Source: Pseudoclavibacter caeni (lineage in GTDB: Bacteria; Actinomycetota; Actinomycetes; Actinomycetales; Microbacteriaceae). Taken from it: DNA of 64,000 nucleotides. The stretch is taken from the NCBI RefSeq assembly GCF_008831125.1, contig NZ_WBKA01000006.1:1-64000 (forward strand), in the 5' to 3' direction. Position numbers and translations under genes: made by a program. The first letter of the stretch is position 1. Each line of letters starts with the position of its first letter. The notes beneath the pieces are model-generated. The model was not told the origin of the DNA and did not search any database. It saw only the letters and a list, made by a program, of their open reading frames with translations. This document shows positions 1 to 64,000 of the stretch, piece after piece.

Positions 1-434
1 GCGAGGATCGCGGTGTTCGCGGTATGCCACGACACCCCAAGACCTGCCGCGGCGCGGGACACGGTGAGATGGTCGACCACGATCGCCGTCAGCGCCCACC
101 CGAGACCACCGCGGGAGATCTTCGCCCTCGGCGCCGCCGCCTTCGAAGTGTCCTGCCGCCAGATGCGGCGGCATTGCGCGCACCGGTACCGGCGCACCCG
201 CACCAACAGCGTCGTCGGCCGATGCCCGAACGGCTCATGCGCCAGCGGACGCGTCACAGTGTCCCGCGGCACGCCCTCCGCGCCGCACTTTCGGCACCAC
301 GGGTCGTCGTCGAGGACACGACACTCCAACACAGCCCGATCAGGCTCGAGCAGCTGCCCAACGGCTTGAAGGCCGAGCTCGTCGAGGCGGCAGAACGTGG
401 TCAGGTCAGGGGTCGCGAACGTAGGGTGGTGCAT
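1..434 (-). CDS. ISL3-family transposase, N-terminal 144 residues (runs off the window)
   Basis: DNA transposase of the insertion sequence. An open frame starts with ATG at 434 (MHHPTFATPDLTTFCRLDEL) and is still open at base 1. It shows the ISL3 N-terminal zinc finger, with cysteine pairs in CRKCG and CAQC spaced about 35 residues apart, as the family uses to bind terminal repeats. A helix-turn-helix-like segment follows (VDHLTVSRAAAGLGVSWHTA). The DDE catalytic domain would lie outside the window. It is transcribed away from the polysaccharide genes. Family assignment rests on the zinc-finger layout, the HTH segment and the matching terminal repeat. Nothing visible suggests disruption in this part, but only about a third of the protein is seen. 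Confidence 0.85.
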   Translation of the reverse strand, partial: MHHPTFATPDLTTFCRLDELGLQAVGQLLEPDRAVLECRVLDDDPWCRKCGAEGVPRDTVTRPLAHEPFGHRPTTLLVRVRRYRCAQCRRIWRQDTSKAAAPRAKISRGGLGWALTAIVVDHLTVSRAAAGLGVSWHTANTAIL

Positions 435-521
435 GTCGAGGTCTTCCGGCGGATGGGCAGCGTAGGAACTTCCATTCTGGAAGACCTCGACCTCTAACTG
501 CGAACCGGCCGACGCCCCTCG

Positions 522-546
522 CCTACACCTTCAACTGCGAAGAGCC
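522..546 (-). repeat. Terminal inverted repeat of the ISL3 element
   Basis: The outermost bases read GGCTCTTCGCAGTTG on the minus strand and stop at 546. A shorter related block (taactgcgaa at 495-504 against caactgcgaa at 532-541) recurs just inside, like a sub-terminal transposase site. The flanking 8 bases, 547-554 (tggatact), would be one copy of the target duplication expected for this family. Confidence 0.7.
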
Positions 547-650
547 TGGATACTTACGCCACGTCGCCCGCAGACTCACCAACAACAACTACCAACTCCA
601 CAAGCTCCTCGCGGCTCACGGCCCGCCCAACGCGAAATATGCAAAGGCAT
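547..650. pseudogene. GC-rich scar between the insertion sequence and the polysaccharide genes
   Basis: About 90 bases of GC-rich sequence (547-637) sit between the IS end and the AT-rich polymerase gene. On the plus strand they read as an open tail with actinobacterial codon use (YLRHVARRLTNNNYQLH, then KLLAAHGPP) and lack any start. The composition changes abruptly near 638. It is probably the last fragment of a disrupted gene or an older mobile element. I do not recognise the family. Confidence 0.35.
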
Positions 651-1868
651 TTATATGGAGACGCTAATAATTGATGACAGAATATCTGAATGATATTGCA
701 GGTCTGTCTGACCAAAGACTAAAAGATTTAAATACAAAAAATCGAAAACTAGTATTAAAAGAGGGAATATATTCAGTTTGTCTTTAAAACGCTTCGCAAT
801 AAAGGAGTAAGAAAAGGGTCTGAAGAACCCAAAGTAAAGTGGAATCCTATACAAAGGGTAGCTGATTAGACGGATTGGAAGTAAGATAGCCTCTATCAGG
901 GAAATAACTAAAAATATTAAAGCCATTATGCGAGTCCCAACGTTCGAAGAAGAGGATTTAACATTTTGAAATTCTCCGAGCGAATCGGAGAATTGCAAAT
1001 TTGCAAAAGGTTGTATTGGGCGTTTTGAGCGCATTGATAAGTATAAAAGAACAACAAACGGAATCCTATAAAGAGCGCCAAGACCTAAGGAGCGTCCTAC
1101 TCCATAACTAGAGCTAGTATAGACCTGATATTTTGATTCTTCAAAGAAAGAAGAAAAGTTTTGAAATATTGTACCAAAACTAACAGACAATATGATAGAA
1201 CCAATAACAACAACTAGAGCTACACGATGTTTGCGTTTCGACTTAATTAGCAAAAGAGCAATCAGCCATATTAGCAGACCGATAACTGCCGTCGCGTGAA
1301 AGAATATAGCCGAAATAACAATAAGCAAGGAAACAATCTTGCGCTTTGGATTTGCCAGCAATACGGAAACTGCCAGGAGAATCATCGCCATAGATATACT
1401 CTGACGGAGCAGGTTGAAAGTTTCAAAGTATATCGTAAGAAGATATGTTGACCAAAATATAAATGGAGAAAGATTCTTACGGATTAGATACCCGGCAGAA
1501 AAAATCAGCGAAGATATGGAGAAGGACAACAGACCATAGTATACATGTGGGTTGTCCGTAAAACGAGAAACAAGATAATTGATTAACAGATACCCTGATT
1601 CGATATCTAGATTATAGCCCTGAACTTGATTTACGAACTCTCCGTATGTTGAAGAGTTTGCAGCAAAGTCGAAAATGGGATTACCGTATACCAAGACATC
1701 AGTGCCGCCTGAGACATCAAGATTGCGGACTCCAGCGATAACTGAGACGATAGCAATAGCAATAAGGCCACAAAAGAACTTAAATACATAAGATGAAGCT
1801 ATACGGTCCGAGAAAGAACAAGAGACGAGTATTGCAGAGATTGCAAAAGCAAGATATACGATATACAT
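651..1868 (-). CDS. EpsG/Wzy-like polysaccharide polymerase (multi-pass membrane protein)
   Basis: Probable polymerase that joins lipid-linked repeat units of an exported polysaccharide at the outer face of the membrane. The 405-residue product is nearly all hydrophobic segments, about ten to twelve, starting with a membrane helix at residues 1-20. After the second helix comes a conserved-looking external stretch (AGVRNLDVSGGTDVLVYGNP), where EpsG-family proteins carry an Arg and a GTD-Y type motif. It is the last gene of the manA operon, 11 bases after the flippase. It is strikingly AT-rich: I counted 22 of 60 G+C at 661-720. Wzy and EpsG families diverge strongly, so EpsG-like is a fold-level call; O-antigen ligase is a weaker alternative. 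Confidence 0.65.
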   Translation of the reverse strand: MYIVYLAFAISAILVSCSFSDRIASSYVFKFFCGLIAIAIVSVIAGVRNLDVSGGTDVLVYGNPIFDFAANSSTYGEFVNQVQGYNLDIESGYLLINYLVSRFTDNPHVYYGLLSFSISSLIFSAGYLIRKNLSPFIFWSTYLLTIYFETFNLLRQSISMAMILLAVSVLLANPKRKIVSLLIVISAIFFHATAVIGLLIWLIALLLIKSKRKHRVALVVVIGSIILSVSFGTIFQNFSSFFEESKYQVYTSSSYGVGRSLGLGALYRIPFVVLLYLSMRSKRPIQPFANLQFSDSLGEFQNVKSSSSNVGTRIMALIFLVISLIEAILLPIRLISYPLYRIPLYFGFFRPFSYSFIAKRFKDKLNIFPLLILVFDFLYLNLLVFGQTDLQYHSDILSSIISVSI

Positions 1869-1879
1869 AATTCAGTCGC

Positions 1880-3358
1880 CTAGAAGCGCAAGTGACGTTT
1901 TGCTAATCCAAAACGGTGAATCAACCGTAGGAATAGCATAAAAGAAAGCAAAAGCCATAACGCTGAAAACGCAAACACTCCGACTAACTCATTGCCGAAG
2001 ATATCAAATATATTAACAATTTGAGCTGCAAGGAACAATACGATGCCAATTAGAAACCATGAAAATGGAATTAAGATGTCATACAGGAAAACATCGCGGT
2101 AGGGTAAATGCAAAAAGCGCATAGCTATGAAAAGATATATGGGTTCAAGAACAATAATGGGAATAATAACCCCAAGCGCTACACCCGCCATGGATTCGAG
2201 TCGTTGGGCTAAGAGCCACGAAAGAGTTAATGCCGAAATCATCCAAATTGAGTGAAGAACCGCATAGGGGCGAGTTTGGCCGGTAGCAGTCAAAAGCGGA
2301 ATGGCTATTAAATGCATACCATTAACAATTAATGATACAATGAGAATCTGAGCGGGTAAAACTGCTTCATGATAGGAGTCTCCGACCCATAACGATATCC
2401 AAGTCGACATGAACCCAATTGCTAAAACTGCAACGCTGTTCATAAGTAAATTTCCGATACCGGTAAATGCGATATAGATAATGCCATTAGAGCGTACATC
2501 ACCATGTCCGATATTTTGGGCTGCATCAGGTAAGACGACAAATCCCAAAGAGTTTGTTACTTCTTTTACAAAGGTATAGACTTTTTGTGCAATATTGTAC
2601 TGGCCTGCCGCTTGTGCACCGAATATAGATCCCGATATTAGACTTCCAGATTGCACGATAAGTGAGCCACTCACTTGTATAACTACGAGATTTATACTTG
2701 TAGTAAATAGCTCAGGAAGTATTTTGGATTCAAAGCCCCAGCATCTAGCCAAAGGGTAACGCTTATGGACCATAATGACGACCGAGGCTAAGTACAGAAT
2801 GGAGACCAGAGCCTCAGCAACGCCAACCCCTAAAAGCCCATAGCCTGAAACTAAAGCATATACCATCAAAGAAATTCTAAAGACGTTTTGAGCTATCTGT
2901 AATAGATTTGAAGCTATTAGACTCCCCAAACCGATTAGTATTTGCCTGTAAGCTGAAACAACAAAAGAAACAATAACAACTATCGCATACAACGCAGAAA
3001 GTTGATATATTTGTTTATCTAGCAGATCATGGATTCCGAAGTTGTTTGAGAAAAAACTTAATATACAATAGTAGACGATTCCAGCCGTCAAGCCAAGTGA
3101 AGCAAATATAGATTTGGTCGTCTTGGCAACTGAACGTATAAGATCAGACTTGCCTGCTCCTTGTGCAATCCCCAGCAAGCGAATTGAGGAATTAGTCATC
3201 CCCATGTCTTGTTGGAGCATGACTGCCACAGTAGAAAAGATCACATAGAACCCGTAAACCTGAAGATCAGTTGACCATATAAACAGGGGAGCAATCGCAA
3301 GATTGACAACGAGCGCGACGAATCTCACGCTATAAGTTGATAACACTTTATTCAGCAT
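1880..3358 (-). CDS. Wzx-type oligosaccharide flippase
   Basis: Membrane transporter expected to flip undecaprenyl-linked repeat units across the cytoplasmic membrane. The 492 residues contain about twelve to fourteen hydrophobic helices beginning MLNKVLSTYSVRFVALVVNL, the length and layout of the MATE-like polysaccharide biosynthesis (RfbX/Wzx) family. The start overlaps the end of the pyruvyl transferase by 11 bases, so the two are probably translationally coupled, and the polymerase follows after 11 bases. Flippase, polymerase and pyruvyl transferase form a compact export module. Composition is low (24 of 60 G+C at 2641-2700), unlike the chromosome around it, which suggests acquisition by transfer. 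The substrate cannot be inferred. Confidence 0.85.
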   Translation of the reverse strand: MLNKVLSTYSVRFVALVVNLAIAPLFIWSTDLQVYGFYVIFSTVAVMLQQDMGMTNSSIRLLGIAQGAGKSDLIRSVAKTTKSIFASLGLTAGIVYYCILSFFSNNFGIHDLLDKQIYQLSALYAIVVIVSFVVSAYRQILIGLGSLIASNLLQIAQNVFRISLMVYALVSGYGLLGVGVAEALVSILYLASVVIMVHKRYPLARCWGFESKILPELFTTSINLVVIQVSGSLIVQSGSLISGSIFGAQAAGQYNIAQKVYTFVKEVTNSLGFVVLPDAAQNIGHGDVRSNGIIYIAFTGIGNLLMNSVAVLAIGFMSTWISLWVGDSYHEAVLPAQILIVSLIVNGMHLIAIPLLTATGQTRPYAVLHSIWMISALTLSWLLAQRLESMAGVALGVIIPIIVLEPIYLFIAMRFLHLPYRDVFLYDILIPFSWFLIGIVLFLAAQIVNIFDIFGNELVGVFAFSALWLLLSFMLFLRLIHRFGLAKRHLRF

Positions 3359-4379
3359 GATGACGCAGCCTGTGCTTCACTTTATATTTAAATGTGTTCC
3401 AACTGTTCGTTATCATGAATGTTGATTCAATACGGTTGAAATAATCTGCTATTTCACGTCGATCATAAATATCTATCAAAAAATCGTTGACATCAGCGTA
3501 TGGCCGTGGCTGGTTTCCAGTAAAACCTCTTACTCGTTCTATTAAATCATTCCGCAGTTTGATGTGTTGTACCGGATTAGTAAATTTGTCCAGATTTAGT
3601 TTTCCACTATGTATATCGCCCAGGAACGTTTGTGCACTTATATAAGTGTGACTCAAGTCAGTAAGCCCCTCAAGTCTTTTAGGTTCGAACATATTCCCAC
3701 GTGGCACAAAAACCACAGGTGTACCGAGCGCAAGACATGGAAGCATGACGTGAATACGACTGGTTACAACGAACGATGCTGATTGATAAATCCCTAATAA
3801 GGTTCTAGCTATCCGCATCCTCCGCTGAGTATTTTTCATTGCAGGGACATTAGCCGATAAACGAATTACATCTTTTGAAGCACTTTGTGATATTGCATTT
3901 GCAACATCTTTGTCGACATCAACTGTTACGCCGAAGGGCTGCTTACGAAGCGTAGAAATCCTTTGCAGGGTCAAGGTCAAACATCCAGAGAAATATGCAT
4001 TGAGCCCCAAACTCCGTAAATATTTTAGAGTAGATAGGTCTCTCGCTCCAAGCGCGCCTATACCTTTCACGTATTTTAAGCTTTGCTCTTTTTCAAATCG
4101 CTTTCGAACAATCGAATTCCCGTATTCAATATGCATTGCAATCGGTAAAAAATCATACTGTTGTGCAGGTGGCCAGCTGAACCTCTTTCCTCCATACCAT
4201 GCGTTGCCTATCAATTTAATCTTATCCATATCAGATGACCAACCACCATCATTAGCGATTTCATCTCGATAAACGTATGTTTTTCCTGTACCCTCGGGGA
4301 GATATGCTTCAGCGGCGACGCTTTGAACGTCATCGCCTATATTTGTCGTATTGTATGCCATCACAGCAAAACTAGTCAC
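3348..4379 (-). CDS. Polysaccharide pyruvyl transferase family protein
   Basis: Predicted to transfer pyruvate from phosphoenolpyruvate onto a sugar as a ketal, adding negative charge to the polymer. The 343-residue protein starts with GTG at 4379 and opens with the family signature AYNTTNIGDDVQSVAAEAYL. A second typical segment, SRIHVMLPCLALGTPVVFVP, lies in the C-terminal half (about residues 205-225), with the Arg-Ile-His of the nucleotide-binding lobe. It follows the GT4 gene after a 65-base gap containing alternative hairpins and overlaps the flippase. AT-rich. CsaB (cell-wall pyruvylation) and the Wca/Pss capsule enzymes are relatives; the acceptor sugar is unknown. Confidence 0.8.
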   Translation of the reverse strand: MTSFAVMAYNTTNIGDDVQSVAAEAYLPEGTGKTYVYRDEIANDGGWSSDMDKIKLIGNAWYGGKRFSWPPAQQYDFLPIAMHIEYGNSIVRKRFEKEQSLKYVKGIGALGARDLSTLKYLRSLGLNAYFSGCLTLTLQRISTLRKQPFGVTVDVDKDVANAISQSASKDVIRLSANVPAMKNTQRRMRIARTLLGIYQSASFVVTSRIHVMLPCLALGTPVVFVPRGNMFEPKRLEGLTDLSHTYISAQTFLGDIHSGKLNLDKFTNPVQHIKLRNDLIERVRGFTGNQPRPYADVNDFLIDIYDRREIADYFNRIESTFMITNSWNTFKYKVKHRLRHHAE

Positions 4380-4404
4380 AAGAGACCTATCTTCCTATTA
4401 CGCA

Positions 4405-4433
4405 CAGGGGGTTGTACACCCCCTAAACCCCTG
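4405..4433. other. Two competing hairpins at the composition boundary
   Basis: AGGGGGT (4406-4412) can pair with ACCCCCT (4418-4424). Alternatively CAGGGG (4405-4410) can pair with CCCCTG (4428-4433); the two stems exclude each other. They sit in the 65-base gap between the GT4 and pyruvyl transferase genes, where the operon turns AT-rich. They could attenuate read-through or be a recombination scar. Confidence 0.4.
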
Positions 4434-4444
4434 GGATAGCTCCT

Positions 4445-5485
4445 TCAGATATTCACATACCTGAGTTTCTTTACTGTATCCACCCAAGAAACGAATTCTA
4501 CTTCCTTGCGGCTTTCTTGACCCTTCGTGATAGCAGTGTTAATTGCCTTTCCTATATCCGCAGGTTCCACTTTTGCCACAACTGCTCTCGGGAATATGTT
4601 CAGGACACCGATGTCTTCTGTTACAACAGCAGGAATAGCAAAATACTCGGCTTCAGCGATAGGCAGCCCAAAACCTTCGTCACTCGAGGCTAGGACTATA
4701 CAACTTGCCCATTTAACTAGTGAATGGTACTCGTCATCACTAACAAAGCCGGGGAAAATTACCCTATCGTGCACCCCCGCAACGGAAGCATACTTCTCCA
4801 AATATTTTAGATACTCACCTCGTGCACCGAGCACAACCAAGTTAAATTCTTTCGGGACACCTTTCCACGCATCAATCACAAGCTCAGGTCGCTTATTATT
4901 ATGATGCCCATATGTAACTACATAATTCGGCCCAATTCCAGACAGGAAACTGTCGTCAAAATCCCACCGGCGTGCGTGATCCCAACCATTCGGGACAATC
5001 TTAGTTTTAGCTCCAGGCGCTATTTGATGAGTTTCATACTCCGCTTTTGACGAGATGCATGCGTTCAGCCCAGCCGTACGCGCTGAGAGTACCCACAGCT
5101 TCCGATACAACTTCTGCGAGGTTGAGAACTCCTCCGGCCGCCGGATGTGGCGCCAGTCGTGCTGAAAACAGATGCTTCGTGACTTCGGCACCAGGGGGGA
5201 GACGATAGGACTCAGCGAGATCACACGATCAGCACGTTGAAGCAGACCAATGAGAGGACTAACGAATAACTGCCCGACTGACCTTCCTGCAACGTGTTCA
5301 TTGTTCCATACTATGAATTTGATGTCTGGAACTGATACCAGCTTCTGCTGCAGCGCTCTCCCCCCGACCACAGTCATCCTATCGGCAGGAAACTCTTCAC
5401 GCCAGGTCCGGATGATCTCCATGGCGTGCAGCATCATCCCGCCAGAGAACCGTGTCGCCCCCAGCGCGTCAATCACTACTCTCAT
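4445..5485 (-). CDS. GT4-family glycosyltransferase
   Basis: Retaining, GT-B fold sugar transferase that probably adds a residue to the lipid-linked repeat unit at the inner membrane face. I place the start at 5485 (MRVVIDALGATRFSGG), because this ATG overlaps the TGA of the GT2 gene as ATGA and because family members begin at this strand; an open frame extends 47 codons further upstream but overlaps the GT2 gene. The C-terminal domain has the GT4 signature E-x7-E in SSDEGFGLPIAEAEYF and a nucleotide-binding start (YVVTYGHHNNKRPELVIDAW). 346 residues. The composition is intermediate to low (25 of 60 G+C at 4801-4860). Donor and acceptor are unknown. Confidence 0.85.
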   Translation of the reverse strand: MRVVIDALGATRFSGGMMLHAMEIIRTWREEFPADRMTVVGGRALQQKLVSVPDIKFIVWNNEHVAGRSVGQLFVSPLIGLLQRADRVISLSPIVSPLVPKSRSICFQHDWRHIRRPEEFSTSQKLYRKLWVLSARTAGLNACISSKAEYETHQIAPGAKTKIVPNGWDHARRWDFDDSFLSGIGPNYVVTYGHHNNKRPELVIDAWKGVPKEFNLVVLGARGEYLKYLEKYASVAGVHDRVIFPGFVSDDEYHSLVKWASCIVLASSDEGFGLPIAEAEYFAIPAVVTEDIGVLNIFPRAVVAKVEPADIGKAINTAITKGQESRKEVEFVSWVDTVKKLRYVNI

Positions 5486-6267
5486 CTGACAGCCATTCCC
5501 CGTCTCCGTGCCTCCGGCCAAGGGCTTGTGAACACGAGCCGGGGATATCTCGCGTAAAACTTCACCATCGATGTGAACTCGCGCTTCCACGGCAGGAAAC
5601 GGAACCCCGTCGTCTCTCGTGCCCATTCATGCACCCACCTGACGTCTCCCAGCACGACAGTGGGTATCCCCTTCGCGCGTGCCCGCAGACACACGTCCGA
5701 GTCCTCGTAATACAGGAAGAAGTGATCGTCCCACGGTCCATGAAGCTCATCAAATGTGCTTCGTTGCCCCAGAACAACAGCCCCAGTAGCCCAGACCACC
5801 TGCCGCAGTTCCCCGGGCTTGGCATACAGCCGGTAACGAGACGCCACAGCGCGAGGCAAGACTCTGTGCAGTATCTTGTCTGTCAGGAAGGGCCACCCTC
5901 GCCCGTTCGGCTGGAGCGAACTGTCCATGTTGACCAGTTGTGGGGCAGCTAGCACCCGTGGATGCCCATCCAGAAACTCAGCCATTCTGGCGAGGTCCTC
6001 GACCATGATCTCAACATCAGGGTTGACGAACGCAACGTGAGTCCCTCGGGATTCTCGATACCCGAGGTTATTCGCTGCACTGAAACCTTGGTTTACACGG
6101 TTCGCCACGACCTTCGCTCCGAGAGACTTCGCGACCTCGACAGTGTCATCTGTCGATGCATTGTCCACGACAATCCACTCGACATCACTTCTGTTGCCGA
6201 AATCTCCTGCCCAGTGCTTCTTGATTGCATCCGAACTGTTGTAAGTGACAGTGATCAGCGACCACAT
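5482..6267 (-). CDS. GT2-family glycosyltransferase
   Basis: Inverting GT-A sugar transferase, rhamnosyltransferase-like. The start at 6267 is chosen because AAAGGAG lies six bases upstream and the protein then opens directly with the GT2 strand MWSLITVTYNSSDAI; the longer frame adds 15 unlikely residues. Motifs: VDNASTDDT (nucleotide binding), a metal-site segment FVNPDVEI, and WATGAVVLGQRSTFDELHG with the later YYEDSDVCLRARAKG, typical of the dTDP-rhamnose-using GT2 subgroup. 261 residues, no membrane helix. It follows the initiating transferase by 46 bases and overlaps the GT4 gene by ATGA. Sugar specificity is inference. Confidence 0.85.
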   Translation of the reverse strand: MWSLITVTYNSSDAIKKHWAGDFGNRSDVEWIVVDNASTDDTVEVAKSLGAKVVANRVNQGFSAANNLGYRESRGTHVAFVNPDVEIMVEDLARMAEFLDGHPRVLAAPQLVNMDSSLQPNGRGWPFLTDKILHRVLPRAVASRYRLYAKPGELRQVVWATGAVVLGQRSTFDELHGPWDDHFFLYYEDSDVCLRARAKGIPTVVLGDVRWVHEWARETTGFRFLPWKREFTSMVKFYARYPRLVFTSPWPEARRRGMAVR

Positions 6268-6313
6268 GGCTTTCTCCTTTGAGGGGAGCTCGCCCCCATC
6301 TTGTTCGACCAAG

Positions 6314-7843
6314 TCAATACGCCCCCTCAGGTTTGAACAGCACTTTCACCGTGCGGAAGAGGATCTGCATGTCGCCGATGAACGACCAGTTCTCCACGTA
6401 GTACAGATCAAGACGGATCGCCTGCTCCCATTCGAGATCAGACCGCCCACTGACCTGCCAGATGCCTGTGACACCGGGGCGCACGTTGAGGCGCCTGGCC
6501 GCAGCGTCGTCGTAGAGATCGACCTCCGCCTGCACCTGCGGTCTGGGCCCGACGAGGCTCATGTCGCCCCGCAGCACGTTGATGAACTGCGGCAGCTCGT
6601 CGAGTGAGTACATGCGGATGACGTGTCCGACCTTTGTGATGCGCGGGTCGTTCTCGATCTTGAACAGCGGCTTGTCCGTGGTGCCTTGCTTCTCAAGCAG
6701 CGACTTGAGCTCCTGATCGGCGTTCTGCCGCATCGAACGGAACTTGAACATCTCGAACGGCTCACCATCTTTGCCGATGCGCTTGTGTCTGAACAGCACC
6801 GGGCCCGGTGATGTCGTCTTCACGGCGATGGCCACAGCGAGCATCACGGGTGAGAGCACGATCAATGCCACCCCTGACGCCACGATGTCGAACGTGCGCT
6901 TGATCAGCAGCGTGCGGCCGTCGAACCGTGGGGTCTCCACATGGATGAGCGGCAGGTTCGCCACTGGACGGCTGTGGATGCGGGGGCCGGCCACGTCGAC
7001 GAGACTTGGCGCCAAGACCAGGTGCCGCCGGCCGGGCTCCAGCGACCAGCTGAGCCGCCGCACCCGCTTCGGGGTCATGTGCCGTGACGCGGTGACGATG
7101 ACGGTGTCGATGTCGTGTTCGGCGATGAGTCGTTTCGCGTCGTCAAGCCCACCGAGCACGGGCACCCCGGTGTCGCCGAGCATCTGCCCGGTCACTGAGT
7201 TCGCCGTGCATGCGCCCACGAGTGCGAACTCGGTATCGCCCCGACGGGTGAGCTCACGGGCGATCGCCGTGGCCGTGTCTGACCCGCCCACGATGAGCGC
7301 CGGCACCTTGAACCGCCCGAACGTGCGCTGCCGGTTGAGCCACCGCCGCCACAACCACCGTTCGATCAGCAGCAGAAGCAATCCCACCGGCAGCGCGATC
7401 AGGAAGTACCCACGAGCGAACTGCACCTTGAGCAGGTAGCTGCCGATCGCGAGCACCCCAAAATACACCAAGGTTGCTCCAGCCACCCGCTTGTACTCAT
7501 CGGTGCCCGATCCCAGCCGGCTCTCGTCATAGGTGTGGTACGCGCCGAGCAGCAGCAGCCAAGCGAGGCCGCCCAGAATCGAGAACGGCAGGTAGCTGAG
7601 CGGCACCTGGCTGAACGCGCCGAAGACCGTCACGTCCTGATCCGCCGGACCGAAACGCACCAGGTGGGCGACGACCATGGCCAAGGTGATCACAGCCGCA
7701 TCGGACCAGAACAGCGCGTGCACGTAATGGTGCAGGGCGCGGCGGGTGGTCGCCCGCTGTCGAGTCTCACACTGGCCAGCGACAGACGCTGTCTCGGGCG
7801 CCGCGGCCGGAGCATCCGGCTGTGAATGCACAGTGCCGCTCAT
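6314..7843 (-). CDS. Undecaprenyl-phosphate sugar phosphotransferase (CpsE/WbaP type)
   Basis: Starts repeat-unit assembly by moving a sugar-1-phosphate from a nucleotide sugar to undecaprenyl phosphate. The 509 residues have four to five N-terminal membrane helices (about 40-160), a Rossmann-like CoA-binding type domain ([16 protein letters not shown]), one more helix near residue 320, and the C-terminal bacterial sugar transferase domain. There the hallmark segments are [32 protein letters not shown] and [12 protein letters not shown]. Its ATG overlaps the stop of manA as ATGA, so the mannose supply gene and the initiating enzyme are coupled. Composition (37 of 60 G+C at 7081-7140) is close to the host. 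Which sugar it loads is not readable. Confidence 0.92.
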
Positions 7844-9087
7844 GCCACGACCTCGGTAGCGCCGGCGACAAGCACCATCCCGTGCCCCTCGGCGTCGTCG
7901 GCGAACTCGGCACGGGCGACATCCACGAGCAGCGCCGCCTGCCCGGTGCCGAGGTGCTGCACGGTGCCATCGGTGTTCACGAGCGTGAGCGCGCCGCGCA
8001 GCACGTAGGCGATGTCGCCGTCGTGGAACGGCACGTCGATCGCCCCCTGTGCGTGTGCACGGGTGAAGGCGAGACGCAGGCCGGCGCCGGCGGCGTGGAA
8101 GACCGTCATCGGCCCCTTGTGATACTCGAACAGGCGCTCGGGCCCCTCGGCGTCGAAGTCGAGCACGCGCAGCAGCTCGGCGGCGTCCACGTGTTTCGAA
8201 GTGAGCCCCGCACGCAGCACGTTGTCACTCGGCCCCATGAGCTCCACGCCCACACCGCTGATGTAGAAGTGGGGAGTGCGGGGCCGCAGGTATGCGGCCT
8301 GGCCGCGCTGCAGCCGCTGGTGGTGCAGCAGCAGGCTGAACGCGGTGCCCGGGTCACCGGGGTACGTCTCGAGCAGCCGGGCCAGCAACGCGCCCCGCGT
8401 CTCATCGGGCAGGGCACCGGTGAGCCGACCCGCATCATGCAGGTGCTGCAGACGGGCTGTGGCCCGCCGGGCGCCAGCCCGGTCGGCGTCGAGCAGCCGG
8501 TGCGCGGCCGCCTCGATCGGCGCCTCGTCCGCGAGCGCGGCAAGCAGGCCAGACCAGGCTGGGTCGGTGTCGAGCGCGGCAAGTACCTCGACATCCGCGG
8601 CGATCTCCTCCGCAGGTCGGAACCCGGCGCACAGCTCGAACACATCACTCAGCACGAAGATCATCTCGGGCTTCGCATTGGGGTCGCGGTACTCGCGCTG
8701 TGGGGCGTCGATCGGCACCCCTGCGGCCTCCTCCCGGGCGAACCCGGCCCGGGCCTGAACGGCATCCGGGTGCACCTGCACGCTCAGCGGCCGCTCGATC
8801 GCCAGCAGCTTCAGCAGGAACCCCACGTCGACCGGCCGGCCCTCCGCCGCGAGCGCCGTGGGCAGCGACTGCCCGGCACGCGGCCCCTCCGCGACGACCG
8901 ACGGCCAGGCCGGGTGCGTGCCCAGCCACAGCTCCGCCTCCGGGGCGTCTGCATCCGTGACCGGGAACACGCCGTCGATCGACGTGCCCGTGTGGAAGGC
9001 CCGGGAGACACTCCCGCGCAGCCTGCCGAGCGCCCCCGGCGCGCCCCAATCGTACGCGCGCGGCTCGTTGTCAATGACGAACGCCAT
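7840..9087 (-). CDS. manA: Mannose-6-phosphate isomerase, class I
   Basis: Interconverts fructose-6-phosphate and mannose-6-phosphate in the cytoplasm, feeding GDP-mannose and mannosylated surface polymers. The 415-residue protein shows the zinc site of type I enzymes: the Gln and His of PLSVQVHPD, the Glu of AKPEMIFVL, and the His of RTPHFYISG. The catalytic Arg loop is SDNVLRAGLTSKHVD. The ATG at 9087 is preceded by AAGGGGAGAC. It is the first gene of the polysaccharide operon and overlaps the next gene by four bases, so it probably serves that pathway, though it may also serve general mannose metabolism. Confidence 0.95.
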   Translation of the reverse strand: MAFVIDNEPRAYDWGAPGALGRLRGSVSRAFHTGTSIDGVFPVTDADAPEAELWLGTHPAWPSVVAEGPRAGQSLPTALAAEGRPVDVGFLLKLLAIERPLSVQVHPDAVQARAGFAREEAAGVPIDAPQREYRDPNAKPEMIFVLSDVFELCAGFRPAEEIAADVEVLAALDTDPAWSGLLAALADEAPIEAAAHRLLDADRAGARRATARLQHLHDAGRLTGALPDETRGALLARLLETYPGDPGTAFSLLLHHQRLQRGQAAYLRPRTPHFYISGVGVELMGPSDNVLRAGLTSKHVDAAELLRVLDFDAEGPERLFEYHKGPMTVFHAAGAGLRLAFTRAHAQGAIDVPFHDGDIAYVLRGALTLVNTDGTVQHLGTGQAALLVDVARAEFADDAEGHGMVLVAGATEVVA

Positions 9088-9156
9088 GTCTCCCCTTGTC
9101 CCCGGTCACCGCCTGCCGGCACCGGCCGGACGTTCTCCCCACGATGACCCCACGAA

Positions 9157-9184
9157 AGTCTAGGGCATCCGTATGACACACAAA
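9157..9184 (-). promoter_or_regulatory. Candidate promoter of the manA-polysaccharide operon
   Basis: On the minus strand TTTGTG (9179-9184) and TAGACT (9157-9162) are 16 bases apart. The predicted start would leave about 60 bases of leader before manA. The -35 is poor, so this is a candidate only. Confidence 0.35.
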
Positions 9185-9298
9185 GTGTGGAACTCTAAAC
9201 GGTCATCACAGCCGGCGTCGTGATTCACCCCCGGCTCGCCCTCAGGTCACCCGCCACGCTGGGATGAATCCCATGGGCCTGCCCAGCACCAGCGACGT

Positions 9299-9328
9299 CA
9301 TGTGCCCCTTTGAGCCGCCCGGCACATG
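9299..9328 (-). terminator. Weak hairpin downstream of the proline-rich membrane protein gene
   Basis: CATGTGCC (9299-9306) and GGCACATG (9321-9328) form a perfect 8-base stem with a 14-base loop, starting 41 bases after the stop codon of the gene at 9370. No T-run follows, so termination would be factor-assisted if it occurs. The rest of 9185-9369 shows nothing else. Confidence 0.35.
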
Positions 9329-9369
9329 GGCTCATGCCCGATGTGTTCCGCCCGTTTCGGGCCAGGCGC

Positions 9370-10926
9370 CTAGAACTGCCCGAACTCGAGCTGCGGTGTG
9401 CCGTTCGCACCGACCGTGACGGCGACGACCGTGTGCCCGGAGAAGACGTTGTCGTCCACCGCGGTGTCACTCATCCAGTCCTGTTCCTCGGTGACCCGCC
9501 ACTTGTAGTCGATGTGCAGGTCGCCACCGGAGACGACGACCGAACCGGTCAAACCGTTCTGTGCCAGATCCTCATCCGCCCACGCGTTCGACGAGCCGCT
9601 CCCGAAGCTGAACGATCCGGAGTTCGACGATGATGCGGTGTCCGCGCCATCCTTGAACGTCACCGTCGGGGCGCTCGACCACGTACGGGTGATGCCGGTG
9701 ACGGCATAGCCGGGGTCATTCATCTTGAGATGTTTGCAACCGTCCGGCTCGAAATGGTCCGAGGCCAGACATCCACTGATGCGCTGGTTGACCGCGTTGA
9801 CCGCGTATTGACGCCCCGCCTCTGTCCAGGACTGGCCGAACGCGACCGCCTGTGTGTCCGTGTCGCCGGGCACCACACTGATTGTGACCGGGTCGCCGAA
9901 GGTGATGTACTGGCTCGTCTTCTGCGGGGTGAAGGTGTACTTCCCCGGCAGCACCGGCATCTCGTCACCGCTGGAGAGCGAGACCGCGACGCCGTTGACG
10001 GTCGTGACCGATTCCGGAGACGCCACCTGGACGGAGCCGAGCCCGCCGTCCGTCAGCTGCCATGCGTCGAAGATCACGTCGGCGGTGCCGGTCTTGTGCA
10101 GGGTCAGTGTCATCGGGTACGACTTGCCGTCGAGGGTGACCGAGGCAGACACCGTCGCATCCGCGCCGGAGACGACGGTGTCATCGATCGAGAAGTCGCT
10201 CGGCCGCTTCGCCGACGCGGCGTAGATATCTTTGTTCAGCAGGGCGCGCGCGGCATTCGTGACATTCGGTGCCGCCATCGACACGACCGTGTCGACGTCA
10301 CCATCCACCACCGCCTGCAGGTACTCTCGGGCCTTCGCCTCGGGCCCGTAGGTGGAGGTGTTCTTCACCGCACGGAAGATGAACCCGCCGCCCACGAGCA
10401 GCCCGAGCATCACGACGATCACGAGGGCGATGATCCACCCGCGCTTCGCCTGCGACTTCTGCGGCGTAGCGGCCTCCCACCCGAACATGTCACCAGGCGC
10501 TGTGCCGTACGGTGGCTGCCCGCCCGCGGGCGGCATCGGGATGTCGGCAGGCGGGTACGCCCCGGGCTGCGGAACCTGGCCTGAGTACACATCGGGCTGT
10601 GGGTACTGGGCATGTGCGGCCAGGCGTGAATTCGCATCAGGCTGCGGGATCTGGGCAGGGGCTGTCTGAGCCGGGTATGCATCCGGCTGCGGGATCTGGT
10701 CGGGTATCGCGTGTTGCGAGAAGACGCCTGCGGCTGCGTCCGAGCCGTTCACCGGGGCCTTGCTCGCCGCGGCCGACGACACCGGAGGCATGCCCTTGAA
10801 CATGTTGGGAAACCCTGCGGGTGCGTTCTGACCGACCGACGTCGAATCCACCGACACCGCGTCGACGCGCTCCGGGTGCGACGACGCCCCAGCGTTCGAC
10901 GTCCCGTTCGAGTCCTGCTCACTCAT
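9370..10926 (-). CDS. Single-pass membrane protein with Pro/Gln-rich repeats and a large exported domain
   Basis: Function unknown. I start at ATG 10926 (MSEQDSNGTSNAG), behind GGGAGGGATGAGTCG; the longer frame adds 21 improbable residues. The first 150 residues are disordered and contain four variants of a PQPDAY-like unit (IPQPDAYPAQ, IPQPDANSRL, YPQPDVYSGQ, VPQPGAYPPA). Basic residues precede one membrane helix (WIIALVIVVMLGLLVGGGFIF, about 164-184), so the remaining about 330 residues should be outside. That domain starts with a DUF4878-like segment (AREYLQAVVDGDVDTVVSM), has one cysteine pair (GCLASDHFEPDGCKH), and a Ser/Gly-rich patch before the C-terminal strands. The layout recalls actinobacterial stress- or substrate-sensing membrane proteins. 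No operon partner is close. Confidence 0.7.
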   Translation of the reverse strand: MSEQDSNGTSNAGASSHPERVDAVSVDSTSVGQNAPAGFPNMFKGMPPVSSAAASKAPVNGSDAAAGVFSQHAIPDQIPQPDAYPAQTAPAQIPQPDANSRLAAHAQYPQPDVYSGQVPQPGAYPPADIPMPPAGGQPPYGTAPGDMFGWEAATPQKSQAKRGWIIALVIVVMLGLLVGGGFIFRAVKNTSTYGPEAKAREYLQAVVDGDVDTVVSMAAPNVTNAARALLNKDIYAASAKRPSDFSIDDTVVSGADATVSASVTLDGKSYPMTLTLHKTGTADVIFDAWQLTDGGLGSVQVASPESVTTVNGVAVSLSSGDEMPVLPGKYTFTPQKTSQYITFGDPVTISVVPGDTDTQAVAFGQSWTEAGRQYAVNAVNQRISGCLASDHFEPDGCKHLKMNDPGYAVTGITRTWSSAPTVTFKDGADTASSSNSGSFSFGSGSSNAWADEDLAQNGLTGSVVVSGGDLHIDYKWRVTEEQDWMSDTAVDDNVFSGHTVVAVTVGANGTPQLEFGQF

Positions 10927-11371
10927 CGACTCATCCCTCCCCCTGAAGCGACCAGGACAAGGGTACCCTGACCGTCGCCGGACCAGCATGGGGAGAAACC
11001 CCCGAGCATGCCGGGTGGGAATCGAACATGAAAGTGCCCGGAGCTCCAGTCAGGGGGGGAAGACGCGGAACTCCGGGCAGTCACCAACAATAGCGACATT
11101 CATCGAGGAATGCATCCCCCGGATGCGACACGCCGCAGCGCACATGGAACACACAGCCGGTGACCTCGATCGGCAGGCGCCGAAGCGCCCGCGCCGAGGT
11201 CAGATCATCCGGCACTGAGCTGCCAGAGCAACTGGCTGGGAGCAGCGAGGTCGCACGAGGCCGCGGTCATCACGGCCGGCGCGGCAGGCACCCCTGCGGC
11301 GCCGGAGCATCCGCCATCGCAGTGACCATGACGCCGATCTACAGGAGGCCGGACATCACCAGGCCGCGAGG
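10927..11371. other. Intergenic region without a convincing gene
   Basis: 445 bases between two minus-strand genes. It contains one good imperfect hairpin (11036-11078, listed separately). A 76-codon frame at 10988-11218 on the plus strand has no recognisable features and I do not call it. No clear promoter for the downstream gene is visible. Confidence 0.5.
11036..11078 (-). terminator. Hairpin between the NlpC/P60 gene and the proline-rich membrane protein gene
   Basis: GCCCGGAGCTCC (11036-11047) and GGAACTCCGGGC (11067-11078) pair at 11 of 12 positions across a 19-base loop. On the minus strand it is followed by ACTTTC. It may end or trim the NlpC/P60 transcript, although it lies about 290 bases beyond that stop codon. 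Confidence 0.4.
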
Positions 11372-12715
11372 TCAGAACACGCGGCGCACGCCGTGGCTCG
11401 ACCAGACGCTCAGCGGGGTGATCTTCACCACGTCGCCGGGCTTGGGCGAGTGGATAACCAGACCGCCGCCAATGTAGATGCCCACGTGGCCGCCGCCACT
11501 CATCCAGACGAGATCGCCCGGCTGCGCGGCAGAGTCGCTCACTGCGTACCCGACGTTCATCTGCGACTGCGAGACCCTGGGCAACGAGATGCCATTGTGT
11601 GCATAGACGTAGCTGGTGAACCCACTGCAGTCGAAGCCCGCCGGCGTGGTGCCACCCCACACATAGGGCGTGCCGATGAACTGCCTGGCATACGCGACGA
11701 TCGCGGCGCCCCTGCTGCCGGTCGAGGCACTGCTGGAGCTGCTCGACGACGACGAGGAGGAGCTGTTCGAGGCCGGCTTCGACGTGGATGCCGCGGGCTT
11801 CGACGCGGAGCTGCTGCTCGACGACTGGGAGCTGTTCGAGGCCGCCCTCGACGAGCTCGTCGAGGGCGTGGCGACCACCGTCGGCGCCGCCTGCTGCACG
11901 GCAGGCACCGCGCCGGTCTGGTCGTCGGCCTCGTCGCCCGCCGAGACCGGCGCGATCTGCTGGGCCTGCTGCGTCCGCTCGGTCTGTGCCTGCTGCTTCG
12001 CCTGCTCGACGTCGCCGCCCTGCAGCTGCGCGAGCTGGGCCTTGAGCTGCACCACCTCGTCCGTCTGGCTCGTGAACAGGTCGTACGCCTGCTGCACCTT
12101 CGACTCCGCGTCCTGCGTCCGCTGGTCGTACTCGTCGGCGAGCTGCTGCAGCGCATCCTGCTGCTGCTGCATCTGGTCGCGCAACGAGGTGAGCGTGTTC
12201 GCATCCGCGATCGCCGCGTCCACCTGGGCACCGAGGTCGCCGCCGAGCTTGCCGAGCGAGCTCAGCCGGCTGAGCGCCTCGTCCGCCGACTCGACCCCCG
12301 CGACAGACGCGAGCTGCGCGCTGGTCGCCGAGCCGCCGCCGCGGCTGAGCTGGGCGGCGACCTGGCCGGCCCTCTTCTTCGAGGCGTCCGCCTGCGTCTG
12401 GGCGTCGTTGACCTGCTGCTGGAGATCGAGGAACGAGCCGATCGCATCGGTGAGCTGCTGCTGGACGCTCGCGCTCTGCGTCCTGGCGTCATCGCGAGCG
12501 CTCGCCGCCTGCTCGTACTTGCTCTCGAGGTCGTCGAGTGCGGCCTGCACGCGGTTGACGAGGGCGTCACGCTGGGTGGGGTCGTTGGCGGCGGCGTTGA
12601 TCTCGTCCCACGAGGGCTCGTCGACCGGATCGGCCACCGCCGGCACTCCGCTCCACAGCACTGCCGCGAGCGTGAGCCCGATGGCACTGGCACCTGGAAT
12701 GACGCGTGACTTCAC
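11372..12715 (-). CDS. Secreted coiled-coil NlpC/P60 peptidoglycan hydrolase
   Basis: Predicted cell-wall endopeptidase cutting stem peptides, like RipA or PcsB-type enzymes. The start is GTG at 12715, with AGGAGG four bases upstream; the longer frame is rejected. The N-terminal 28 residues are a signal peptide (VIPGASAIGLTLAAVLWSG, cut near AVA-DP). Residues 40-250 are a heptad-rich, Gln/Ala-rich coiled coil, followed by a Ser/Ala linker (about 285-330) and the NlpC/P60 domain (about 335-447). Catalytic Cys is in GFDCSGF, His in GGGHVGIY, and the third polar residue is His in VIHSPKPG. The coiled coil probably restrains or targets the peptidase, as for PcsB; that is inference. 447 residues. 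The gene is alone on its strand. Confidence 0.92.
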   Translation of the reverse strand: MKSRVIPGASAIGLTLAAVLWSGVPAVADPVDEPSWDEINAAANDPTQRDALVNRVQAALDDLESKYEQAASARDDARTQSASVQQQLTDAIGSFLDLQQQVNDAQTQADASKKRAGQVAAQLSRGGGSATSAQLASVAGVESADEALSRLSSLGKLGGDLGAQVDAAIADANTLTSLRDQMQQQQDALQQLADEYDQRTQDAESKVQQAYDLFTSQTDEVVQLKAQLAQLQGGDVEQAKQQAQTERTQQAQQIAPVSAGDEADDQTGAVPAVQQAAPTVVATPSTSSSRAASNSSQSSSSSSASKPAASTSKPASNSSSSSSSSSSSSASTGSRGAAIVAYARQFIGTPYVWGGTTPAGFDCSGFTSYVYAHNGISLPRVSQSQMNVGYAVSDSAAQPGDLVWMSGGGHVGIYIGGGLVIHSPKPGDVVKITPLSVWSSHGVRRVF

Positions 12716-13218
12716 AGTTCCTCCTCGTGCGTGACGTGGGCGACCCGGACTGCGGGCGACCGTGTCGGGGCGGGCCAGCGGCCTCGCCCCATCGACGCTG
12801 CGCTTTCGGAACCGGATCTCCATTAGTTTAAGTCGCAGCCGCGGCCAATCAGCATCGCGGCGTGTCTGAAAACTCAAGCTCAACTTGAAGCTGAATCGGG
12901 GGTGCGGGGGCTGCTGGCGGCCGGTTCGCACGCTCCGTGGAGGGCTACTCACCGTGGCGCGAGCGGGAAGTGGCTGAGGTGGCACGGGCGGGAGGGCATG
13001 GAGGTGTGCACACAGGGATGGCGTCGGGGCGGGAGTGAAGCCCGGTGATGCCACTGGCTACGTTGTGTGCTCGGCATCGCACGGGCGGGGATGCGGCTGA
13101 CGGGACGCCTTAGCGTGACGCCCTCCGGCATCAACATGGCGCCGACCACCCACCGGGCGGCGTGCAGCATCCCTGCGGAGCCGGGCCACCGGGGCGGCCG
13201 GCTGTCGCACGCTCCGGG
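12716..13218. other. Divergent intergenic region between the NlpC/P60 and RNase H-domain genes
   Basis: About 500 bases. It contains a near-palindrome, AGCTCAACTTGAAGCT (12877-12892), and on the minus strand a TAAACT about 110 bases before the NlpC/P60 start that might be a -10. I looked for the c-di-AMP (ydaO-type) riboswitch common before actinobacterial wall hydrolases and could not recognise its conserved segments. Confidence 0.4.
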
Positions 13219-13224
13219 TACAGT
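13219..13224 (+). promoter_or_regulatory. -10 hexamer of a predicted leaderless transcript (RNase H-domain gene)
   Basis: TACAGT ends eight bases before ATG 13233, and no Shine-Dalgarno lies between. With the usual 6-8 base distance the transcript would start at or next to the ATG. No good -35 is visible. This also supports ATG 13233 over the in-frame TTG at 13224. Confidence 0.5.
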
Positions 13225-13232
13225 TGAACGCG

Positions 13233-14822
13233 ATGAGACCGCAGAAGACGAAGCCAGCCGACCCGAACGTGGTGTGCTACACCGATGCCTCGTTCGACCC
13301 GCGTGCGAAGCGCGGCGTGTACGGCTGGCTGCGGCCTTGCGCCGACGACGAGACCCCCGAGCACTGGATCGGCATGCGCAAGGCGCCCTCGGTCAACCAG
13401 CTCGAGGTGCTCGCCGCGATCGCCGCCGTGCTCGCCCATCGCGACGCCGAGCACATCGTGCTGCACACCGACAGCCACGCGGTGATCGTCGCGTTCGACA
13501 ACGCCCGCCGGGGCGAGCCGGTCACCGGCATCCCCAGCGCCCGCGTGGCCGAACTGCACGACGTGCTCACCCGCGTCGACGTCGAGGTCAACAAGGTCGC
13601 CGCCCACCGCACCACCTACTGGAACAACGTCATCGACCGGGTCGTGCGCGCCGTGATGCGCCGGCTCGAGGAGAACGCCGGGCAGGTGCACCTGCCGAAG
13701 AAGGACGTCGTGCGCGCCGCTCTCGAGGAGGCCCGCCGCACCTCGACGCAGACCGCCCGGCAGGCCGAGCGGCTTGCCGCGGAGGAGGCCGCACACGCCG
13801 CCGCGAGCGAGGCCGAGGCGCACGAGAACGCCAAGCGCGAGCTCGGCACCATGGTGACCGACCTGCCTGCGCCTCGCTTCCCCGCGCTGGTGGGACTCGC
13901 GTCCTCGGCTGGTGGGGCTGACGGGGCTCGGTTCGGCGAGGCCGGGTCAGGGCGCCCATGGGGCGACGAGACTGAGTCGGGGCAGACCGAGTTCGACGAG
14001 ACCGGGGTCGGCGAGCCCGGGTCAGGGCGGCCGGAGTCCGACGAGGCCGGGTTCAGCCAGCCCGGATCCGGCGGACCCGTATTCGGCCCGGCGGGGGCAG
14101 GCGAGCCGCTGTCACATGGTCACGTCGAGGTGCCCTTCGCTCCGCCGGCCCTGCCGGTGGACTCCCCGCTCGCGCCGACGTTCGGGATCGGGGCGCCGGC
14201 CGGGCAGACCGGAGCAGACATCATCTCGACCGAGGCCGCCGCGGGTGACCGTGGGGCCGGAGCTGACCGTGGGGCTGAGGCCGGAGTCATGGCCGGGGCT
14301 GGGGCTGCCGGGTTCGGGGCCAGTCTCGACGCGCACGTCGAAACGCCTCACCCGCTCACGCCATGGGATCTTCTCGCGACCGCCTCTGCCGTGGAACAGC
14401 CCGCCGTGCCGTTCGCGACGGCTGGCACCGCACCGTTCACGGGGGCAGACGCAGAGTCCCCGGCGGCCGGCGCAGATGAGACCACCGCCGATCTTGTGGC
14501 TCCTGCGGCAGGGCCGTCTGCAGCGTCCCCCACCACTGACCAGCTGTCCGGTGTGACGAGCGACCTCACCTTCGGCGCTGCAGATGCCATCGCCGTCACG
14601 CCGCGGATCGTCCCACCGGGAGGCGATGCGCTCTTCGGCCAGACGGAGGCCGCTCGACCGGCTCAGGTGGAGTCGGCAAAGAGCCGGCAGACGGCCGAGC
14701 AGCACTCCCTCGACGCGCTCACCGCCGAAAACGCCCGGCTGCGTCGGGAGATCTCTCGCCTGCAACACGAGCAGGAGGTGCTGCGCGAGGCGCTGGCGAT
14801 CATGATGCGCGGAGCCCACTGA
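13233..14822 (+). CDS. RNase H-domain protein with repetitive low-complexity middle and C-terminal coiled coil
   Basis: Residues 12-145 are an RNase HI-like fold with all four carboxylates in order: Asp18 (YTDAS), Glu58 (NQLEVL), Asp80 (HTDSH) and Asp135 (NVIDR), plus His125 ten residues before the last one, as in E. coli RNase HI. So cleavage of RNA in RNA-DNA hybrids is plausible. Residues 150-205 are charged and helical. Residues 215-500 are Gly/Ala/Pro/Glu-rich with an about 25-residue repeat (GEAGSGRP, GEPGSGRP). The last 45 residues are a leucine-rich coiled coil (LDALTAENARLRREISRLQ). 529 residues, about three times a normal RNase HI. The tail could mediate oligomerisation or phase separation; that is inference. 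It is transcribed alone, with a leaderless-type start, and converges with glmM. Confidence 0.75.
   Translation: MRPQKTKPADPNVVCYTDASFDPRAKRGVYGWLRPCADDETPEHWIGMRKAPSVNQLEVLAAIAAVLAHRDAEHIVLHTDSHAVIVAFDNARRGEPVTGIPSARVAELHDVLTRVDVEVNKVAAHRTTYWNNVIDRVVRAVMRRLEENAGQVHLPKKDVVRAALEEARRTSTQTARQAERLAAEEAAHAAASEAEAHENAKRELGTMVTDLPAPRFPALVGLASSAGGADGARFGEAGSGRPWGDETESGQTEFDETGVGEPGSGRPESDEAGFSQPGSGGPVFGPAGAGEPLSHGHVEVPFAPPALPVDSPLAPTFGIGAPAGQTGADIISTEAAAGDRGAGADRGAEAGVMAGAGAAGFGASLDAHVETPHPLTPWDLLATASAVEQPAVPFATAGTAPFTGADAESPAAGADETTADLVAPAAGPSAASPTTDQLSGVTSDLTFGAADAIAVTPRIVPPGGDALFGQTEAARPAQVESAKSRQTAEQHSLDALTAENARLRREISRLQHEQEVLREALAIMMRGAH
13935..14090 (+). repeat. In-frame degenerate repeat in the RNase H-domain gene
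   Basis: Two near-identical blocks, ggcgaggccgggtcagggcg (from 13935) and ggcgagcccgggtcagggcg (from 14010), lie 75 bases apart, that is 25 codons. A weaker third copy (cagcccggatccggcggacc) follows near 14057. Because the period is a multiple of three, the protein keeps its frame, so copy number could vary between strains. Confidence 0.55.
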
Positions 14823-14957
14823 GCGACCATGCCCCGCTGAGCAGCGGAAGCGCTGCCAGCCAGTCGGGCCTGTGGCAGGTGGCCGCCGCACGCGCGGGCC
14901 GCTCGACCACCACCTCGGGTGAGGCCGCTCAACCCACGAGCACAGACGCGGCGAGCG

Positions 14958-16334
14958 TCACGCCACCGGCTCGAGCGCCGGCAGGCTCTCGCGCACCACG
15001 TCGGCGAGCCGTTCAGCCCACTCGCGAGCGGTGGTCTCGTCGCTCGCCTCGACCATCACGCGCACGAGCGGCTCGGTGCCGCTGGGGCGCAGCAGCACGC
15101 GGCCCTGGTCGCCGAGGGCATCCTCGGCCGTGGCGACGGCCGACTTGATCGTGGGGTCGCCGGCAAGCTTCGTCTTGTCCACCCCACGCACGTTGATGAG
15201 TGTCTGCGGGTAGACGGACATCGCCTCGTCGGCGAGCTGCGAGAGAGGCTTGCCGGTCGCCGCCATGACGCTCAGCAGCTGCAGACCGGTGAGAATACCG
15301 TCGCCGGTGGTGGCGAAGCGGCGGAAGATGACGTGCCCGGACTGCTCGCCGCCGAAGCCGAGTCCCGAGCGGTTGAGCTCCTCGAGCACGTACCGGTCGC
15401 CGACAGAGGTCTGTCGCACCTCGATGCCGGCGCGCTCCATCGCTCGGTGCAGGCCGAGATTGCTCATCACGGTGCACACGAGCGTGTCGCCGGGCAGCTG
15501 ACCCCGTTCGTGCAGCGAGAGCGCGAGGATCGCCATGATCTGATCCCCGTCGATGATGCGGCCGTTCTCGTCGATCGCCTGGCAGCGGTCGGCGTCACCA
15601 TCGTGCGCGATGCCGACCTGCGCGTGGTTGGCGACGACCGCGGCCTGCAGCCGCTCGAGGTGCGTCGACCCCACGCCGTCATTGATGTTCAGCCCGTCGG
15701 GGTCGGCGCCGATCAGCTCGACCACCTTCGCCCCCGCGTCGGTGAACGCCTGCGGCGACACTCCGGAGGAGGCCCCGTTGGCGCAGTCGAGCACCATGCG
15801 AATGCCGCCCAGCGCCGGTGCGGCCGGAGGCAGCGTGCTCAACAGGTGCAGCAGGTAGCGGTCCTCCGCATCGGCGAAGGCGCTGATGCGGCCGACCTCC
15901 CCGGCGATCGGGGCGAGCTTGGGCTGGTCGAGCTCGACCTCGATGGCGTCCTCCACCGCGTCGGGAAGCTTGAGCCCGCCGCGGGCGAAGAACTTGATGC
16001 CGTTGTCCGGCGCCGGGTTGTGCGACGCCGAGATCATCACGCCGAAGTCAGCGTCCGAGTCAGCGACGAGGAACGCGGTCGCGGGCGTCGGGATGACGCC
16101 GGCGTCCTGCACGTCGACGCCGCCGCTGGCGAGGCCTGCGGCGACGGCGGCGCCCAAGAACTGCCCGGAGATCCGAGGGTCACGCCCCAACACTGCACGG
16201 GGTCTGCGCCCCGCGGACCGTGCCTCCGCGCCGAGGACACGCGCACCCGCCTGAGCGAGGTGCAGCGCGAGATCGGCCGTAAGGTCGCGATTCGCGAGGC
16301 CGCGAACACCGTCGGTGCCGAAGAGTCGAGGCAA
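14958..16334 (-). CDS. glmM: Phosphoglucosamine mutase
   Basis: Converts glucosamine-6-phosphate to glucosamine-1-phosphate, the second step toward UDP-GlcNAc for peptidoglycan. 458 residues, the usual length. The N-terminus [20 protein letters not shown] is diagnostic. The phosphoserine loop is [17 protein letters not shown] (about residue 105), the metal loop DGDADRC, and the C-terminal phosphate loop [14 protein letters not shown]. The start is TTG at 16334 with GGAG five bases before it. It follows rpsI at 50 bases on the same strand, the common actinobacterial order rplM-rpsI-glmM, so it is probably co-transcribed with those genes. Confidence 0.97.
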
Positions 16335-16384
16335 AGCAGCTCCAGTCCCTGGATTCCGTGTGAACGATTCCGGGTGGGCCGGGA

Positions 16385-16867
16385 TCAGCGCTTCGAGTAC
16401 TGCGGAGCCTTGCGGGCCTTCTTGAGACCGGCCTTCTTGCGCTCGACGGCGCGGTCGTCACGACGCAGGAACCCGGCCTTCTTCAGCTCGGGTCGGTTGT
16501 TGTCGCGGTCGATCTCGTTGAGGGCGCGAGCGATCGCGAGCCGCAGCGCGCCGGCCTGCCCCGAGGGGCCGCCGCCGTTGATGCGGGCGCTGATGTCGTA
16601 CGCGGTCTCGAGGCCGAGCAGCGTCAGCGGATCCTTGATCAGCTGCTGGTGCAGCTTGTTCGGGAAGTACTCGTCGAGGGCACGGCCGTTGACCGTGAAC
16701 TCGCCGCTGCCCGGGACGAGCCGCACGCGGGCGATGGCCTCCTTGCGGCGGCCGACGCCGGCGCCGGGCACGCTCATGTCGCGCGGGGCCCGCTCGACGG
16801 TCTCCTCGCCCTGGGTCTCCGGGGTCGACGTGCTGTACGAGGTGAGGGTTTCGGTGTTCTCTGCCAC
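16385..16867 (-). CDS. rpsI: 30S ribosomal protein S9
   Basis: Small-subunit protein whose C-terminal tail reaches the P-site tRNA. The start is GTG at 16867 with AGGAG six bases upstream; the open frame runs much further upstream, over rplM, and is not used. 160 residues, with an about 33-residue acidic Ser/Thr-rich N-terminal extension before the conserved [14 protein letters not shown]. That extension is common in Actinobacteria and absent from E. coli. The C-terminus is the canonical [12 protein letters not shown]. It lies 29 bases after rplM, as the second gene of the pair. Confidence 0.97.
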
Positions 16868-16896
16868 GATGTTCTCCTGAAGTCTCTCGGCGCCGC

Positions 16897-17343
16897 TCAC
16901 TGGGCGATCTGGTCGAAGGTGTACGGAACCGGCTTCTGCGCGGCGTGCGGGTGCTCGGCGCCACGGTAGACCTTCAGCTTGGTGAACTGCTGCCGGCCCA
17001 GACGGTTCTTCGGGAGCATGCCGCGCACGGCCTTCTCGATGGCGCGCTCGGGGTTCTCCGCGAGCAGGTCGGTGTACTGCACCCCCCTGATGCCGCCCGG
17101 GTAGTTGGAGTGCCGCCAGGCGATCTTCTTCTGCGCCTTGCCATGCGCGAGCGCGACCTTCTCTGCGTTGATCACGATGACATAGTCGCCCGTGTCGATG
17201 TGGGGGGCGAACGTCGGCTTGTTCTTGCCGCGCAGGAGGTTGGCGACGTGGCTGGCCAGACGGCCGAGCACCACATCGGTGGCGTCGACGATGACCCAGT
17301 TGCGCTTGATTTCGCCGGCCTTCGGCGAGTACGTGCGTGTCAC
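16897..17343 (-). CDS. rplM: 50S ribosomal protein L13
   Basis: Early-assembly large-subunit protein. 148 residues, full length, with the family segments [37 protein letters not shown] and [11 protein letters not shown]. The start is GTG at 17343, in GCTAGTGACACGC; a purine-rich GAGAGAGA about ten bases upstream is the only Shine-Dalgarno-like element. First gene of rplM-rpsI(-glmM); its promoter should lie in 17344-17500, but no strong hexamer pair stands out there. Confidence 0.97.
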
Positions 17344-17784
17344 TAGCTGTCTCTCTCTCGATTTGAGGTGGTCGTGAATCCCGCTCCGATGCGATTCCCG
17401 TGAGTGAGGCCGCGGGGTCGACGCTCATGCGTCGGCCATCCGACCTGGCGGCATCCGCCGCCGACCGGACGACTCCGCAGCCGCTCCCCATGTGAATACA
17501 GACGGTGGAGGGCTCAAGTCGGGCAGCACGATCAGCCTGCGACGCCCAACCGCTCGACGCCGGCACACAGTCCGCGCATACCAACGCACAACTCTACCTG
17601 TTCCGCCATGACCGGGTCAATCCCGATCCCGCCCGCACCGCATCCTGCGCGCCGCAGCATGGCAGTCGTTGCTCCCGGGAATCAGGTGTGCCTACCATGA
17701 TTCCCACCGCCGCCTCGCCGGCGCACGACCCATCCGTGCGAGGCCACGACGACGGCACGACCCGACATTCGAAGGAGAATGTGC
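17344..17784. promoter_or_regulatory. Divergent regulatory region of rplM-rpsI and cstA-ybdD
   Basis: 441 bases without a gene. For the plus strand, TTGCTC (17669-17674) and TACCAT (17693-17698), 18 bases apart, are a candidate cstA promoter with an about 80-base leader. For the minus strand no convincing promoter is visible. I see no CRP-type palindrome, although cstA genes elsewhere are under carbon control. Confidence 0.35.
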
Positions 17785-20121
17785 ATGTCAACGACGACAT
17801 CCTCGGCCGCCGCGTCCGCAGCGAGACCCGAGACCCCGCCCACGGAGTGGGATGAGTCACAGCTCGTCTCCGACCCGAAGCTGCCGCCCACCGCGGTCGC
17901 CCCCGAACCGCTCGGCCACCCGCGCTGGACGGTTGGCAAGATCATCCTCTGGATCGCGATCGGTCTGATCGGCGCACTCGGCTGGTCGGTCATCGCGCTC
18001 AGCCGCGGCGAGTCCATCAACGGCATCTGGTTCGTGTTCGCGGGCATCGCCTCATACCTCATCGCCTACCGCTTCTACTCGAAGTACATCGAGCGGCACC
18101 TGCTGCGTCCGAACGACCGCCGCGCGACGCCGGCCGAGTACGCGGCCAACGGCCGTGACTTCGTCGCCACCGACCGGCGCGTCCTGTTCGGACACCACTT
18201 CGCGGCCATCGCCGGCGCCGGCCCGCTGGTCGGCCCCGTGCTCGCCGCCCAGATGGGCTACCTGCCCGGCACGCTGTGGATCATCCTCGGCGTCATCTTC
18301 GCCGGCGCGGTGCAGGACTACGTGGTCCTGTTCATCTCGATGCGGCGCGGCGGACGCTCCCTCGGCCAGATCGCCCGCGACGACCTGGGCCGTGTGGGCG
18401 GCGCGGCCGCCATCCTCGCGACGCTGTCGATCATGGTGATCATCGTCGCCATCCTCGCGCTCGTCGTGGTCAACGCGCTCAGCCAGAGCGCGTGGGGCGT
18501 GTTCAGCGTCGGCATGACGATCCCGATCGCCCTGTTCATGGGCGTGTACCTGCGCTATCTGCGGCCGGGACGCATCCTCGAGACCTCGATCATCGGATTC
18601 GTGCTACTGCTGGCGGCGATCGTGCTCGGCGGCCCCATCTCGACCTCGTCGTTCGGCCAGCAGTTCCTGCACCTGGACGGCGTCACCCTCGCCTGGGCGA
18701 TCATCATCTACGGCTTCGTCGCCGCGATCCTGCCCGTGTGGCTGCTGCTGACCCCGCGCGACTACCTGTCGACGTTCATGAAGGTGGGCGTGATCCTGCT
18801 GCTCGCGGTCGCGATCGTCCTGGTGCGCCCGGATCTGCACGTGCCCGCGCTCAGCGAGTTCGCATCCCGCTCCGACGGGCCGGTGTTCAGCGGGCCGCTG
18901 TTCCCGTTCCTGTTCATCACGATCGCGTGCGGCGCCCTCTCCGGGTTCCACGCGCTCATCTCGTCGGGGACCACACCAAAGATGGTGCACAAGGAGCGCC
19001 AGACCCGCTTCATCGGTTACGGCGGCATGCTCATGGAATCGCTCGTCGCGCTGATGGCGTTCGTCGCAGCGCTCTCCATCGACCGGGGCATCTACTTCGC
19101 GATGAACTCCTCGGCCGCGGCCACAGGCGGCACCGTCGAGGGGGCGGCGGCCTTCGTCAACTCGCTGGGACTCACCGGCGTGCACGTCGAAGGCAGCGCG
19201 CTGCAGCAGGTCGCCGAGGGTGTGGGCGAGACCACCGTCGTCTCCCGCACCGGAGGCGCACCGACGCTGGCCGTCGGCATCTCCGAGATCATGCACAGCC
19301 TCACCCCGGGGTTCAAGGCGTTCTGGTACCACTTCGCGATCATGTTCGAGGCGCTGTTCATCCTCACCGCGGTGGACGCAGGAACACGCGTCGCCCGGTT
19401 CCAGCTGCAGGAGGCCGTGGGCAACCTCTGGCCCCGGTTCCACGACAGCAACTGGAAGCCCGGCATCTGGGTCTCCACCGCGATCATGGTCGCTGCGTGG
19501 GGGTACATCCTCGTGCTCGGCGTCACCGACCCGCTGGGTGGCATCAACACGTTCTACCCGCTGTTCGGCGTGGCCAACCAGCTTCTCGCCGCGGTGGCCC
19601 TGGCGGTGAGCGCCGCGGTGCTCGCCAAGCGGGGGCGGAAGATCTTCCGCTACCTGTGGATCGTCGTGGTTCCGCTGCTGTTCGACCTCGTGGTGACGCT
19701 CACCGGCTCCTGGTACAAGATCTTCAGCAGCGACCCGAAGATCGGCTACTGGGCGAACCACCTCGCCGCCCAGGCGAAGCTCGACGAGCTGCGCTCCTCC
19801 GGCACGGTCGCCGGCACGGCGATCGCCGATGACAAGATCGCCGCGCAGATCACCACGTTCGAGGCGACGATCCGCAACACCGCCGTGCAGGGCACGCTGT
19901 CGATCCTGTTCGCGCTGCTGACGATCACCGTCGTGGTGGCCGCGCTGGTGAAGATCGTGCAGGCCTGGCGGCACGACGGCCTGCCGACGACCGAGCCGCA
20001 GCCGGTGGCGAGCGAGACGTACGCGCCCAGCGGGCTCGTCCCCACGCCGGAGGAGCGCGCGCTCGAGAAGGCCTGGGCGAAGGTTCCGCCGGAGGATCTG
20101 AAAGTACAGGTCAGCGGATGA
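17785..20121 (+). CDS. cstA: CstA-family pyruvate/peptide transporter
   Basis: Carbon-starvation family permease; the best studied relatives (CstA and BtsT of E. coli) import pyruvate with protons. I use ATG 17785 because GAAGGAG ends seven bases before it; the ATG at 17779 is too close to that site. 778 residues: an N-terminal cytoplasmic stretch of about 50, then about eighteen hydrophobic segments. The family core is GHHFAAIAGAGPLVGPVLAAQ, with GFHALISSGTTPKM and DPLGGINTFYPLFGVANQLL later. An extra soluble loop near residues 645-685 (KLDELRSSGTVAGTA) resembles that of other actinobacterial members. The stop overlaps the start of its small partner ybdD. Confidence 0.93.
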   Translation: MSTTTSSAAASAARPETPPTEWDESQLVSDPKLPPTAVAPEPLGHPRWTVGKIILWIAIGLIGALGWSVIALSRGESINGIWFVFAGIASYLIAYRFYSKYIERHLLRPNDRRATPAEYAANGRDFVATDRRVLFGHHFAAIAGAGPLVGPVLAAQMGYLPGTLWIILGVIFAGAVQDYVVLFISMRRGGRSLGQIARDDLGRVGGAAAILATLSIMVIIVAILALVVVNALSQSAWGVFSVGMTIPIALFMGVYLRYLRPGRILETSIIGFVLLLAAIVLGGPISTSSFGQQFLHLDGVTLAWAIIIYGFVAAILPVWLLLTPRDYLSTFMKVGVILLLAVAIVLVRPDLHVPALSEFASRSDGPVFSGPLFPFLFITIACGALSGFHALISSGTTPKMVHKERQTRFIGYGGMLMESLVALMAFVAALSIDRGIYFAMNSSAAATGGTVEGAAAFVNSLGLTGVHVEGSALQQVAEGVGETTVVSRTGGAPTLAVGISEIMHSLTPGFKAFWYHFAIMFEALFILTAVDAGTRVARFQLQEAVGNLWPRFHDSNWKPGIWVSTAIMVAAWGYILVLGVTDPLGGINTFYPLFGVANQLLAAVALAVSAAVLAKRGRKIFRYLWIVVVPLLFDLVVTLTGSWYKIFSSDPKIGYWANHLAAQAKLDELRSSGTVAGTAIADDKIAAQITTFEATIRNTAVQGTLSILFALLTITVVVAALVKIVQAWRHDGLPTTEPQPVASETYAPSGLVPTPEERALEKAWAKVPPEDLKVQVSG

Positions 20122-20366
20122 GCGGGAGGGGCTCACCAGCCGCCGGGGCCGCCGGCCATCACGACGGCCCGGTGCTCGACCGGTTGCGCGCTCTGGCCGC
20201 CTGGGTGCCCCGGATGCTGCGCGGCATGCTCGGCGCGAACGCGTACGAGAGCTACGTGGCGCATGAGCGGGCGCATCATCCGGGTCGCCCCGTCATGACC
20301 GAGCGCGAGTTCTGGCGGTGGCAGGCCGACGAGGAGGATCGCCACCCGAGCGCGCGCTGCTGCTGA
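20118..20366 (+). CDS. ybdD: YbdD/YjiX-family small partner of CstA
   Basis: A small soluble protein that in E. coli is needed for pyruvate uptake by its neighbouring CstA/BtsT transporter. 82 residues with the family core MLRGMLGANAYESYVAHERA and the C-terminal EFWRWQADEEDRHP; a Cys pair closes the protein. The ATG overlaps the cstA stop as ATGA, so the two are translated together in near-equal amounts. The first 18 residues are poorly conserved, and a later start is possible. Confidence 0.92.
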   Translation: MSGRGSPAAGAAGHHDGPVLDRLRALAAWVPRMLRGMLGANAYESYVAHERAHHPGRPVMTEREFWRWQADEEDRHPSARCC

Positions 20367-20373
20367 GAGGGGT

Positions 20374-20394
20374 GCGGGCGGCGGCATCGCCCGC
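20374..20394. terminator. Weak hairpin between convergent ybdD and truA
   Basis: GCGGGC (20374-20379) pairs with GCCCGC (20389-20394) across a 9-base loop in the 104-base gap. No T-run follows on either strand. Nothing else in the gap looks like a terminator. Confidence 0.3.
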
Positions 20395-20442
20395 TGTGCA
20401 GTGCGGCCACCCGCTCTCGAGCGGACTCGACCTCGGAGAGCC

Positions 20443-20496
20443 CCTCGAGCCCCGGCCGTCTCGGCCCGGGTCAGTCCTCGAGCCCCGGCCGTCTCG
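20443..20496. repeat. 21-base direct repeat spanning the truA stop codon
   Basis: cctcgagccccggccgtctcg occurs at 20443-20463 and again at 20476-20496, a 33-base period. The second copy encodes the last truA residues; the first lies just past its stop. The period is 11 codons, so this looks like a small in-frame duplication of the gene end followed by acquisition of a stop. Confidence 0.7.
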
Positions 20497-21427
20497 CCCG
20501 TGTCTGCACCGCCCGTTCGGCGAGCCGCTCGGCCGGGGGATACCCCACCCCGGTCAGCACGAGCCCGGTGCCCGCGACCATCGCGTAGCTGTGCCCGCGC
20601 GGCCGCCCGTCGCGCATGGCCACGAGATCGGCGGCGGCGAGCCGCCCCTCCCCCACCGCGATCGTCGCGCCGACCAGACAGCGCACCATGTGGTGGCAGA
20701 ACGCGTCGGCGCGCACGGTGGCGACGAGCGTGCCGTCCGCCTCCCTCCGCCACGTGAACCGGTGCAGCTGCCGGATCGTCGTCGCGCCCTCCCGTGGTCG
20801 GCAGTACGCGCGCCAGTCGTGCAGGCCCGGCAGCAGTCCGGCCGCCTCGTCCATCGCCTGCCCGTCCAGCGGACGCGGCCACAGCAGCACATGCCGCCGC
20901 AGCAGCGGGTTCCACGCCGCACGGTCGTCGCACACGCGGTAGGAGTACTCACGCCACAGCGGCGAGAACCGCGCGTCGAACCCCGGCGGCGCGATTGTGA
21001 CGTGGTGCACGGCGAGATCCGGCGTGCGACCGAGCGCGTTGCGCAGCCGGGAGCCCAGCCGCTCGGCCGCCTCGCCCAGCTCGCCCGCCATGTCGTCCGG
21101 CGCTGCTGCGGCAGGATGCTGCGGTCGCTCCCGTCTCGCCGCGCCGCCACGGTGCGATGGCCGGTTCCGCAGCAGGTCGCGCAGTCGCCCGGCGGGCACG
21201 TCCGCGTGCACGACCTGCCCGGTCGCGTGCACGCCGGCGTCGGTGCGACCGGCGACCACCGTGCGCACGGGTACGCGCAGCACGAGCGCCAGGGCGTCCT
21301 CGAGGGTCCCCTGCACCGACCGGCGACCTGGCTGCCGAGCCCAGCCGGCGAAGTCGGTGCCGTCGTAGGCGAGGTCGATGCGCAGCCGCACCGCGGCGGT
21401 GTCAGCCTCATGCTCGATGCCCGTCAT
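20471..21427 (-). CDS. truA: tRNA pseudouridine synthase A
   Basis: Isomerises uridines 38-40 of tRNA anticodon stems. The catalytic Asp is in AGRTDAGVHATGQV (about residue 64). Other family segments are RIDLAYDGTDFAGWARQ at the N-terminus, WREYSYRVCD in the middle and FCHHMVRCLVGATIAVGEG near the C-terminus. 318 residues, about 40-50 longer than typical; the excess is a low-complexity Arg/Ala/Pro insertion at about residues 80-120 (LLRNRPSHRGGAARRERPQ). The frame is intact through it. It follows rplQ on the same strand, the usual actinobacterial order, but a 10-base-pair hairpin stands between them. Confidence 0.95.
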   Translation of the reverse strand: MTGIEHEADTAAVRLRIDLAYDGTDFAGWARQPGRRSVQGTLEDALALVLRVPVRTVVAGRTDAGVHATGQVVHADVPAGRLRDLLRNRPSHRGGAARRERPQHPAAAAPDDMAGELGEAAERLGSRLRNALGRTPDLAVHHVTIAPPGFDARFSPLWREYSYRVCDDRAAWNPLLRRHVLLWPRPLDGQAMDEAAGLLPGLHDWRAYCRPREGATTIRQLHRFTWRREADGTLVATVRADAFCHHMVRCLVGATIAVGEGRLAAADLVAMRDGRPRGHSYAMVAGTGLVLTGVGYPPAERLAERAVQTRARRPGLED

Positions 21428-21544
21428 CCGTCCTCTTCTCCGTCGTCGTCATCGTGTGTGCGCCCGGCCGTGCCGGGCCGGCATCCCCGGCCACCCCTAC
21501 GCGGGCGGCCGGCACGCCGTCCGGCGACCGGCCCCGGACAGCAC

Positions 21545-21578
21545 GAACGGGCGGCCCGCCAGCGCGGACCGCCCGTTC
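21545..21578 (-). terminator. Hairpin after rplQ
   Basis: GAACGGGCGG (21545-21554) and CCGCCCGTTC (21569-21578) form a perfect 10-base-pair stem, 37 bases beyond the rplQ stop. No T-run follows on the minus strand. It probably closes the alpha operon or reduces read-through into truA. Confidence 0.65.
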
Positions 21579-21614
21579 ATCGTCACCGGGAGCACCCGGA
21601 GTGTCAGCCTCGAC

Positions 21615-22220
21615 TCACTTGTCGGACGTCTTCTCCTCGGCCTTGATCTCCTCATCGACCTGCTCGGCGGCGTCGGCGACCTCGGCCTCCGCCTCGGCCT
21701 CCGCCTCGATCTGCGTCTCCGAGCCCGCAGACTCGGTGTCGGGCTCGAGGGCGACGGTCTCGTCCTTGATCTCCTCGGCGACCTCGTCGGCGGGCTCGAC
21801 GGCCTCATGCTCAGCAGCGGCCTTCGCCGCGGCAGCGGCGCCGGCAGGGGCCTTCTTCTGCACGGGCTCGAGCACAAGCTCGATGCGCGCCAGCGGCGCG
21901 TTGTCGCCCTTGCGGAACCCAAGCTTGATGATGCGGGTGTAGCCGCCCTCGCGGTCGGCCACCTGCGGGGCGATCTCGGCGAACAGCTTGTGCACGACGG
22001 ACTTGTCACGGATGACGCGCTGGACGCGACGACGCGCGTGCAGGTCACCGCGCTTGGCGAACGTCACCAGACGCTCGGCGAACGGACGCAGGCGCTTCGC
22101 ACGGGTCTCGGTGGTGGTGATCGCCTCGTGCTCGAACAGCTGCGTCGCGAGATTCGCGAGGATCAGCCGCTGATGCGCCGGGCTGCCTCCGAGACGCGGA
22201 CCTTTTGCAGGCTTCGGCAT
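21615..22220 (-). CDS. rplQ: 50S ribosomal protein L17 with long acidic C-terminal tail
   Basis: Large-subunit protein near the peptide exit tunnel. Residues 1-120 are the conserved domain ([55 protein letters not shown]). Residues 125-201 are an Ala/Glu-rich extension ending [10 protein letters not shown], with a run [11 protein letters not shown]. coli L17 has 127 residues; actinobacterial L17 proteins often carry such tails, so it is probably real and exposed on the ribosome surface. Last gene of the alpha operon, 38 bases after rpoA. Confidence 0.96.
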
Positions 22221-22258
22221 GGTAGTGAGCTCCTTCTTCGGTCAGAGAGTGTGTGTGA

Positions 22259-23251
22259 TCAGGCCTGGGTGTCGTCTTCGAAGCCCGTGTAGAAGTGGGC
22301 GCCGTCGAAGCCGGGCACCGAGTCCTTCAACGAGAGTCCGAGCTCCTCGAGCTTGTCCTTGACCTCGTCGACGGACTTCTGGCCGATGTTGCGGATGTTC
22401 ATCAGCTGCTGCTCGCTCAGCGCGACCAGCTCGTTGACGTAGTTGATGTTCTCGCGCTTGAGGCAGTTGTACGAGCGGACCGAGAGATCGAGCTCCTCGA
22501 TCGGCGTCGCCAGCTCGGTGGGCGCGGCCGCCTCGACCGGCGCGGGGCCGATCTCGATGCCCTCGGCCTCGTTGTTGAGGTCGCGGGCCAGACCGAACAG
22601 CTCGACGAGCGTGCTGCCCGCCGACGCCACCGCGTCACGCGGGGTGATGGACGGCTTGGTCTCCACGTCGATGACGAGGCGATCGAAGTCGGTACGCTCA
22701 CCGGCGCGCGTGGCCTCCACCCGGTACGACACCTTGAGCACCGGCGAGTAGATCGAGTCGATCGGGATCTGCCCGACCTCCGCGTACTCGCTGCGGTTCT
22801 GCTGGGCGGTGACGTAGCCGCGACCGCGCTCGATGACGAGCTCGATGTCGAGCTTCGCGCTGTCGTTGAGCGTGGCGATGACCAGGTCGGGGTTGTACAC
22901 CTCGACACCGGCCGGCACGGTGATGTCGGCGGCGGTCACCTCTCCGGCGCCCTGCTTGCGCAGGAACGCGGTGATCGGCTCGTCATGCTCGCTCGAGACC
23001 ACGAGCTCCTTGATGTTCAGGATGATGTCCGAGACGTCCTCGACCACGCCGGGGACGGTCGTGAACTCGTGCAGCACGCCGTCGATGCGGATGCTGGTGA
23101 CCGCCGCGCCGGGGATCGACGACAGCAGCGTGCGACGGAGCGAGTTGCCGAGCGTGTAGCCGAAGCCCGGCTCCAGGGGCTCGATGATGAACCGCGAGCG
23201 GTTCTCGGCGACGACTTCTTCAGAGAGTGTGGGTCGCTGTGCAATCAGCAC
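22259..23251 (-). CDS. rpoA: DNA-directed RNA polymerase alpha subunit
   Basis: Dimerises to nucleate RNA polymerase assembly; its C-terminal domain binds UP elements and activators. 330 residues, usual length. The N-terminal domain includes [20 protein letters not shown] and [19 protein letters not shown]. The linker near residues 225-245 is rich in Ala, Pro and Glu. The C-terminal domain carries [19 protein letters not shown] and [16 protein letters not shown]. The start is GTG at 23251 with AAAGGAA upstream. rpsD, often found before rpoA, is absent here; a 144-base gap with a hairpin separates rpsK from rpoA. Confidence 0.98.
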
Positions 23252-23344
23252 GTGTGGTTCCTTTCGGCGAGACGACCGCCATATGACGCCTCGCGTGTTC
23301 TGGGTGGTCTCCCAGGACCTGGGTTCGAGTGGGATGACGCGACG

Positions 23345-23378
23345 CCGCCGGCAGCCCTAGGGCGCGAGCCGCCGGCGG
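23345..23378 (-). other. Hairpin between rpsK and rpoA
   Basis: CCGCCGGC (23345-23352) pairs with GCCGGCGG (23371-23378); the loop contains a further palindrome, GCCCTAGGGC. It stands where many Actinobacteria have rpsD. It could partly terminate, or serve as a processing or protein-binding site that sets rpoA levels. Confidence 0.5.
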
Positions 23379-23395
23379 GGCGAGCGTGCGATGAT

Positions 23396-23797
23396 TCAGA
23401 CCCGGCGACGCTTCGGCGGACGGCAGCCGTTGTGCGTCTGCGGGGTCACATCGTTGATCGACCCGACCTCGAGACCGGCGGCCTGCAGCGACCGGATGGC
23501 CGTCTCACGACCCGACCCGGGGCCCTTGACGAACACGTCGACCTTCTTCAGGCCGTGCTCCTGGGCGCGCTTGGCGGCCTGCTCGGCGGCCTGCTGGGCC
23601 GCGAACGGGGTCGACTTGCGGCTGCCCTTGTACCCGACCTCGCCGGCGGAGGCCCACGAGATGACCGCGCCGTTCTGATCGGTGATGGTGATGATGGTGT
23701 TGTTGAACGTCGACTTGATGTGCGCCTGGCCGACGGCGATGTTCTTGCGATCCTTGCGGCGCGGCTTGCGCGTCGCGGCTGCCTTGGGTGCTGCCAT
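23396..23797 (-). CDS. rpsK: 30S ribosomal protein S11
   Basis: Platform protein contacting mRNA near the E site. 133 residues; conserved segments are [36 protein letters not shown] and the basic end [11 protein letters not shown]. Thirty bases after rpsM on the same strand. Nothing unusual except that the next gene is rpoA rather than rpsD. Confidence 0.98.
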
Positions 23798-23827
23798 TTC
23801 TGTGCTCTGTCTCCTGAATCCTGTGGA

Positions 23828-24196
23828 CTACTTCTTCTTGCCGGCGACGGTGCGCTTCGGACCCTTGCGCGTGCGCGCGTTGGTCTTGGTGCGCTGACCG
23901 TGCACGGGCAGCCCACGGCGATGACGGAGACCCTGGTAGCTGCCGATCTCGACCTTGCGGCGGATGTCGGCCGCGATCTCGCGGCGGAGGTCACCCTCGG
24001 TCTTGTAGTTGTGCTCGATGTGGTCGCGGAGGGCGACCAGCTGGTCATCGGTGAGATCCTTCACGCGGATGTCACCGGAGATCCCAGTGTCGGCCAGGAT
24101 CTTGAGCGCGCTCGTGCGCCCGATGCCGAAGATGTAGGTGAGTGCGATCTCCACGCGCTTGTCGCGGGGAAGGTCGACGCCTGCCAGACGTGCCAT
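23828..24196 (-). CDS. rpsM: 30S ribosomal protein S13
   Basis: Head protein of the small subunit that forms bridges to the large subunit and touches P-site tRNA. 122 residues: [20 protein letters not shown], then [14 protein letters not shown] at the helix-hairpin region, and the C-terminal [15 protein letters not shown] with a lysine-rich tail. In most relatives rpmJ sits directly upstream; here the 133-base gap to infA contains only a hairpin. Confidence 0.98.
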
Positions 24197-24244
24197 GCGG
24201 CTTGCTCCTTATTGGGGTGCTGCGGAGGTTTCGGGCGGCGTCGC

Positions 24245-24260
24245 CCGGGCTCACGCCCGG
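24245..24260 (-). other. Short hairpin between infA and rpsM, where rpmJ is usually found
   Basis: CCGGGC (24245-24250) and GCCCGG (24255-24260) pair around a 4-base loop. The 133-base gap (24197-24329) has no open frame resembling the 37-38 residue Cys-rich L36 on either strand. Confidence 0.35.
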
Positions 24261-24329
24261 CCCCGGCCTCCGTGTCCGGGGGTTTCAGGCCGTGTGACCG
24301 GCCCGATGACGCCACTTGGCTGTGTGGGT

Positions 24330-24551
24330 CTACTTATAGCGGTAGACGATGCGACCGCGGCTGAGATCGTAGGGGCTCAGCTCCACGACGACGCGGTCCT
24401 CTGGCAGGATGCGGATGTAGTGCTGACGCATCTTGCCCGAGATGTGCGCGAGAACCTTGTGACCATTAGTCAGCTCCACGCGGAACATGGCGTTCGGGAG
24501 AGCCTCGACGACAGATCCCTCGATCTCGATGACTCCGTCTTTCTTCGCCAT
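24330..24551 (-). CDS. infA: Translation initiation factor IF-1
   Basis: Binds the ribosomal A site during initiation. The start is ATG 24551 ([18 protein letters not shown]), giving the invariant 73-residue OB-fold protein; the open frame extends 36 codons upstream without homology. Conserved segments are [20 protein letters not shown] and the end [12 protein letters not shown] promoter about 65 bases upstream (24615-24643) makes it the first gene of an infA-rpsM-rpsK-rpoA-rplQ unit. Confidence 0.98.
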
Positions 24552-24614
24552 GTACGCTGTACCGCCTCGTTCTCGGAATTCGGACACACCGGTGCCACAA
24601 GACACCAACTGAAG

Positions 24615-24643
24615 ACTATAGAGCACACGCGGACGCTTGTACA
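24615..24643 (-). promoter_or_regulatory. Promoter of the infA-rpsM-rpsK-rpoA-rplQ unit
   Basis: On the minus strand TGTACA (24638-24643) and TATAGT (24615-24620) are exactly 17 bases apart; they match 4 of 6 and 5 of 6 consensus bases. The predicted transcript starts near 24608 and leaves a leader of about 57 bases before infA. The remainder of the 264-base map-infA gap shows no other signal. Confidence 0.6.
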
Positions 24644-24815
24644 GTCGGGCGTGTCGCATACGGCCGGGCCGCCCCGGCGTCCGCCCTGACCCGACGTCTC
24701 GGCGCGGGGCCAGGCCGGGCCGGCTCGGCCGGCGAGGCGGGCCCCGTGCGGTGGCCTGCCGTCGTCAGGGACGATCGGCACAGCCTGCTGCGGGACCAGC
24801 CCCGCCGACCACGGC

Positions 24816-25649
24816 TCAGGCCGCGACGGGCGCCGGGGTGATGCCGAACGGGGCCAGGCCGGCCGCGCCGCCGTCCTCGAGACTCAGCACCCAGATGCCA
24901 CCCTCGGTCACCGCGACCTCGAGCTCCCAGTGGGCGCCGTCAGAGCCGTCCGCGGTCGAGACCGCCCAGCCGTCAGGCGCCTCGACCGTCTCCTCCGTGC
25001 CGTTGGTGAGCATCGGCTCGATGCAGATGACGAGCCCGGGCCGCACCTTCGCGCCCCGACCGGGGATGTGATAGTTGAACACGGGTGGGTCCTCGTGCAT
25101 GCTGCGGCCAATGCCGTGGCCGACGTACTCGCGCAGGATGCCGAACTGCCCCTGGCTGAGCACGTAGTCCTCGATGGCCGTGCCGACCTCGTTGACGTGC
25201 GTGGCCGTGGCGAGGGCGGCGATGCCGGCCCACATCGACTGCTCGGTGACCGCGCTGAGCTCCTCGCGCCGGCGCCGGCGACGGTCGTCGCCGCCGGGCA
25301 CCACGATCGAGACCGCGGAGTCGCCGTTCCAGCCGTGGAGCATCACACCGGCGTCGACCGACACCAGGTCGCCCGGCTCGATCACACGATCGCCGGGGAT
25401 GCCGTGCACGATCTGCTCGTTGATCGACACACACAGCGCGTCGTCATAGTCATCCTCGAGTGCGAAGTTCGGCACCCCGCCGTCCGCCCGGGTGACCTCG
25501 ACGGCGATGTCGTCGAGCTCACGGGTGGTCACGCCGGGGCGCACGGCGGCCGAGACCGCGTCGAGCACATGCCGGGTGGACATGCCCGCGGCCCGGAGCT
25601 TCAGGATCTGCTCGGGGGTCTTGTAGGAGAACGTGGGACGCCGGAACAT
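24816..25649 (-). CDS. map: Methionine aminopeptidase, type I
   Basis: Removes the initiator Met from nascent proteins. 277 residues from ATG 25649, whose A is shared with the adk stop (TGATG); an in-frame GTG one codon earlier is possible. The dinuclear metal ligands are visible: Asp in VSVDAG, Asp in WNGDSAVS, His in EYVGHGIG, Glu in CIEPML and Glu in WELEVAV. His of NEQIVHGIP is the substrate-binding one. A short basic insertion, DDRRRRRREELS, follows the second Asp. Part of secY-adk-map. Confidence 0.97.
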   Translation of the reverse strand: MFRRPTFSYKTPEQILKLRAAGMSTRHVLDAVSAAVRPGVTTRELDDIAVEVTRADGGVPNFALEDDYDDALCVSINEQIVHGIPGDRVIEPGDLVSVDAGVMLHGWNGDSAVSIVVPGGDDRRRRRREELSAVTEQSMWAGIAALATATHVNEVGTAIEDYVLSQGQFGILREYVGHGIGRSMHEDPPVFNYHIPGRGAKVRPGLVICIEPMLTNGTEETVEAPDGWAVSTADGSDGAHWELEVAVTEGGIWVLSLEDGGAAGLAPFGITPAPVAA

Positions 25650-26221
25650 CACTTGACGCCGAGGCCGGCGAGGATGCGCTCAGTCACCTCGTCCACAGCG
25701 CCGAGGCCGTCGACGGACACGAGCAGACCGCGATCACGGTAGATGTCGATCAGAGGCGCGGTCTGCTCCGCATACACCTCGAGGCGATGGCGGATGACGT
25801 CCTCGGTGTCGTCGGAGCGGCCCTGCTCCACCGCGCGGCGGTGGAGGCGGGCGACGAGCTCGTCGTGGTCGGCCTCGATGAGCACAACCGCGTCGAGCTG
25901 TGTGCCGGCGTCGGCGAGGATGCCGTCGAGCTCGACGACCTGATCCTTCGTGCGCGGGTAGCCGTCGAGCATGAACCCCTCGGCGGCGTCCGGCTCGCTC
26001 AGGCGCGAGCGCACGAGGGCGTTGGTGAGCTCGTCGGGCACGTACTCGCCGGCGTCCATGTACCGCTTGGCCTCCTTGCCCAGCGGCGTCTGGTTCTTCA
26101 CGTTCTCGCGGAAGATGTCTCCCGTCGAGATCGCGGGGATGCCCAGCCGCTCGGTCAGACGAGCCGCCTGGGTGCCCTTGCCGGCCCCCGGCGGGCCGAT
26201 GAGAAGCAGTCTCTTGCTCAT
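25649..26221 (-). CDS. adk: Adenylate kinase
   Basis: Equilibrates ATP + AMP with 2 ADP. 190 residues. P-loop [14 protein letters not shown] (residues 8-21), AMP-binding Arg segment [12 protein letters not shown] region reduced ([20 protein letters not shown]) and without the four-Cys zinc site of long-form enzymes, as usual for Actinobacteria. The ATG overlaps the secY stop and its own stop overlaps map, so the three are coupled. Confidence 0.98.
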
Positions 26222-27534
26222 TTCAGTAGCCCTTCATAGTGACGTTGCTGCAACTGCGAGTCTATCTGCTTGACGGTCTCGAGCCCGACACCGACCACGA
26301 TGAGGATCGACGTGCCGCCGAAGGCGAAGTTCTGACTGACACTGAGCAGGCTGAGCACGATGAGCGGCAGCAACGCGACGATGCCCAGGTACAGCGAACC
26401 CGGGAAGGTGATGCGGGTCAGCACGTAGGTCAGGAAGTCGGCGGTGGGCCGACCGGCACGGATGCCCGGGATGAACCCGCCGTACTGCTTGAGGTTGTCG
26501 GCCTGCTCCTCCGGGTTGAACGTGATCGCCACGTAGAAGTAGGTGAAGCCGACGATGAGGAGGAAGTACAGCGCCATATACAGCGGGTGATCGCCGCGCG
26601 TCAGGTAGTTCGAGATGAACTGCACCCAGGCCGGCGGCTCGGTGGAGCCATCGCCCTGGTTGAACTGGGCGATGAGCGCCGGCAGGTACAGCAGCGACGA
26701 GGCGAAGATGACGGGTACGACGCCGGCCATGTTCACCTTGATGGGGATGTACGTCGTGTTGCCACCGTACGTGCGCCGCCCCACGACGCGCTTGGCGTAC
26801 TGGACGGGGATGCGACGCTGCGACTGCTCGACGAACACGACCGCGACGACGAGCACGATCGCGAGCACCAGCACGAGCAGGAAGTTGCGCGGCCCGTTCG
26901 TGCCCTTCCAGATGGCGCCCATCTGGCTGGGGAACTGGGCGGCGATGGAGGTGAAGATGAGCAGCGACATGCCGTTGCCGACTCCGCGCTCGGTGATGAG
27001 CTCGCCGAGCCACATGATCAGGCCCGTTCCGGCGGTCATCGTGATGATCATCAGAACGACGGTGTACCAGTTGTCGTCCGCGAGCAGACTGCCCGTGCAG
27101 GCGGTGCCGTAGAGGGCACCGGTGCGGGCGACGGTGATGAGCGTGGTGGCCTGGAGCAGGCCGAGCCCGAGGGTCAGGTACCGGGTGTACTGGGTGAGCT
27201 TGGCCCGACCTGCCTCACCCTCCTTGTGCAGCGTCTCGAAGCGCGGGATGACCACACGCAGCAGCTGCACGATGATGGAGGCGGTGATGTAAGGCATGAT
27301 GCCCATCGCGAAGACGGACAGCTGCAGAAGCGCGCCGCCGCTGAAGAGGTTCACCAACTCGTAGAGCCCCGAGGTCTCGGAGGTCTGGTTGATGCACTGC
27401 TTGACGTTCGTGTAGTCCACATAGGGGGCCGGCACGAACGAGCCGAGGCGGAACAGCACGATGATGAACAGCGTGAAGCCGATCTTGCGGCGAAGATCGG
27501 GGGTCTTCATGATGCGGACGACGGCGTTCGACAA
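26218..27534 (-). CDS. secY: Protein translocase subunit SecY
   Basis: Channel subunit of the Sec translocon. 438 residues with ten membrane helices; helix 1 begins [20 protein letters not shown] and the plug region and pore ring lie in [20 protein letters not shown]. Cytoplasmic loop C5 includes [20 protein letters not shown]. The start is TTG at 27534; AGGAG lies ten bases upstream. It is separated from rplO by 73 bases containing a very strong hairpin, so its level can be set separately from the ribosomal genes. Confidence 0.98.
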
Positions 27535-27558
27535 ACCTCAGGCTCCTGTCAGATGGAT

Positions 27559-27596
27559 GCGCTCGGCCGCAGGGGACGATCCCCGCGGCCGAGCGC
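27559..27596 (-). terminator. Long two-part hairpin between rplO and secY
   Basis: GCGCTCGGCCGC (27559-27570) pairs perfectly with GCGGCCGAGCGC (27585-27596), and inside it GGGGA (27572-27576) pairs with TCCCC (27580-27584), leaving one bulged base and a CGA loop. It is the strongest stem in the ribosomal block. No T-run follows, so it is either a factor-assisted partial terminator or an RNA-stability element dividing the ribosomal genes from secY-adk-map. Confidence 0.7.
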
Positions 27597-27607
27597 GTTC
27601 GACGTTG

Positions 27608-28078
27608 CTACTTTACCGACCCGCCGGCGGCGAGGACCTTCTCGCGTGCCGACACTGAGATGCGATCGACCTGGATGTCCAGCTTCACGCTGATCTCGCC
27701 GGTGCCGAGCACCTTGACCGGCTCGCCGGCGCGCACGACGCCCTTGGCGACCAGGTCGTCGACCGTCACCGTGCCGCCCTGAGGGTACAGGGCCGCCAGC
27801 CGCTCGAGGTTGACGACCTGGTACTCCACCCGCGCCGGGTTCTTGAACCCACGCAGCTTCGGCAGTCGCATGTGCAGCGGCATCTGGCCGCCCTCGAAGC
27901 CGGGCCGCACCTGGTAGCGGGCCTTGGTGCCCTTGGTGCCGCGGCCGGCGGTCTTGCCCTTGGACGCCTCACCGCGACCCACCCGGGTGCGGTCCTTCTT
28001 GGCGCCGGGAGCGGGCCGCAGGTGGTGGACCCTGAGCAGGTTCACCTTCTCCTCGGCGCCCTCGTTCGTCTCTGGCAT
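27608..28078 (-). CDS. rplO: 50S ribosomal protein L15
   Basis: Late-assembly large-subunit protein. 156 residues; conserved [37 protein letters not shown] and [18 protein letters not shown]. An about 10-residue acidic lead ([10 protein letters not shown]) precedes the usual start [10 protein letters not shown], as in relatives. Two bases after rpmD; last ribosomal gene before the hairpin at 27559-27596. Confidence 0.98.
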
Positions 28079-28080
28079 GT

Positions 28081-28263
28081 TCAGATCTCCTCAACCTCGA
28101 CCAGGTGACGCACGGCATGCACATAGCCGCGGTTCACCGGGTTGTCGTCCCTGACGACCGTCTGTCCGATGCGGTGCAGGCCCAGCGAGCGCAGCGTGGC
28201 GCGCTGCTCGGGACGAGCGCCGTACCGGCTGCGGACCTGGGTGACCTTCAGCTGGCTGGCCAT
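28081..28263 (-). CDS. rpmD: 50S ribosomal protein L30
   Basis: Small peripheral large-subunit protein, 60 residues from ATG 28263. The start shares a base with the rpsE stop (TGATG); a GTG one codon earlier is less likely. Recognised by [20 protein letters not shown] and [17 protein letters not shown]. Its position between rpsE and rplO is the standard spc-operon place. Confidence 0.97.
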
Positions 28264-28949
28264 CACTCGCTCACCTTCTCCTCGGCCGCGCGCAGCAGAT
28301 GCGCGGGCGCGACCTCGTCGAGGGCGAGGCCACGACGCGCGGCCACGGCCTGCGGCTCCTCGAGTTGCTTGAGTGCGGTCACGGTGGCCCGCACGATGTT
28401 CAGGGTGTTCGACGAGCCGAGCGACTTACTCAGCACGTCGTGCACGCCGGCGCACTCGAGGACGGCGCGCACCGGCCCGCCCGCGATGACACCGGTGCCG
28501 GCGGCGGCCGGACGCAGCAGCACCACACCGGCCGAGTCCTCGCCCTGCACTGGATGCGGGATCGTCTTGCGCACGCGCGGCACGCGGAAGAAGTTCCGCT
28601 TGGCGTCCTCGACGCCCTTGGCGATCGCCGCGGGCACCTCCTTCGCCTTGCCATAGCCCACGCCGACGAGGCCGTCCCCGTCGCCCACGACGACGAGCGC
28701 CGTGAAGCTGAAGCGACGACCGCCCTTGACCACCTTGGCCACGCGGTTGATGTTCACCACGCGCTCGAGGAAGGGGCTCTCCTTGTCGCGGCCGCCGCGG
28801 CGGTCACGACCGCCCTGACGGTCACGGGAGCCGCGACGCCGATCACGCTCATTCGAGTCCGTGCCGTGCTGGCCCTTAGCCTGCCCCTCGGCTGCGGTTG
28901 CGCTCACCTGCTGCTCCTTCGATGCCTCGGTCTTGCTCTGCTCGCTCAC
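28263..28949 (-). CDS. rpsE: 30S ribosomal protein S5 with charged N-terminal extension
   Basis: Protein at the mRNA entry tunnel with roles in fidelity. 228 residues from GTG 28949. The first about 55 residues are an extension ending in Arg/Asp/Gly repeats ([19 protein letters not shown]), where E. coli S5 has about 10. The dsRNA-binding fold follows ([20 protein letters not shown]), then [16 protein letters not shown] and [20 protein letters not shown]. The extension is common in Actinobacteria. Overlaps rplR by four bases. Confidence 0.97.
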
Positions 28950-29311
28950 AGTGACAGCCCGCCTTCCCGCGCACCGTCGGCCACGGCCGCGACACGTCCA
29001 GCGTACGCGTTCCCGCCGCGGTCGAACACGACCGTGTTCACCCCGGCCGCCTGGGCACGCTGTGCGACGAGCTCGCCGACCCGACGGGCCTTGGCGGTCT
29101 TGTCACCCTCCGCGACCCGCAGATCGGGCTCCATGGTCGACGCGCTCGCCACGGTCACGCCGCGGGTGTCGTCGACGACCTGCACGAAGATGTGACGGGC
29201 CGAACGGGTGACGACGAGACGAGGCCGCTCGGCGGTGCCGGTGATGTGCTTGCGGACCCGGGCGTGACGACGCTGACGCGCCGCCTGCCTGCTGTTGTTG
29301 CGTGAAGCCAT
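28946..29311 (-). CDS. rplR: 50S ribosomal protein L18
   Basis: Binds 5S rRNA together with L5. 121 residues: [39 protein letters not shown] and the end [20 protein letters not shown], all canonical. Two bases after rplF and overlapping rpsE by ATGA or GTGA. Confidence 0.98.
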
Positions 29312-29313
29312 GA

Positions 29314-29850
29314 TTACTTACCAGCCTTTCCAGCCTTGCGACGCACCTGCTCGCCCTCGTAGCGCACACCCTTGCCCTTGTAGGGCTCGGGGAGACGCAG
29401 CTTGCGCAGCTTGGCGGCCACCTCGCCGACGGCCTGCTTGTCGATGCCCTGGACGATGACCTTGTTCTGGCCCTCGACCACGAAGGTGATGCCCTCCGGC
29501 GGCTCGACGGTGATGGTGTGGGAGTAGCCGAGCGAGAACTCGACCGCACTGCCCTTGGCAACGGCGCGGTAGCCAGTGCCGACGATCTGCAGGGCCTTGC
29601 TGTAACCCTTCGTCACGCCCTCGATGTCGTTGGCGATGAGCGTGCGGGTGAGCCCGTGGAGGGAGCGCGACGTGCGCTCGTCATCGGGCCGCGAGACGAC
29701 GACCTGGTCACCGTCCACGGCGGCGGTGATCGGGGCGGCGACGGTCAGCTCGAGCTGACCCTTCGGGCCCTTCACCGTGACCTGCTGACCGTCGACGAGA
29801 ACCTCCACGCCGGCGGGGATCTGAATGGGAAGCTTGCCGATTCGTGACAT
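29314..29850 (-). CDS. rplF: 50S ribosomal protein L6
   Basis: Protein near the factor-binding site of the large subunit. 178 residues in two homologous domains: [20 protein letters not shown] at the start and the C-terminal [20 protein letters not shown] with [20 protein letters not shown]. Six bases after rpsH. Nothing unusual. Confidence 0.98.
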
Positions 29851-29856
29851 GTTCGA

Positions 29857-30255
29857 TCACCACACGTAGGCGAGGACTTCCCCACCCACGCCCTTCGCCT
29901 TGGCCTCACGGTCGGTCAGCATGCCGGAGGATGTGGACAGGATCGCGATGCCCAGACCACCGAGCACGCTGGGCAGCTCGGTCGACTTCGCGTAGACGCG
30001 CAGACCGGGCTTTGAGACGCGCTTGATCCCCTGGATCGCGCGCTCGCGCTGCGGGCCGTACTTCAGGTCGATGACCAGGTTCTTGCCCACGCGTGCGGGC
30101 TCCTCCCCGACCTCGGCCACGTAGCCCTCGCGCTTGAGGATATCGGCGATCGCACGCTTCAGCTTGCTGTACGGGGCGACGACGCGAGCCTTGTGAGCGC
30201 TGTTCGCGTTGCGCACCCTCGTCAGCAGGTCGGCGACCGGATCTGACATTGTCAT
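29857..30255 (-). CDS. rpsH: 30S ribosomal protein S8
   Basis: Central-domain 16S rRNA binder and, in E. coli, translational repressor of the spc operon. 132 residues from ATG 30255 ([20 protein letters not shown]); the open frame extends 45 codons further without homology. The C-terminal rRNA-binding part is [21 protein letters not shown] 70-base gap separates it from rplE; rpsN (S14), often present here, is missing. Confidence 0.98.
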
Positions 30256-30325
30256 GGTGTGTGCTTCCTGTTCTTGCCCGGTATCCGCGTCCCGTTCACG
30301 GGACGCGGACCGGCGGCAATCGGTG

Positions 30326-30901
30326 TTACTTGGTGGTCTTGGTCTTGAACGGGAACCCGAGCGCCCGCAGCAGGGCCCGACCCTCATCATCGGTCTCGGC
30401 GGTGGTTACGACAGTGATGTCGAAGCCGCGCACGTGGTCGACCTTGTCCTGGTCGATCTCGTGGAAGACCGACTGCTCGGTGAGACCGAACGTGTAGTTG
30501 CCGTGACCGTCGAACTGGCGATCGCTCAGCCCGCGGAAGTCGCGGATGCGCGGCAGCGCCAGGCTGATCAGGCGGTCGAGGAACTCCCAGGCGCGGTCAC
30601 CGCGGAGCGTGACGTTCGCACCGATCGCCTGCCCCTCGCGCAGCTTGAACTGCGCGATGGACTTGCGGGAGTGGTTGACCCGGGGCTTCTGCCCGGTGAT
30701 CAGGGCCAGGTCGTGCACGGCGCCCTCGATGAGCTTGCCGTCACGGGCCGCCTCGCCGACGCCGGAGTTGACGACGACCTTGACGATCCGGGGCACCTGG
30801 TGGGCGTTCGTGTAACCGAACTGCTTCTCCAGGGCGGGGATGATCTCCTCGGCGTACTTCGTCTTCAGCCGCGGCTGGATCTTCTCAGCGGTCTCAGTCA
30901 T
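30326..30901 (-). CDS. rplE: 50S ribosomal protein L5
   Basis: 5S rRNA-binding protein contacting P-site tRNA. 191 residues: [60 protein letters not shown] and the C-terminal [20 protein letters not shown]. Its ATG overlaps the rplX stop by one base. Confidence 0.98.
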
Positions 30902-31251
30902 CAGATGTCCTTACCCGACCTCTTTGCGTAGCGCACGCGGACCGTGCGCTTCACGCCGTTGGTCTCCACTTCCTCGACGCGGAATCCGACGCGGGTCGGC
31001 TTCTGCGTCTCGGGGTCGACGATGGCCACGTTCGACACGTGGATCGGCGCCTCCTCCTCGACGATGCCCCCGGGCTGGCCGTTGGCGCCCGCCCGACGAT
31101 GCCGCTTGACAATGTTGACGCCCTCGACGACCACGCGGTCGCGCTCCGGGATCACACGGAGCACATGCCCCTGCCTGCCGCGGTCGCCGCCACGCTCCTG
31201 GCTGGCGCCGGTGATCACCTCGACGAGGTCTCCCTTGCGGATCTTCGCCAT
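30901..31251 (-). CDS. rplX: 50S ribosomal protein L24
   Basis: Assembly initiator protein with a KOW motif. 116 residues: [20 protein letters not shown] (KOW), then [20 protein letters not shown] and [20 protein letters not shown]. One base separates it from rplN. Slightly longer than E. coli L24 because of the loop around residue 20. Confidence 0.97.
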
Positions 31252-31252
31252 C

Positions 31253-31621
31253 TCAAATCACCTCCGGTGCCAGTGAAACGATCTTCATGAACTTCCTGTC
31301 GCGCAGCTCACGGCCGATGGGGCCGAAGATGCGGGTGCCACGGGGCTCGCCCTCCTTGGTCAGGATGACGGCGGCGTTCTCGTCGAACTTGATGTACGAG
31401 CCGTCCGAGCGCCGGGTCTCCTTGACGGTGCGGACGATGACGGCCTTGACGACCTCGCCCTTCTTCACCGCGCCGCCGGGGATGGCGTCCTTCACCGTCG
31501 CCACGATGGTGTCGCCCAGGCCCGCGTAGCGACGGTTGGAGCCGCCGAGCACGCGAATCGTCAGCAACTCCTTGGCGCCGGTGTTGTCGGCCACCTTCAG
31601 TCGCGATTCGTTCTGAATCAT
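31253..31621 (-). CDS. rplN: 50S ribosomal protein L14
   Basis: Subunit-interface protein and binding partner of RsfS. 122 residues, exactly the family length: [20 protein letters not shown], then [20 protein letters not shown] and [20 protein letters not shown]. Twenty-seven bases after rpsQ. Confidence 0.98.
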
Positions 31622-31648
31622 GTCAATACTCCTCGGGTCGGATCAGGC

Positions 31649-31933
31649 CTACTTGGCCTTCTCCAGAATCTCAACCAGGCGCCAGCGCTTGGTGGCGGAA
31701 AGCGGACGGGTCTCGGCGATCCGGACGAGGTCGCCCACGCCGGCCGTGTTCTCGGCGTCGTGGACGCGGACCTTCGAGGAGCGACGCATCACCTTGCCGT
31801 ACAGCGGGTGCTTGACACGATCCTCGACGAGCACCGTGATGGTCTTGTCGCCCTTGTCGCTGACCACGTAGCCCTGACGGACCTTGCGGTACCCGCGCAC
31901 CTGGACGGGCGACTCCTGCCTGTTCTCACTCAT
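31649..31933 (-). CDS. rpsQ: 30S ribosomal protein S17
   Basis: Early 16S rRNA binder with an OB fold. 94 residues: [60 protein letters not shown]. Overlaps rpmC by four bases (ATGA). Confidence 0.98.
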
Positions 31934-32235
31934 GCCTGAGCCTCCTCGTCAGCCTTGACGGCCTTCTTCTTCGACTTCGACGCCTTCGGAGCGGCGGACT
32001 CCTCCGCGTCGTGCTGGGTCCGGATGCCAAGCTCGCGCTCGCGGATGATCGTGTAGATCCGTGCGATGTCGCGCTTGACGGCGCGGACGCGGGCGTTCGA
32101 GGCGAGCTGGCCGGTGGCCGACTGGAAGCGCAGGTTGAACAGCTCCTCCTTGGCCTTCTTCAGCTCGGCGGTCAGGGCCGAGTCCTCAAGTTTCTCGAGC
32201 TTCTCGATGGCGAGGTCCTTGGATCCGATCGGCAT
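31930..32235 (-). CDS. rpmC: 50S ribosomal protein L29 with Lys/Glu-rich tail
   Basis: Protein at the exit tunnel where trigger factor and SRP dock. 101 residues against about 63 in E. coli. The conserved helical hairpin is residues 5-72 ([40 protein letters not shown]); the rest is a charged tail ([20 protein letters not shown]) of actinobacterial type. The start overlaps the rplP stop as TAATG. Confidence 0.96.
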
Positions 32236-32654
32236 TATGCGTCACCCTCCTCGCGCTTGATGATGCGCGCCTTGACGGGAAGTTTGTAGATGGCACGGGT
32301 CAGCGCCTCGTTGGCGATGTCGTCGGACACGCCGCTCAGCTCGAACAGCACACGCCCCGGCTTGACGTTCGCGACCCAGAACTCGGGCGAGCCCTTGCCG
32401 GATCCCATTCGGGTGCCGATGGGCTTCTGCGAGAGCGGACGGTCCGGGAAGATATTGATCCAGACCTTGCCGCCGCGCTTGATGTAGCGGGTCATCGCGA
32501 TGCGGGCGGACTCGATCTGCCGGTTCGTGATGTACGCCGACGTCAGCGCCTGGACGCCGTACTCACCGAAGGCGAGCTCTGTGCCGCCCTTGGCGGCGCC
32601 ACGACGCTTCGGGTGGTGCTGTTTGCGGTACTTGACCTTGCGTGGAATCAGCAT
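32235..32654 (-). CDS. rplP: 50S ribosomal protein L16
   Basis: Contacts the A-site tRNA elbow near the peptidyl transferase centre. 139 residues: [40 protein letters not shown] and [20 protein letters not shown]. Two bases after rpsC. Canonical. Confidence 0.98.
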
Positions 32655-32656
32655 GC

Positions 32657-33418
32657 TTACGCCTCCGCTCCTGCTGTGGCGGGCGCCGCCTGGGCCGGCT
32701 GGCCATGGTGGCCCCGACCGCCGCGACGCGCGCGATCACCGCGACCCGGCCGCGACGCTTCGAGCGACGCGAGCTCGCGATCGGTGATCTCGCCCTTGTA
32801 GATCCAGACCTTCACGCCGATGCGGCCGAAGGTCGTGCGTGCCTCATAGAAGCCGTAATCGATGTTCGCGCGGAGCGTGTGCAGCGGCACCCGGCCCTCG
32901 CGGTAGAACTCAGACCGGCTCATCTCAGCGCCGCCGAGACGCCCGGCGACCTGGATGCGCACGCCCTTGGCTCCGGCGCGCATGGCGCCCTGCAGGCCCT
33001 TGCGCATCGCGCGGCGGAAGGCCACGCGGGCGGCGAGCTGCTCGGCCACGCCCTGGGCGACCAGCTGAGCCGACGCGTCGGGGTTCTTCACCTCGAGGAT
33101 GTTCAGCTGGATCTGCTTGCCGGTGAGCTTCTCGAGATCGGCGCGGATGCGCTCAGCCTCGGCGCCGCGGCGGCCGATCACGATGCCCGGACGGGCCGTG
33201 TGGATGTCCACGCGGACGCGGTCCTTCGTGCGCTCGAGGTTGATGCGGGCGATGCCGGCGCGGTCCAGGCTGTTCTGCAGGAAGCGGCGGATGCGCACAT
33301 CCTCGGCCACGTAGTCCTTGTAGCGCTGGCCCGGCTTGTTCGAGTCGGAGAACCACCGCGACACGTGGTCAGTGGTGATCCCCAGACGGAAGCCGTACGG
33401 GTTTACTTTCTGACCCAT
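32657..33418 (-). CDS. rpsC: 30S ribosomal protein S3
   Basis: mRNA-entry protein with a KH domain. 253 residues: [22 protein letters not shown] segment [18 protein letters not shown], and the C-terminal domain [20 protein letters not shown]. The last about 40 residues are an Arg/Gly/His/Ala tail ([20 protein letters not shown]), as in many Actinobacteria. The ATG overlaps the rplV stop as TGATG. Confidence 0.98.
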
Positions 33419-33822
33419 CAGTTGCTCTCCTTCCTAGCTGATGCGGTGCTCGCCTCATCGGCCTCGTCGGCCGGGGTGGCGACGACCACGGTGATGTGAC
33501 TGGTGCGCTTCAGCACGCGATACGCGCGGCCCTGGGCCCGCGGCCGGATGCGCTTGAGCGTCGGGCCCTCGTCGACGTACGCCTCTGCGATGTACAGCTC
33601 GTCCTCGTCAAGGTAGCTGTTGGCGGCCTCGGCCTTGACCCGGGCGTTGGCCACCGCGGATGCGACGAGCTTGTACACGGGCTCGGCCGCGCCCTGCGGG
33701 GCGAATTTCAGGATGCCCAGCGCCTCGTTGGCCTGCCTGCCGCGGATCAGGTTGACGACGCGACGGGCCTTCTGGGGCGTGATGCGGATATGACGCAGAC
33801 GCGCGGTTGCTTCTACCATCAT
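33418..33822 (-). CDS. rplV: 50S ribosomal protein L22
   Basis: Its beta-hairpin lines the exit tunnel and is the site of some macrolide resistance changes; the loop here ([20 protein letters not shown]) looks wild type. 134 residues with an acidic Ser/Ala C-terminal extension of about 20 ([16 protein letters not shown]). Start [20 protein letters not shown]. Twenty-eight bases after rpsS. Confidence 0.97.
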
Positions 33823-33850
33823 GACCTCTCTTCTCGGAGTCGTCGGCGCG

Positions 33851-34132
33851 TCAGCGCCGACGACCCTTCTTGTCGTCCTTCTCGTGACCGCGGAAGGTGC
33901 GCGTCGGCGCGAACTCGCCGAGCTTGTGGCCGACGAGCGACTCGGTGATGAAGACCGGGACGTGCTTGCGGCCGTCGTGGACGGCGATCGTGTGGCCGAT
34001 GAAGGCGGGAACGATCAGCGAACGGCGAGACCAGGTCTTGATCACGTTCTTGGTGCCGGCCTCGTTCTGCGCGAGAACTTTGCGAAGCAGGTGCTCGTCG
34101 ACGAAGGGGCCCTTTTTCAGACTGCGTGGCAT
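33851..34132 (-). CDS. rpsS: 30S ribosomal protein S19
   Basis: Head protein forming a bridge with S13. 93 residues, typical length: [40 protein letters not shown] and [20 protein letters not shown]. Twelve bases after rplB. Confidence 0.98.
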
Positions 34133-34144
34133 GTGTCTTCTCTC

Positions 34145-34984
34145 CTACTTGCGCTTCTTGCCGGACGGGCGACGGCGGACGATGAGCCTATCGCTCGCCT
34201 TCTTCGGCTTGCGGGTGCGGCCCTCCGGCTGACCCCACGGGCTGACCGGGTGACGGCCACCCGAGGTGCGCCCCTCGCCACCACCGTGCGGGTGGTCGAC
34301 GGGGTTCATCACCACGCCGCGGACGGTCGGGCGGATGCCGCGCCAGCGGTTGCGCCCGGCCTTGCCCCAGCTGATGTTCGACTGCTCTGCGTTGCCGACC
34401 TCGCCGACGGTGGCGCGGCAGCGCGCGTCGACGTTGCGGATCTCGCCGCTGGGCAGACGCAGCTGCGCATAGGGGCCGTCCTTGGCGACCAGGCGCACGC
34501 TCGCGCCAGCCGAGCGGGCCAGCTTCGCGCCGCCGCCGGGCCGCAGCTCGATCGCGTGCACCACGGTGCCGGTCGGGATGCTGCGCAGCGGCAGATTGTT
34601 GCCGGGCTTGATGTCGGCTTCGGCGCCGGACTCGAGCACGTCTCCCTGCTTCACCTTGTTCGGCGCCAGGATGTAGCGTTTCGTGCCGTCGGCGTAGTGC
34701 AGCAGCGCGATGCGCGCGGTGCGGTTGGGGTCGTACTCGATGTGCGCGACGCGGGCGAGCACGCCGTCCTTGTCGGCGCGACGGAAGTCGATCACGCGGT
34801 ACTGGCGCTTGTGACCGCCGCCGTGATGGCGGGTCGTGATGCGACCGCTCGCGTTGCGACCGCCGGTCTTCGACAGCGGACGCAGCAGCGACTTCTCCGG
34901 CGTCGACCGGGTGATCTCGGCGAAATCAGCGACCGAGGAGCCGCGACGGCCCGGGGTCGTGGGCTTGTACTTGCGAATAGCCAT
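34145..34984 (-). CDS. rplB: 50S ribosomal protein L2
   Basis: Essential for peptidyl transferase activity and subunit joining. 279 residues: [40 protein letters not shown], and near the C-terminus [20 protein letters not shown] with the functionally important His. Twenty-two bases after rplW. Confidence 0.98.
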
Positions 34985-35006
34985 GATGCTCTAGCCTTTC
35001 CCCGAC

Positions 35007-35306
35007 TCAGTTCGCGGCCGAGAAGATGTCGATGGAGCCCGACTTCAGCGAGACGATGGCACGCTTGGTGTCCTTGCGCTTGCCGGTTCCGAAACGAGTG
35101 CGGCGGGTCTTGCCCTGACGGTTCAGCGTGCGGACCTTGTCGACCTGGACGTCGAAGATCGCCTCGACCGCCTGCTTGATCTCGGTCTTGTTGGCGTCGG
35201 TGGCCACCTCGAAGGTGTACTTGCCCTGGTCGATGAGCCCGTAGCTCTTCTCCGAGACGACGGGCTTGATCACCACGTCATGCGGATGCTTGTTCAGCTC
35301 GGTCAT
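35007..35306 (-). CDS. rplW: 50S ribosomal protein L23
   Basis: Exit-tunnel protein and docking site for trigger factor, SRP and SecY. 99 residues: [40 protein letters not shown] and [20 protein letters not shown]. Overlaps rplD by four bases. Confidence 0.98.
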
Positions 35307-35953
35307 TCTGCGTCACCTTTCCGGACAGCGCGGCCGACGAACCCGTCGAAGGCCTCCTGCGTGAACACGACGTCGTCGGCGACCAGCACGTCATAGGCAT
35401 TGAGCTGGCCGGGATCGATGACGTGCACCTCGGGGAGGTTGCGCACGCTCTTGATCGTGAGCTCGTCGGTGCGATCGACGACGAGGAGGACGCCGGCGCC
35501 CTGCGCGACCTGCGCGAGCGCGGCCTTCGCGGCCTTGGTCGAGGGAGCCTCGCCCGAGACCAGCCCGCTGACGACATGCAGCCGGCCGTTGCGAGCGCGA
35601 TCGCTCAGCGCGCCGCGGAGCGCAGCCGCGATCATCTTCTTCGGGGTGCGCTGCGCGTAGCTGCGCGGCACCGGCCCGTGGACGACACCGCCGCCGGTCA
35701 TGTGCGGGGCACGGATCGAGCCCTGACGCGCGTTGCCGGTGCCCTTCTGCTTGAAGGGCTTGCGGCCGGCGCCAGAGACCTCGCCACGGTTCTTCGCCTT
35801 GGCGCTGCCCTGCCGCGCGGCGGCGAGCTGCGCAACGACGACCTGGTGGATGAGCGGTATGTTCGGCTGGACGTCGAAGAGATCGGCGGGCAGCTCCACG
35901 CTGCCTGCGGCCTGACCCTCGGCGTTCAGCACATCGATCTTCGTGGCAGCCAT
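35303..35953 (-). CDS. rplD: 50S ribosomal protein L4
   Basis: Tunnel protein; in E. coli it also represses the S10 operon. 216 residues: [20 protein letters not shown] as [11 protein letters not shown], then [20 protein letters not shown] (the tunnel loop, wild-type looking), and [20 protein letters not shown]. Two bases after rplC. No S10-leader attenuator of the E. coli type is evident upstream of the operon. Confidence 0.98.
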
Positions 35954-35955
35954 CG

Positions 35956-36609
35956 TCAGGCCCCCTTCACAGCGTTGCGGACGAACACGACCTGACCCTT
36001 GGGGCCGGGGATCGCGCCCTTGATGAGCAGCAGGTTCTTCTCGGCGTCGACAGCCTGCACGCGGAGGTTCTGGGCGCTCACTCGGTTGTGACCCATGCGG
36101 CCGGCCATCTTCAGACCCTTGTAGACGCGCGACGGGGTCGAGGCCTCGCCGATCGAGCCGGGCTTGCGGTGGTTGCGGTGCGCGCCGTGCGAGGCGCTGA
36201 CGCCCTGGAAGTTGTGCAGCTTCATGACACCCGCGAGGCCCTTGCCCTTGCTCGTGCCGACGACGTCGACGAGCTGGCCGGCCTCGAACTGCTCGACGGT
36301 GAGCTCCTGGCCGACCGTGTACTGATCGGCGTCATCGGTGCGCACCTCGGCGAGGTGACGACGCGGGGTGACCCCGGCCTTGGCGAAGTGCCCGGCGGCG
36401 GGACGGTTCACCTTCCGCGGGTCGATCTGGCCGTAGGCGATCTGCACGGCCTGGTAGCCGTCGCGCTCGAGGTCGCGGATCTGGGTCACGACGTTCGCCG
36501 TGGCCTCGACGACGGTGACGGGCACGAGGTTGTTGTCCTCGTCCCACACCTGGGTCATGCCGAGCTTGATGCCCAGCAGACCCCTGCGGGTCTTGGTCTG
36601 TGTAGTCAT
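35956..36609 (-). CDS. rplC: 50S ribosomal protein L3
   Basis: Early-assembly protein reaching the peptidyl transferase centre. 217 residues: [40 protein letters not shown], then [20 protein letters not shown]. The Gln that is methylated in E. coli lies in the segment corresponding to [10 protein letters not shown]. Twenty-nine bases after rpsJ. Confidence 0.98.
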
Positions 36610-36638
36610 TCTCTCGTGTTCCTCTAGCTCTCTGCGGC

Positions 36639-36947
36639 TCAGAGCTTGATCTCGATGTTCACGTCGGCGGGGAGATCCAGACGCATCAGCGAGTCGACAG
36701 CCTTCGGCGTCGGATCGACGATGTCGATGAGACGCTTGTGGGTGCGCTTCTCGAAGTGCTCGCGGCTGTCCTTGTACTTGTGCGGCGAACGGATCACAGC
36801 GATCACGTTCTTCTCGGTCGGCAGCGGCACCGGGCCGATCACCGTGGCACCGGCACGGGTCACCGTGTCGACGATCTTGCGTGCCGAGGAATCGATCACC
36901 TCGTGGTCATACGACTTCAGTCGAATGCGGATCTTCTGTCCCGCCAT
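36639..36947 (-). CDS. rpsJ: 30S ribosomal protein S10
   Basis: First gene of the S10 operon; the protein also serves as NusE in antitermination. 102 residues: [40 protein letters not shown] and [20 protein letters not shown], all canonical. Its Shine-Dalgarno is weak (AGCGAGA). Everything from here down to rplO runs on one strand with gaps of at most 70 bases. Confidence 0.98.
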
Positions 36948-37400
36948 CGCTGTCTCGCTTTCTTCATCGTTTCGGCATTGCTGCCGACCTTGCTTCCGAG
37001 GCCATCGTCCCAGACGTCTCCGCCAGGGGCGTTGACTCCGTCAGGACGCTCGTGAGCTCCCGCCCACCTCACGCACCGCTGTTCTTCTGTCAAAGCCTGT
37101 TCACTGCCGAGTGAACCCCGCGTACGATCCCCGCCCGGGCACGCGAATGCCCGAGACGCTGATCGATTGTTGTGTCGCGACCGACGCTCGCATCGACCCG
37201 ATGCGATGATCGCGATGTCCGGCTGCCAGTGGCGGAGGCACTCCGCACAACCTGGCAGTGACCCGCGCGGGCGCGGGATTTGTGGAACTGGATCATCTTG
37301 CCACACGTCCGGGCATCCGTGCAACCCGGGCGTGTCGCGTCCGTCGCGGGCCGGCGACGGGGGTCAGAGGGGCGCCCTCGGGCCCACCGCCCGGGACGAC
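36948..37400. promoter_or_regulatory. Leader region of the S10 operon
   Basis: 453 bases between hemQ and rpsJ, both minus strand. A perfect -35 TTGACA occurs at 37088-37093 on the minus strand, but no good -10 lies 16-18 bases downstream. Small hairpins occur at 37136-37153 (CGGGCA/TGCCCG), 37189-37205 (CGCATC/GATGCG) and 37341-37360 (CCGTCGC/GCGACGG); the last may be the hemQ 3' end. No open frame here looks real. Confidence 0.4.
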
Positions 37401-38159
37401 TCAGCGCCCGGTGGCCACCAGGCGCGCCCAGTCGTGCAGGTCGACCCGCGGGCCAGTGAAGAACGGGGTCTCCTCGCGCACGTGCAGCCGGGCCTTCGTG
37501 CCGCGCATGTGCCGCATCAGGTCGACGATGCGATGCAGCTCGTCGGCCTCGAAAGCGAGGATCCACTCATAGTCGCCGAGCGCGAACGACGCGATCGTGT
37601 TCGCCCGCACATCCGGGTAGTCGACCGCGTACTGGCCGTGCTCGCGCAGGATCGCCGAGCGCTCCTCCGGCGGCAGCAGGTACCACTCGTAGGAGCGCAC
37701 GAACGGGTACACGCACAGGTAGTCGTGCGCCCGCTCCCCGGCCAGGAACGCAGGGATGTGCCGCGGGTTGAACTCGGCCTGACGGTGCAGGGCCACATTC
37801 GACCAGTATGGGCGCAGATGCCGCCCCAGCCGGGTCGCCAGCAGCCGGTGGTAGGCCAGCTGCACGGTCTCCGGGCGTTCCGCGTACCACCAGGCCATCA
37901 GATCGGCCTCGGCCCGGAAGCCCGAGACATCGTAGAAGCCGCGGACGTTCAGCCCCTCGATCTCCGACAGCGCGGTGATCGCCTCGTCGACGATCGCGTC
38001 CCGCTCGGCGTCGTCGACCGGCAGATCGCGATCCACGGTGAACACCGCCCAGTGGCTGTAGGCGATCATCGCGTTGACCCGCGCCGCCTTCTCGTCAAAG
38101 CTCTCCGGCCGCTGGACGCTCGCCGCGGCCTGCCCCGTCGTCTCACCCTGCTCATTCAT
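37401..38159 (-). CDS. hemQ: Coproheme decarboxylase HemQ (chlorite dismutase family)
   Basis: Final step of the coproporphyrin-dependent heme pathway of Gram-positives: oxidative decarboxylation of coproheme to heme b. I start at ATG 38159 ([14 protein letters not shown]) because GGAGGAG is seven bases upstream; the frame continues 53 codons further. 252 residues. Family segments are [66 protein letters not shown] with the likely proximal His, and [20 protein letters not shown]. It lies 145 bases after hemH on the same strand, so substrate supply and use are encoded together. Confidence 0.95.
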
Positions 38160-38304
38160 CCGTCCGACTCCTCCTCCATCTGCTGCTCGCCAGCCCGGTG
38201 GGCGACGAGTCCGACGCATCCGCGCCGGTCGATCCTGTCTGTCGCGGCCGTCGCGAGAGCTCGCGCCGCCCGCCGCCGCGGTGTTCCCGGCCCCGGGCCA
38301 GCGG

Positions 38305-39441
38305 TCAGTCCCGGTCACCGGCGGTCACGGGGATGCCGGTGACCACGCCATCCCGCTGCCGGCAGCTGCCCGCCGGGGCGACATCCGGGGCCATCGGCTG
38401 GTCGCCGACGACCGGCCGGCGCGGGGCTGCGGGATCGCGCTCCACCGCGGCCCGCTCGAGCACGAGCCCGGCCAGCGCGTCGATGAACTCGGGCCGATGC
38501 CCCGCCGTCGTCGCGCGGGCCACGGCGAGCCCCAGCTCGCGGGCATGGGCGCTCGCCTCGGTGTCGAGGTCGAAGGCGACCTCCATGTGGTCGGCGATGA
38601 AGCCAATCGGCGCTAGCACCACCGCGCGCTGCCCGGACGAGGCGAGCTCGTCGAGCCGTTCGTTCACATCCGGCTCGAGCCAGGGCTGGCGCGGGCTGCC
38701 GGAGCGGGAGCAGAACGACAGGGTCGTGCCGCTCAGCCGCTCGCCGAACCGGGCGCGCAGGCGCCGGTCGAGCTCCGCGGCGATGAGCCGATGCTGCTCG
38801 AGGTAAGTCGGGCCGGTCGCCCCGCTGGCGTCGTTCATCGTCTCGGGGATGCTGTGTGTGACGAACGCCACGTGGACGGGCCGGCCCTGCGGCAGCTCGG
38901 CCACGGCGTCGAGGATCGCCTGCTCGTTGGCGTCGATGAAGCCCGGATCGTTGTAGAAGGCGCGAAGCACGTCGACCTGCAGGCGCACCCCGGTCTCCGC
39001 AGCGAGGGCGTCCAGGACCGCGGCGAGGTGCTCGCGATACTGCCGCGAGCCGGAATAGGAGAGATAGGCCGCCGTGATCACGACGAGCACCCGGCGGCCG
39101 CCGTACGCGATCACGTCGCGCAGCGTGTCGACAGTGTGCGGATGCCAGTGCCGGTTCGCGAGCAGCACCGGGACGTCGGAGCCGCGTTCGTGGAGCGCCC
39201 GGCGCAGGTCGCGCGCGAGGGCGAGGTTCTCGTCGTTGATCGGGCTGCGCCCGCCGAAGAGCCGGTAGTGCGCCCCCACCACCTCGAGCCGCTCGTCCGG
39301 AACGCCCTTGCCCTCAACGACGTCGCGGAGGAAGGGCAGCACGTCCTGCTGTCTGTACGGGCCTCCATAGGAGAGGAGGACGATCGCGTCATAGGGCGCG
39401 GCTGGGGTTGCGGACAAGGAGACGGTCACGCGCTCGATCAT
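38305..39441 (-). CDS. hemH: Coproporphyrin ferrochelatase
   Basis: Inserts iron into coproporphyrin III (the Gram-positive branch; often called CpfC). 378 residues; [20 protein letters not shown] at the N-terminus. The catalytic His is in [13 protein letters not shown] and the conserved Glu in [20 protein letters not shown]. The last about 45 residues are a Pro/Arg-rich tail without homology and could be a local extension. ATG 39441 has no clear Shine-Dalgarno. Followed by hemQ. Confidence 0.95.
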
Positions 39442-39757
39442 ATCATCAGACGTTCGTCATCATCCCCCATCCGGCCCCTCCGGGGCACAACCCCACGGAC
39501 GTCCGCCCTGGTCCACGAGTCGATTGCCCGGCCTGACACGCTGGTGCCCGGCTGCGCCCGCCGCCAACGGGCTCGGCGTCGTCCCCGGGTGACCGGGTGT
39601 CTGACGACGATGCCGACGTGCTGCCCGCGTCGAACGGGCTCCCCAGACACGCAGAAAGGCCCCGGAGCGGATGCTCCGGGGCCCTCTCTGCTGTCCTGAG
39701 GATCGTCAGCAGTCGTGGACGTCAGCCGGCGTCATGCCGGCACCTCGTGCGACGTGA
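39442..39757. other. Region between tuf and hemH
   Basis: 316 bases. The tuf side holds the strong terminator (39658-39683). Between it and hemH I see no open frame and no confident promoter, although hemH must start here because the terminator isolates it from the str operon. Confidence 0.5.
39658..39683 (-). terminator. Rho-independent terminator of the str operon (after tuf)
   Basis: GGCCCCGGAGC (39658-39668) and GCTCCGGGGCC (39673-39683) form a perfect 11-base-pair stem with a GGAT loop on the plus strand. On the minus strand it is followed by TTTCTGC, the only hairpin in the window with a usable T-run. It lies 75 bases after the tuf stop. Confidence 0.88.
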
Positions 39758-40948
<1,191 letters not shown>

Positions 40949-41055
40949 TGTGGGTCCTCCTCAGGACTCTCATGTAGTTGGCTCGACCCGATTCTGACTC
41001 GGTGAGTTGCCTACGTGTTTGTTTCTTGCGTACTTATCTATCTTACAGCGCCGAC

Positions 41056-41075
41056 GGGCGGCGATGAAACCGCCC
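41056..41075 (-). promoter_or_regulatory. Hairpin and possible internal promoter between fusA and tuf
   Basis: GGGCGG (41056-41061) and CCGCCC (41070-41075) form a stem in the 141-base gap. Directly downstream on the minus strand comes TGTAAGATAGATAAG, which holds -10-like hexamers, so partial termination of the str transcript plus a tuf promoter is plausible. Confidence 0.35.
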
Positions 41076-41089
41076 ATCGACGCCCCAAG

Positions 41090-43192
41090 TCACTCGCCCT
41101 TGGCCTTCTGGATGATCTCGTCGGCCACGGCGCGTGGCACCTCCGCGTACGTCTCGAAGCGCATCGAGTACATCGCACGCCCCTGGGTCTTCGACCGCAG
41201 GTCGCCCACGTACCCGAACATCTCCGACAGCGGGACGTTCGCCTTGATCACCTTCACGCCGGTCGCGTCCTCCATCGACTGGATCTGGCCGCGACGAGAG
41301 TTGAGATCGCCGATGACGTCGCCCATGTACTCCTCGGGCGTGCGCACCTCGACCGCCATGACCGGCTCCAGGAGCACGGGCTTGGCGAGCTTCGCCGCCT
41401 CGCGGAAGGCCATCGACCCGGCGATCTTGAAGGCCATCTCCGAGGAGTCGACCTCGTGATACTGACCGTCGAGCAGCGTCGCCCGCACACCGACCACGGG
41501 GTAGCCGGCGAGGATGCCGGACTCCATGGCGTCCTTGATACCCGCGTTGACCGAGGGGATGTACTCGCGCGGCACGCGGCCGCCGGTGACGGCGTCCACG
41601 AACTCGTACGTCTCATCACCCTCGACCGCCATCGGCTCGAGGCCGATGACGACCTTCGCGAACTGGCCGGAGCCGCCGGTCTGCTTCTTGTGCGTGTACT
41701 CGTACTTCGCGACGGGCTTGCGGATCGTCTCGCGGTACGCGACCTGGGGCGCGCCCACGTTCGCCTCGACCTTGAACTCCCGCTTCATGCGGTCGACCAT
41801 GACGTCGAGGTGGAGCTCGCCCATGCCGCCGATCTCAGTCTGGCCCGTCTCCGGGTTGTTAGTGACGGTGAAGGTCGGATCCTCCTCGGCGAGCTTCTGG
41901 ATCGCGATGCCGAGCTTCTCCTGGTCGGCCTTCGTCTTCGGCTCGATTGCCACGAAGATCACCGGATCCGGGAACGTCGTCGACTCGAAGGTGATCGGGT
42001 GGTCGATGTCGCACAGAGTATCACCGGTCGTGGTGTCCTTCAGCCCGATGGCCGCGTAGATGTGCCCCGCGGTGATCGAGTCGACCGGGTTCTCCTTGTT
42101 GGCGTGCATCTGGAAGAGCTTGCCGATGCGCTCCTTCTTGCCCTTCGTGGAGTTGAGCACCTGGGTGCCCGACTCGACGTGACCGGAGTACACGCGGATG
42201 TAGGTCAGCTTGCCGTAGAAGGGGTGCGATACCACCTTGAAGGCCAACGCCGCGAACGGCTCGTCGCGCGACGCGTGCCGCTCGAGCTTCTCGTCCTCGT
42301 GGCCGGGCACGTGGCCCTCCACCGCGGGCACGTCGAGCGGGCTCGGCAGGTAGTCGACGACGGCGTCGAGCAGGGGCTGCACACCCTTGTTCTTGAAGGC
42401 CGAGCCGGCGAGCACCGGGTAGGCCTCGCTGTTGACCGTCATGTGCCGGATGCCGGCCTTGATCTCGTCGACCGTGAGCTCCTCGCCGCCCAGGTACTTC
42501 TCGAGCAGCGCGTCATCGGTCTCGGCCACGGCCTCGACGAGCTCCTGACGGTACTGGGCCGCCTTCTCCTTGAGGTCGTCCGGGATCTCCTCGACCTCGT
42601 AGTGCGAGCCCATCTCGACATCGCCGCGCCAGGTCAGCGCCCGGTTCTCGACGAGGTCGACGACGCCCTCGAAGGTGCTCTCCGCGCCGATCGGCAGCTG
42701 GATGACGAGCGGCCGCGCGCCGAGGCGATCCTTGATCGTCTTCACCGAGAAGTAGAAGTCGGCGCCGAGCTTGTCCATCTTGTTGATGAAGCAGATGCGC
42801 GGCACGTCGTACTTGTCGGCCTGACGCCACACGGTCTCAGACTGCGGCTCCACGCCCTCCTTGCCGTCGAACACCGCGACGGCGCCATCGAGCACGCGCA
42901 GGGAGCGCTCCACCTCGACGGTGAAGTCGACGTGCCCGGGGGTGTCGATGATGTTGATCTGGTTGCCCTTCCAGAAGCACGTGGTGGCAGCCGAGGTGAT
43001 GGTGATCCCGCGCTCCTGCTCCTGGGCCATCCAGTCCATCTGCGAGGCGCCGTCATGCGTCTCGCCGATCTTGTGGGTAATGCCCGTGTAGTACAGGATG
43101 CGTTCGGTCGTCGTGGTCTTGCCGGCATCGATGTGCGCCATGATGCCGATGTTGCGAACCTTCGTGAGATCCGTGAGCACTTCGTGCGCCAC
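41090..43192 (-). CDS. fusA: Elongation factor G
   Basis: Translocase GTPase. 700 residues from GTG 43192. G1 is [21 protein letters not shown]3 [21 protein letters not shown]4 [11 protein letters not shown]. Domain IV has the tip segment [20 protein letters not shown] and domain [20 protein letters not shown]-type sequence ([20 protein letters not shown]). Order rpsL-rpsG-fusA-tuf is standard. A 95-base gap with a hairpin separates it from rpsG. Confidence 0.98.
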
Positions 43193-43252
43193 GTGGGTTC
43201 CTTCCGAGAGAGTGTCAGTGATGAGTTCGAGAGCGCGGACGCCGAGCGCGGA

Positions 43253-43274
43253 CGCCCCGGCTCAGACCGGGGCG
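43253..43274 (-). other. Hairpin between rpsG and fusA
   Basis: CGCCCCGG (43253-43260) pairs with CCGGGGCG (43267-43274) across CTCAGA. It is preceded on the plus strand by a tandem 13-base repeat, gagcgcggacgcc, at 43231-43256. It lies 14 bases after the rpsG stop; E. coli has a translational control site for S7 in this operon, but between rpsL and rpsG. Confidence 0.5.
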
Positions 43275-43287
43275 ACCGCGGGGACGA

Positions 43288-43758
43288 TCACCAGCGGTAG
43301 TGCGCGAAGGCCTTGTTCGACTCGGCCATCTTGTGCGTGTCCTCACGACGCTTCACCGCGGCGCCGAGGCCGTTGGACGCGTCGAGGATCTCATTCGTCA
43401 GCCGCTCCGTGATGGTCTTCTCACGACGCTGACGCGCGTACGTCACCAGCCAGCGCAGCGCGAGCGTGTTGGCGCGGTGCGGCTTGACCTCGACCGGCAC
43501 CTGGTAGGTGGAGCCGCCGACGCGACGGGAACGCACCTCGAGCGACGGGCGGACGTTGTCCAGCGCCTTCTTCAGCGTCGCGACCGGATCCTCGCCGGTC
43601 TTCTCGCGCGCCCCCTCGAGGGCACCGTAGACGATGGTCTCCGCGAGGCTCTTCTTGCCATCGAGCAGGACCTTGTTGATGAGCTGGGTGACGACCGGCG
43701 CGCCGTACACGGGGTCGGCGACGACGGGGCGCTTGGGAGCGGGGCCCTTGCGTGGCAT
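43288..43758 (-). CDS. rpsG: 30S ribosomal protein S7
   Basis: Head-assembly protein. 156 residues from ATG 43758, which overlaps the rpsL stop as TAATG; the open frame runs upstream through rpsL in another phase and is not used. [40 protein letters not shown] and the end [20 protein letters not shown] are canonical. The overlap makes it translationally coupled to S12. Confidence 0.98.
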
Positions 43759-44132
43759 TACTTCTTCTCCTTCTTCGCGCCGTAGCGGCTGCGAGCCTGC
43801 TGGCGGTCCTTGACCGCCTGGGTGTCGAGCGCGCCGCGGACGATCTTGTAGCGCACGCCCGGGAGGTCCTTCACACGACCGCCACGGACGAGCACCATCG
43901 AGTGCTCCTGGAGGTTGTGGCCCTCGCCCGGGATGTACGCGGTGACCTCGATGCCGTTGCTGAGCTTCACGCGGGCCACCTTGCGCAGGGCCGAGTTCGG
44001 CTTCTTCGGGGTCGTCGTGTACACGCGGGTGCACACGCCGCGACGCTGGGGGTTGGACTTCAGCGCGGGGGCCTTGGTCTTCGTGACCTTCGGCTTGCGC
44101 CCCTTGCGAACCAACTGCTGGATTGTTGGCAC
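43758..44132 (-). CDS. rpsL: 30S ribosomal protein S12
   Basis: Decoding-site protein. 124 residues from GTG 44132 with AAGGAG five bases upstream. The two streptomycin-determining lysines are present in [14 protein letters not shown] and [14 protein letters not shown], so the protein reads as drug-sensitive wild type. First gene of rpsL-rpsG-fusA-tuf; a promoter is suggested at 44266-44294. Confidence 0.98.
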
Positions 44133-44265
44133 AGCTTCTCCTTGTTTCTGCTCTGCGTTGAAGCGCCCGAGGGCGCGAACTCTGTCGAGTCGACATCACG
44201 GCGATGTCGCGAGTCCGGCATTTCACCGCAGACCTGCGCGAACATCGAACTCTCACGGCACACCA

Positions 44266-44294
44266 CTAATGCGCCAAAGAGTAAGAATAGTCAA
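44266..44294 (-). promoter_or_regulatory. Candidate promoter of the str operon
   Basis: On the minus strand TTGACT (44289-44294) and CATTAG (44266-44271) are 17 bases apart; the -35 is strong and the -10 weak. The leader to rpsL would be about 125 bases. The surrounding bases are noticeably AT-rich for this genome, which supports a promoter here. Confidence 0.45.
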
Positions 44295-44374
44295 TCACCC
44301 CGGACGCCGCAAATGCCCGTGTCACCCGCCGCCGAGCCGATCCACGGCCGGGCCGCCCGGGCGCGTCGACGCCG

Positions 44375-45235
44375 TCAGGCGTCCTGCCGTTTCGCCTTCG
44401 CCTTGCCGGACCGGCGCGACGCCTCCCGCTCGACGATCGTCTGCGCGTAGTCCGGCACGTAGATGTTCTCCTCCCGCGGCGGCCGCTCGTACCCCGAGCG
44501 GGCGGGCCGCTCCGGGATCGCGATCTCCGGCTGCTCCTGCACCCCGTAGGGGATGTGCGTGAGCAGGTGGTGGATCACGTTCAGCCGCGACCGCTTCTTA
44601 TCCTCACTCTCGACGGTGTACCAGTGCGCCTCGGGGATGTCAGTGTGCACGAACATCTCGTCCTTCGCCCGCGAGTAGTCCTCCCAGCGGGTGATCGACT
44701 GCAGGTCCATGTCCGACAGCTTCCACCGCCGCATCGGGTCATTCAGCCGCGAGCGGAAGCGCCGCTCCTGCTCGACGTCGCTGACCGAGAACCAGTACTT
44801 GAACAGCAGGATGCCGTCCTCCACCAGCAGCCGCTCGAAGATGGGCGCCTGATGCAGGAACCGGCGGTACTCCTCCGGCGTGCAGAATCCCATGACCCGC
44901 TCCACACCGGCCCGGTTGTACCAGGAGCGGTCGAACAGCACGATCTCACCGGCGGCCGGCAGATGGGCGACGTAGCGCTGGAAGTACCACTGCGTGCGCT
45001 CGCGGGGGCTGGGCGCCGGCAGCGCGACGACCCGCGCCCAGCGCGGGTTGAGGTACTCCGTGATCCGCTTGATCGCCGATCCCTTGCCGGCGGCATCGCG
45101 CCCCTCGAAGAGGATGAGGACCCGCGCCCCGGTGTTGCGCACCCACTGCTGCAGGTTCACCAACTCCGCCTGCAGTCGGCGCAGCTCGGCTTCGTAGGCC
45201 TTCTTCGGCAGCTTCTGCGGATCGCCCTTACTCAT
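44375..45235 (-). CDS. ppk2: Polyphosphate kinase 2
   Basis: Transfers phosphate between polyphosphate and nucleotides; class I members mainly make GTP or ATP from polyphosphate. Start ATG 45235 (MSKGDPQKLPKKAYEAEL), with AAGGGGAACG upstream. 286 residues. Walker A is FEGRDAAGKGSAIKRITEYL, Walker B IVLFDRSWYNRAGVERVMGF, and the lid region QERRFRSRLNDPMRRWKLSD; these are diagnostic of the one-domain PPK2 type. It stands alone, 172 bases after the acyltransferase gene and upstream of the str promoter. Direction of the reaction cannot be told from sequence. Confidence 0.93.
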   Translation of the reverse strand: MSKGDPQKLPKKAYEAELRRLQAELVNLQQWVRNTGARVLILFEGRDAAGKGSAIKRITEYLNPRWARVVALPAPSPRERTQWYFQRYVAHLPAAGEIVLFDRSWYNRAGVERVMGFCTPEEYRRFLHQAPIFERLLVEDGILLFKYWFSVSDVEQERRFRSRLNDPMRRWKLSDMDLQSITRWEDYSRAKDEMFVHTDIPEAHWYTVESEDKKRSRLNVIHHLLTHIPYGVQEQPEIAIPERPARSGYERPPREENIYVPDYAQTIVEREASRRSGKAKAKRQDA

Positions 45236-45406
45236 CGTTCCCCTTGCTCCAGCTCGTCTCATGCCGGTGCGACGCCCGGTCGCGCGTCGGGGCGCGCCCG
45301 ACCCGTCGACCGACCACGTCATCGGCGCACCCACCAGTATCCCACGCCGGAGCGGTCAGGGCCCGTCCCGCCCACGCGCACCGCTCAGTGGACGCCGCAA
45401 GCGGGA

Positions 45407-47314
45407 TCAGCCGACGACCGTCACGCCGAGGCCGGCGAGCGCCTCGTCGACGGCCTGTACGTACCGCGCGGCCGCAGCGTCACCCGGGTGGATGCGATCC
45501 TGCGCCAGCTCATCGATGTGGTCCTGGATCGCGGCATGCCACTGCGCCACCGCGACGGTGTCGGGATGCTCGGCGGCGACCGCCGCGATCGCCTCGTTGT
45601 CCGCCTGCTCCCAGCGCCGCTCGGCGAACACGTCGACGATCACAACCCGGCGCGAGGGCCCCGCGTACGCGATGAGATTCTCCAGCGCCGGGGTGTCCAT
45701 CGTCCCGTTCGTGCCCGCATGCAGCACGAGCACGCGGCGCTCGGGGTGCTCGGCCAGCAGCTGGCGGGCCGCGGCGAACGTGGCCGTGCTCTGTCGGGCC
45801 ACCTGCGCGTCGATCAGGATGCCCGGGTGGCTCTGCGCGAGCCGAGCTGCGCTCGCCTGCATCACGGAGTCACCCGCGGCGAGCATGTCGGCCCCGCTGA
45901 CCCGGCTGATCTCGGTGTCATCCGGCAGCAGCGGCTGAGGCGCGGGCGCGCCGGACGGCGGGGCGCCGACGGTGAGCCCCGGCGTCGTCGTCCCGGCCGC
46001 GACGGTGTAGGCGCTGCCGGCGGCCACGTACGACTCGGCCGTGCTGTGCTCCGGGGCGCTCAGAACCGAGATCAGGCACAGCACGCTCACCATGCCGCCG
46101 ACGGCCAGCTGCGTCGCCCGCATCGGGAAGCGGCGGGTCAACAGCTGCCGGGAGAAGGCCCGTGCCGCGCCGAGGAACCCCAGCCGCATGATCGGCCGCT
46201 CGATCCAGCGGCTGCTGGCCGCAGCGGCGCCCAGGGAGATCACCACCACGAGGGCGGCCTCCAACGGCATCGCCCACGGCTCGTCGACGCCGCCGAGCCG
46301 GGTGGCGACGATCGCCGTGACCGGCCAGTGCCACAGATAGATGCCATACGAGAGCCGGCCGAGCCACCGCAGCGGGCGAGTGGAGAGCAGCCGGGTGATC
46401 AGCGAGCGACGGTCGCCGAGCGTCGCGATGCCCACGGTGGTCATCACCGCGACGAGCAGCATGCCGCCGCGGTAGGTGACCGTCAGCTGATCACCGAGCA
46501 GCGCGAAGCCGACCCCGACCAGGGCGAGGGCCCCGATGGCCACGACGTTCACGCCGACCGGGCCGAGCCGCGACCACCGCGGCAGGCCACGCCCGTACAA
46601 CGGCGCGAGGAAGGCCAGCGCGGCACCGAGCATGAGCCCGAAGACGTGGGTGAAGGTGCCGAAGTAGACGGCGCTCGGATCGGCGCCCGGCACGTAGAGC
46701 AGCCCCATGGCGCCCGCCGACGCCAGGGCGAGCGCGACCGCCGTCACGGCGCGCCCCGCCCGGGGCAGCCGCAGCACCACGAACAGCAGCAGCGGCCACA
46801 CCAGGTAGAACTGCTCCTCGATCGCCAGCGACCACAGGTGCACGAACACGATCGGGGTGCCCTCGGCGAAGTACGAGTCGTCGGCCATGATCGACAGCCA
46901 GTTGCTGGTCCAGGTGAACGCGCCGAGCAGCTGGCGGCCGAGCCCGGCGCGCAGATCCGAGGGCATCAGCGAGAGCGCGGCGGTGATCACGAGCGTCATC
47001 GTCCACAAGGCGGGGACGAGTCGGCGCAGCCGGCGCAGCCAGAAACGGCCGAGCCGGATGCCGTCACGGTCGTCGTGGTCGCGCACGAGCCCCGAGGTGA
47101 TGAGATACCCGCTCAGCACGAAGAAGACGTCGACCCCGAGATACCCGCCCGGCAGCCAGGTGGGATCGAGGTGGTAGGCGACCACGGCCGCGACGGCGAT
47201 CGCCCGCAGCCCGTCGAGAGCACCCACATGCCGCCGCGGGGCGCGCGGGGCAGCGGCGCCCTGGCTCGCCTCCGGCGTGGCGCCCGGTTCGGTCTGCACG
47301 GTCATCTGCGTCAT
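45407..47314 (-). CDS. Membrane O-acyltransferase with SGNH domain (OafA/YrhL type)
   Basis: Predicted to O-acetylate a cell-envelope glycan. 635 residues from ATG 47314 (MTQMTVQTEPGATPEA); the longer frame overlaps the rpoC terminator region and is not used. Residues 30-400 are the acyltransferase-3 domain with ten or more helices and the signature HVGALDGLRAIAVAAVVAYH, plus GVDVFFVLSGYLITSGLV with the conserved downstream SFYVRRLRRLVPA-like FWLRRLRRLVPALW. The C-terminal about 190 residues are an exported SGNH hydrolase-like domain: AAGDSVMQ, HAGTNGT and the Asp-x-x-His pair in DRIHPGD. Peptidoglycan, teichoic acid or the polysaccharide of the manA operon are possible substrates. Confidence 0.9.
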   Translation of the reverse strand: MTQMTVQTEPGATPEASQGAAAPRAPRRHVGALDGLRAIAVAAVVAYHLDPTWLPGGYLGVDVFFVLSGYLITSGLVRDHDDRDGIRLGRFWLRRLRRLVPALWTMTLVITAALSLMPSDLRAGLGRQLLGAFTWTSNWLSIMADDSYFAEGTPIVFVHLWSLAIEEQFYLVWPLLLFVVLRLPRAGRAVTAVALALASAGAMGLLYVPGADPSAVYFGTFTHVFGLMLGAALAFLAPLYGRGLPRWSRLGPVGVNVVAIGALALVGVGFALLGDQLTVTYRGGMLLVAVMTTVGIATLGDRRSLITRLLSTRPLRWLGRLSYGIYLWHWPVTAIVATRLGGVDEPWAMPLEAALVVVISLGAAAASSRWIERPIMRLGFLGAARAFSRQLLTRRFPMRATQLAVGGMVSVLCLISVLSAPEHSTAESYVAAGSAYTVAAGTTTPGLTVGAPPSGAPAPQPLLPDDTEISRVSGADMLAAGDSVMQASAARLAQSHPGILIDAQVARQSTATFAAARQLLAEHPERRVLVLHAGTNGTMDTPALENLIAYAGPSRRVVIVDVFAERRWEQADNEAIAAVAAEHPDTVAVAQWHAAIQDHIDELAQDRIHPGDAAAARYVQAVDEALAGLGVTVVG

Positions 47315-47376
47315 GGTGGATCGCCTCAACGATAATCGCGCCCGCCGACATCCCGCCGACGCCACGCGCGGACGCC

Positions 47377-47415
47377 GCGAGGCCGCCATCCCCGATGAGG
47401 GGATGACGGCCTCGC
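47377..47415 (-). terminator. 17-base-pair hairpin after rpoC
   Basis: Bases 47377-47393 and 47399-47415 form a 17-pair stem (one G-U on the minus strand) with a 5-base loop; arm core GCGAGGCCG. It starts 23 bases past the rpoC stop. No T-run follows, as is common for actinobacterial terminators. Confidence 0.75.
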
Positions 47416-47437
47416 CCAGACCGACCGGATGGCCGAC

Positions 47438-51310
<3,873 letters not shown>

Positions 51311-51353
51311 TTTCTCTCTCTCTCTGGAAGTCGTCTGTCGTCGATCAGCCGGG

Positions 51354-54848
<3,495 letters not shown>

Positions 54849-55286
54849 GAGGTTCCTCCGGTCATGTGGCTCGTCGTTTCGGTGGATTCGACCGCGACCC
54901 GCCGGCGTCCAACACGATCCGACCTCGCCCGCCGGGCTACACTCGGCCCTCGGGCGACGTCGGATCCCACTGTGTGACCGCCATATGACACACCACCTGC
55001 CCACCGCCATATGCGGGCATGAGAAAACACCGACGAGCGCAAACATTCAGCATAGCGCCCATACCATGACCTGTCCACCCCTGCAAGCGGATGCCGCGGG
55101 ACGAGGCCGGCCGGATGCCCAGGAACGACCGCAGCCCGGACTGCCCGACGTCAGGACCGGCCGGGCAGCCCGCCCAGGTCCACGACCGGGCGACGCCGGT
55201 TCCGGAGCCGGACCTCGGGCGCCCCACCGAACACCGCATCCCCGCTGTGCGAAGCGCCGCGAGCCGCAGCGCGGAAATCGCCACGC
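54849..55286 (-). promoter_or_regulatory. rpoB promoter and leader region
   Basis: 438 bases. On the minus strand TGGACA (55072-55077) and TATGCT (55049-55054) are 17 bases apart, matching 5 and 4 of 6 consensus bases; the local sequence is AT-richer than its surroundings. The leader of about 195 bases contains two copies of CATATG(GCGGT)-type sequence at about 54981-55016 on the minus strand. No peptide or known riboswitch is evident in it. Confidence 0.6.
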
Positions 55287-55868
55287 TCAGACACCGACCG
55301 CGGCGAGCAGCCGCTCGACGAGCACGCCCCGGTTGCCCTCGAGGTCGGCCAGCGTCCCGGGGCGACGCACCTGCTCCGGCGTCAGCCAGGTCAGCTCGAG
55401 CGCGTCCTGCCGCGGCTGGCAGGTGCCGGTGACGGGCACGACGTACGCGAGCGAGACGGCGTGCTGCCGCCCGTCGAACAGCTCCGCGGGGCTCGACGGC
55501 ACCGGGAAGTACTCGCCGACCGCCAGCGGCAGCGGCGAAGCCGGCAGCTGCGGGAACGCGATCGGCCCCAGGTCGTTCTCGAGATGCCGCAGCAGCGCCT
55601 CGCGAAGGCTCTCGCCGAACCGCACCCGGCCCGAGACGATCGTGCGGGTGATCGACGCGGCGTCGCTCACCCGCAGCAGCAGGCCGACCTCAGTGACGCG
55701 TCCTCCCGACCCCACGCGCACGGGCAGCGCCTCGACGTACACCATCGGCACCTTGCGCCGGGCGAGGTCGAGCTCGACGTCGGTCAGCCACCCCGAGTCA
55801 GCCCCGCCGGACTGGCTGAGGACGTCGTCGTCGGGGTCCTGCGGATCCGGCGTGCCCACGATGCTCAT
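55287..55868 (-). CDS. NUDIX-fold protein, DUF4916-like, with degenerate NUDIX box
   Basis: 193 residues from ATG 55868 (MSIVGTPDPQDPDDDVLSQS); this start sits seven bases after GATAAT and has no Shine-Dalgarno, while the ATG at 55877 lies inside that -10. The N-terminal 30 residues are acidic and flexible. The fold follows with KVPMVYVEALPVRVGSGGRV. Where a NUDIX box should read G-x5-E-x7-REUxEExGU, this has GRVRFGESLREALLRHLEND then LG, so the metal-binding glutamates are replaced by Asn and Asp. Hydrolase activity is therefore doubtful. Such proteins are found in many Actinobacteria, function unknown. It is transcribed toward rpoB on the same strand. Confidence 0.75.
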   Translation of the reverse strand: MSIVGTPDPQDPDDDVLSQSGGADSGWLTDVELDLARRKVPMVYVEALPVRVGSGGRVTEVGLLLRVSDAASITRTIVSGRVRFGESLREALLRHLENDLGPIAFPQLPASPLPLAVGEYFPVPSSPAELFDGRQHAVSLAYVVPVTGTCQPRQDALELTWLTPEQVRRPGTLADLEGNRGVLVERLLAAVGV

Positions 55869-55875
55869 GTCGAGC

Positions 55876-55881
55876 ATTATC
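55876..55881 (-). promoter_or_regulatory. -10 of a predicted leaderless transcript (DUF4916-like gene)
   Basis: Minus strand TGCGATAAT: an extended -10 (TG-n-GATAAT) ending seven bases before ATG 55868. The transcript should begin at or next to the start codon. Confidence 0.6.
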
Positions 55882-55955
55882 GCACCCGCCCCTGGTCAGC
55901 GACCCCGGCCGGGCCGGCCGCCGCCCCGGCCGGACGCCCGCGCGCCGACGCGCGG

Positions 55956-55961
55956 TAGAAT
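55956..55961 (+). promoter_or_regulatory. -10 of a predicted leaderless transcript (YhhQ-type gene)
   Basis: TAGAAT ends eight bases before ATG 55970; the intervening CCCGGCAC has no Shine-Dalgarno. It is back-to-back with the minus-strand -10 of the DUF4916-like gene, about 75 bases apart around a GC-rich near-palindrome. Confidence 0.55.
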
Positions 55962-55969
55962 CCCGGCAC

Positions 55970-56737
55970 ATGAGCCAGCCGCAGACCGATCCGCACGCCC
56001 CGAGCCGCCACGACGCCGCCGAGCCGTACGCCGACGGCCCGGCCCGCACCGCGTCCGCCACCCCCGTGGAGCGGCCGAGCTACCGCTTCTACCCCGTGAT
56101 CGTGGCCGTGTTCGCCTCGCTGCTGCTCATCTCGAACATCGCGGCCACGCAAGGGGTCGTGTTCGGGCCGATCGCCGGGTTCCCGATCAACACCGACGGG
56201 GGCTTCCTGCTCTTCCCGCTCGCGTACGTGCTCGGCGACGTGCTCAGCGAGGTCTACGGGTTCCGGCGCACGCGGCTGGCGACGGTCATCGGGTTCGGCA
56301 TCGCCCTGGGCGCGATGGTCTACTTCCAGTTCGTCATCGCGCTGCCGAAGTCGGAGGGCACGGACGCCGCCTCGTTCGACGCGCTGCTCGGGCTCAGCGC
56401 GCCGCAGATCCTGCTCGGGTCGCTGCTCGGCTTCCTCGTCGGGCAGACCCTCAACGCCTGGGTCGTCGTCGCGATGAAACGCCGCCGCCGCGACGAGCGC
56501 CAGCTCTGGGCGCGGCTGCTCGGGTCGACCGTGGCCGGCGAGCTCGCCGACACGCTCGTGTTCTGCCTGATCGCCGCCCCGGTGCTCGGCTTCACCTCGC
56601 TGAGCGACTTCGTGATCTACACCGTGCTCGGGTTCGTGTACAAGACCGCGGTCGAGGCGGTGCTGCTGCCCTTCACCTACCGCGTCATCGCCTGGGTGAA
56701 GCGGCACGAGCCCGACTACCGCCCGGTCGGCGCCTGA
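55970..56737 (+). CDS. yhhQ: Queuosine precursor transporter, YhhQ/VUT family
   Basis: Imports 7-deazaguanine precursors or queuine for tRNA modification. 255 residues: about 38 soluble residues, then six to seven helices. Family segments are ASLLLISNIAATQGVVFGPI, GGFLLFPLAYVLGDVLSEVY with GFRRTRLATVIGFG following, and LLGSTVAGELADTLVFCLIA with the conserved Glu and Asp. Its stop is 16 bases from the stop of convergent tgt, so import and use of the base are encoded tail to tail. Which precursor is carried (preQ0, preQ1 or queuine) cannot be told from this protein alone. Confidence 0.92.
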   Translation: MSQPQTDPHAPSRHDAAEPYADGPARTASATPVERPSYRFYPVIVAVFASLLLISNIAATQGVVFGPIAGFPINTDGGFLLFPLAYVLGDVLSEVYGFRRTRLATVIGFGIALGAMVYFQFVIALPKSEGTDAASFDALLGLSAPQILLGSLLGFLVGQTLNAWVVVAMKRRRRDERQLWARLLGSTVAGELADTLVFCLIAAPVLGFTSLSDFVIYTVLGFVYKTAVEAVLLPFTYRVIAWVKRHEPDYRPVGA

Positions 56738-56753
56738 GGCATCCGCCCGCCGC

Positions 56754-58043
56754 TCAGCGCGCCGAGCCGTAGTACGCGCCCAGCACGTCCTCGCGGTATG
56801 CGTCGAAGTCGCCCGCCTCGATCGCCTGCCGGGCGTCGTCGACGAGCCGCACGATGAACCGCTCGTTGTGGATGCTGCAGAGCGTCGCCGCGTTCATCTC
56901 GTGCGCCTTGAAGAGATGGTGCAGGTACGCCCGCGTGTAGTGGGTGCAGGTGTGGCAGTCGCAGCCGGGGTCGATCGGGCCGAGGTCCATGCGGAAGCGG
57001 GCCTGCTTGAGGTTGTAACGGCCGTGTCGGGAGTACACCGCCGAGCTGCGCGCCACCCGTGTAGGCGACACGCAGTCGAACGTGTCCACGCCCGCCTCGA
57101 TCGCGGCGAGGAGGTCGTCCGGCTCGCTGATGCCGAGCAGGTGGCGAGGACGGTCCTCCGGCAGCTCGTCGACCATCCACCCGATAATCTCGGCCATCCG
57201 GCTCTTCTCCAGCGCACCACCGAGCCCGAACCCGTCGAAGCGGCGCCCGTCGACCTCCATCGCGCCGAGGTCACGGGCCGCCTTGCGCCGCAGATCCTCG
57301 TGGTTGGCGCCCTGCAGCACGCCGAACAGCGCCTGGGGCGGCCGGTCGGCGCGCGCCTCGGCGAGGCGACCATGCTCGGCGAGGCAGCGCTCGGCCCAGC
57401 GTCGGGTGCGCTCCAGCGAGCGCTCCTGGTAGCCGCGGGTGTTCATGAGCGTGGTCAGCTCGTCGAAGGCGAACATCACATCGGCGCCGAGCTGATGCTG
57501 GATGCGCATCGACACCTCGGGTGTGAACCGGTGCATCGATCCGTCCAGGTGCGACTTGAACGTCACCCCGTCGTCGTCGACGTGTGCGAGCCGCTCCCTG
57601 CCAGGTGCGACCACCTCGTCCGACCGACGCCCCGCCATGTCCATCGCGAGCACCTTCTTGAACCCGACGCCGAGGCTCATCACCTGGAACCCGCCCGAGT
57701 CGGTGAACGTCGGCCCGGACCAGTTCATGAACCGGCCGAGCCCGCCGGCCGCGTCGAGCACCTCGGGGCCGGGCTGCAGGTACAGGTGGTATGCGTTGGC
57801 GAGCAGCGCCTGGGCGCCGAGGTCCGCCATCGCCTCCGGCAGCACAGCCTTCACCGCGGCCTGGGTTGCGACCGGGATGAACGCGGGCGTGCGGATGTCG
57901 CCATGCGGGGTGTGGATGACCCCGGTGCGGCCGCCCCGCCCGCCGCGCGCCCGTCCGGCGGACGCCGCCCGGGCACCGCCGGCCGCGTCGCCTCCCCCGC
58001 GGCGCGGTTCCAGTCTGGTCCTGATCTCGAAGCCGAAGGTCAT
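56754..58043 (-). CDS. tgt: tRNA-guanine transglycosylase
   Basis: Exchanges guanine 34 of GUN-anticodon tRNAs for a 7-deazaguanine. 429 residues, about 50 longer than E. coli Tgt, because of an Arg/Gly/Ala-rich N-terminal insertion (residues 12-40) and one before VTFKSHLDGS. Catalytic Asp residues are in TFTDSGGFQVMSLG and TFDCVSPTRVARSS; the zinc site is CDCHTC plus a downstream His. The base-specificity loop reads FGLGGALEKSR instead of the bacterial GGLAVGE type. ATG 58043 has CATGAT six bases upstream and no Shine-Dalgarno, so it too may be leaderless. No queA or queC-F gene is in the window. Confidence 0.93.
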   Translation of the reverse strand: MTFGFEIRTRLEPRRGGGDAAGGARAASAGRARGGRGGRTGVIHTPHGDIRTPAFIPVATQAAVKAVLPEAMADLGAQALLANAYHLYLQPGPEVLDAAGGLGRFMNWSGPTFTDSGGFQVMSLGVGFKKVLAMDMAGRRSDEVVAPGRERLAHVDDDGVTFKSHLDGSMHRFTPEVSMRIQHQLGADVMFAFDELTTLMNTRGYQERSLERTRRWAERCLAEHGRLAEARADRPPQALFGVLQGANHEDLRRKAARDLGAMEVDGRRFDGFGLGGALEKSRMAEIIGWMVDELPEDRPRHLLGISEPDDLLAAIEAGVDTFDCVSPTRVARSSAVYSRHGRYNLKQARFRMDLGPIDPGCDCHTCTHYTRAYLHHLFKAHEMNAATLCSIHNERFIVRLVDDARQAIEAGDFDAYREDVLGAYYGSAR

Positions 58044-58259
58044 CCGACCATCATGCCACCGGAACCCGGGCCAGGCACGGGGCCCGAGCGGTCAGGGCGC
58101 TGCCCGGCCACCGACACAGATTCAGCATCCCGACCCCGTCACAGCAGAGAATCCGCCCCACCCGCCGAATCCCCGCCGAGACGCTGACCGCATCACGGCA
58201 TCCGCACCCAGACGCCGTCACACGTCGTCATCCGCGAGCGCCCGGGCCACGGGCTCGCC

Positions 58260-58265
58260 TAGGGT
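58260..58265 (+). promoter_or_regulatory. -10 of a predicted leaderless transcript (glutamine amidotransferase gene)
   Basis: TAGGGT ends six bases before ATG 58272, with GAGTTC between, the classic TAnnnT-N6/7-ATG arrangement of actinobacterial leaderless genes. The remaining divergent gap to tgt (58044-58259) shows no other signal. Confidence 0.6.
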
Positions 58266-58271
58266 GAGTTC

Positions 58272-59003
58272 ATGCGACCGTTCCTGCATCTGAGCGTGCG
58301 CGACGATGACCTCGCCACCGCCGAGGAGCACGCCGCGCTGCTGCGCTTCACCGGGCTCGCCGATGACGAGCTCGCCCATCGCCGCGTCGAGCGGGCGAGC
58401 CTCGCCGGGCTCGACCCGGCCGCGTTCTCCGGCATCATCCTGGGCGGCAGCCCGTACGACTGGACGGCGCCGGAGGCGGAGAAGGACGCCCTCCAGCGGC
58501 GCATCGAGACGGAGCTGACCGAGCTCGTGCGCCGGGTGATCGACGCCGACCTGCCCTTCCTCGGACTGTGCTACGGCGTCGGCGCGGTCGCGGCCGCCTG
58601 CGACGTGCCACTCACCCGCGCGCATCCCGAGGACGCTCGTCTCGCCCGCGTGGCCGTCACCCCGGCCGGCCGCGACGACCCGCTGCTGGCGGACGCGCCC
58701 GAACTGCTGCACGCGTTCGTCGGCCACCACGAGGGACTCGCCGCGACGCCGCGTGACGCCGCGCTGCTGGCCGTCGGCGACGTCGCCCCGGTGCAGATGC
58801 TGCGCGTGGGCAGCCGCGTCTACGCCACCCAGTTCCACCCGGAGCTCGACCAGTCGGGCTTCATCCGCCGCGCCGCCCGCTACGACGGCCACGGCTACTA
58901 CCCGGACGGCCACCTCGACCGGGTGGACGAGGCCACCCGCGACGTCGACACGTCCGCCGCCCACGCCCTGCTGCGCCGGTTCACCGAGGTCGCCCGGCGG
59001 TGA
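58272..59003 (+). CDS. Stand-alone class I glutamine amidotransferase
   Basis: Predicted to release ammonia from glutamine for an unidentified acceptor enzyme, or to act on a gamma-glutamyl compound. 243 residues. The nucleophile Cys is in FLGLCYGVGAVAAAC (about residue 100) and the His-Glu pair in YATQFHPELDQSGF (about 190); the oxyanion segment is GIILGGSPYDWTAP. It resembles the glutaminase domain of GMP synthase and YfeJ-type proteins, but no synthetase domain or neighbour accompanies it. Monocistronic to judge from its own -10 and the following 210-base gap. Confidence 0.9.
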   Translation: MRPFLHLSVRDDDLATAEEHAALLRFTGLADDELAHRRVERASLAGLDPAAFSGIILGGSPYDWTAPEAEKDALQRRIETELTELVRRVIDADLPFLGLCYGVGAVAAACDVPLTRAHPEDARLARVAVTPAGRDDPLLADAPELLHAFVGHHEGLAATPRDAALLAVGDVAPVQMLRVGSRVYATQFHPELDQSGFIRRAARYDGHGYYPDGHLDRVDEATRDVDTSAAHALLRRFTEVARR

Positions 59004-59199
59004 GCGGCGCGGCGCGGCGATCCGCGTCAAGGCGGCCGCGAGCGCGCCGCTGACCGAGACGATCGTCTCCCGCCCGCGGGCTCGTCCGAGCCAGCCGCGT
59101 CGTCTGCCCCACGGCCCCACGCAGCCGCGGGCCAGGCGGCGGGGCTGGTCAGGCGGCGGGGCGTGCCAGCCGGCTCTTCCGCGCCATGACCGCACCGTC

Positions 59200-59205
59200 T
59201 ACGAT
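59200..59205 (+). promoter_or_regulatory. -10 of a predicted leaderless transcript (small membrane protein and TctA-type permease)
   Basis: TACGAT ends eight bases before ATG 59214, with no Shine-Dalgarno. It would drive the small membrane protein, the permease, and possibly the mevalonate genes behind them. Confidence 0.5.
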
Positions 59206-59213
59206 CGTTGGTC

Positions 59214-59669
59214 ATGGATTCCACTGATCATCAGACGGATGATCGGAAGTACATCGAGGTGTGGAACGACCTGGTCTCGCCCAGAGACCTGACCTGGTCG
59301 CTCGTCATCTGCGGCGGCACCACCGCCGCCGCGCTTCTGATCTCGCAGGCTCTCGGACAGAGCGCCTTCTTCTGGGGCCTCGGCGGCTCCGTCGTCGGCT
59401 TCATCGTCACGACCCTGCTCATCACCCCGAAGCGGGTCGTCCGCCTGGTCGACGGGCCCTCCCGCGGCGTGGCCGGCCCGGCCGCCGCATCGGACGATCC
59501 TGACGCATCCGCGGGCACCGTGTCCCGCGCGGCGACGGACGCGGCCGGGGCGCCGAGCGGGCAGGGGCCAGGCCACGCGACGGTCGCGCCCTCTCCCGCG
59601 ACCGATCACCGGGACGCCGCGGGCACCGCCGCACCCGGCACCACCGCCCCGGACGAGGAGGCCCGCTGA
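59214..59669 (+). CDS. Small two-helix membrane protein with disordered C-terminal tail
   Basis: Function unknown. 151 residues from ATG 59214 (MDSTDHQTDDRKYIEVWNDL). Two predicted helices, LTWSLVICGGTTAAALLIS and FFWGLGGSVVGFIVTTLLI, are followed by a basic stop (TPKRVVRLVD) and an about 75-residue Ala/Pro/Asp/Gly-rich tail. Its TGA overlaps the ATG of the TctA-type permease, so the two are probably partners. It stands where tripartite tricarboxylate systems have TctB, but it has two helices rather than four and no TctB sequence that I recognise. Confidence 0.7.
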   Translation: MDSTDHQTDDRKYIEVWNDLVSPRDLTWSLVICGGTTAAALLISQALGQSAFFWGLGGSVVGFIVTTLLITPKRVVRLVDGPSRGVAGPAAASDDPDASAGTVSRAATDAAGAPSGQGPGHATVAPSPATDHRDAAGTAAPGTTAPDEEAR

Positions 59670-61045
59670 TGGACGCCGCACTCCTGCTGCAGATGCTCGT
59701 CGCCGCGATCGGCGCGATCCTGCTGTACACGTTCATCGGGTTCATCCCGGGCACCGACGAGACGAGCGTGCTCGTGCCGGTCACCCTGGCCCTCGTGCTC
59801 GCCGGGGTGGCCCCCGCCGTGGTGCTCACGTTCTTCATCGCCGCGATCGTGACGCTCAATCTCACCAACGCGATCCCGACGGCCCTCGTGGGCCTGCCCG
59901 GCGGGGTGATGTCCACACCGATGATGGACCACGCCCTGCTGCTCAAGCGCCGCGGCCGGGCGGCCGAGACGATCCGGAAGATGGCCGCCGGCAGCGCGGT
60001 GGGCACCATCATCGCGATCCCCGTCAGCCTCGCGATCGCCACGGCGATCATGCCGCTGGCCGACCAGCTGCGCGCGTACGGCTCGCTGCTGTTCGTCATC
60101 GGCGCCGTGGTGCTCGCGCTGCTCGGCCGCAACCGTCTGCTGTCGCTCATCGCGATCATCCCGATGGCGCTGCTGTTCCAGGGCCTGCTCGCCCTGTACC
60201 GCCAGCAGGGCGTGCTGCCCGAGGGGAAGAGCGTGTCGGTGTCGTTCTTCCTCGGCATCACGATCGGCCCGCTGCTGGTGTCGCTGCTCGACCTGCTCAA
60301 CCGCCGCCACCGTGACGCGCTGCCGCGCCGGGCACCGGCGCGGATCGACCTGTCGCGGCACGACCTGCGCGGCGGCTCGCTCGCCCCCAGCCGCATCCTC
60401 ACGCGTGACGAGCTGGCCCGCACGAGCCTGTGGTCGCTCGTGACCACCCCGCTGTTCTTCCTCAGCCCGGTGGCACTGACCTTCCTGCTCGGCGAGACGG
60501 CCGCCGGCCCGGCCCGACGCTCCGCCGGCGAGCAGGGCGAGATCATCCGCGCGAACCGCGCCGTGAGCGCGATGAACGGCATCGCCCACGCTAGCTACCT
60601 CTCCGGCACGATCATCCCGCTGCTGGCGATCGGCCTGCCGCTGTCGCCGGTCGCGATCGGCCCCGCCCAGGCGCTGTTCAACGCCCCACCGGTGTTCACC
60701 ACCGACCCGATGGTCAACATCCACACGCTGCTCGGCACCGGAGAGTTCATCGCCGCGGTCGTCGTGGGCGCCCTGCTGGCGCTCGTGCTCATGTACGTGA
60801 TCGCCGTGCGGTACTCGTATGCGATCACCGACTTCGTGATGCGCCGCATCCCCCACGAGGCGGTGCTCGGGCTGTTCATCGCGTTCGTGCTGCTGCTGGC
60901 GTACCTGGACGCGGGCGTCGCCAACATCGCCGGCGTCCTGCTCGTCGGCGTCGCCTGCGGTACCCTGAACAGGATCGGCGTGAGCTATGGCGTGCAGTTC
61001 ATGACGCTGTACGCCTCGCCATGGATCGTGCAGAACCTGCTCTGA
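59669..61045 (+). CDS. TctA-family (tripartite tricarboxylate type) large permease
   Basis: Membrane transporter; TctA proteins form the channel of solute-binding-protein dependent carboxylate importers. 458 residues with about eleven helices. The family repeat motif GLPGG occurs in IPTALVGLPGGVMSTPMMDH, and the second-half equivalent is in IIPLLAIGLPLSPVAIGPAQ, where a Pro-Leu replaces the usual Gly-Gly-rich turn. A cytoplasmic loop near 210-245 is Arg-rich. No periplasmic binding protein is nearby and only a two-helix protein precedes it. The mevalonate kinase gene follows after 58 bases on the same strand. Substrate unknown. Confidence 0.8.
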   Translation: MDAALLLQMLVAAIGAILLYTFIGFIPGTDETSVLVPVTLALVLAGVAPAVVLTFFIAAIVTLNLTNAIPTALVGLPGGVMSTPMMDHALLLKRRGRAAETIRKMAAGSAVGTIIAIPVSLAIATAIMPLADQLRAYGSLLFVIGAVVLALLGRNRLLSLIAIIPMALLFQGLLALYRQQGVLPEGKSVSVSFFLGITIGPLLVSLLDLLNRRHRDALPRRAPARIDLSRHDLRGGSLAPSRILTRDELARTSLWSLVTTPLFFLSPVALTFLLGETAAGPARRSAGEQGEIIRANRAVSAMNGIAHASYLSGTIIPLLAIGLPLSPVAIGPAQALFNAPPVFTTDPMVNIHTLLGTGEFIAAVVVGALLALVLMYVIAVRYSYAITDFVMRRIPHEAVLGLFIAFVLLLAYLDAGVANIAGVLLVGVACGTLNRIGVSYGVQFMTLYASPWIVQNLL

Positions 61046-61103
61046 ACCCCCGTCCGAGCGACTCTGCGTCGGCGCCGTCGCGCCGGGAAAGGCTTCATCG
61101 ATC

Positions 61104-62077
<974 letters not shown>

Positions 62078-62081
<4 letters not shown>

Positions 62082-63109
62082 GCGCCGAGCCACTGCGCGA
62101 GCGCACCCGGACGGCGGCGACCGCCGTCGCCCACGCGAACATCGCGCTGATCAAGTACTGGGGCAAGGCCGACGAGGGGCTCATCATCCCGCACACATCG
62201 AGCCTGTCGCTCACCCTCGACGACCTGCACACGACGACCTCGGTCGTCTTCGACGAGGCCCTCGACACCGACGAGGCCGCGCTCGACGGCCGCCGACTCG
62301 CCGGCCGGGCGCTCGCCCGGGTGCGGGTCATGCTCGACCTCGTGCGCGCGCGGGCCGGGCTCGACGGGGTGTCCGCGCGCGTCCGCTCCCGCAACACCGT
62401 GCCCACCGCGGCGGGGCTCGCCAGCTCCGCGTCCGGGCTCGCCGCCCTCGCCGGCGCGGCCGCCGCGGCGGCGGGGCTCGACCTCGACGACCGGGATCTC
62501 TCCCGGCTCGCCCGCCGTGGGTCGGGGTCGGCGGCCCGCTCCGTGTTCGGCGGCCTCGCCCTGTGGCACGCCGGCCATGACGACGCCAGCTCGTATGCGG
62601 AGCCCGTGTCGAGTCCGCTGCGCCTCGCGATCGTGGTGATCGTCATCGACGCCGGCCCGAAGCCCGTCTCCAGCCGCGAGGCGATGCGCCGCACCGTCGC
62701 CACCTCGCCCGACTACCCCGCCTGGGTGCGCCGCAGCGCCGGTGACCTCGCCGAGGCGCTCGACGCCGTGCGCACCGGCGACCTGCCCCGGCTCGGGGAC
62801 GTCGCCGAGGCGAACGCGTTCGGCATGCACGGCACGATGCTCTCGGCCACGCCCCCGGTGCGCTATCTCACCCCGGCCAGCCTCGCCGCCCTGCGCACGG
62901 TGTGGCGGGCCCGCCGCGACGGTCTGCCCGTCTGGGCGACGATGGACGCCGGCCCGAACGTCAAGGCGATCACGTCCGCCGCCGACGCGGAGGCCGTCGC
63001 CCGCCGGCTGCGCGCCGACCTGGCCGGGGTGGTGCCCGAGACGAATGTCATCGTGGCGCATGCCGGTCCGGGCATACAGGTGCGCCGGCATCCCGCGGAG
63101 GCCCGCTGA
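62078..63109 (+). CDS. mvaD: Diphosphomevalonate decarboxylase
   Basis: ATP-dependent decarboxylation of mevalonate diphosphate to isopentenyl diphosphate. 343 residues. The signature AHANIALIKYWGKADEGLII is near the N-terminus, the phosphate loop is PTAAGLASSASGLAALAGAA, and the catalytic Asp lies in the TMDAGPNVKAITSAADAEAV region. Overlaps mvk (ATGA) and pmk (TGATG), so the three are one translational unit. Confidence 0.95.
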
Positions 63110-64000
63110 TGGCGGTCGTCGCCCGGGCACCCGGCAAGCTCTACATCGCCGGTGAGTACGCGGTGGTCGAGCCCGGCCGCCCGGCCGTGCTCGTCGCCGT
63201 CGACCGGTACGTCACGGTCACCGTGACCCCGACGGAGGGCACCGGCCACATCATCTCCGACCAGACCGCACCCCGGGCGCTCGCCTGGCACCGGGTGGGC
63301 GACGACCTCGTCGTCGACCCAGAGCAGTCCCCCTCGCGCTTCGTACTCGCCGCGATCCAGACCGTCGAGGAGGTCGCCCGGTCACTCGGGGCGCCGCTCG
63401 GCGTGTACGACCTGCGCATCGACAGCGAGCTCGACGACGACTCGGGGCGCAAGTTCGGCCTCGGCTCCTCTGCGGCGGTGACGGTCGCGACCGTGCGCGC
63501 CCTGTGCGCGTTCCACCGGCTCGACCTGACCCGGATGGAACAGTTCAAGCTCGCCCTGCTCGCCACCCTGGCCGTGGAGCGCTCCGGCTCCGGCGGCGAC
63601 GTCGCCGCCAGCCAGTTCGGCGGCTGGATCCGCTACACCGCGTTCGATCGCGAGCGCTTGCGTGCCGAGCGCGTCGCCCGCCCCGCCGTCGAGCTGCTGC
63701 GCGAGCCGTGGCCGGGGCTCGGTGTGGCCCGGGTCGTCCCGCCCGACCGGCTGCGCCTGCTGGTGGGCTGGACGGGATCGCCGGCGTCGACCGCCCGGCT
63801 CGTGGACGGCGTCCAGGCCCGCAAGCGCGACCGCGACGTGCGCTACCTGGCGTTCCTCGACGACAGCACGGCGTGCGTGGATGCCCTGGTGGCCGCGCTG
63901 GAGGCCGACGACGCGAGTGGCGTGCGCCGCGCCGTCCGCCGCAACCGCGAGCTGCTGCGCGGGCTCGGCGAGCACGCCGGCATCACGATCGAGACACCCG
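63109..64000 (+). CDS. pmk: Phosphomevalonate kinase, N-terminal 297 residues (cut by window end)
   Basis: Converts phosphomevalonate to the diphosphate. The open frame starts at ATG 63109 (MAVVARAPGKLYIAGEYAVV), sharing a base with the mvaD stop, and runs past base 64000. GHMP motifs: APGKLYIAGEYAVVEPG, KFGLGSSAAVTVATVRAL and ERSGSGGDVAASQFGGWI; the last is characteristic of bacterial phosphomevalonate kinases. The C-terminal motif would lie outside. In related clusters an isopentenyl-diphosphate isomerase and HMG-CoA genes follow; they cannot be seen here. Confidence 0.94.
   Translation, partial: MAVVARAPGKLYIAGEYAVVEPGRPAVLVAVDRYVTVTVTPTEGTGHIISDQTAPRALAWHRVGDDLVVDPEQSPSRFVLAAIQTVEEVARSLGAPLGVYDLRIDSELDDDSGRKFGLGSSAAVTVATVRALCAFHRLDLTRMEQFKLALLATLAVERSGSGGDVAASQFGGWIRYTAFDRERLRAERVARPAVELLREPWPGLGVARVVPPDRLRLLVGWTGSPASTARLVDGVQARKRDRDVRYLAFLDDSTACVDALVAALEADDASGVRRAVRRNRELLRGLGEHAGITIETP

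Follow-up and report, generated by a model that had tools for sequence, protein, structure and literature searches.

Positions 13233 to 14822 of the window, the 64,000-nucleotide stretch of Pseudoclavibacter caeni contig NZ_WBKA01000006.1 that we analyzed, hold a single intact open reading frame (ATG 13233 to stop 14822, 529 residues) encoding a divergent RNase H domain joined through a long linker to a C-terminal leucine zipper. We read the product as a genus-restricted second type 1 RNase H in which the zipper would pair two copies into a long-armed dimer, whose avidity would replace the basic protrusion that is missing from the catalytic domain. We give this reading a probability of about 0.45. 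What is new here is the divergent second RNase H gene, a linker conserved in length, and a zipper apparently under selection; the parts themselves are familiar, and the combination looks new. A search of the open-licence literature at the level of titles and abstracts found no description of the RNase H-linker-zipper layout.

The gene and its layout

The features of the gene and its surroundings are collected in Table 1. A frameshift or an assembly artefact is ruled out, since two other Pseudoclavibacter species carry the identical layout. An earlier note on this DNA, made from the letters alone, had named a frameshift, or orthologues lacking the tail, as what would speak against its reading of a fusion protein; we looked for both and found the tail and the layout kept in both orthologues.

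TABLE 1 Features of the RNase H gene and its flanks, in window positions
Feature	Positions	Strand	Description
Whole gene	13233..14822	+	529 residues; Met-Arg-Pro start common to both orthologues
RNase H domain	13233..13676	+	Residues 1-148; PF00075 match; five active-site residues present, basic protrusion absent
Long helix	13698..13853	+	Residues 156-207; AlphaFold2 helix, opening in a conserved HLPKxDVVxAALxEARRTS stretch
Acidic Ala/Gly/Pro/Ser/Thr-rich linker	13854..14708	+	Residues 208-492, probably disordered (pLDDT)
C-terminal helix with leucine zipper core	14676..14816	+	Residues 482-528
Extra heptad	14745..14765	+	Seven residues, 505-511; absent from both orthologues (zipper alignment)
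-10-like element TACAGT	13219..13224	+	8 nt 5' of the ATG
Neighbor, NlpC/P60-type secreted protein	11372..13054	-	Divergent; longest frame, real start possibly further in; named by eye
Neighbor, phosphoglucosamine mutase (glmM)	14958..16334	-	Convergent; named by eye

An alternative TTG start lies nine bases upstream of the ATG and would add three residues. Because both orthologues start at the same Met-Arg-Pro, we preferred the ATG. The sequence TAC(A/T)GT stands eight bases 5' of the ATG in all three genes (TACTGT in the orthologues), and most of the upstream DNA differs among them. A -10-like element at this spacing fits a leaderless transcript, which is our own reading of the sequence; no promoter was detected when we scanned for the sigma-70 consensus. 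Taken part by part, the gene had GC3 values of 0.95, 0.95, 0.78, and 0.89.

The RNase H domain keeps the active-site residues and lacks the basic protrusion

Pfam RNase_H (PF00075) matched residues 12 to 141 of the window protein with an E value of 5.3e-9 (36.8 bits, cut-off 25.8) and the two orthologues with E values of 4.9e-13 and 3.1e-13, and the match lay above the cut-off in all three species. We then aligned the protein with other RNases HI, in rows chosen by a GNPG-type motif; 52 of the 54 loci yielded a row, three duplicates were dropped, and the two loci without such a row were members of the window gene's own family. The active-site columns hold Asp18, Glu58, Asp80, His125, and Asp135 in the window protein and are conserved in the three species, bearing out the earlier claim that the catalytic carboxylates and the His of RNase HI are present and correctly spaced. 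The identical residue was found in all 49 of the other rows at Asp18, Glu58, Asp80, and Asp135 and in 39 of the 49 at His125; the 10 rows without the His form the Rv2228c-like branch, eight of them carrying Glu in its place, one Asp, and one Ala. Three Asp and one Glu in order, with a His before the last Asp, mark a type 1 RNase H, and the window protein has them all.

The domain departs from ordinary RNase HI in the region that follows Asp80. The stretch there is 39 residues long, compared with 48 to 50 residues in 39 of the 49 other rows and 37 in the remaining 10 (the Rv2228c-like branch), and the basic protrusion, made up of helix C and a basic loop, is missing. The net charge after Asp80 is -3 in the window protein and -2 in G002, one of the two orthologue genomes, compared with a positive charge in 38 of the 39 rows of protrusion length. 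Three motifs are also changed, TNN to SVN, KGH to AAH, and DGS to DAS, and both Asn columns of TNN are invariant in the 49 other rows. The rnhA equivalog NF001236 gave the window protein 26.4 bits against a cut-off of 160, which places it outside that class.

Two AlphaFold2 models, built on 3 sequences, had mean pLDDT values of 48.0 and 46.8. The RNase H order of strands and helices is present at this low confidence (pLDDT 48, 3 sequences), and a Foldseek search with the low-confidence model placed RNase H and human RNase H chains at ranks 1 to 11 and HIV RT at rank 12, with E values from 2.9e-5 and TM scores of at most 0.52 among the best 50 matches listed. At this model quality, an RNase H fold is no more than indicated.

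The first Asn of TNN contacts the RNA 2'-hydroxyl, and the basic protrusion helps hold the substrate. Since both are altered here, substrate binding is probably weaker or changed. The earlier note had concluded that the domain looks active; the complete set of catalytic residues stands behind that, but the lost protrusion and the SVN and AAH changes qualify it. Cleavage of RNA-DNA hybrids is predicted from the catalytic residues, possibly with weaker or altered recognition of the hybrid.

Besides this gene, the genome encodes an ordinary RNase HI (E value of 1.2e-31) and an RNase HII. Because it keeps both, the second RNase H probably has a further role. That role could lie in another substrate, such as dsRNA, isolated ribonucleotides within DNA, or a particular R-loop or primer, which we consider unlikely. 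The altered SVN, AAH, and DAS motifs, the lost protrusion with negative charge after Asp80, the low rnhA equivalog score, and the retention of the two ordinary enzymes would all fit such a move, and there is a precedent in the RNase HI of Sulfolobus tokodaii, which excerpts of one paper describe as cleaving dsRNA (PMC9719913). The catalytic residues have nevertheless been retained, and archaeal RNases HI without a protrusion show RNase H activity that is weak but of the ordinary kind (PMC1950709).

The linker keeps its length and the zippers differ by one heptad

In each of the two AlphaFold2 models, residues 156 to 207 make up a single long helix, which had no Pfam match. A coiled coil in this helix is unsupported, its heptad score being equalled by 156, 350, and 374 of 500 shuffles.

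The linker that follows has 37 Asp and Glu and 10 Lys and Arg among its 285 residues, of which 174 are Ala, Gly, Pro, Ser, or Thr. With pLDDT below 50 across residues 215 to 480, it is probably disordered, in line with the low-complexity tail of about 300 residues described earlier. Its length is 285, 285, and 277 residues in the three species, at 25 to 33% identity between the window protein and the orthologues, so that it appears to be kept for length and not for sequence, as for a spacer. The earlier note had also seen a 25-residue repeat. Two copies of GSGRP do lie 25 residues apart (at 238 and 263), but the strongest self-match of the linker falls at lag 15 (11 of 20 identical, equalled by 1 of 200 shuffles), and by eye this repeat is absent from the orthologues. 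The linker DNA contains short degenerate units only. We regard the repeat as drift of low-complexity sequence.

The C-terminal helix carries a leucine zipper core, L493 L496 N500 L503 I507 L510 Q514 L517 L521 M524 (a/d positions LLNLILQLLM), as the earlier note's leucine-rich helix or coiled coil had anticipated. An equal number of core Leu, Ile, Val, or Met residues arose in 2 of 20,000 shuffles of the segment, and a stricter heptad score over the last 47 residues was equalled by 19 of 2,000. Block means of pLDDT along helix 482-528 were 66, 83, 89, 84, and 64. The a/d positions are Leu rich and keep the 3-4 spacing for some four heptads or more, as in a leucine zipper; a bZIP_2 match to the helix (E value of 0.0023) was below the family cut-off. 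The orthologue cores are shorter (LLNLHLLM, 8 positions) and not rare in composition, being equalled by 566 and 504 of 20,000 shuffles, and by 524 and 516 of 2,000 under the stricter score.

Aligning the zippers alone revealed that both orthologues lack exactly seven residues, corresponding to residues 505 to 511 of the window protein. With this heptad removed, 18 of 29 residues are identical to G002 and the 3-4 core spacing is unbroken. Because the length difference is one heptad, the coiled-coil register is preserved, and a whole-heptad indel is what a working coiled coil would be expected to tolerate.

If the zipper pairs two copies of the protein, perhaps in parallel given the Asn in the buried core at residue 500, each of the two catalytic domains of the dimer would sit on an arm some 285 residues long. 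Such a pair of heads would hold one long RNA-DNA hybrid, or two nearby, tighter than one head could, and this hold would offset the missing protrusion in the way proposed for hybrid-binding and CobC domains elsewhere; the ordinary RNase HI would remain the housekeeping enzyme of the same cell. Where an RNase HI has no basic protrusion, it may depend on a helper to hold its substrate, and those two domains are the helpers that have been proposed. A zipper on a length-kept linker, if our reading is true, would be a further solution, avidity by pairing, and the three species would offer a natural case for asking what length a disordered arm requires.

A zipper profile was searched against the four genomes of the genus (E values up to 0.1). 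Beyond the gene itself, which it recovered in three of them, it matched only two IS3-type transposase OrfA copies in G001, with E values of 0.047 and 0.053. These copies (L092 and L093, on contig C3) are near identical, with a zipper weakly like that of the window protein, and one of them matches transposase family phrog_151 (E value of 7.6e-10). The OrfA zipper, preselected as the best hit, scored 14.8 bits against the profile, a value that 0 of 500 heptad-keeping shuffles reached (437 scored, best 13.1); two other coiled coils scored 0.1 and 4.1 bits. In NCBIfam, the first match of the window zipper was an IS3 transposase (E value of 0.004, 16.4 bits against a cut-off of 160), and the two orthologue zippers had no match. 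Solved structures gave seven weak matches to the zipper, the best with an E value of 0.14. Derivation of the zipper from an IS3-type transposase is a weak lead suggested by these similarities. We regard as a long shot the fuller scenario in which these proteins are an RNase H subfamily of their own, recognize their substrate differently, and work only as a long-armed dimer on a zipper possibly taken from such a transposase, with each head able to range far along the chromosome so that one enzyme cuts a hybrid at two distant places or spans two R-loops.

Orthologues are found only in Pseudoclavibacter among the genomes searched

The genus belongs to the Microbacteriaceae in the Micrococcales. 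The family is present in three of its four genomes (G000, which is the window's genome, G002, and G003) and absent from G001. The orthologues, recorded as Pseudoclavibacter sp. CFCC 11306 (L009) and sp. 13-3 (L010), are 72% identical to the window protein over residues 1 to 180 and 70% over the domain. A profile of residues 1 to 203 gave six matches at an E value of 1e-3 in 398 Microbacteriaceae genomes, an evenly drawn sample that includes the four of the genus: the three genus loci, L011 (a distant RNase H, at 6.2e-7), and two chance matches, L012 and L013, which lie in frames of other genes and were rejected as relatives by eye. The window gene was the sole match in 297 genomes of the order at 1e-5, and in 396 genomes of the phylum at 1e-4 there were seven matches, namely, the window gene and six weak ones to other RNase HI proteins. 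Of 199 family genomes, 195 had a match to the broader RNase H profile phrog_531, and a second match occurred in G000, G002, and G003 only.

Between G002 and G003, dN/dS was 0.10 for the domain, 0.04 for the helix, 0.43 for the linker, and 0.11 for the zipper; for the ordinary RNase HI of the same pair it was 0.11 in the domain and 0.29 in the tail. By this estimate, from one species pair, purifying selection has acted on the domain, the helix, and the zipper since the two orthologue species diverged. Comparing the window gene with its orthologues gave higher values, 0.33 and 0.43 for the domain and 0.44 and 0.30 for the helix; those for the zipper, 0.55 and 0.57, are unreliable, having been computed without the heptad gap.

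Neighborhood and kinship of the gene

In the window, the gene is flanked by glmM on one side and by the divergent NlpC/P60-type gene on the other. The RNase H and NlpC genes of G002 and G003 are separated by a gene for an amino-acid permease (named by eye), whereas G001 has no RNase H gene at this place and its glmM directly adjoins the NlpC gene, at a distance of some 290 bases. The NlpC-type gene was matched in the three other genomes of the genus, and it and the region beyond are the only neighbors that we saw in common to the three species carrying the RNase H gene. Either gain in the ancestor of the three or loss in the fourth would fit this arrangement.

To look for a phage or plasmid origin, we searched 50,697 phage and 72,556 plasmid records with residues 1 to 203 (E value of 0.01) and IMG/VR with the profile of these residues; neither search gave a match, and a phage or plasmid gene was rejected accordingly. 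In a tree, the window family stood beside megaplasmid RNases H (92/99), on long branches that the program flagged as unsafe, and L011 has kin on Curtobacterium and Frondihabitans megaplasmids. A reverse search of 199 family genomes with L011 returned G002 and G003 first (7.8e-10 and 2.5e-8), with G000 (8.9e-7) merely level with ordinary RNases HI. The megaplasmid RNases H may be distant kin of the window family, but the long branches make this unsafe. Because an ordinary RNase HI, L061, scored slightly above L011 (1.3e-7 over residues 11 to 90 only, in the phylum sample), no outside relative stands out.

The patchy distribution, with the fourth genome lacking the gene at the glmM-NlpC junction, would fit a mobile-element leftover with little present function, and so would the megaplasmid kin of L011, which among full-length matches outside the genus scored best in the family. 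We hold this to be highly improbable: dN/dS is low in the domain, helix, and zipper (in the one species pair), the NlpC-side flank and the -10-like element are common to the three species, and the phage, plasmid, and IMG/VR collections had no match.

Elsewhere in the window, the four frames at 651-4904 have a GC3 of 0.35 to 0.40, compared with 0.83 to 0.88 for the frames at 6314-13054. They are probably an acquired cluster, with surface-polysaccharide genes by eye.

Comparison with known RNases H

With canonical RNase HI (rnhA, NF001236/PF00075), the window protein shares the catalytic residues and the order of elements, and differs in its low rnhA score, the missing basic protrusion, the SVN motif, and the long zipper tail.

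Proteins of the Rv2228c/MSMEG_4305/SCO2299 type, in which RNase H is joined to CobC, also have an N-terminal protrusion-less RNase H, a variable linker, and a C-terminal module. Unlike these proteins, the window protein lacks a CobC phosphatase, has His125, and falls on a separate branch of the tree. A fusion of the Rv2228c type is ruled out, with no CobC or histidine phosphatase Pfam match up to an E value of 1, in keeping with the distinction from the mycobacterial CobC-like fusion made earlier; a phosphatase domain was recognized by eye in 7 of 12 loci inspected for comparison. Excerpts of PMC7466739 describe the RNase H part, Rv2228c/N, as dimeric in crystals and suggest that the CobC domain perhaps helps the protrusion-less RNase HI. 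Mycobacterium smegmatis has two RNase HI genes that, in an excerpt of PMC4429107, are singly dispensable and jointly essential.

RNases H1 with a hybrid-binding domain, from eukaryotes and Bacillus halodurans, likewise have an accessory module, joined in B. halodurans to a protrusion-less domain; in the parts of PMC1950709 at hand, the dsRHbd is proposed to compensate for the missing protrusion. The module of the window protein is instead a coiled coil at the opposite end, and no hybrid-binding domain was matched in Pfam up to an E value of 1. The RNases H of the Curtobacterium and Frondihabitans megaplasmids and of G285 (L083, L084, and L011), which fall on the window's side of the tree, share a stretch of 39 to 44 residues, short of protrusion length, and the lack of TNN. 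Their branches are very long and the kinship unsure, and by eye they have no C-terminal zipper, in contrast to the window protein.

C-terminal additions on ordinary RNases HI of the family

C-terminal additions are common on the ordinary RNases HI of the Microbacteriaceae (best-scoring loci). A tail on an RNase H is thus normal in this family, which lowers the surprise of the tail in the window. In G001, the ordinary RNase HI (G001:C3:443954, L019/L044) continues into an Rv2466c-like domain, a mycothiol-dependent nitroreductase (PF22234, E value of 3.6e-52), a fusion of which our literature search found no description; that of the window's genome (G000:C5:267236, L001/L022) matches only positions 134 to 180 of the 180 in this profile (E value of 1.9e-12). 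Other additions are short linkers, small tails, or coiled coils, as in L026 and L060.

The motif [QP]xLF occurred in 12 of 29 ordinary RNase HI tails (shuffle mean, 0.89; maximum, 3), one of the 12, in L019, lying inside the folded domain, and LF stood at the very end in 6 of the 29 (shuffle mean, 0.065). The 29 rows (L018-L043, L001, L045, and L060) are related, so that the counts are not independent, and L001 and L022 are one gene. We take this motif to resemble the beta-clamp-binding motif, and it may tie ordinary RNase HI to the replication clamp. The ordinary RNase HI rows of G000, G002, and G003 are without it.

Such tails bear on a further reading of the window protein, which along with a new substrate is the main rival of the dimer. 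Here the zipper would bind a different protein, such as a factor of replication, transcription, or the nucleoid, and so serve as a handle for docking, with the linker providing the reach to place the RNase H at a chosen site. We rate this as possible but doubtful. The zipper is conserved separately from the catalytic part and joined to it through a drifting linker, as a handle might be, and the clamp-motif-like tails hint that targeting by a tail is a family habit. The window linker, however, holds a single LF (residue 467), which was not counted as a motif; the zipper profile found no partner in the four genus genomes, only the two IS3-type copies in G001; and the only neighbor common to the three species encodes an NlpC-type secreted protein, with the region beyond it. 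R-loops, ribosome-synthesis sites, and the nucleoid had been suggested earlier as targets of the tail, and nothing in the sequence or the neighborhood points to any one of them.

Among the ordinary enzymes, those of L026 (G113) and L060 (G175), both of genus g6, end in a linker and a short coiled coil, a layout similar to that of the window protein and perhaps reached separately. The L026 tail matched the DUF7310 coiled-coil model below the cut-off (E value of 0.0085), and the coiled coil of L060 was seen by eye. The tails of L023, L025, L027, L028, L031-L034, L037, L039, and L043 looked by eye like an NTF2-like fold; a scan of the L032 tail gave no match. Those of L018, L021, L029, L030, L035, L038, and L041 looked ribbon-helix-helix-like, and a scan of the L038 tail gave a weak NikA-like match (E value of 0.0046, below the cut-off).
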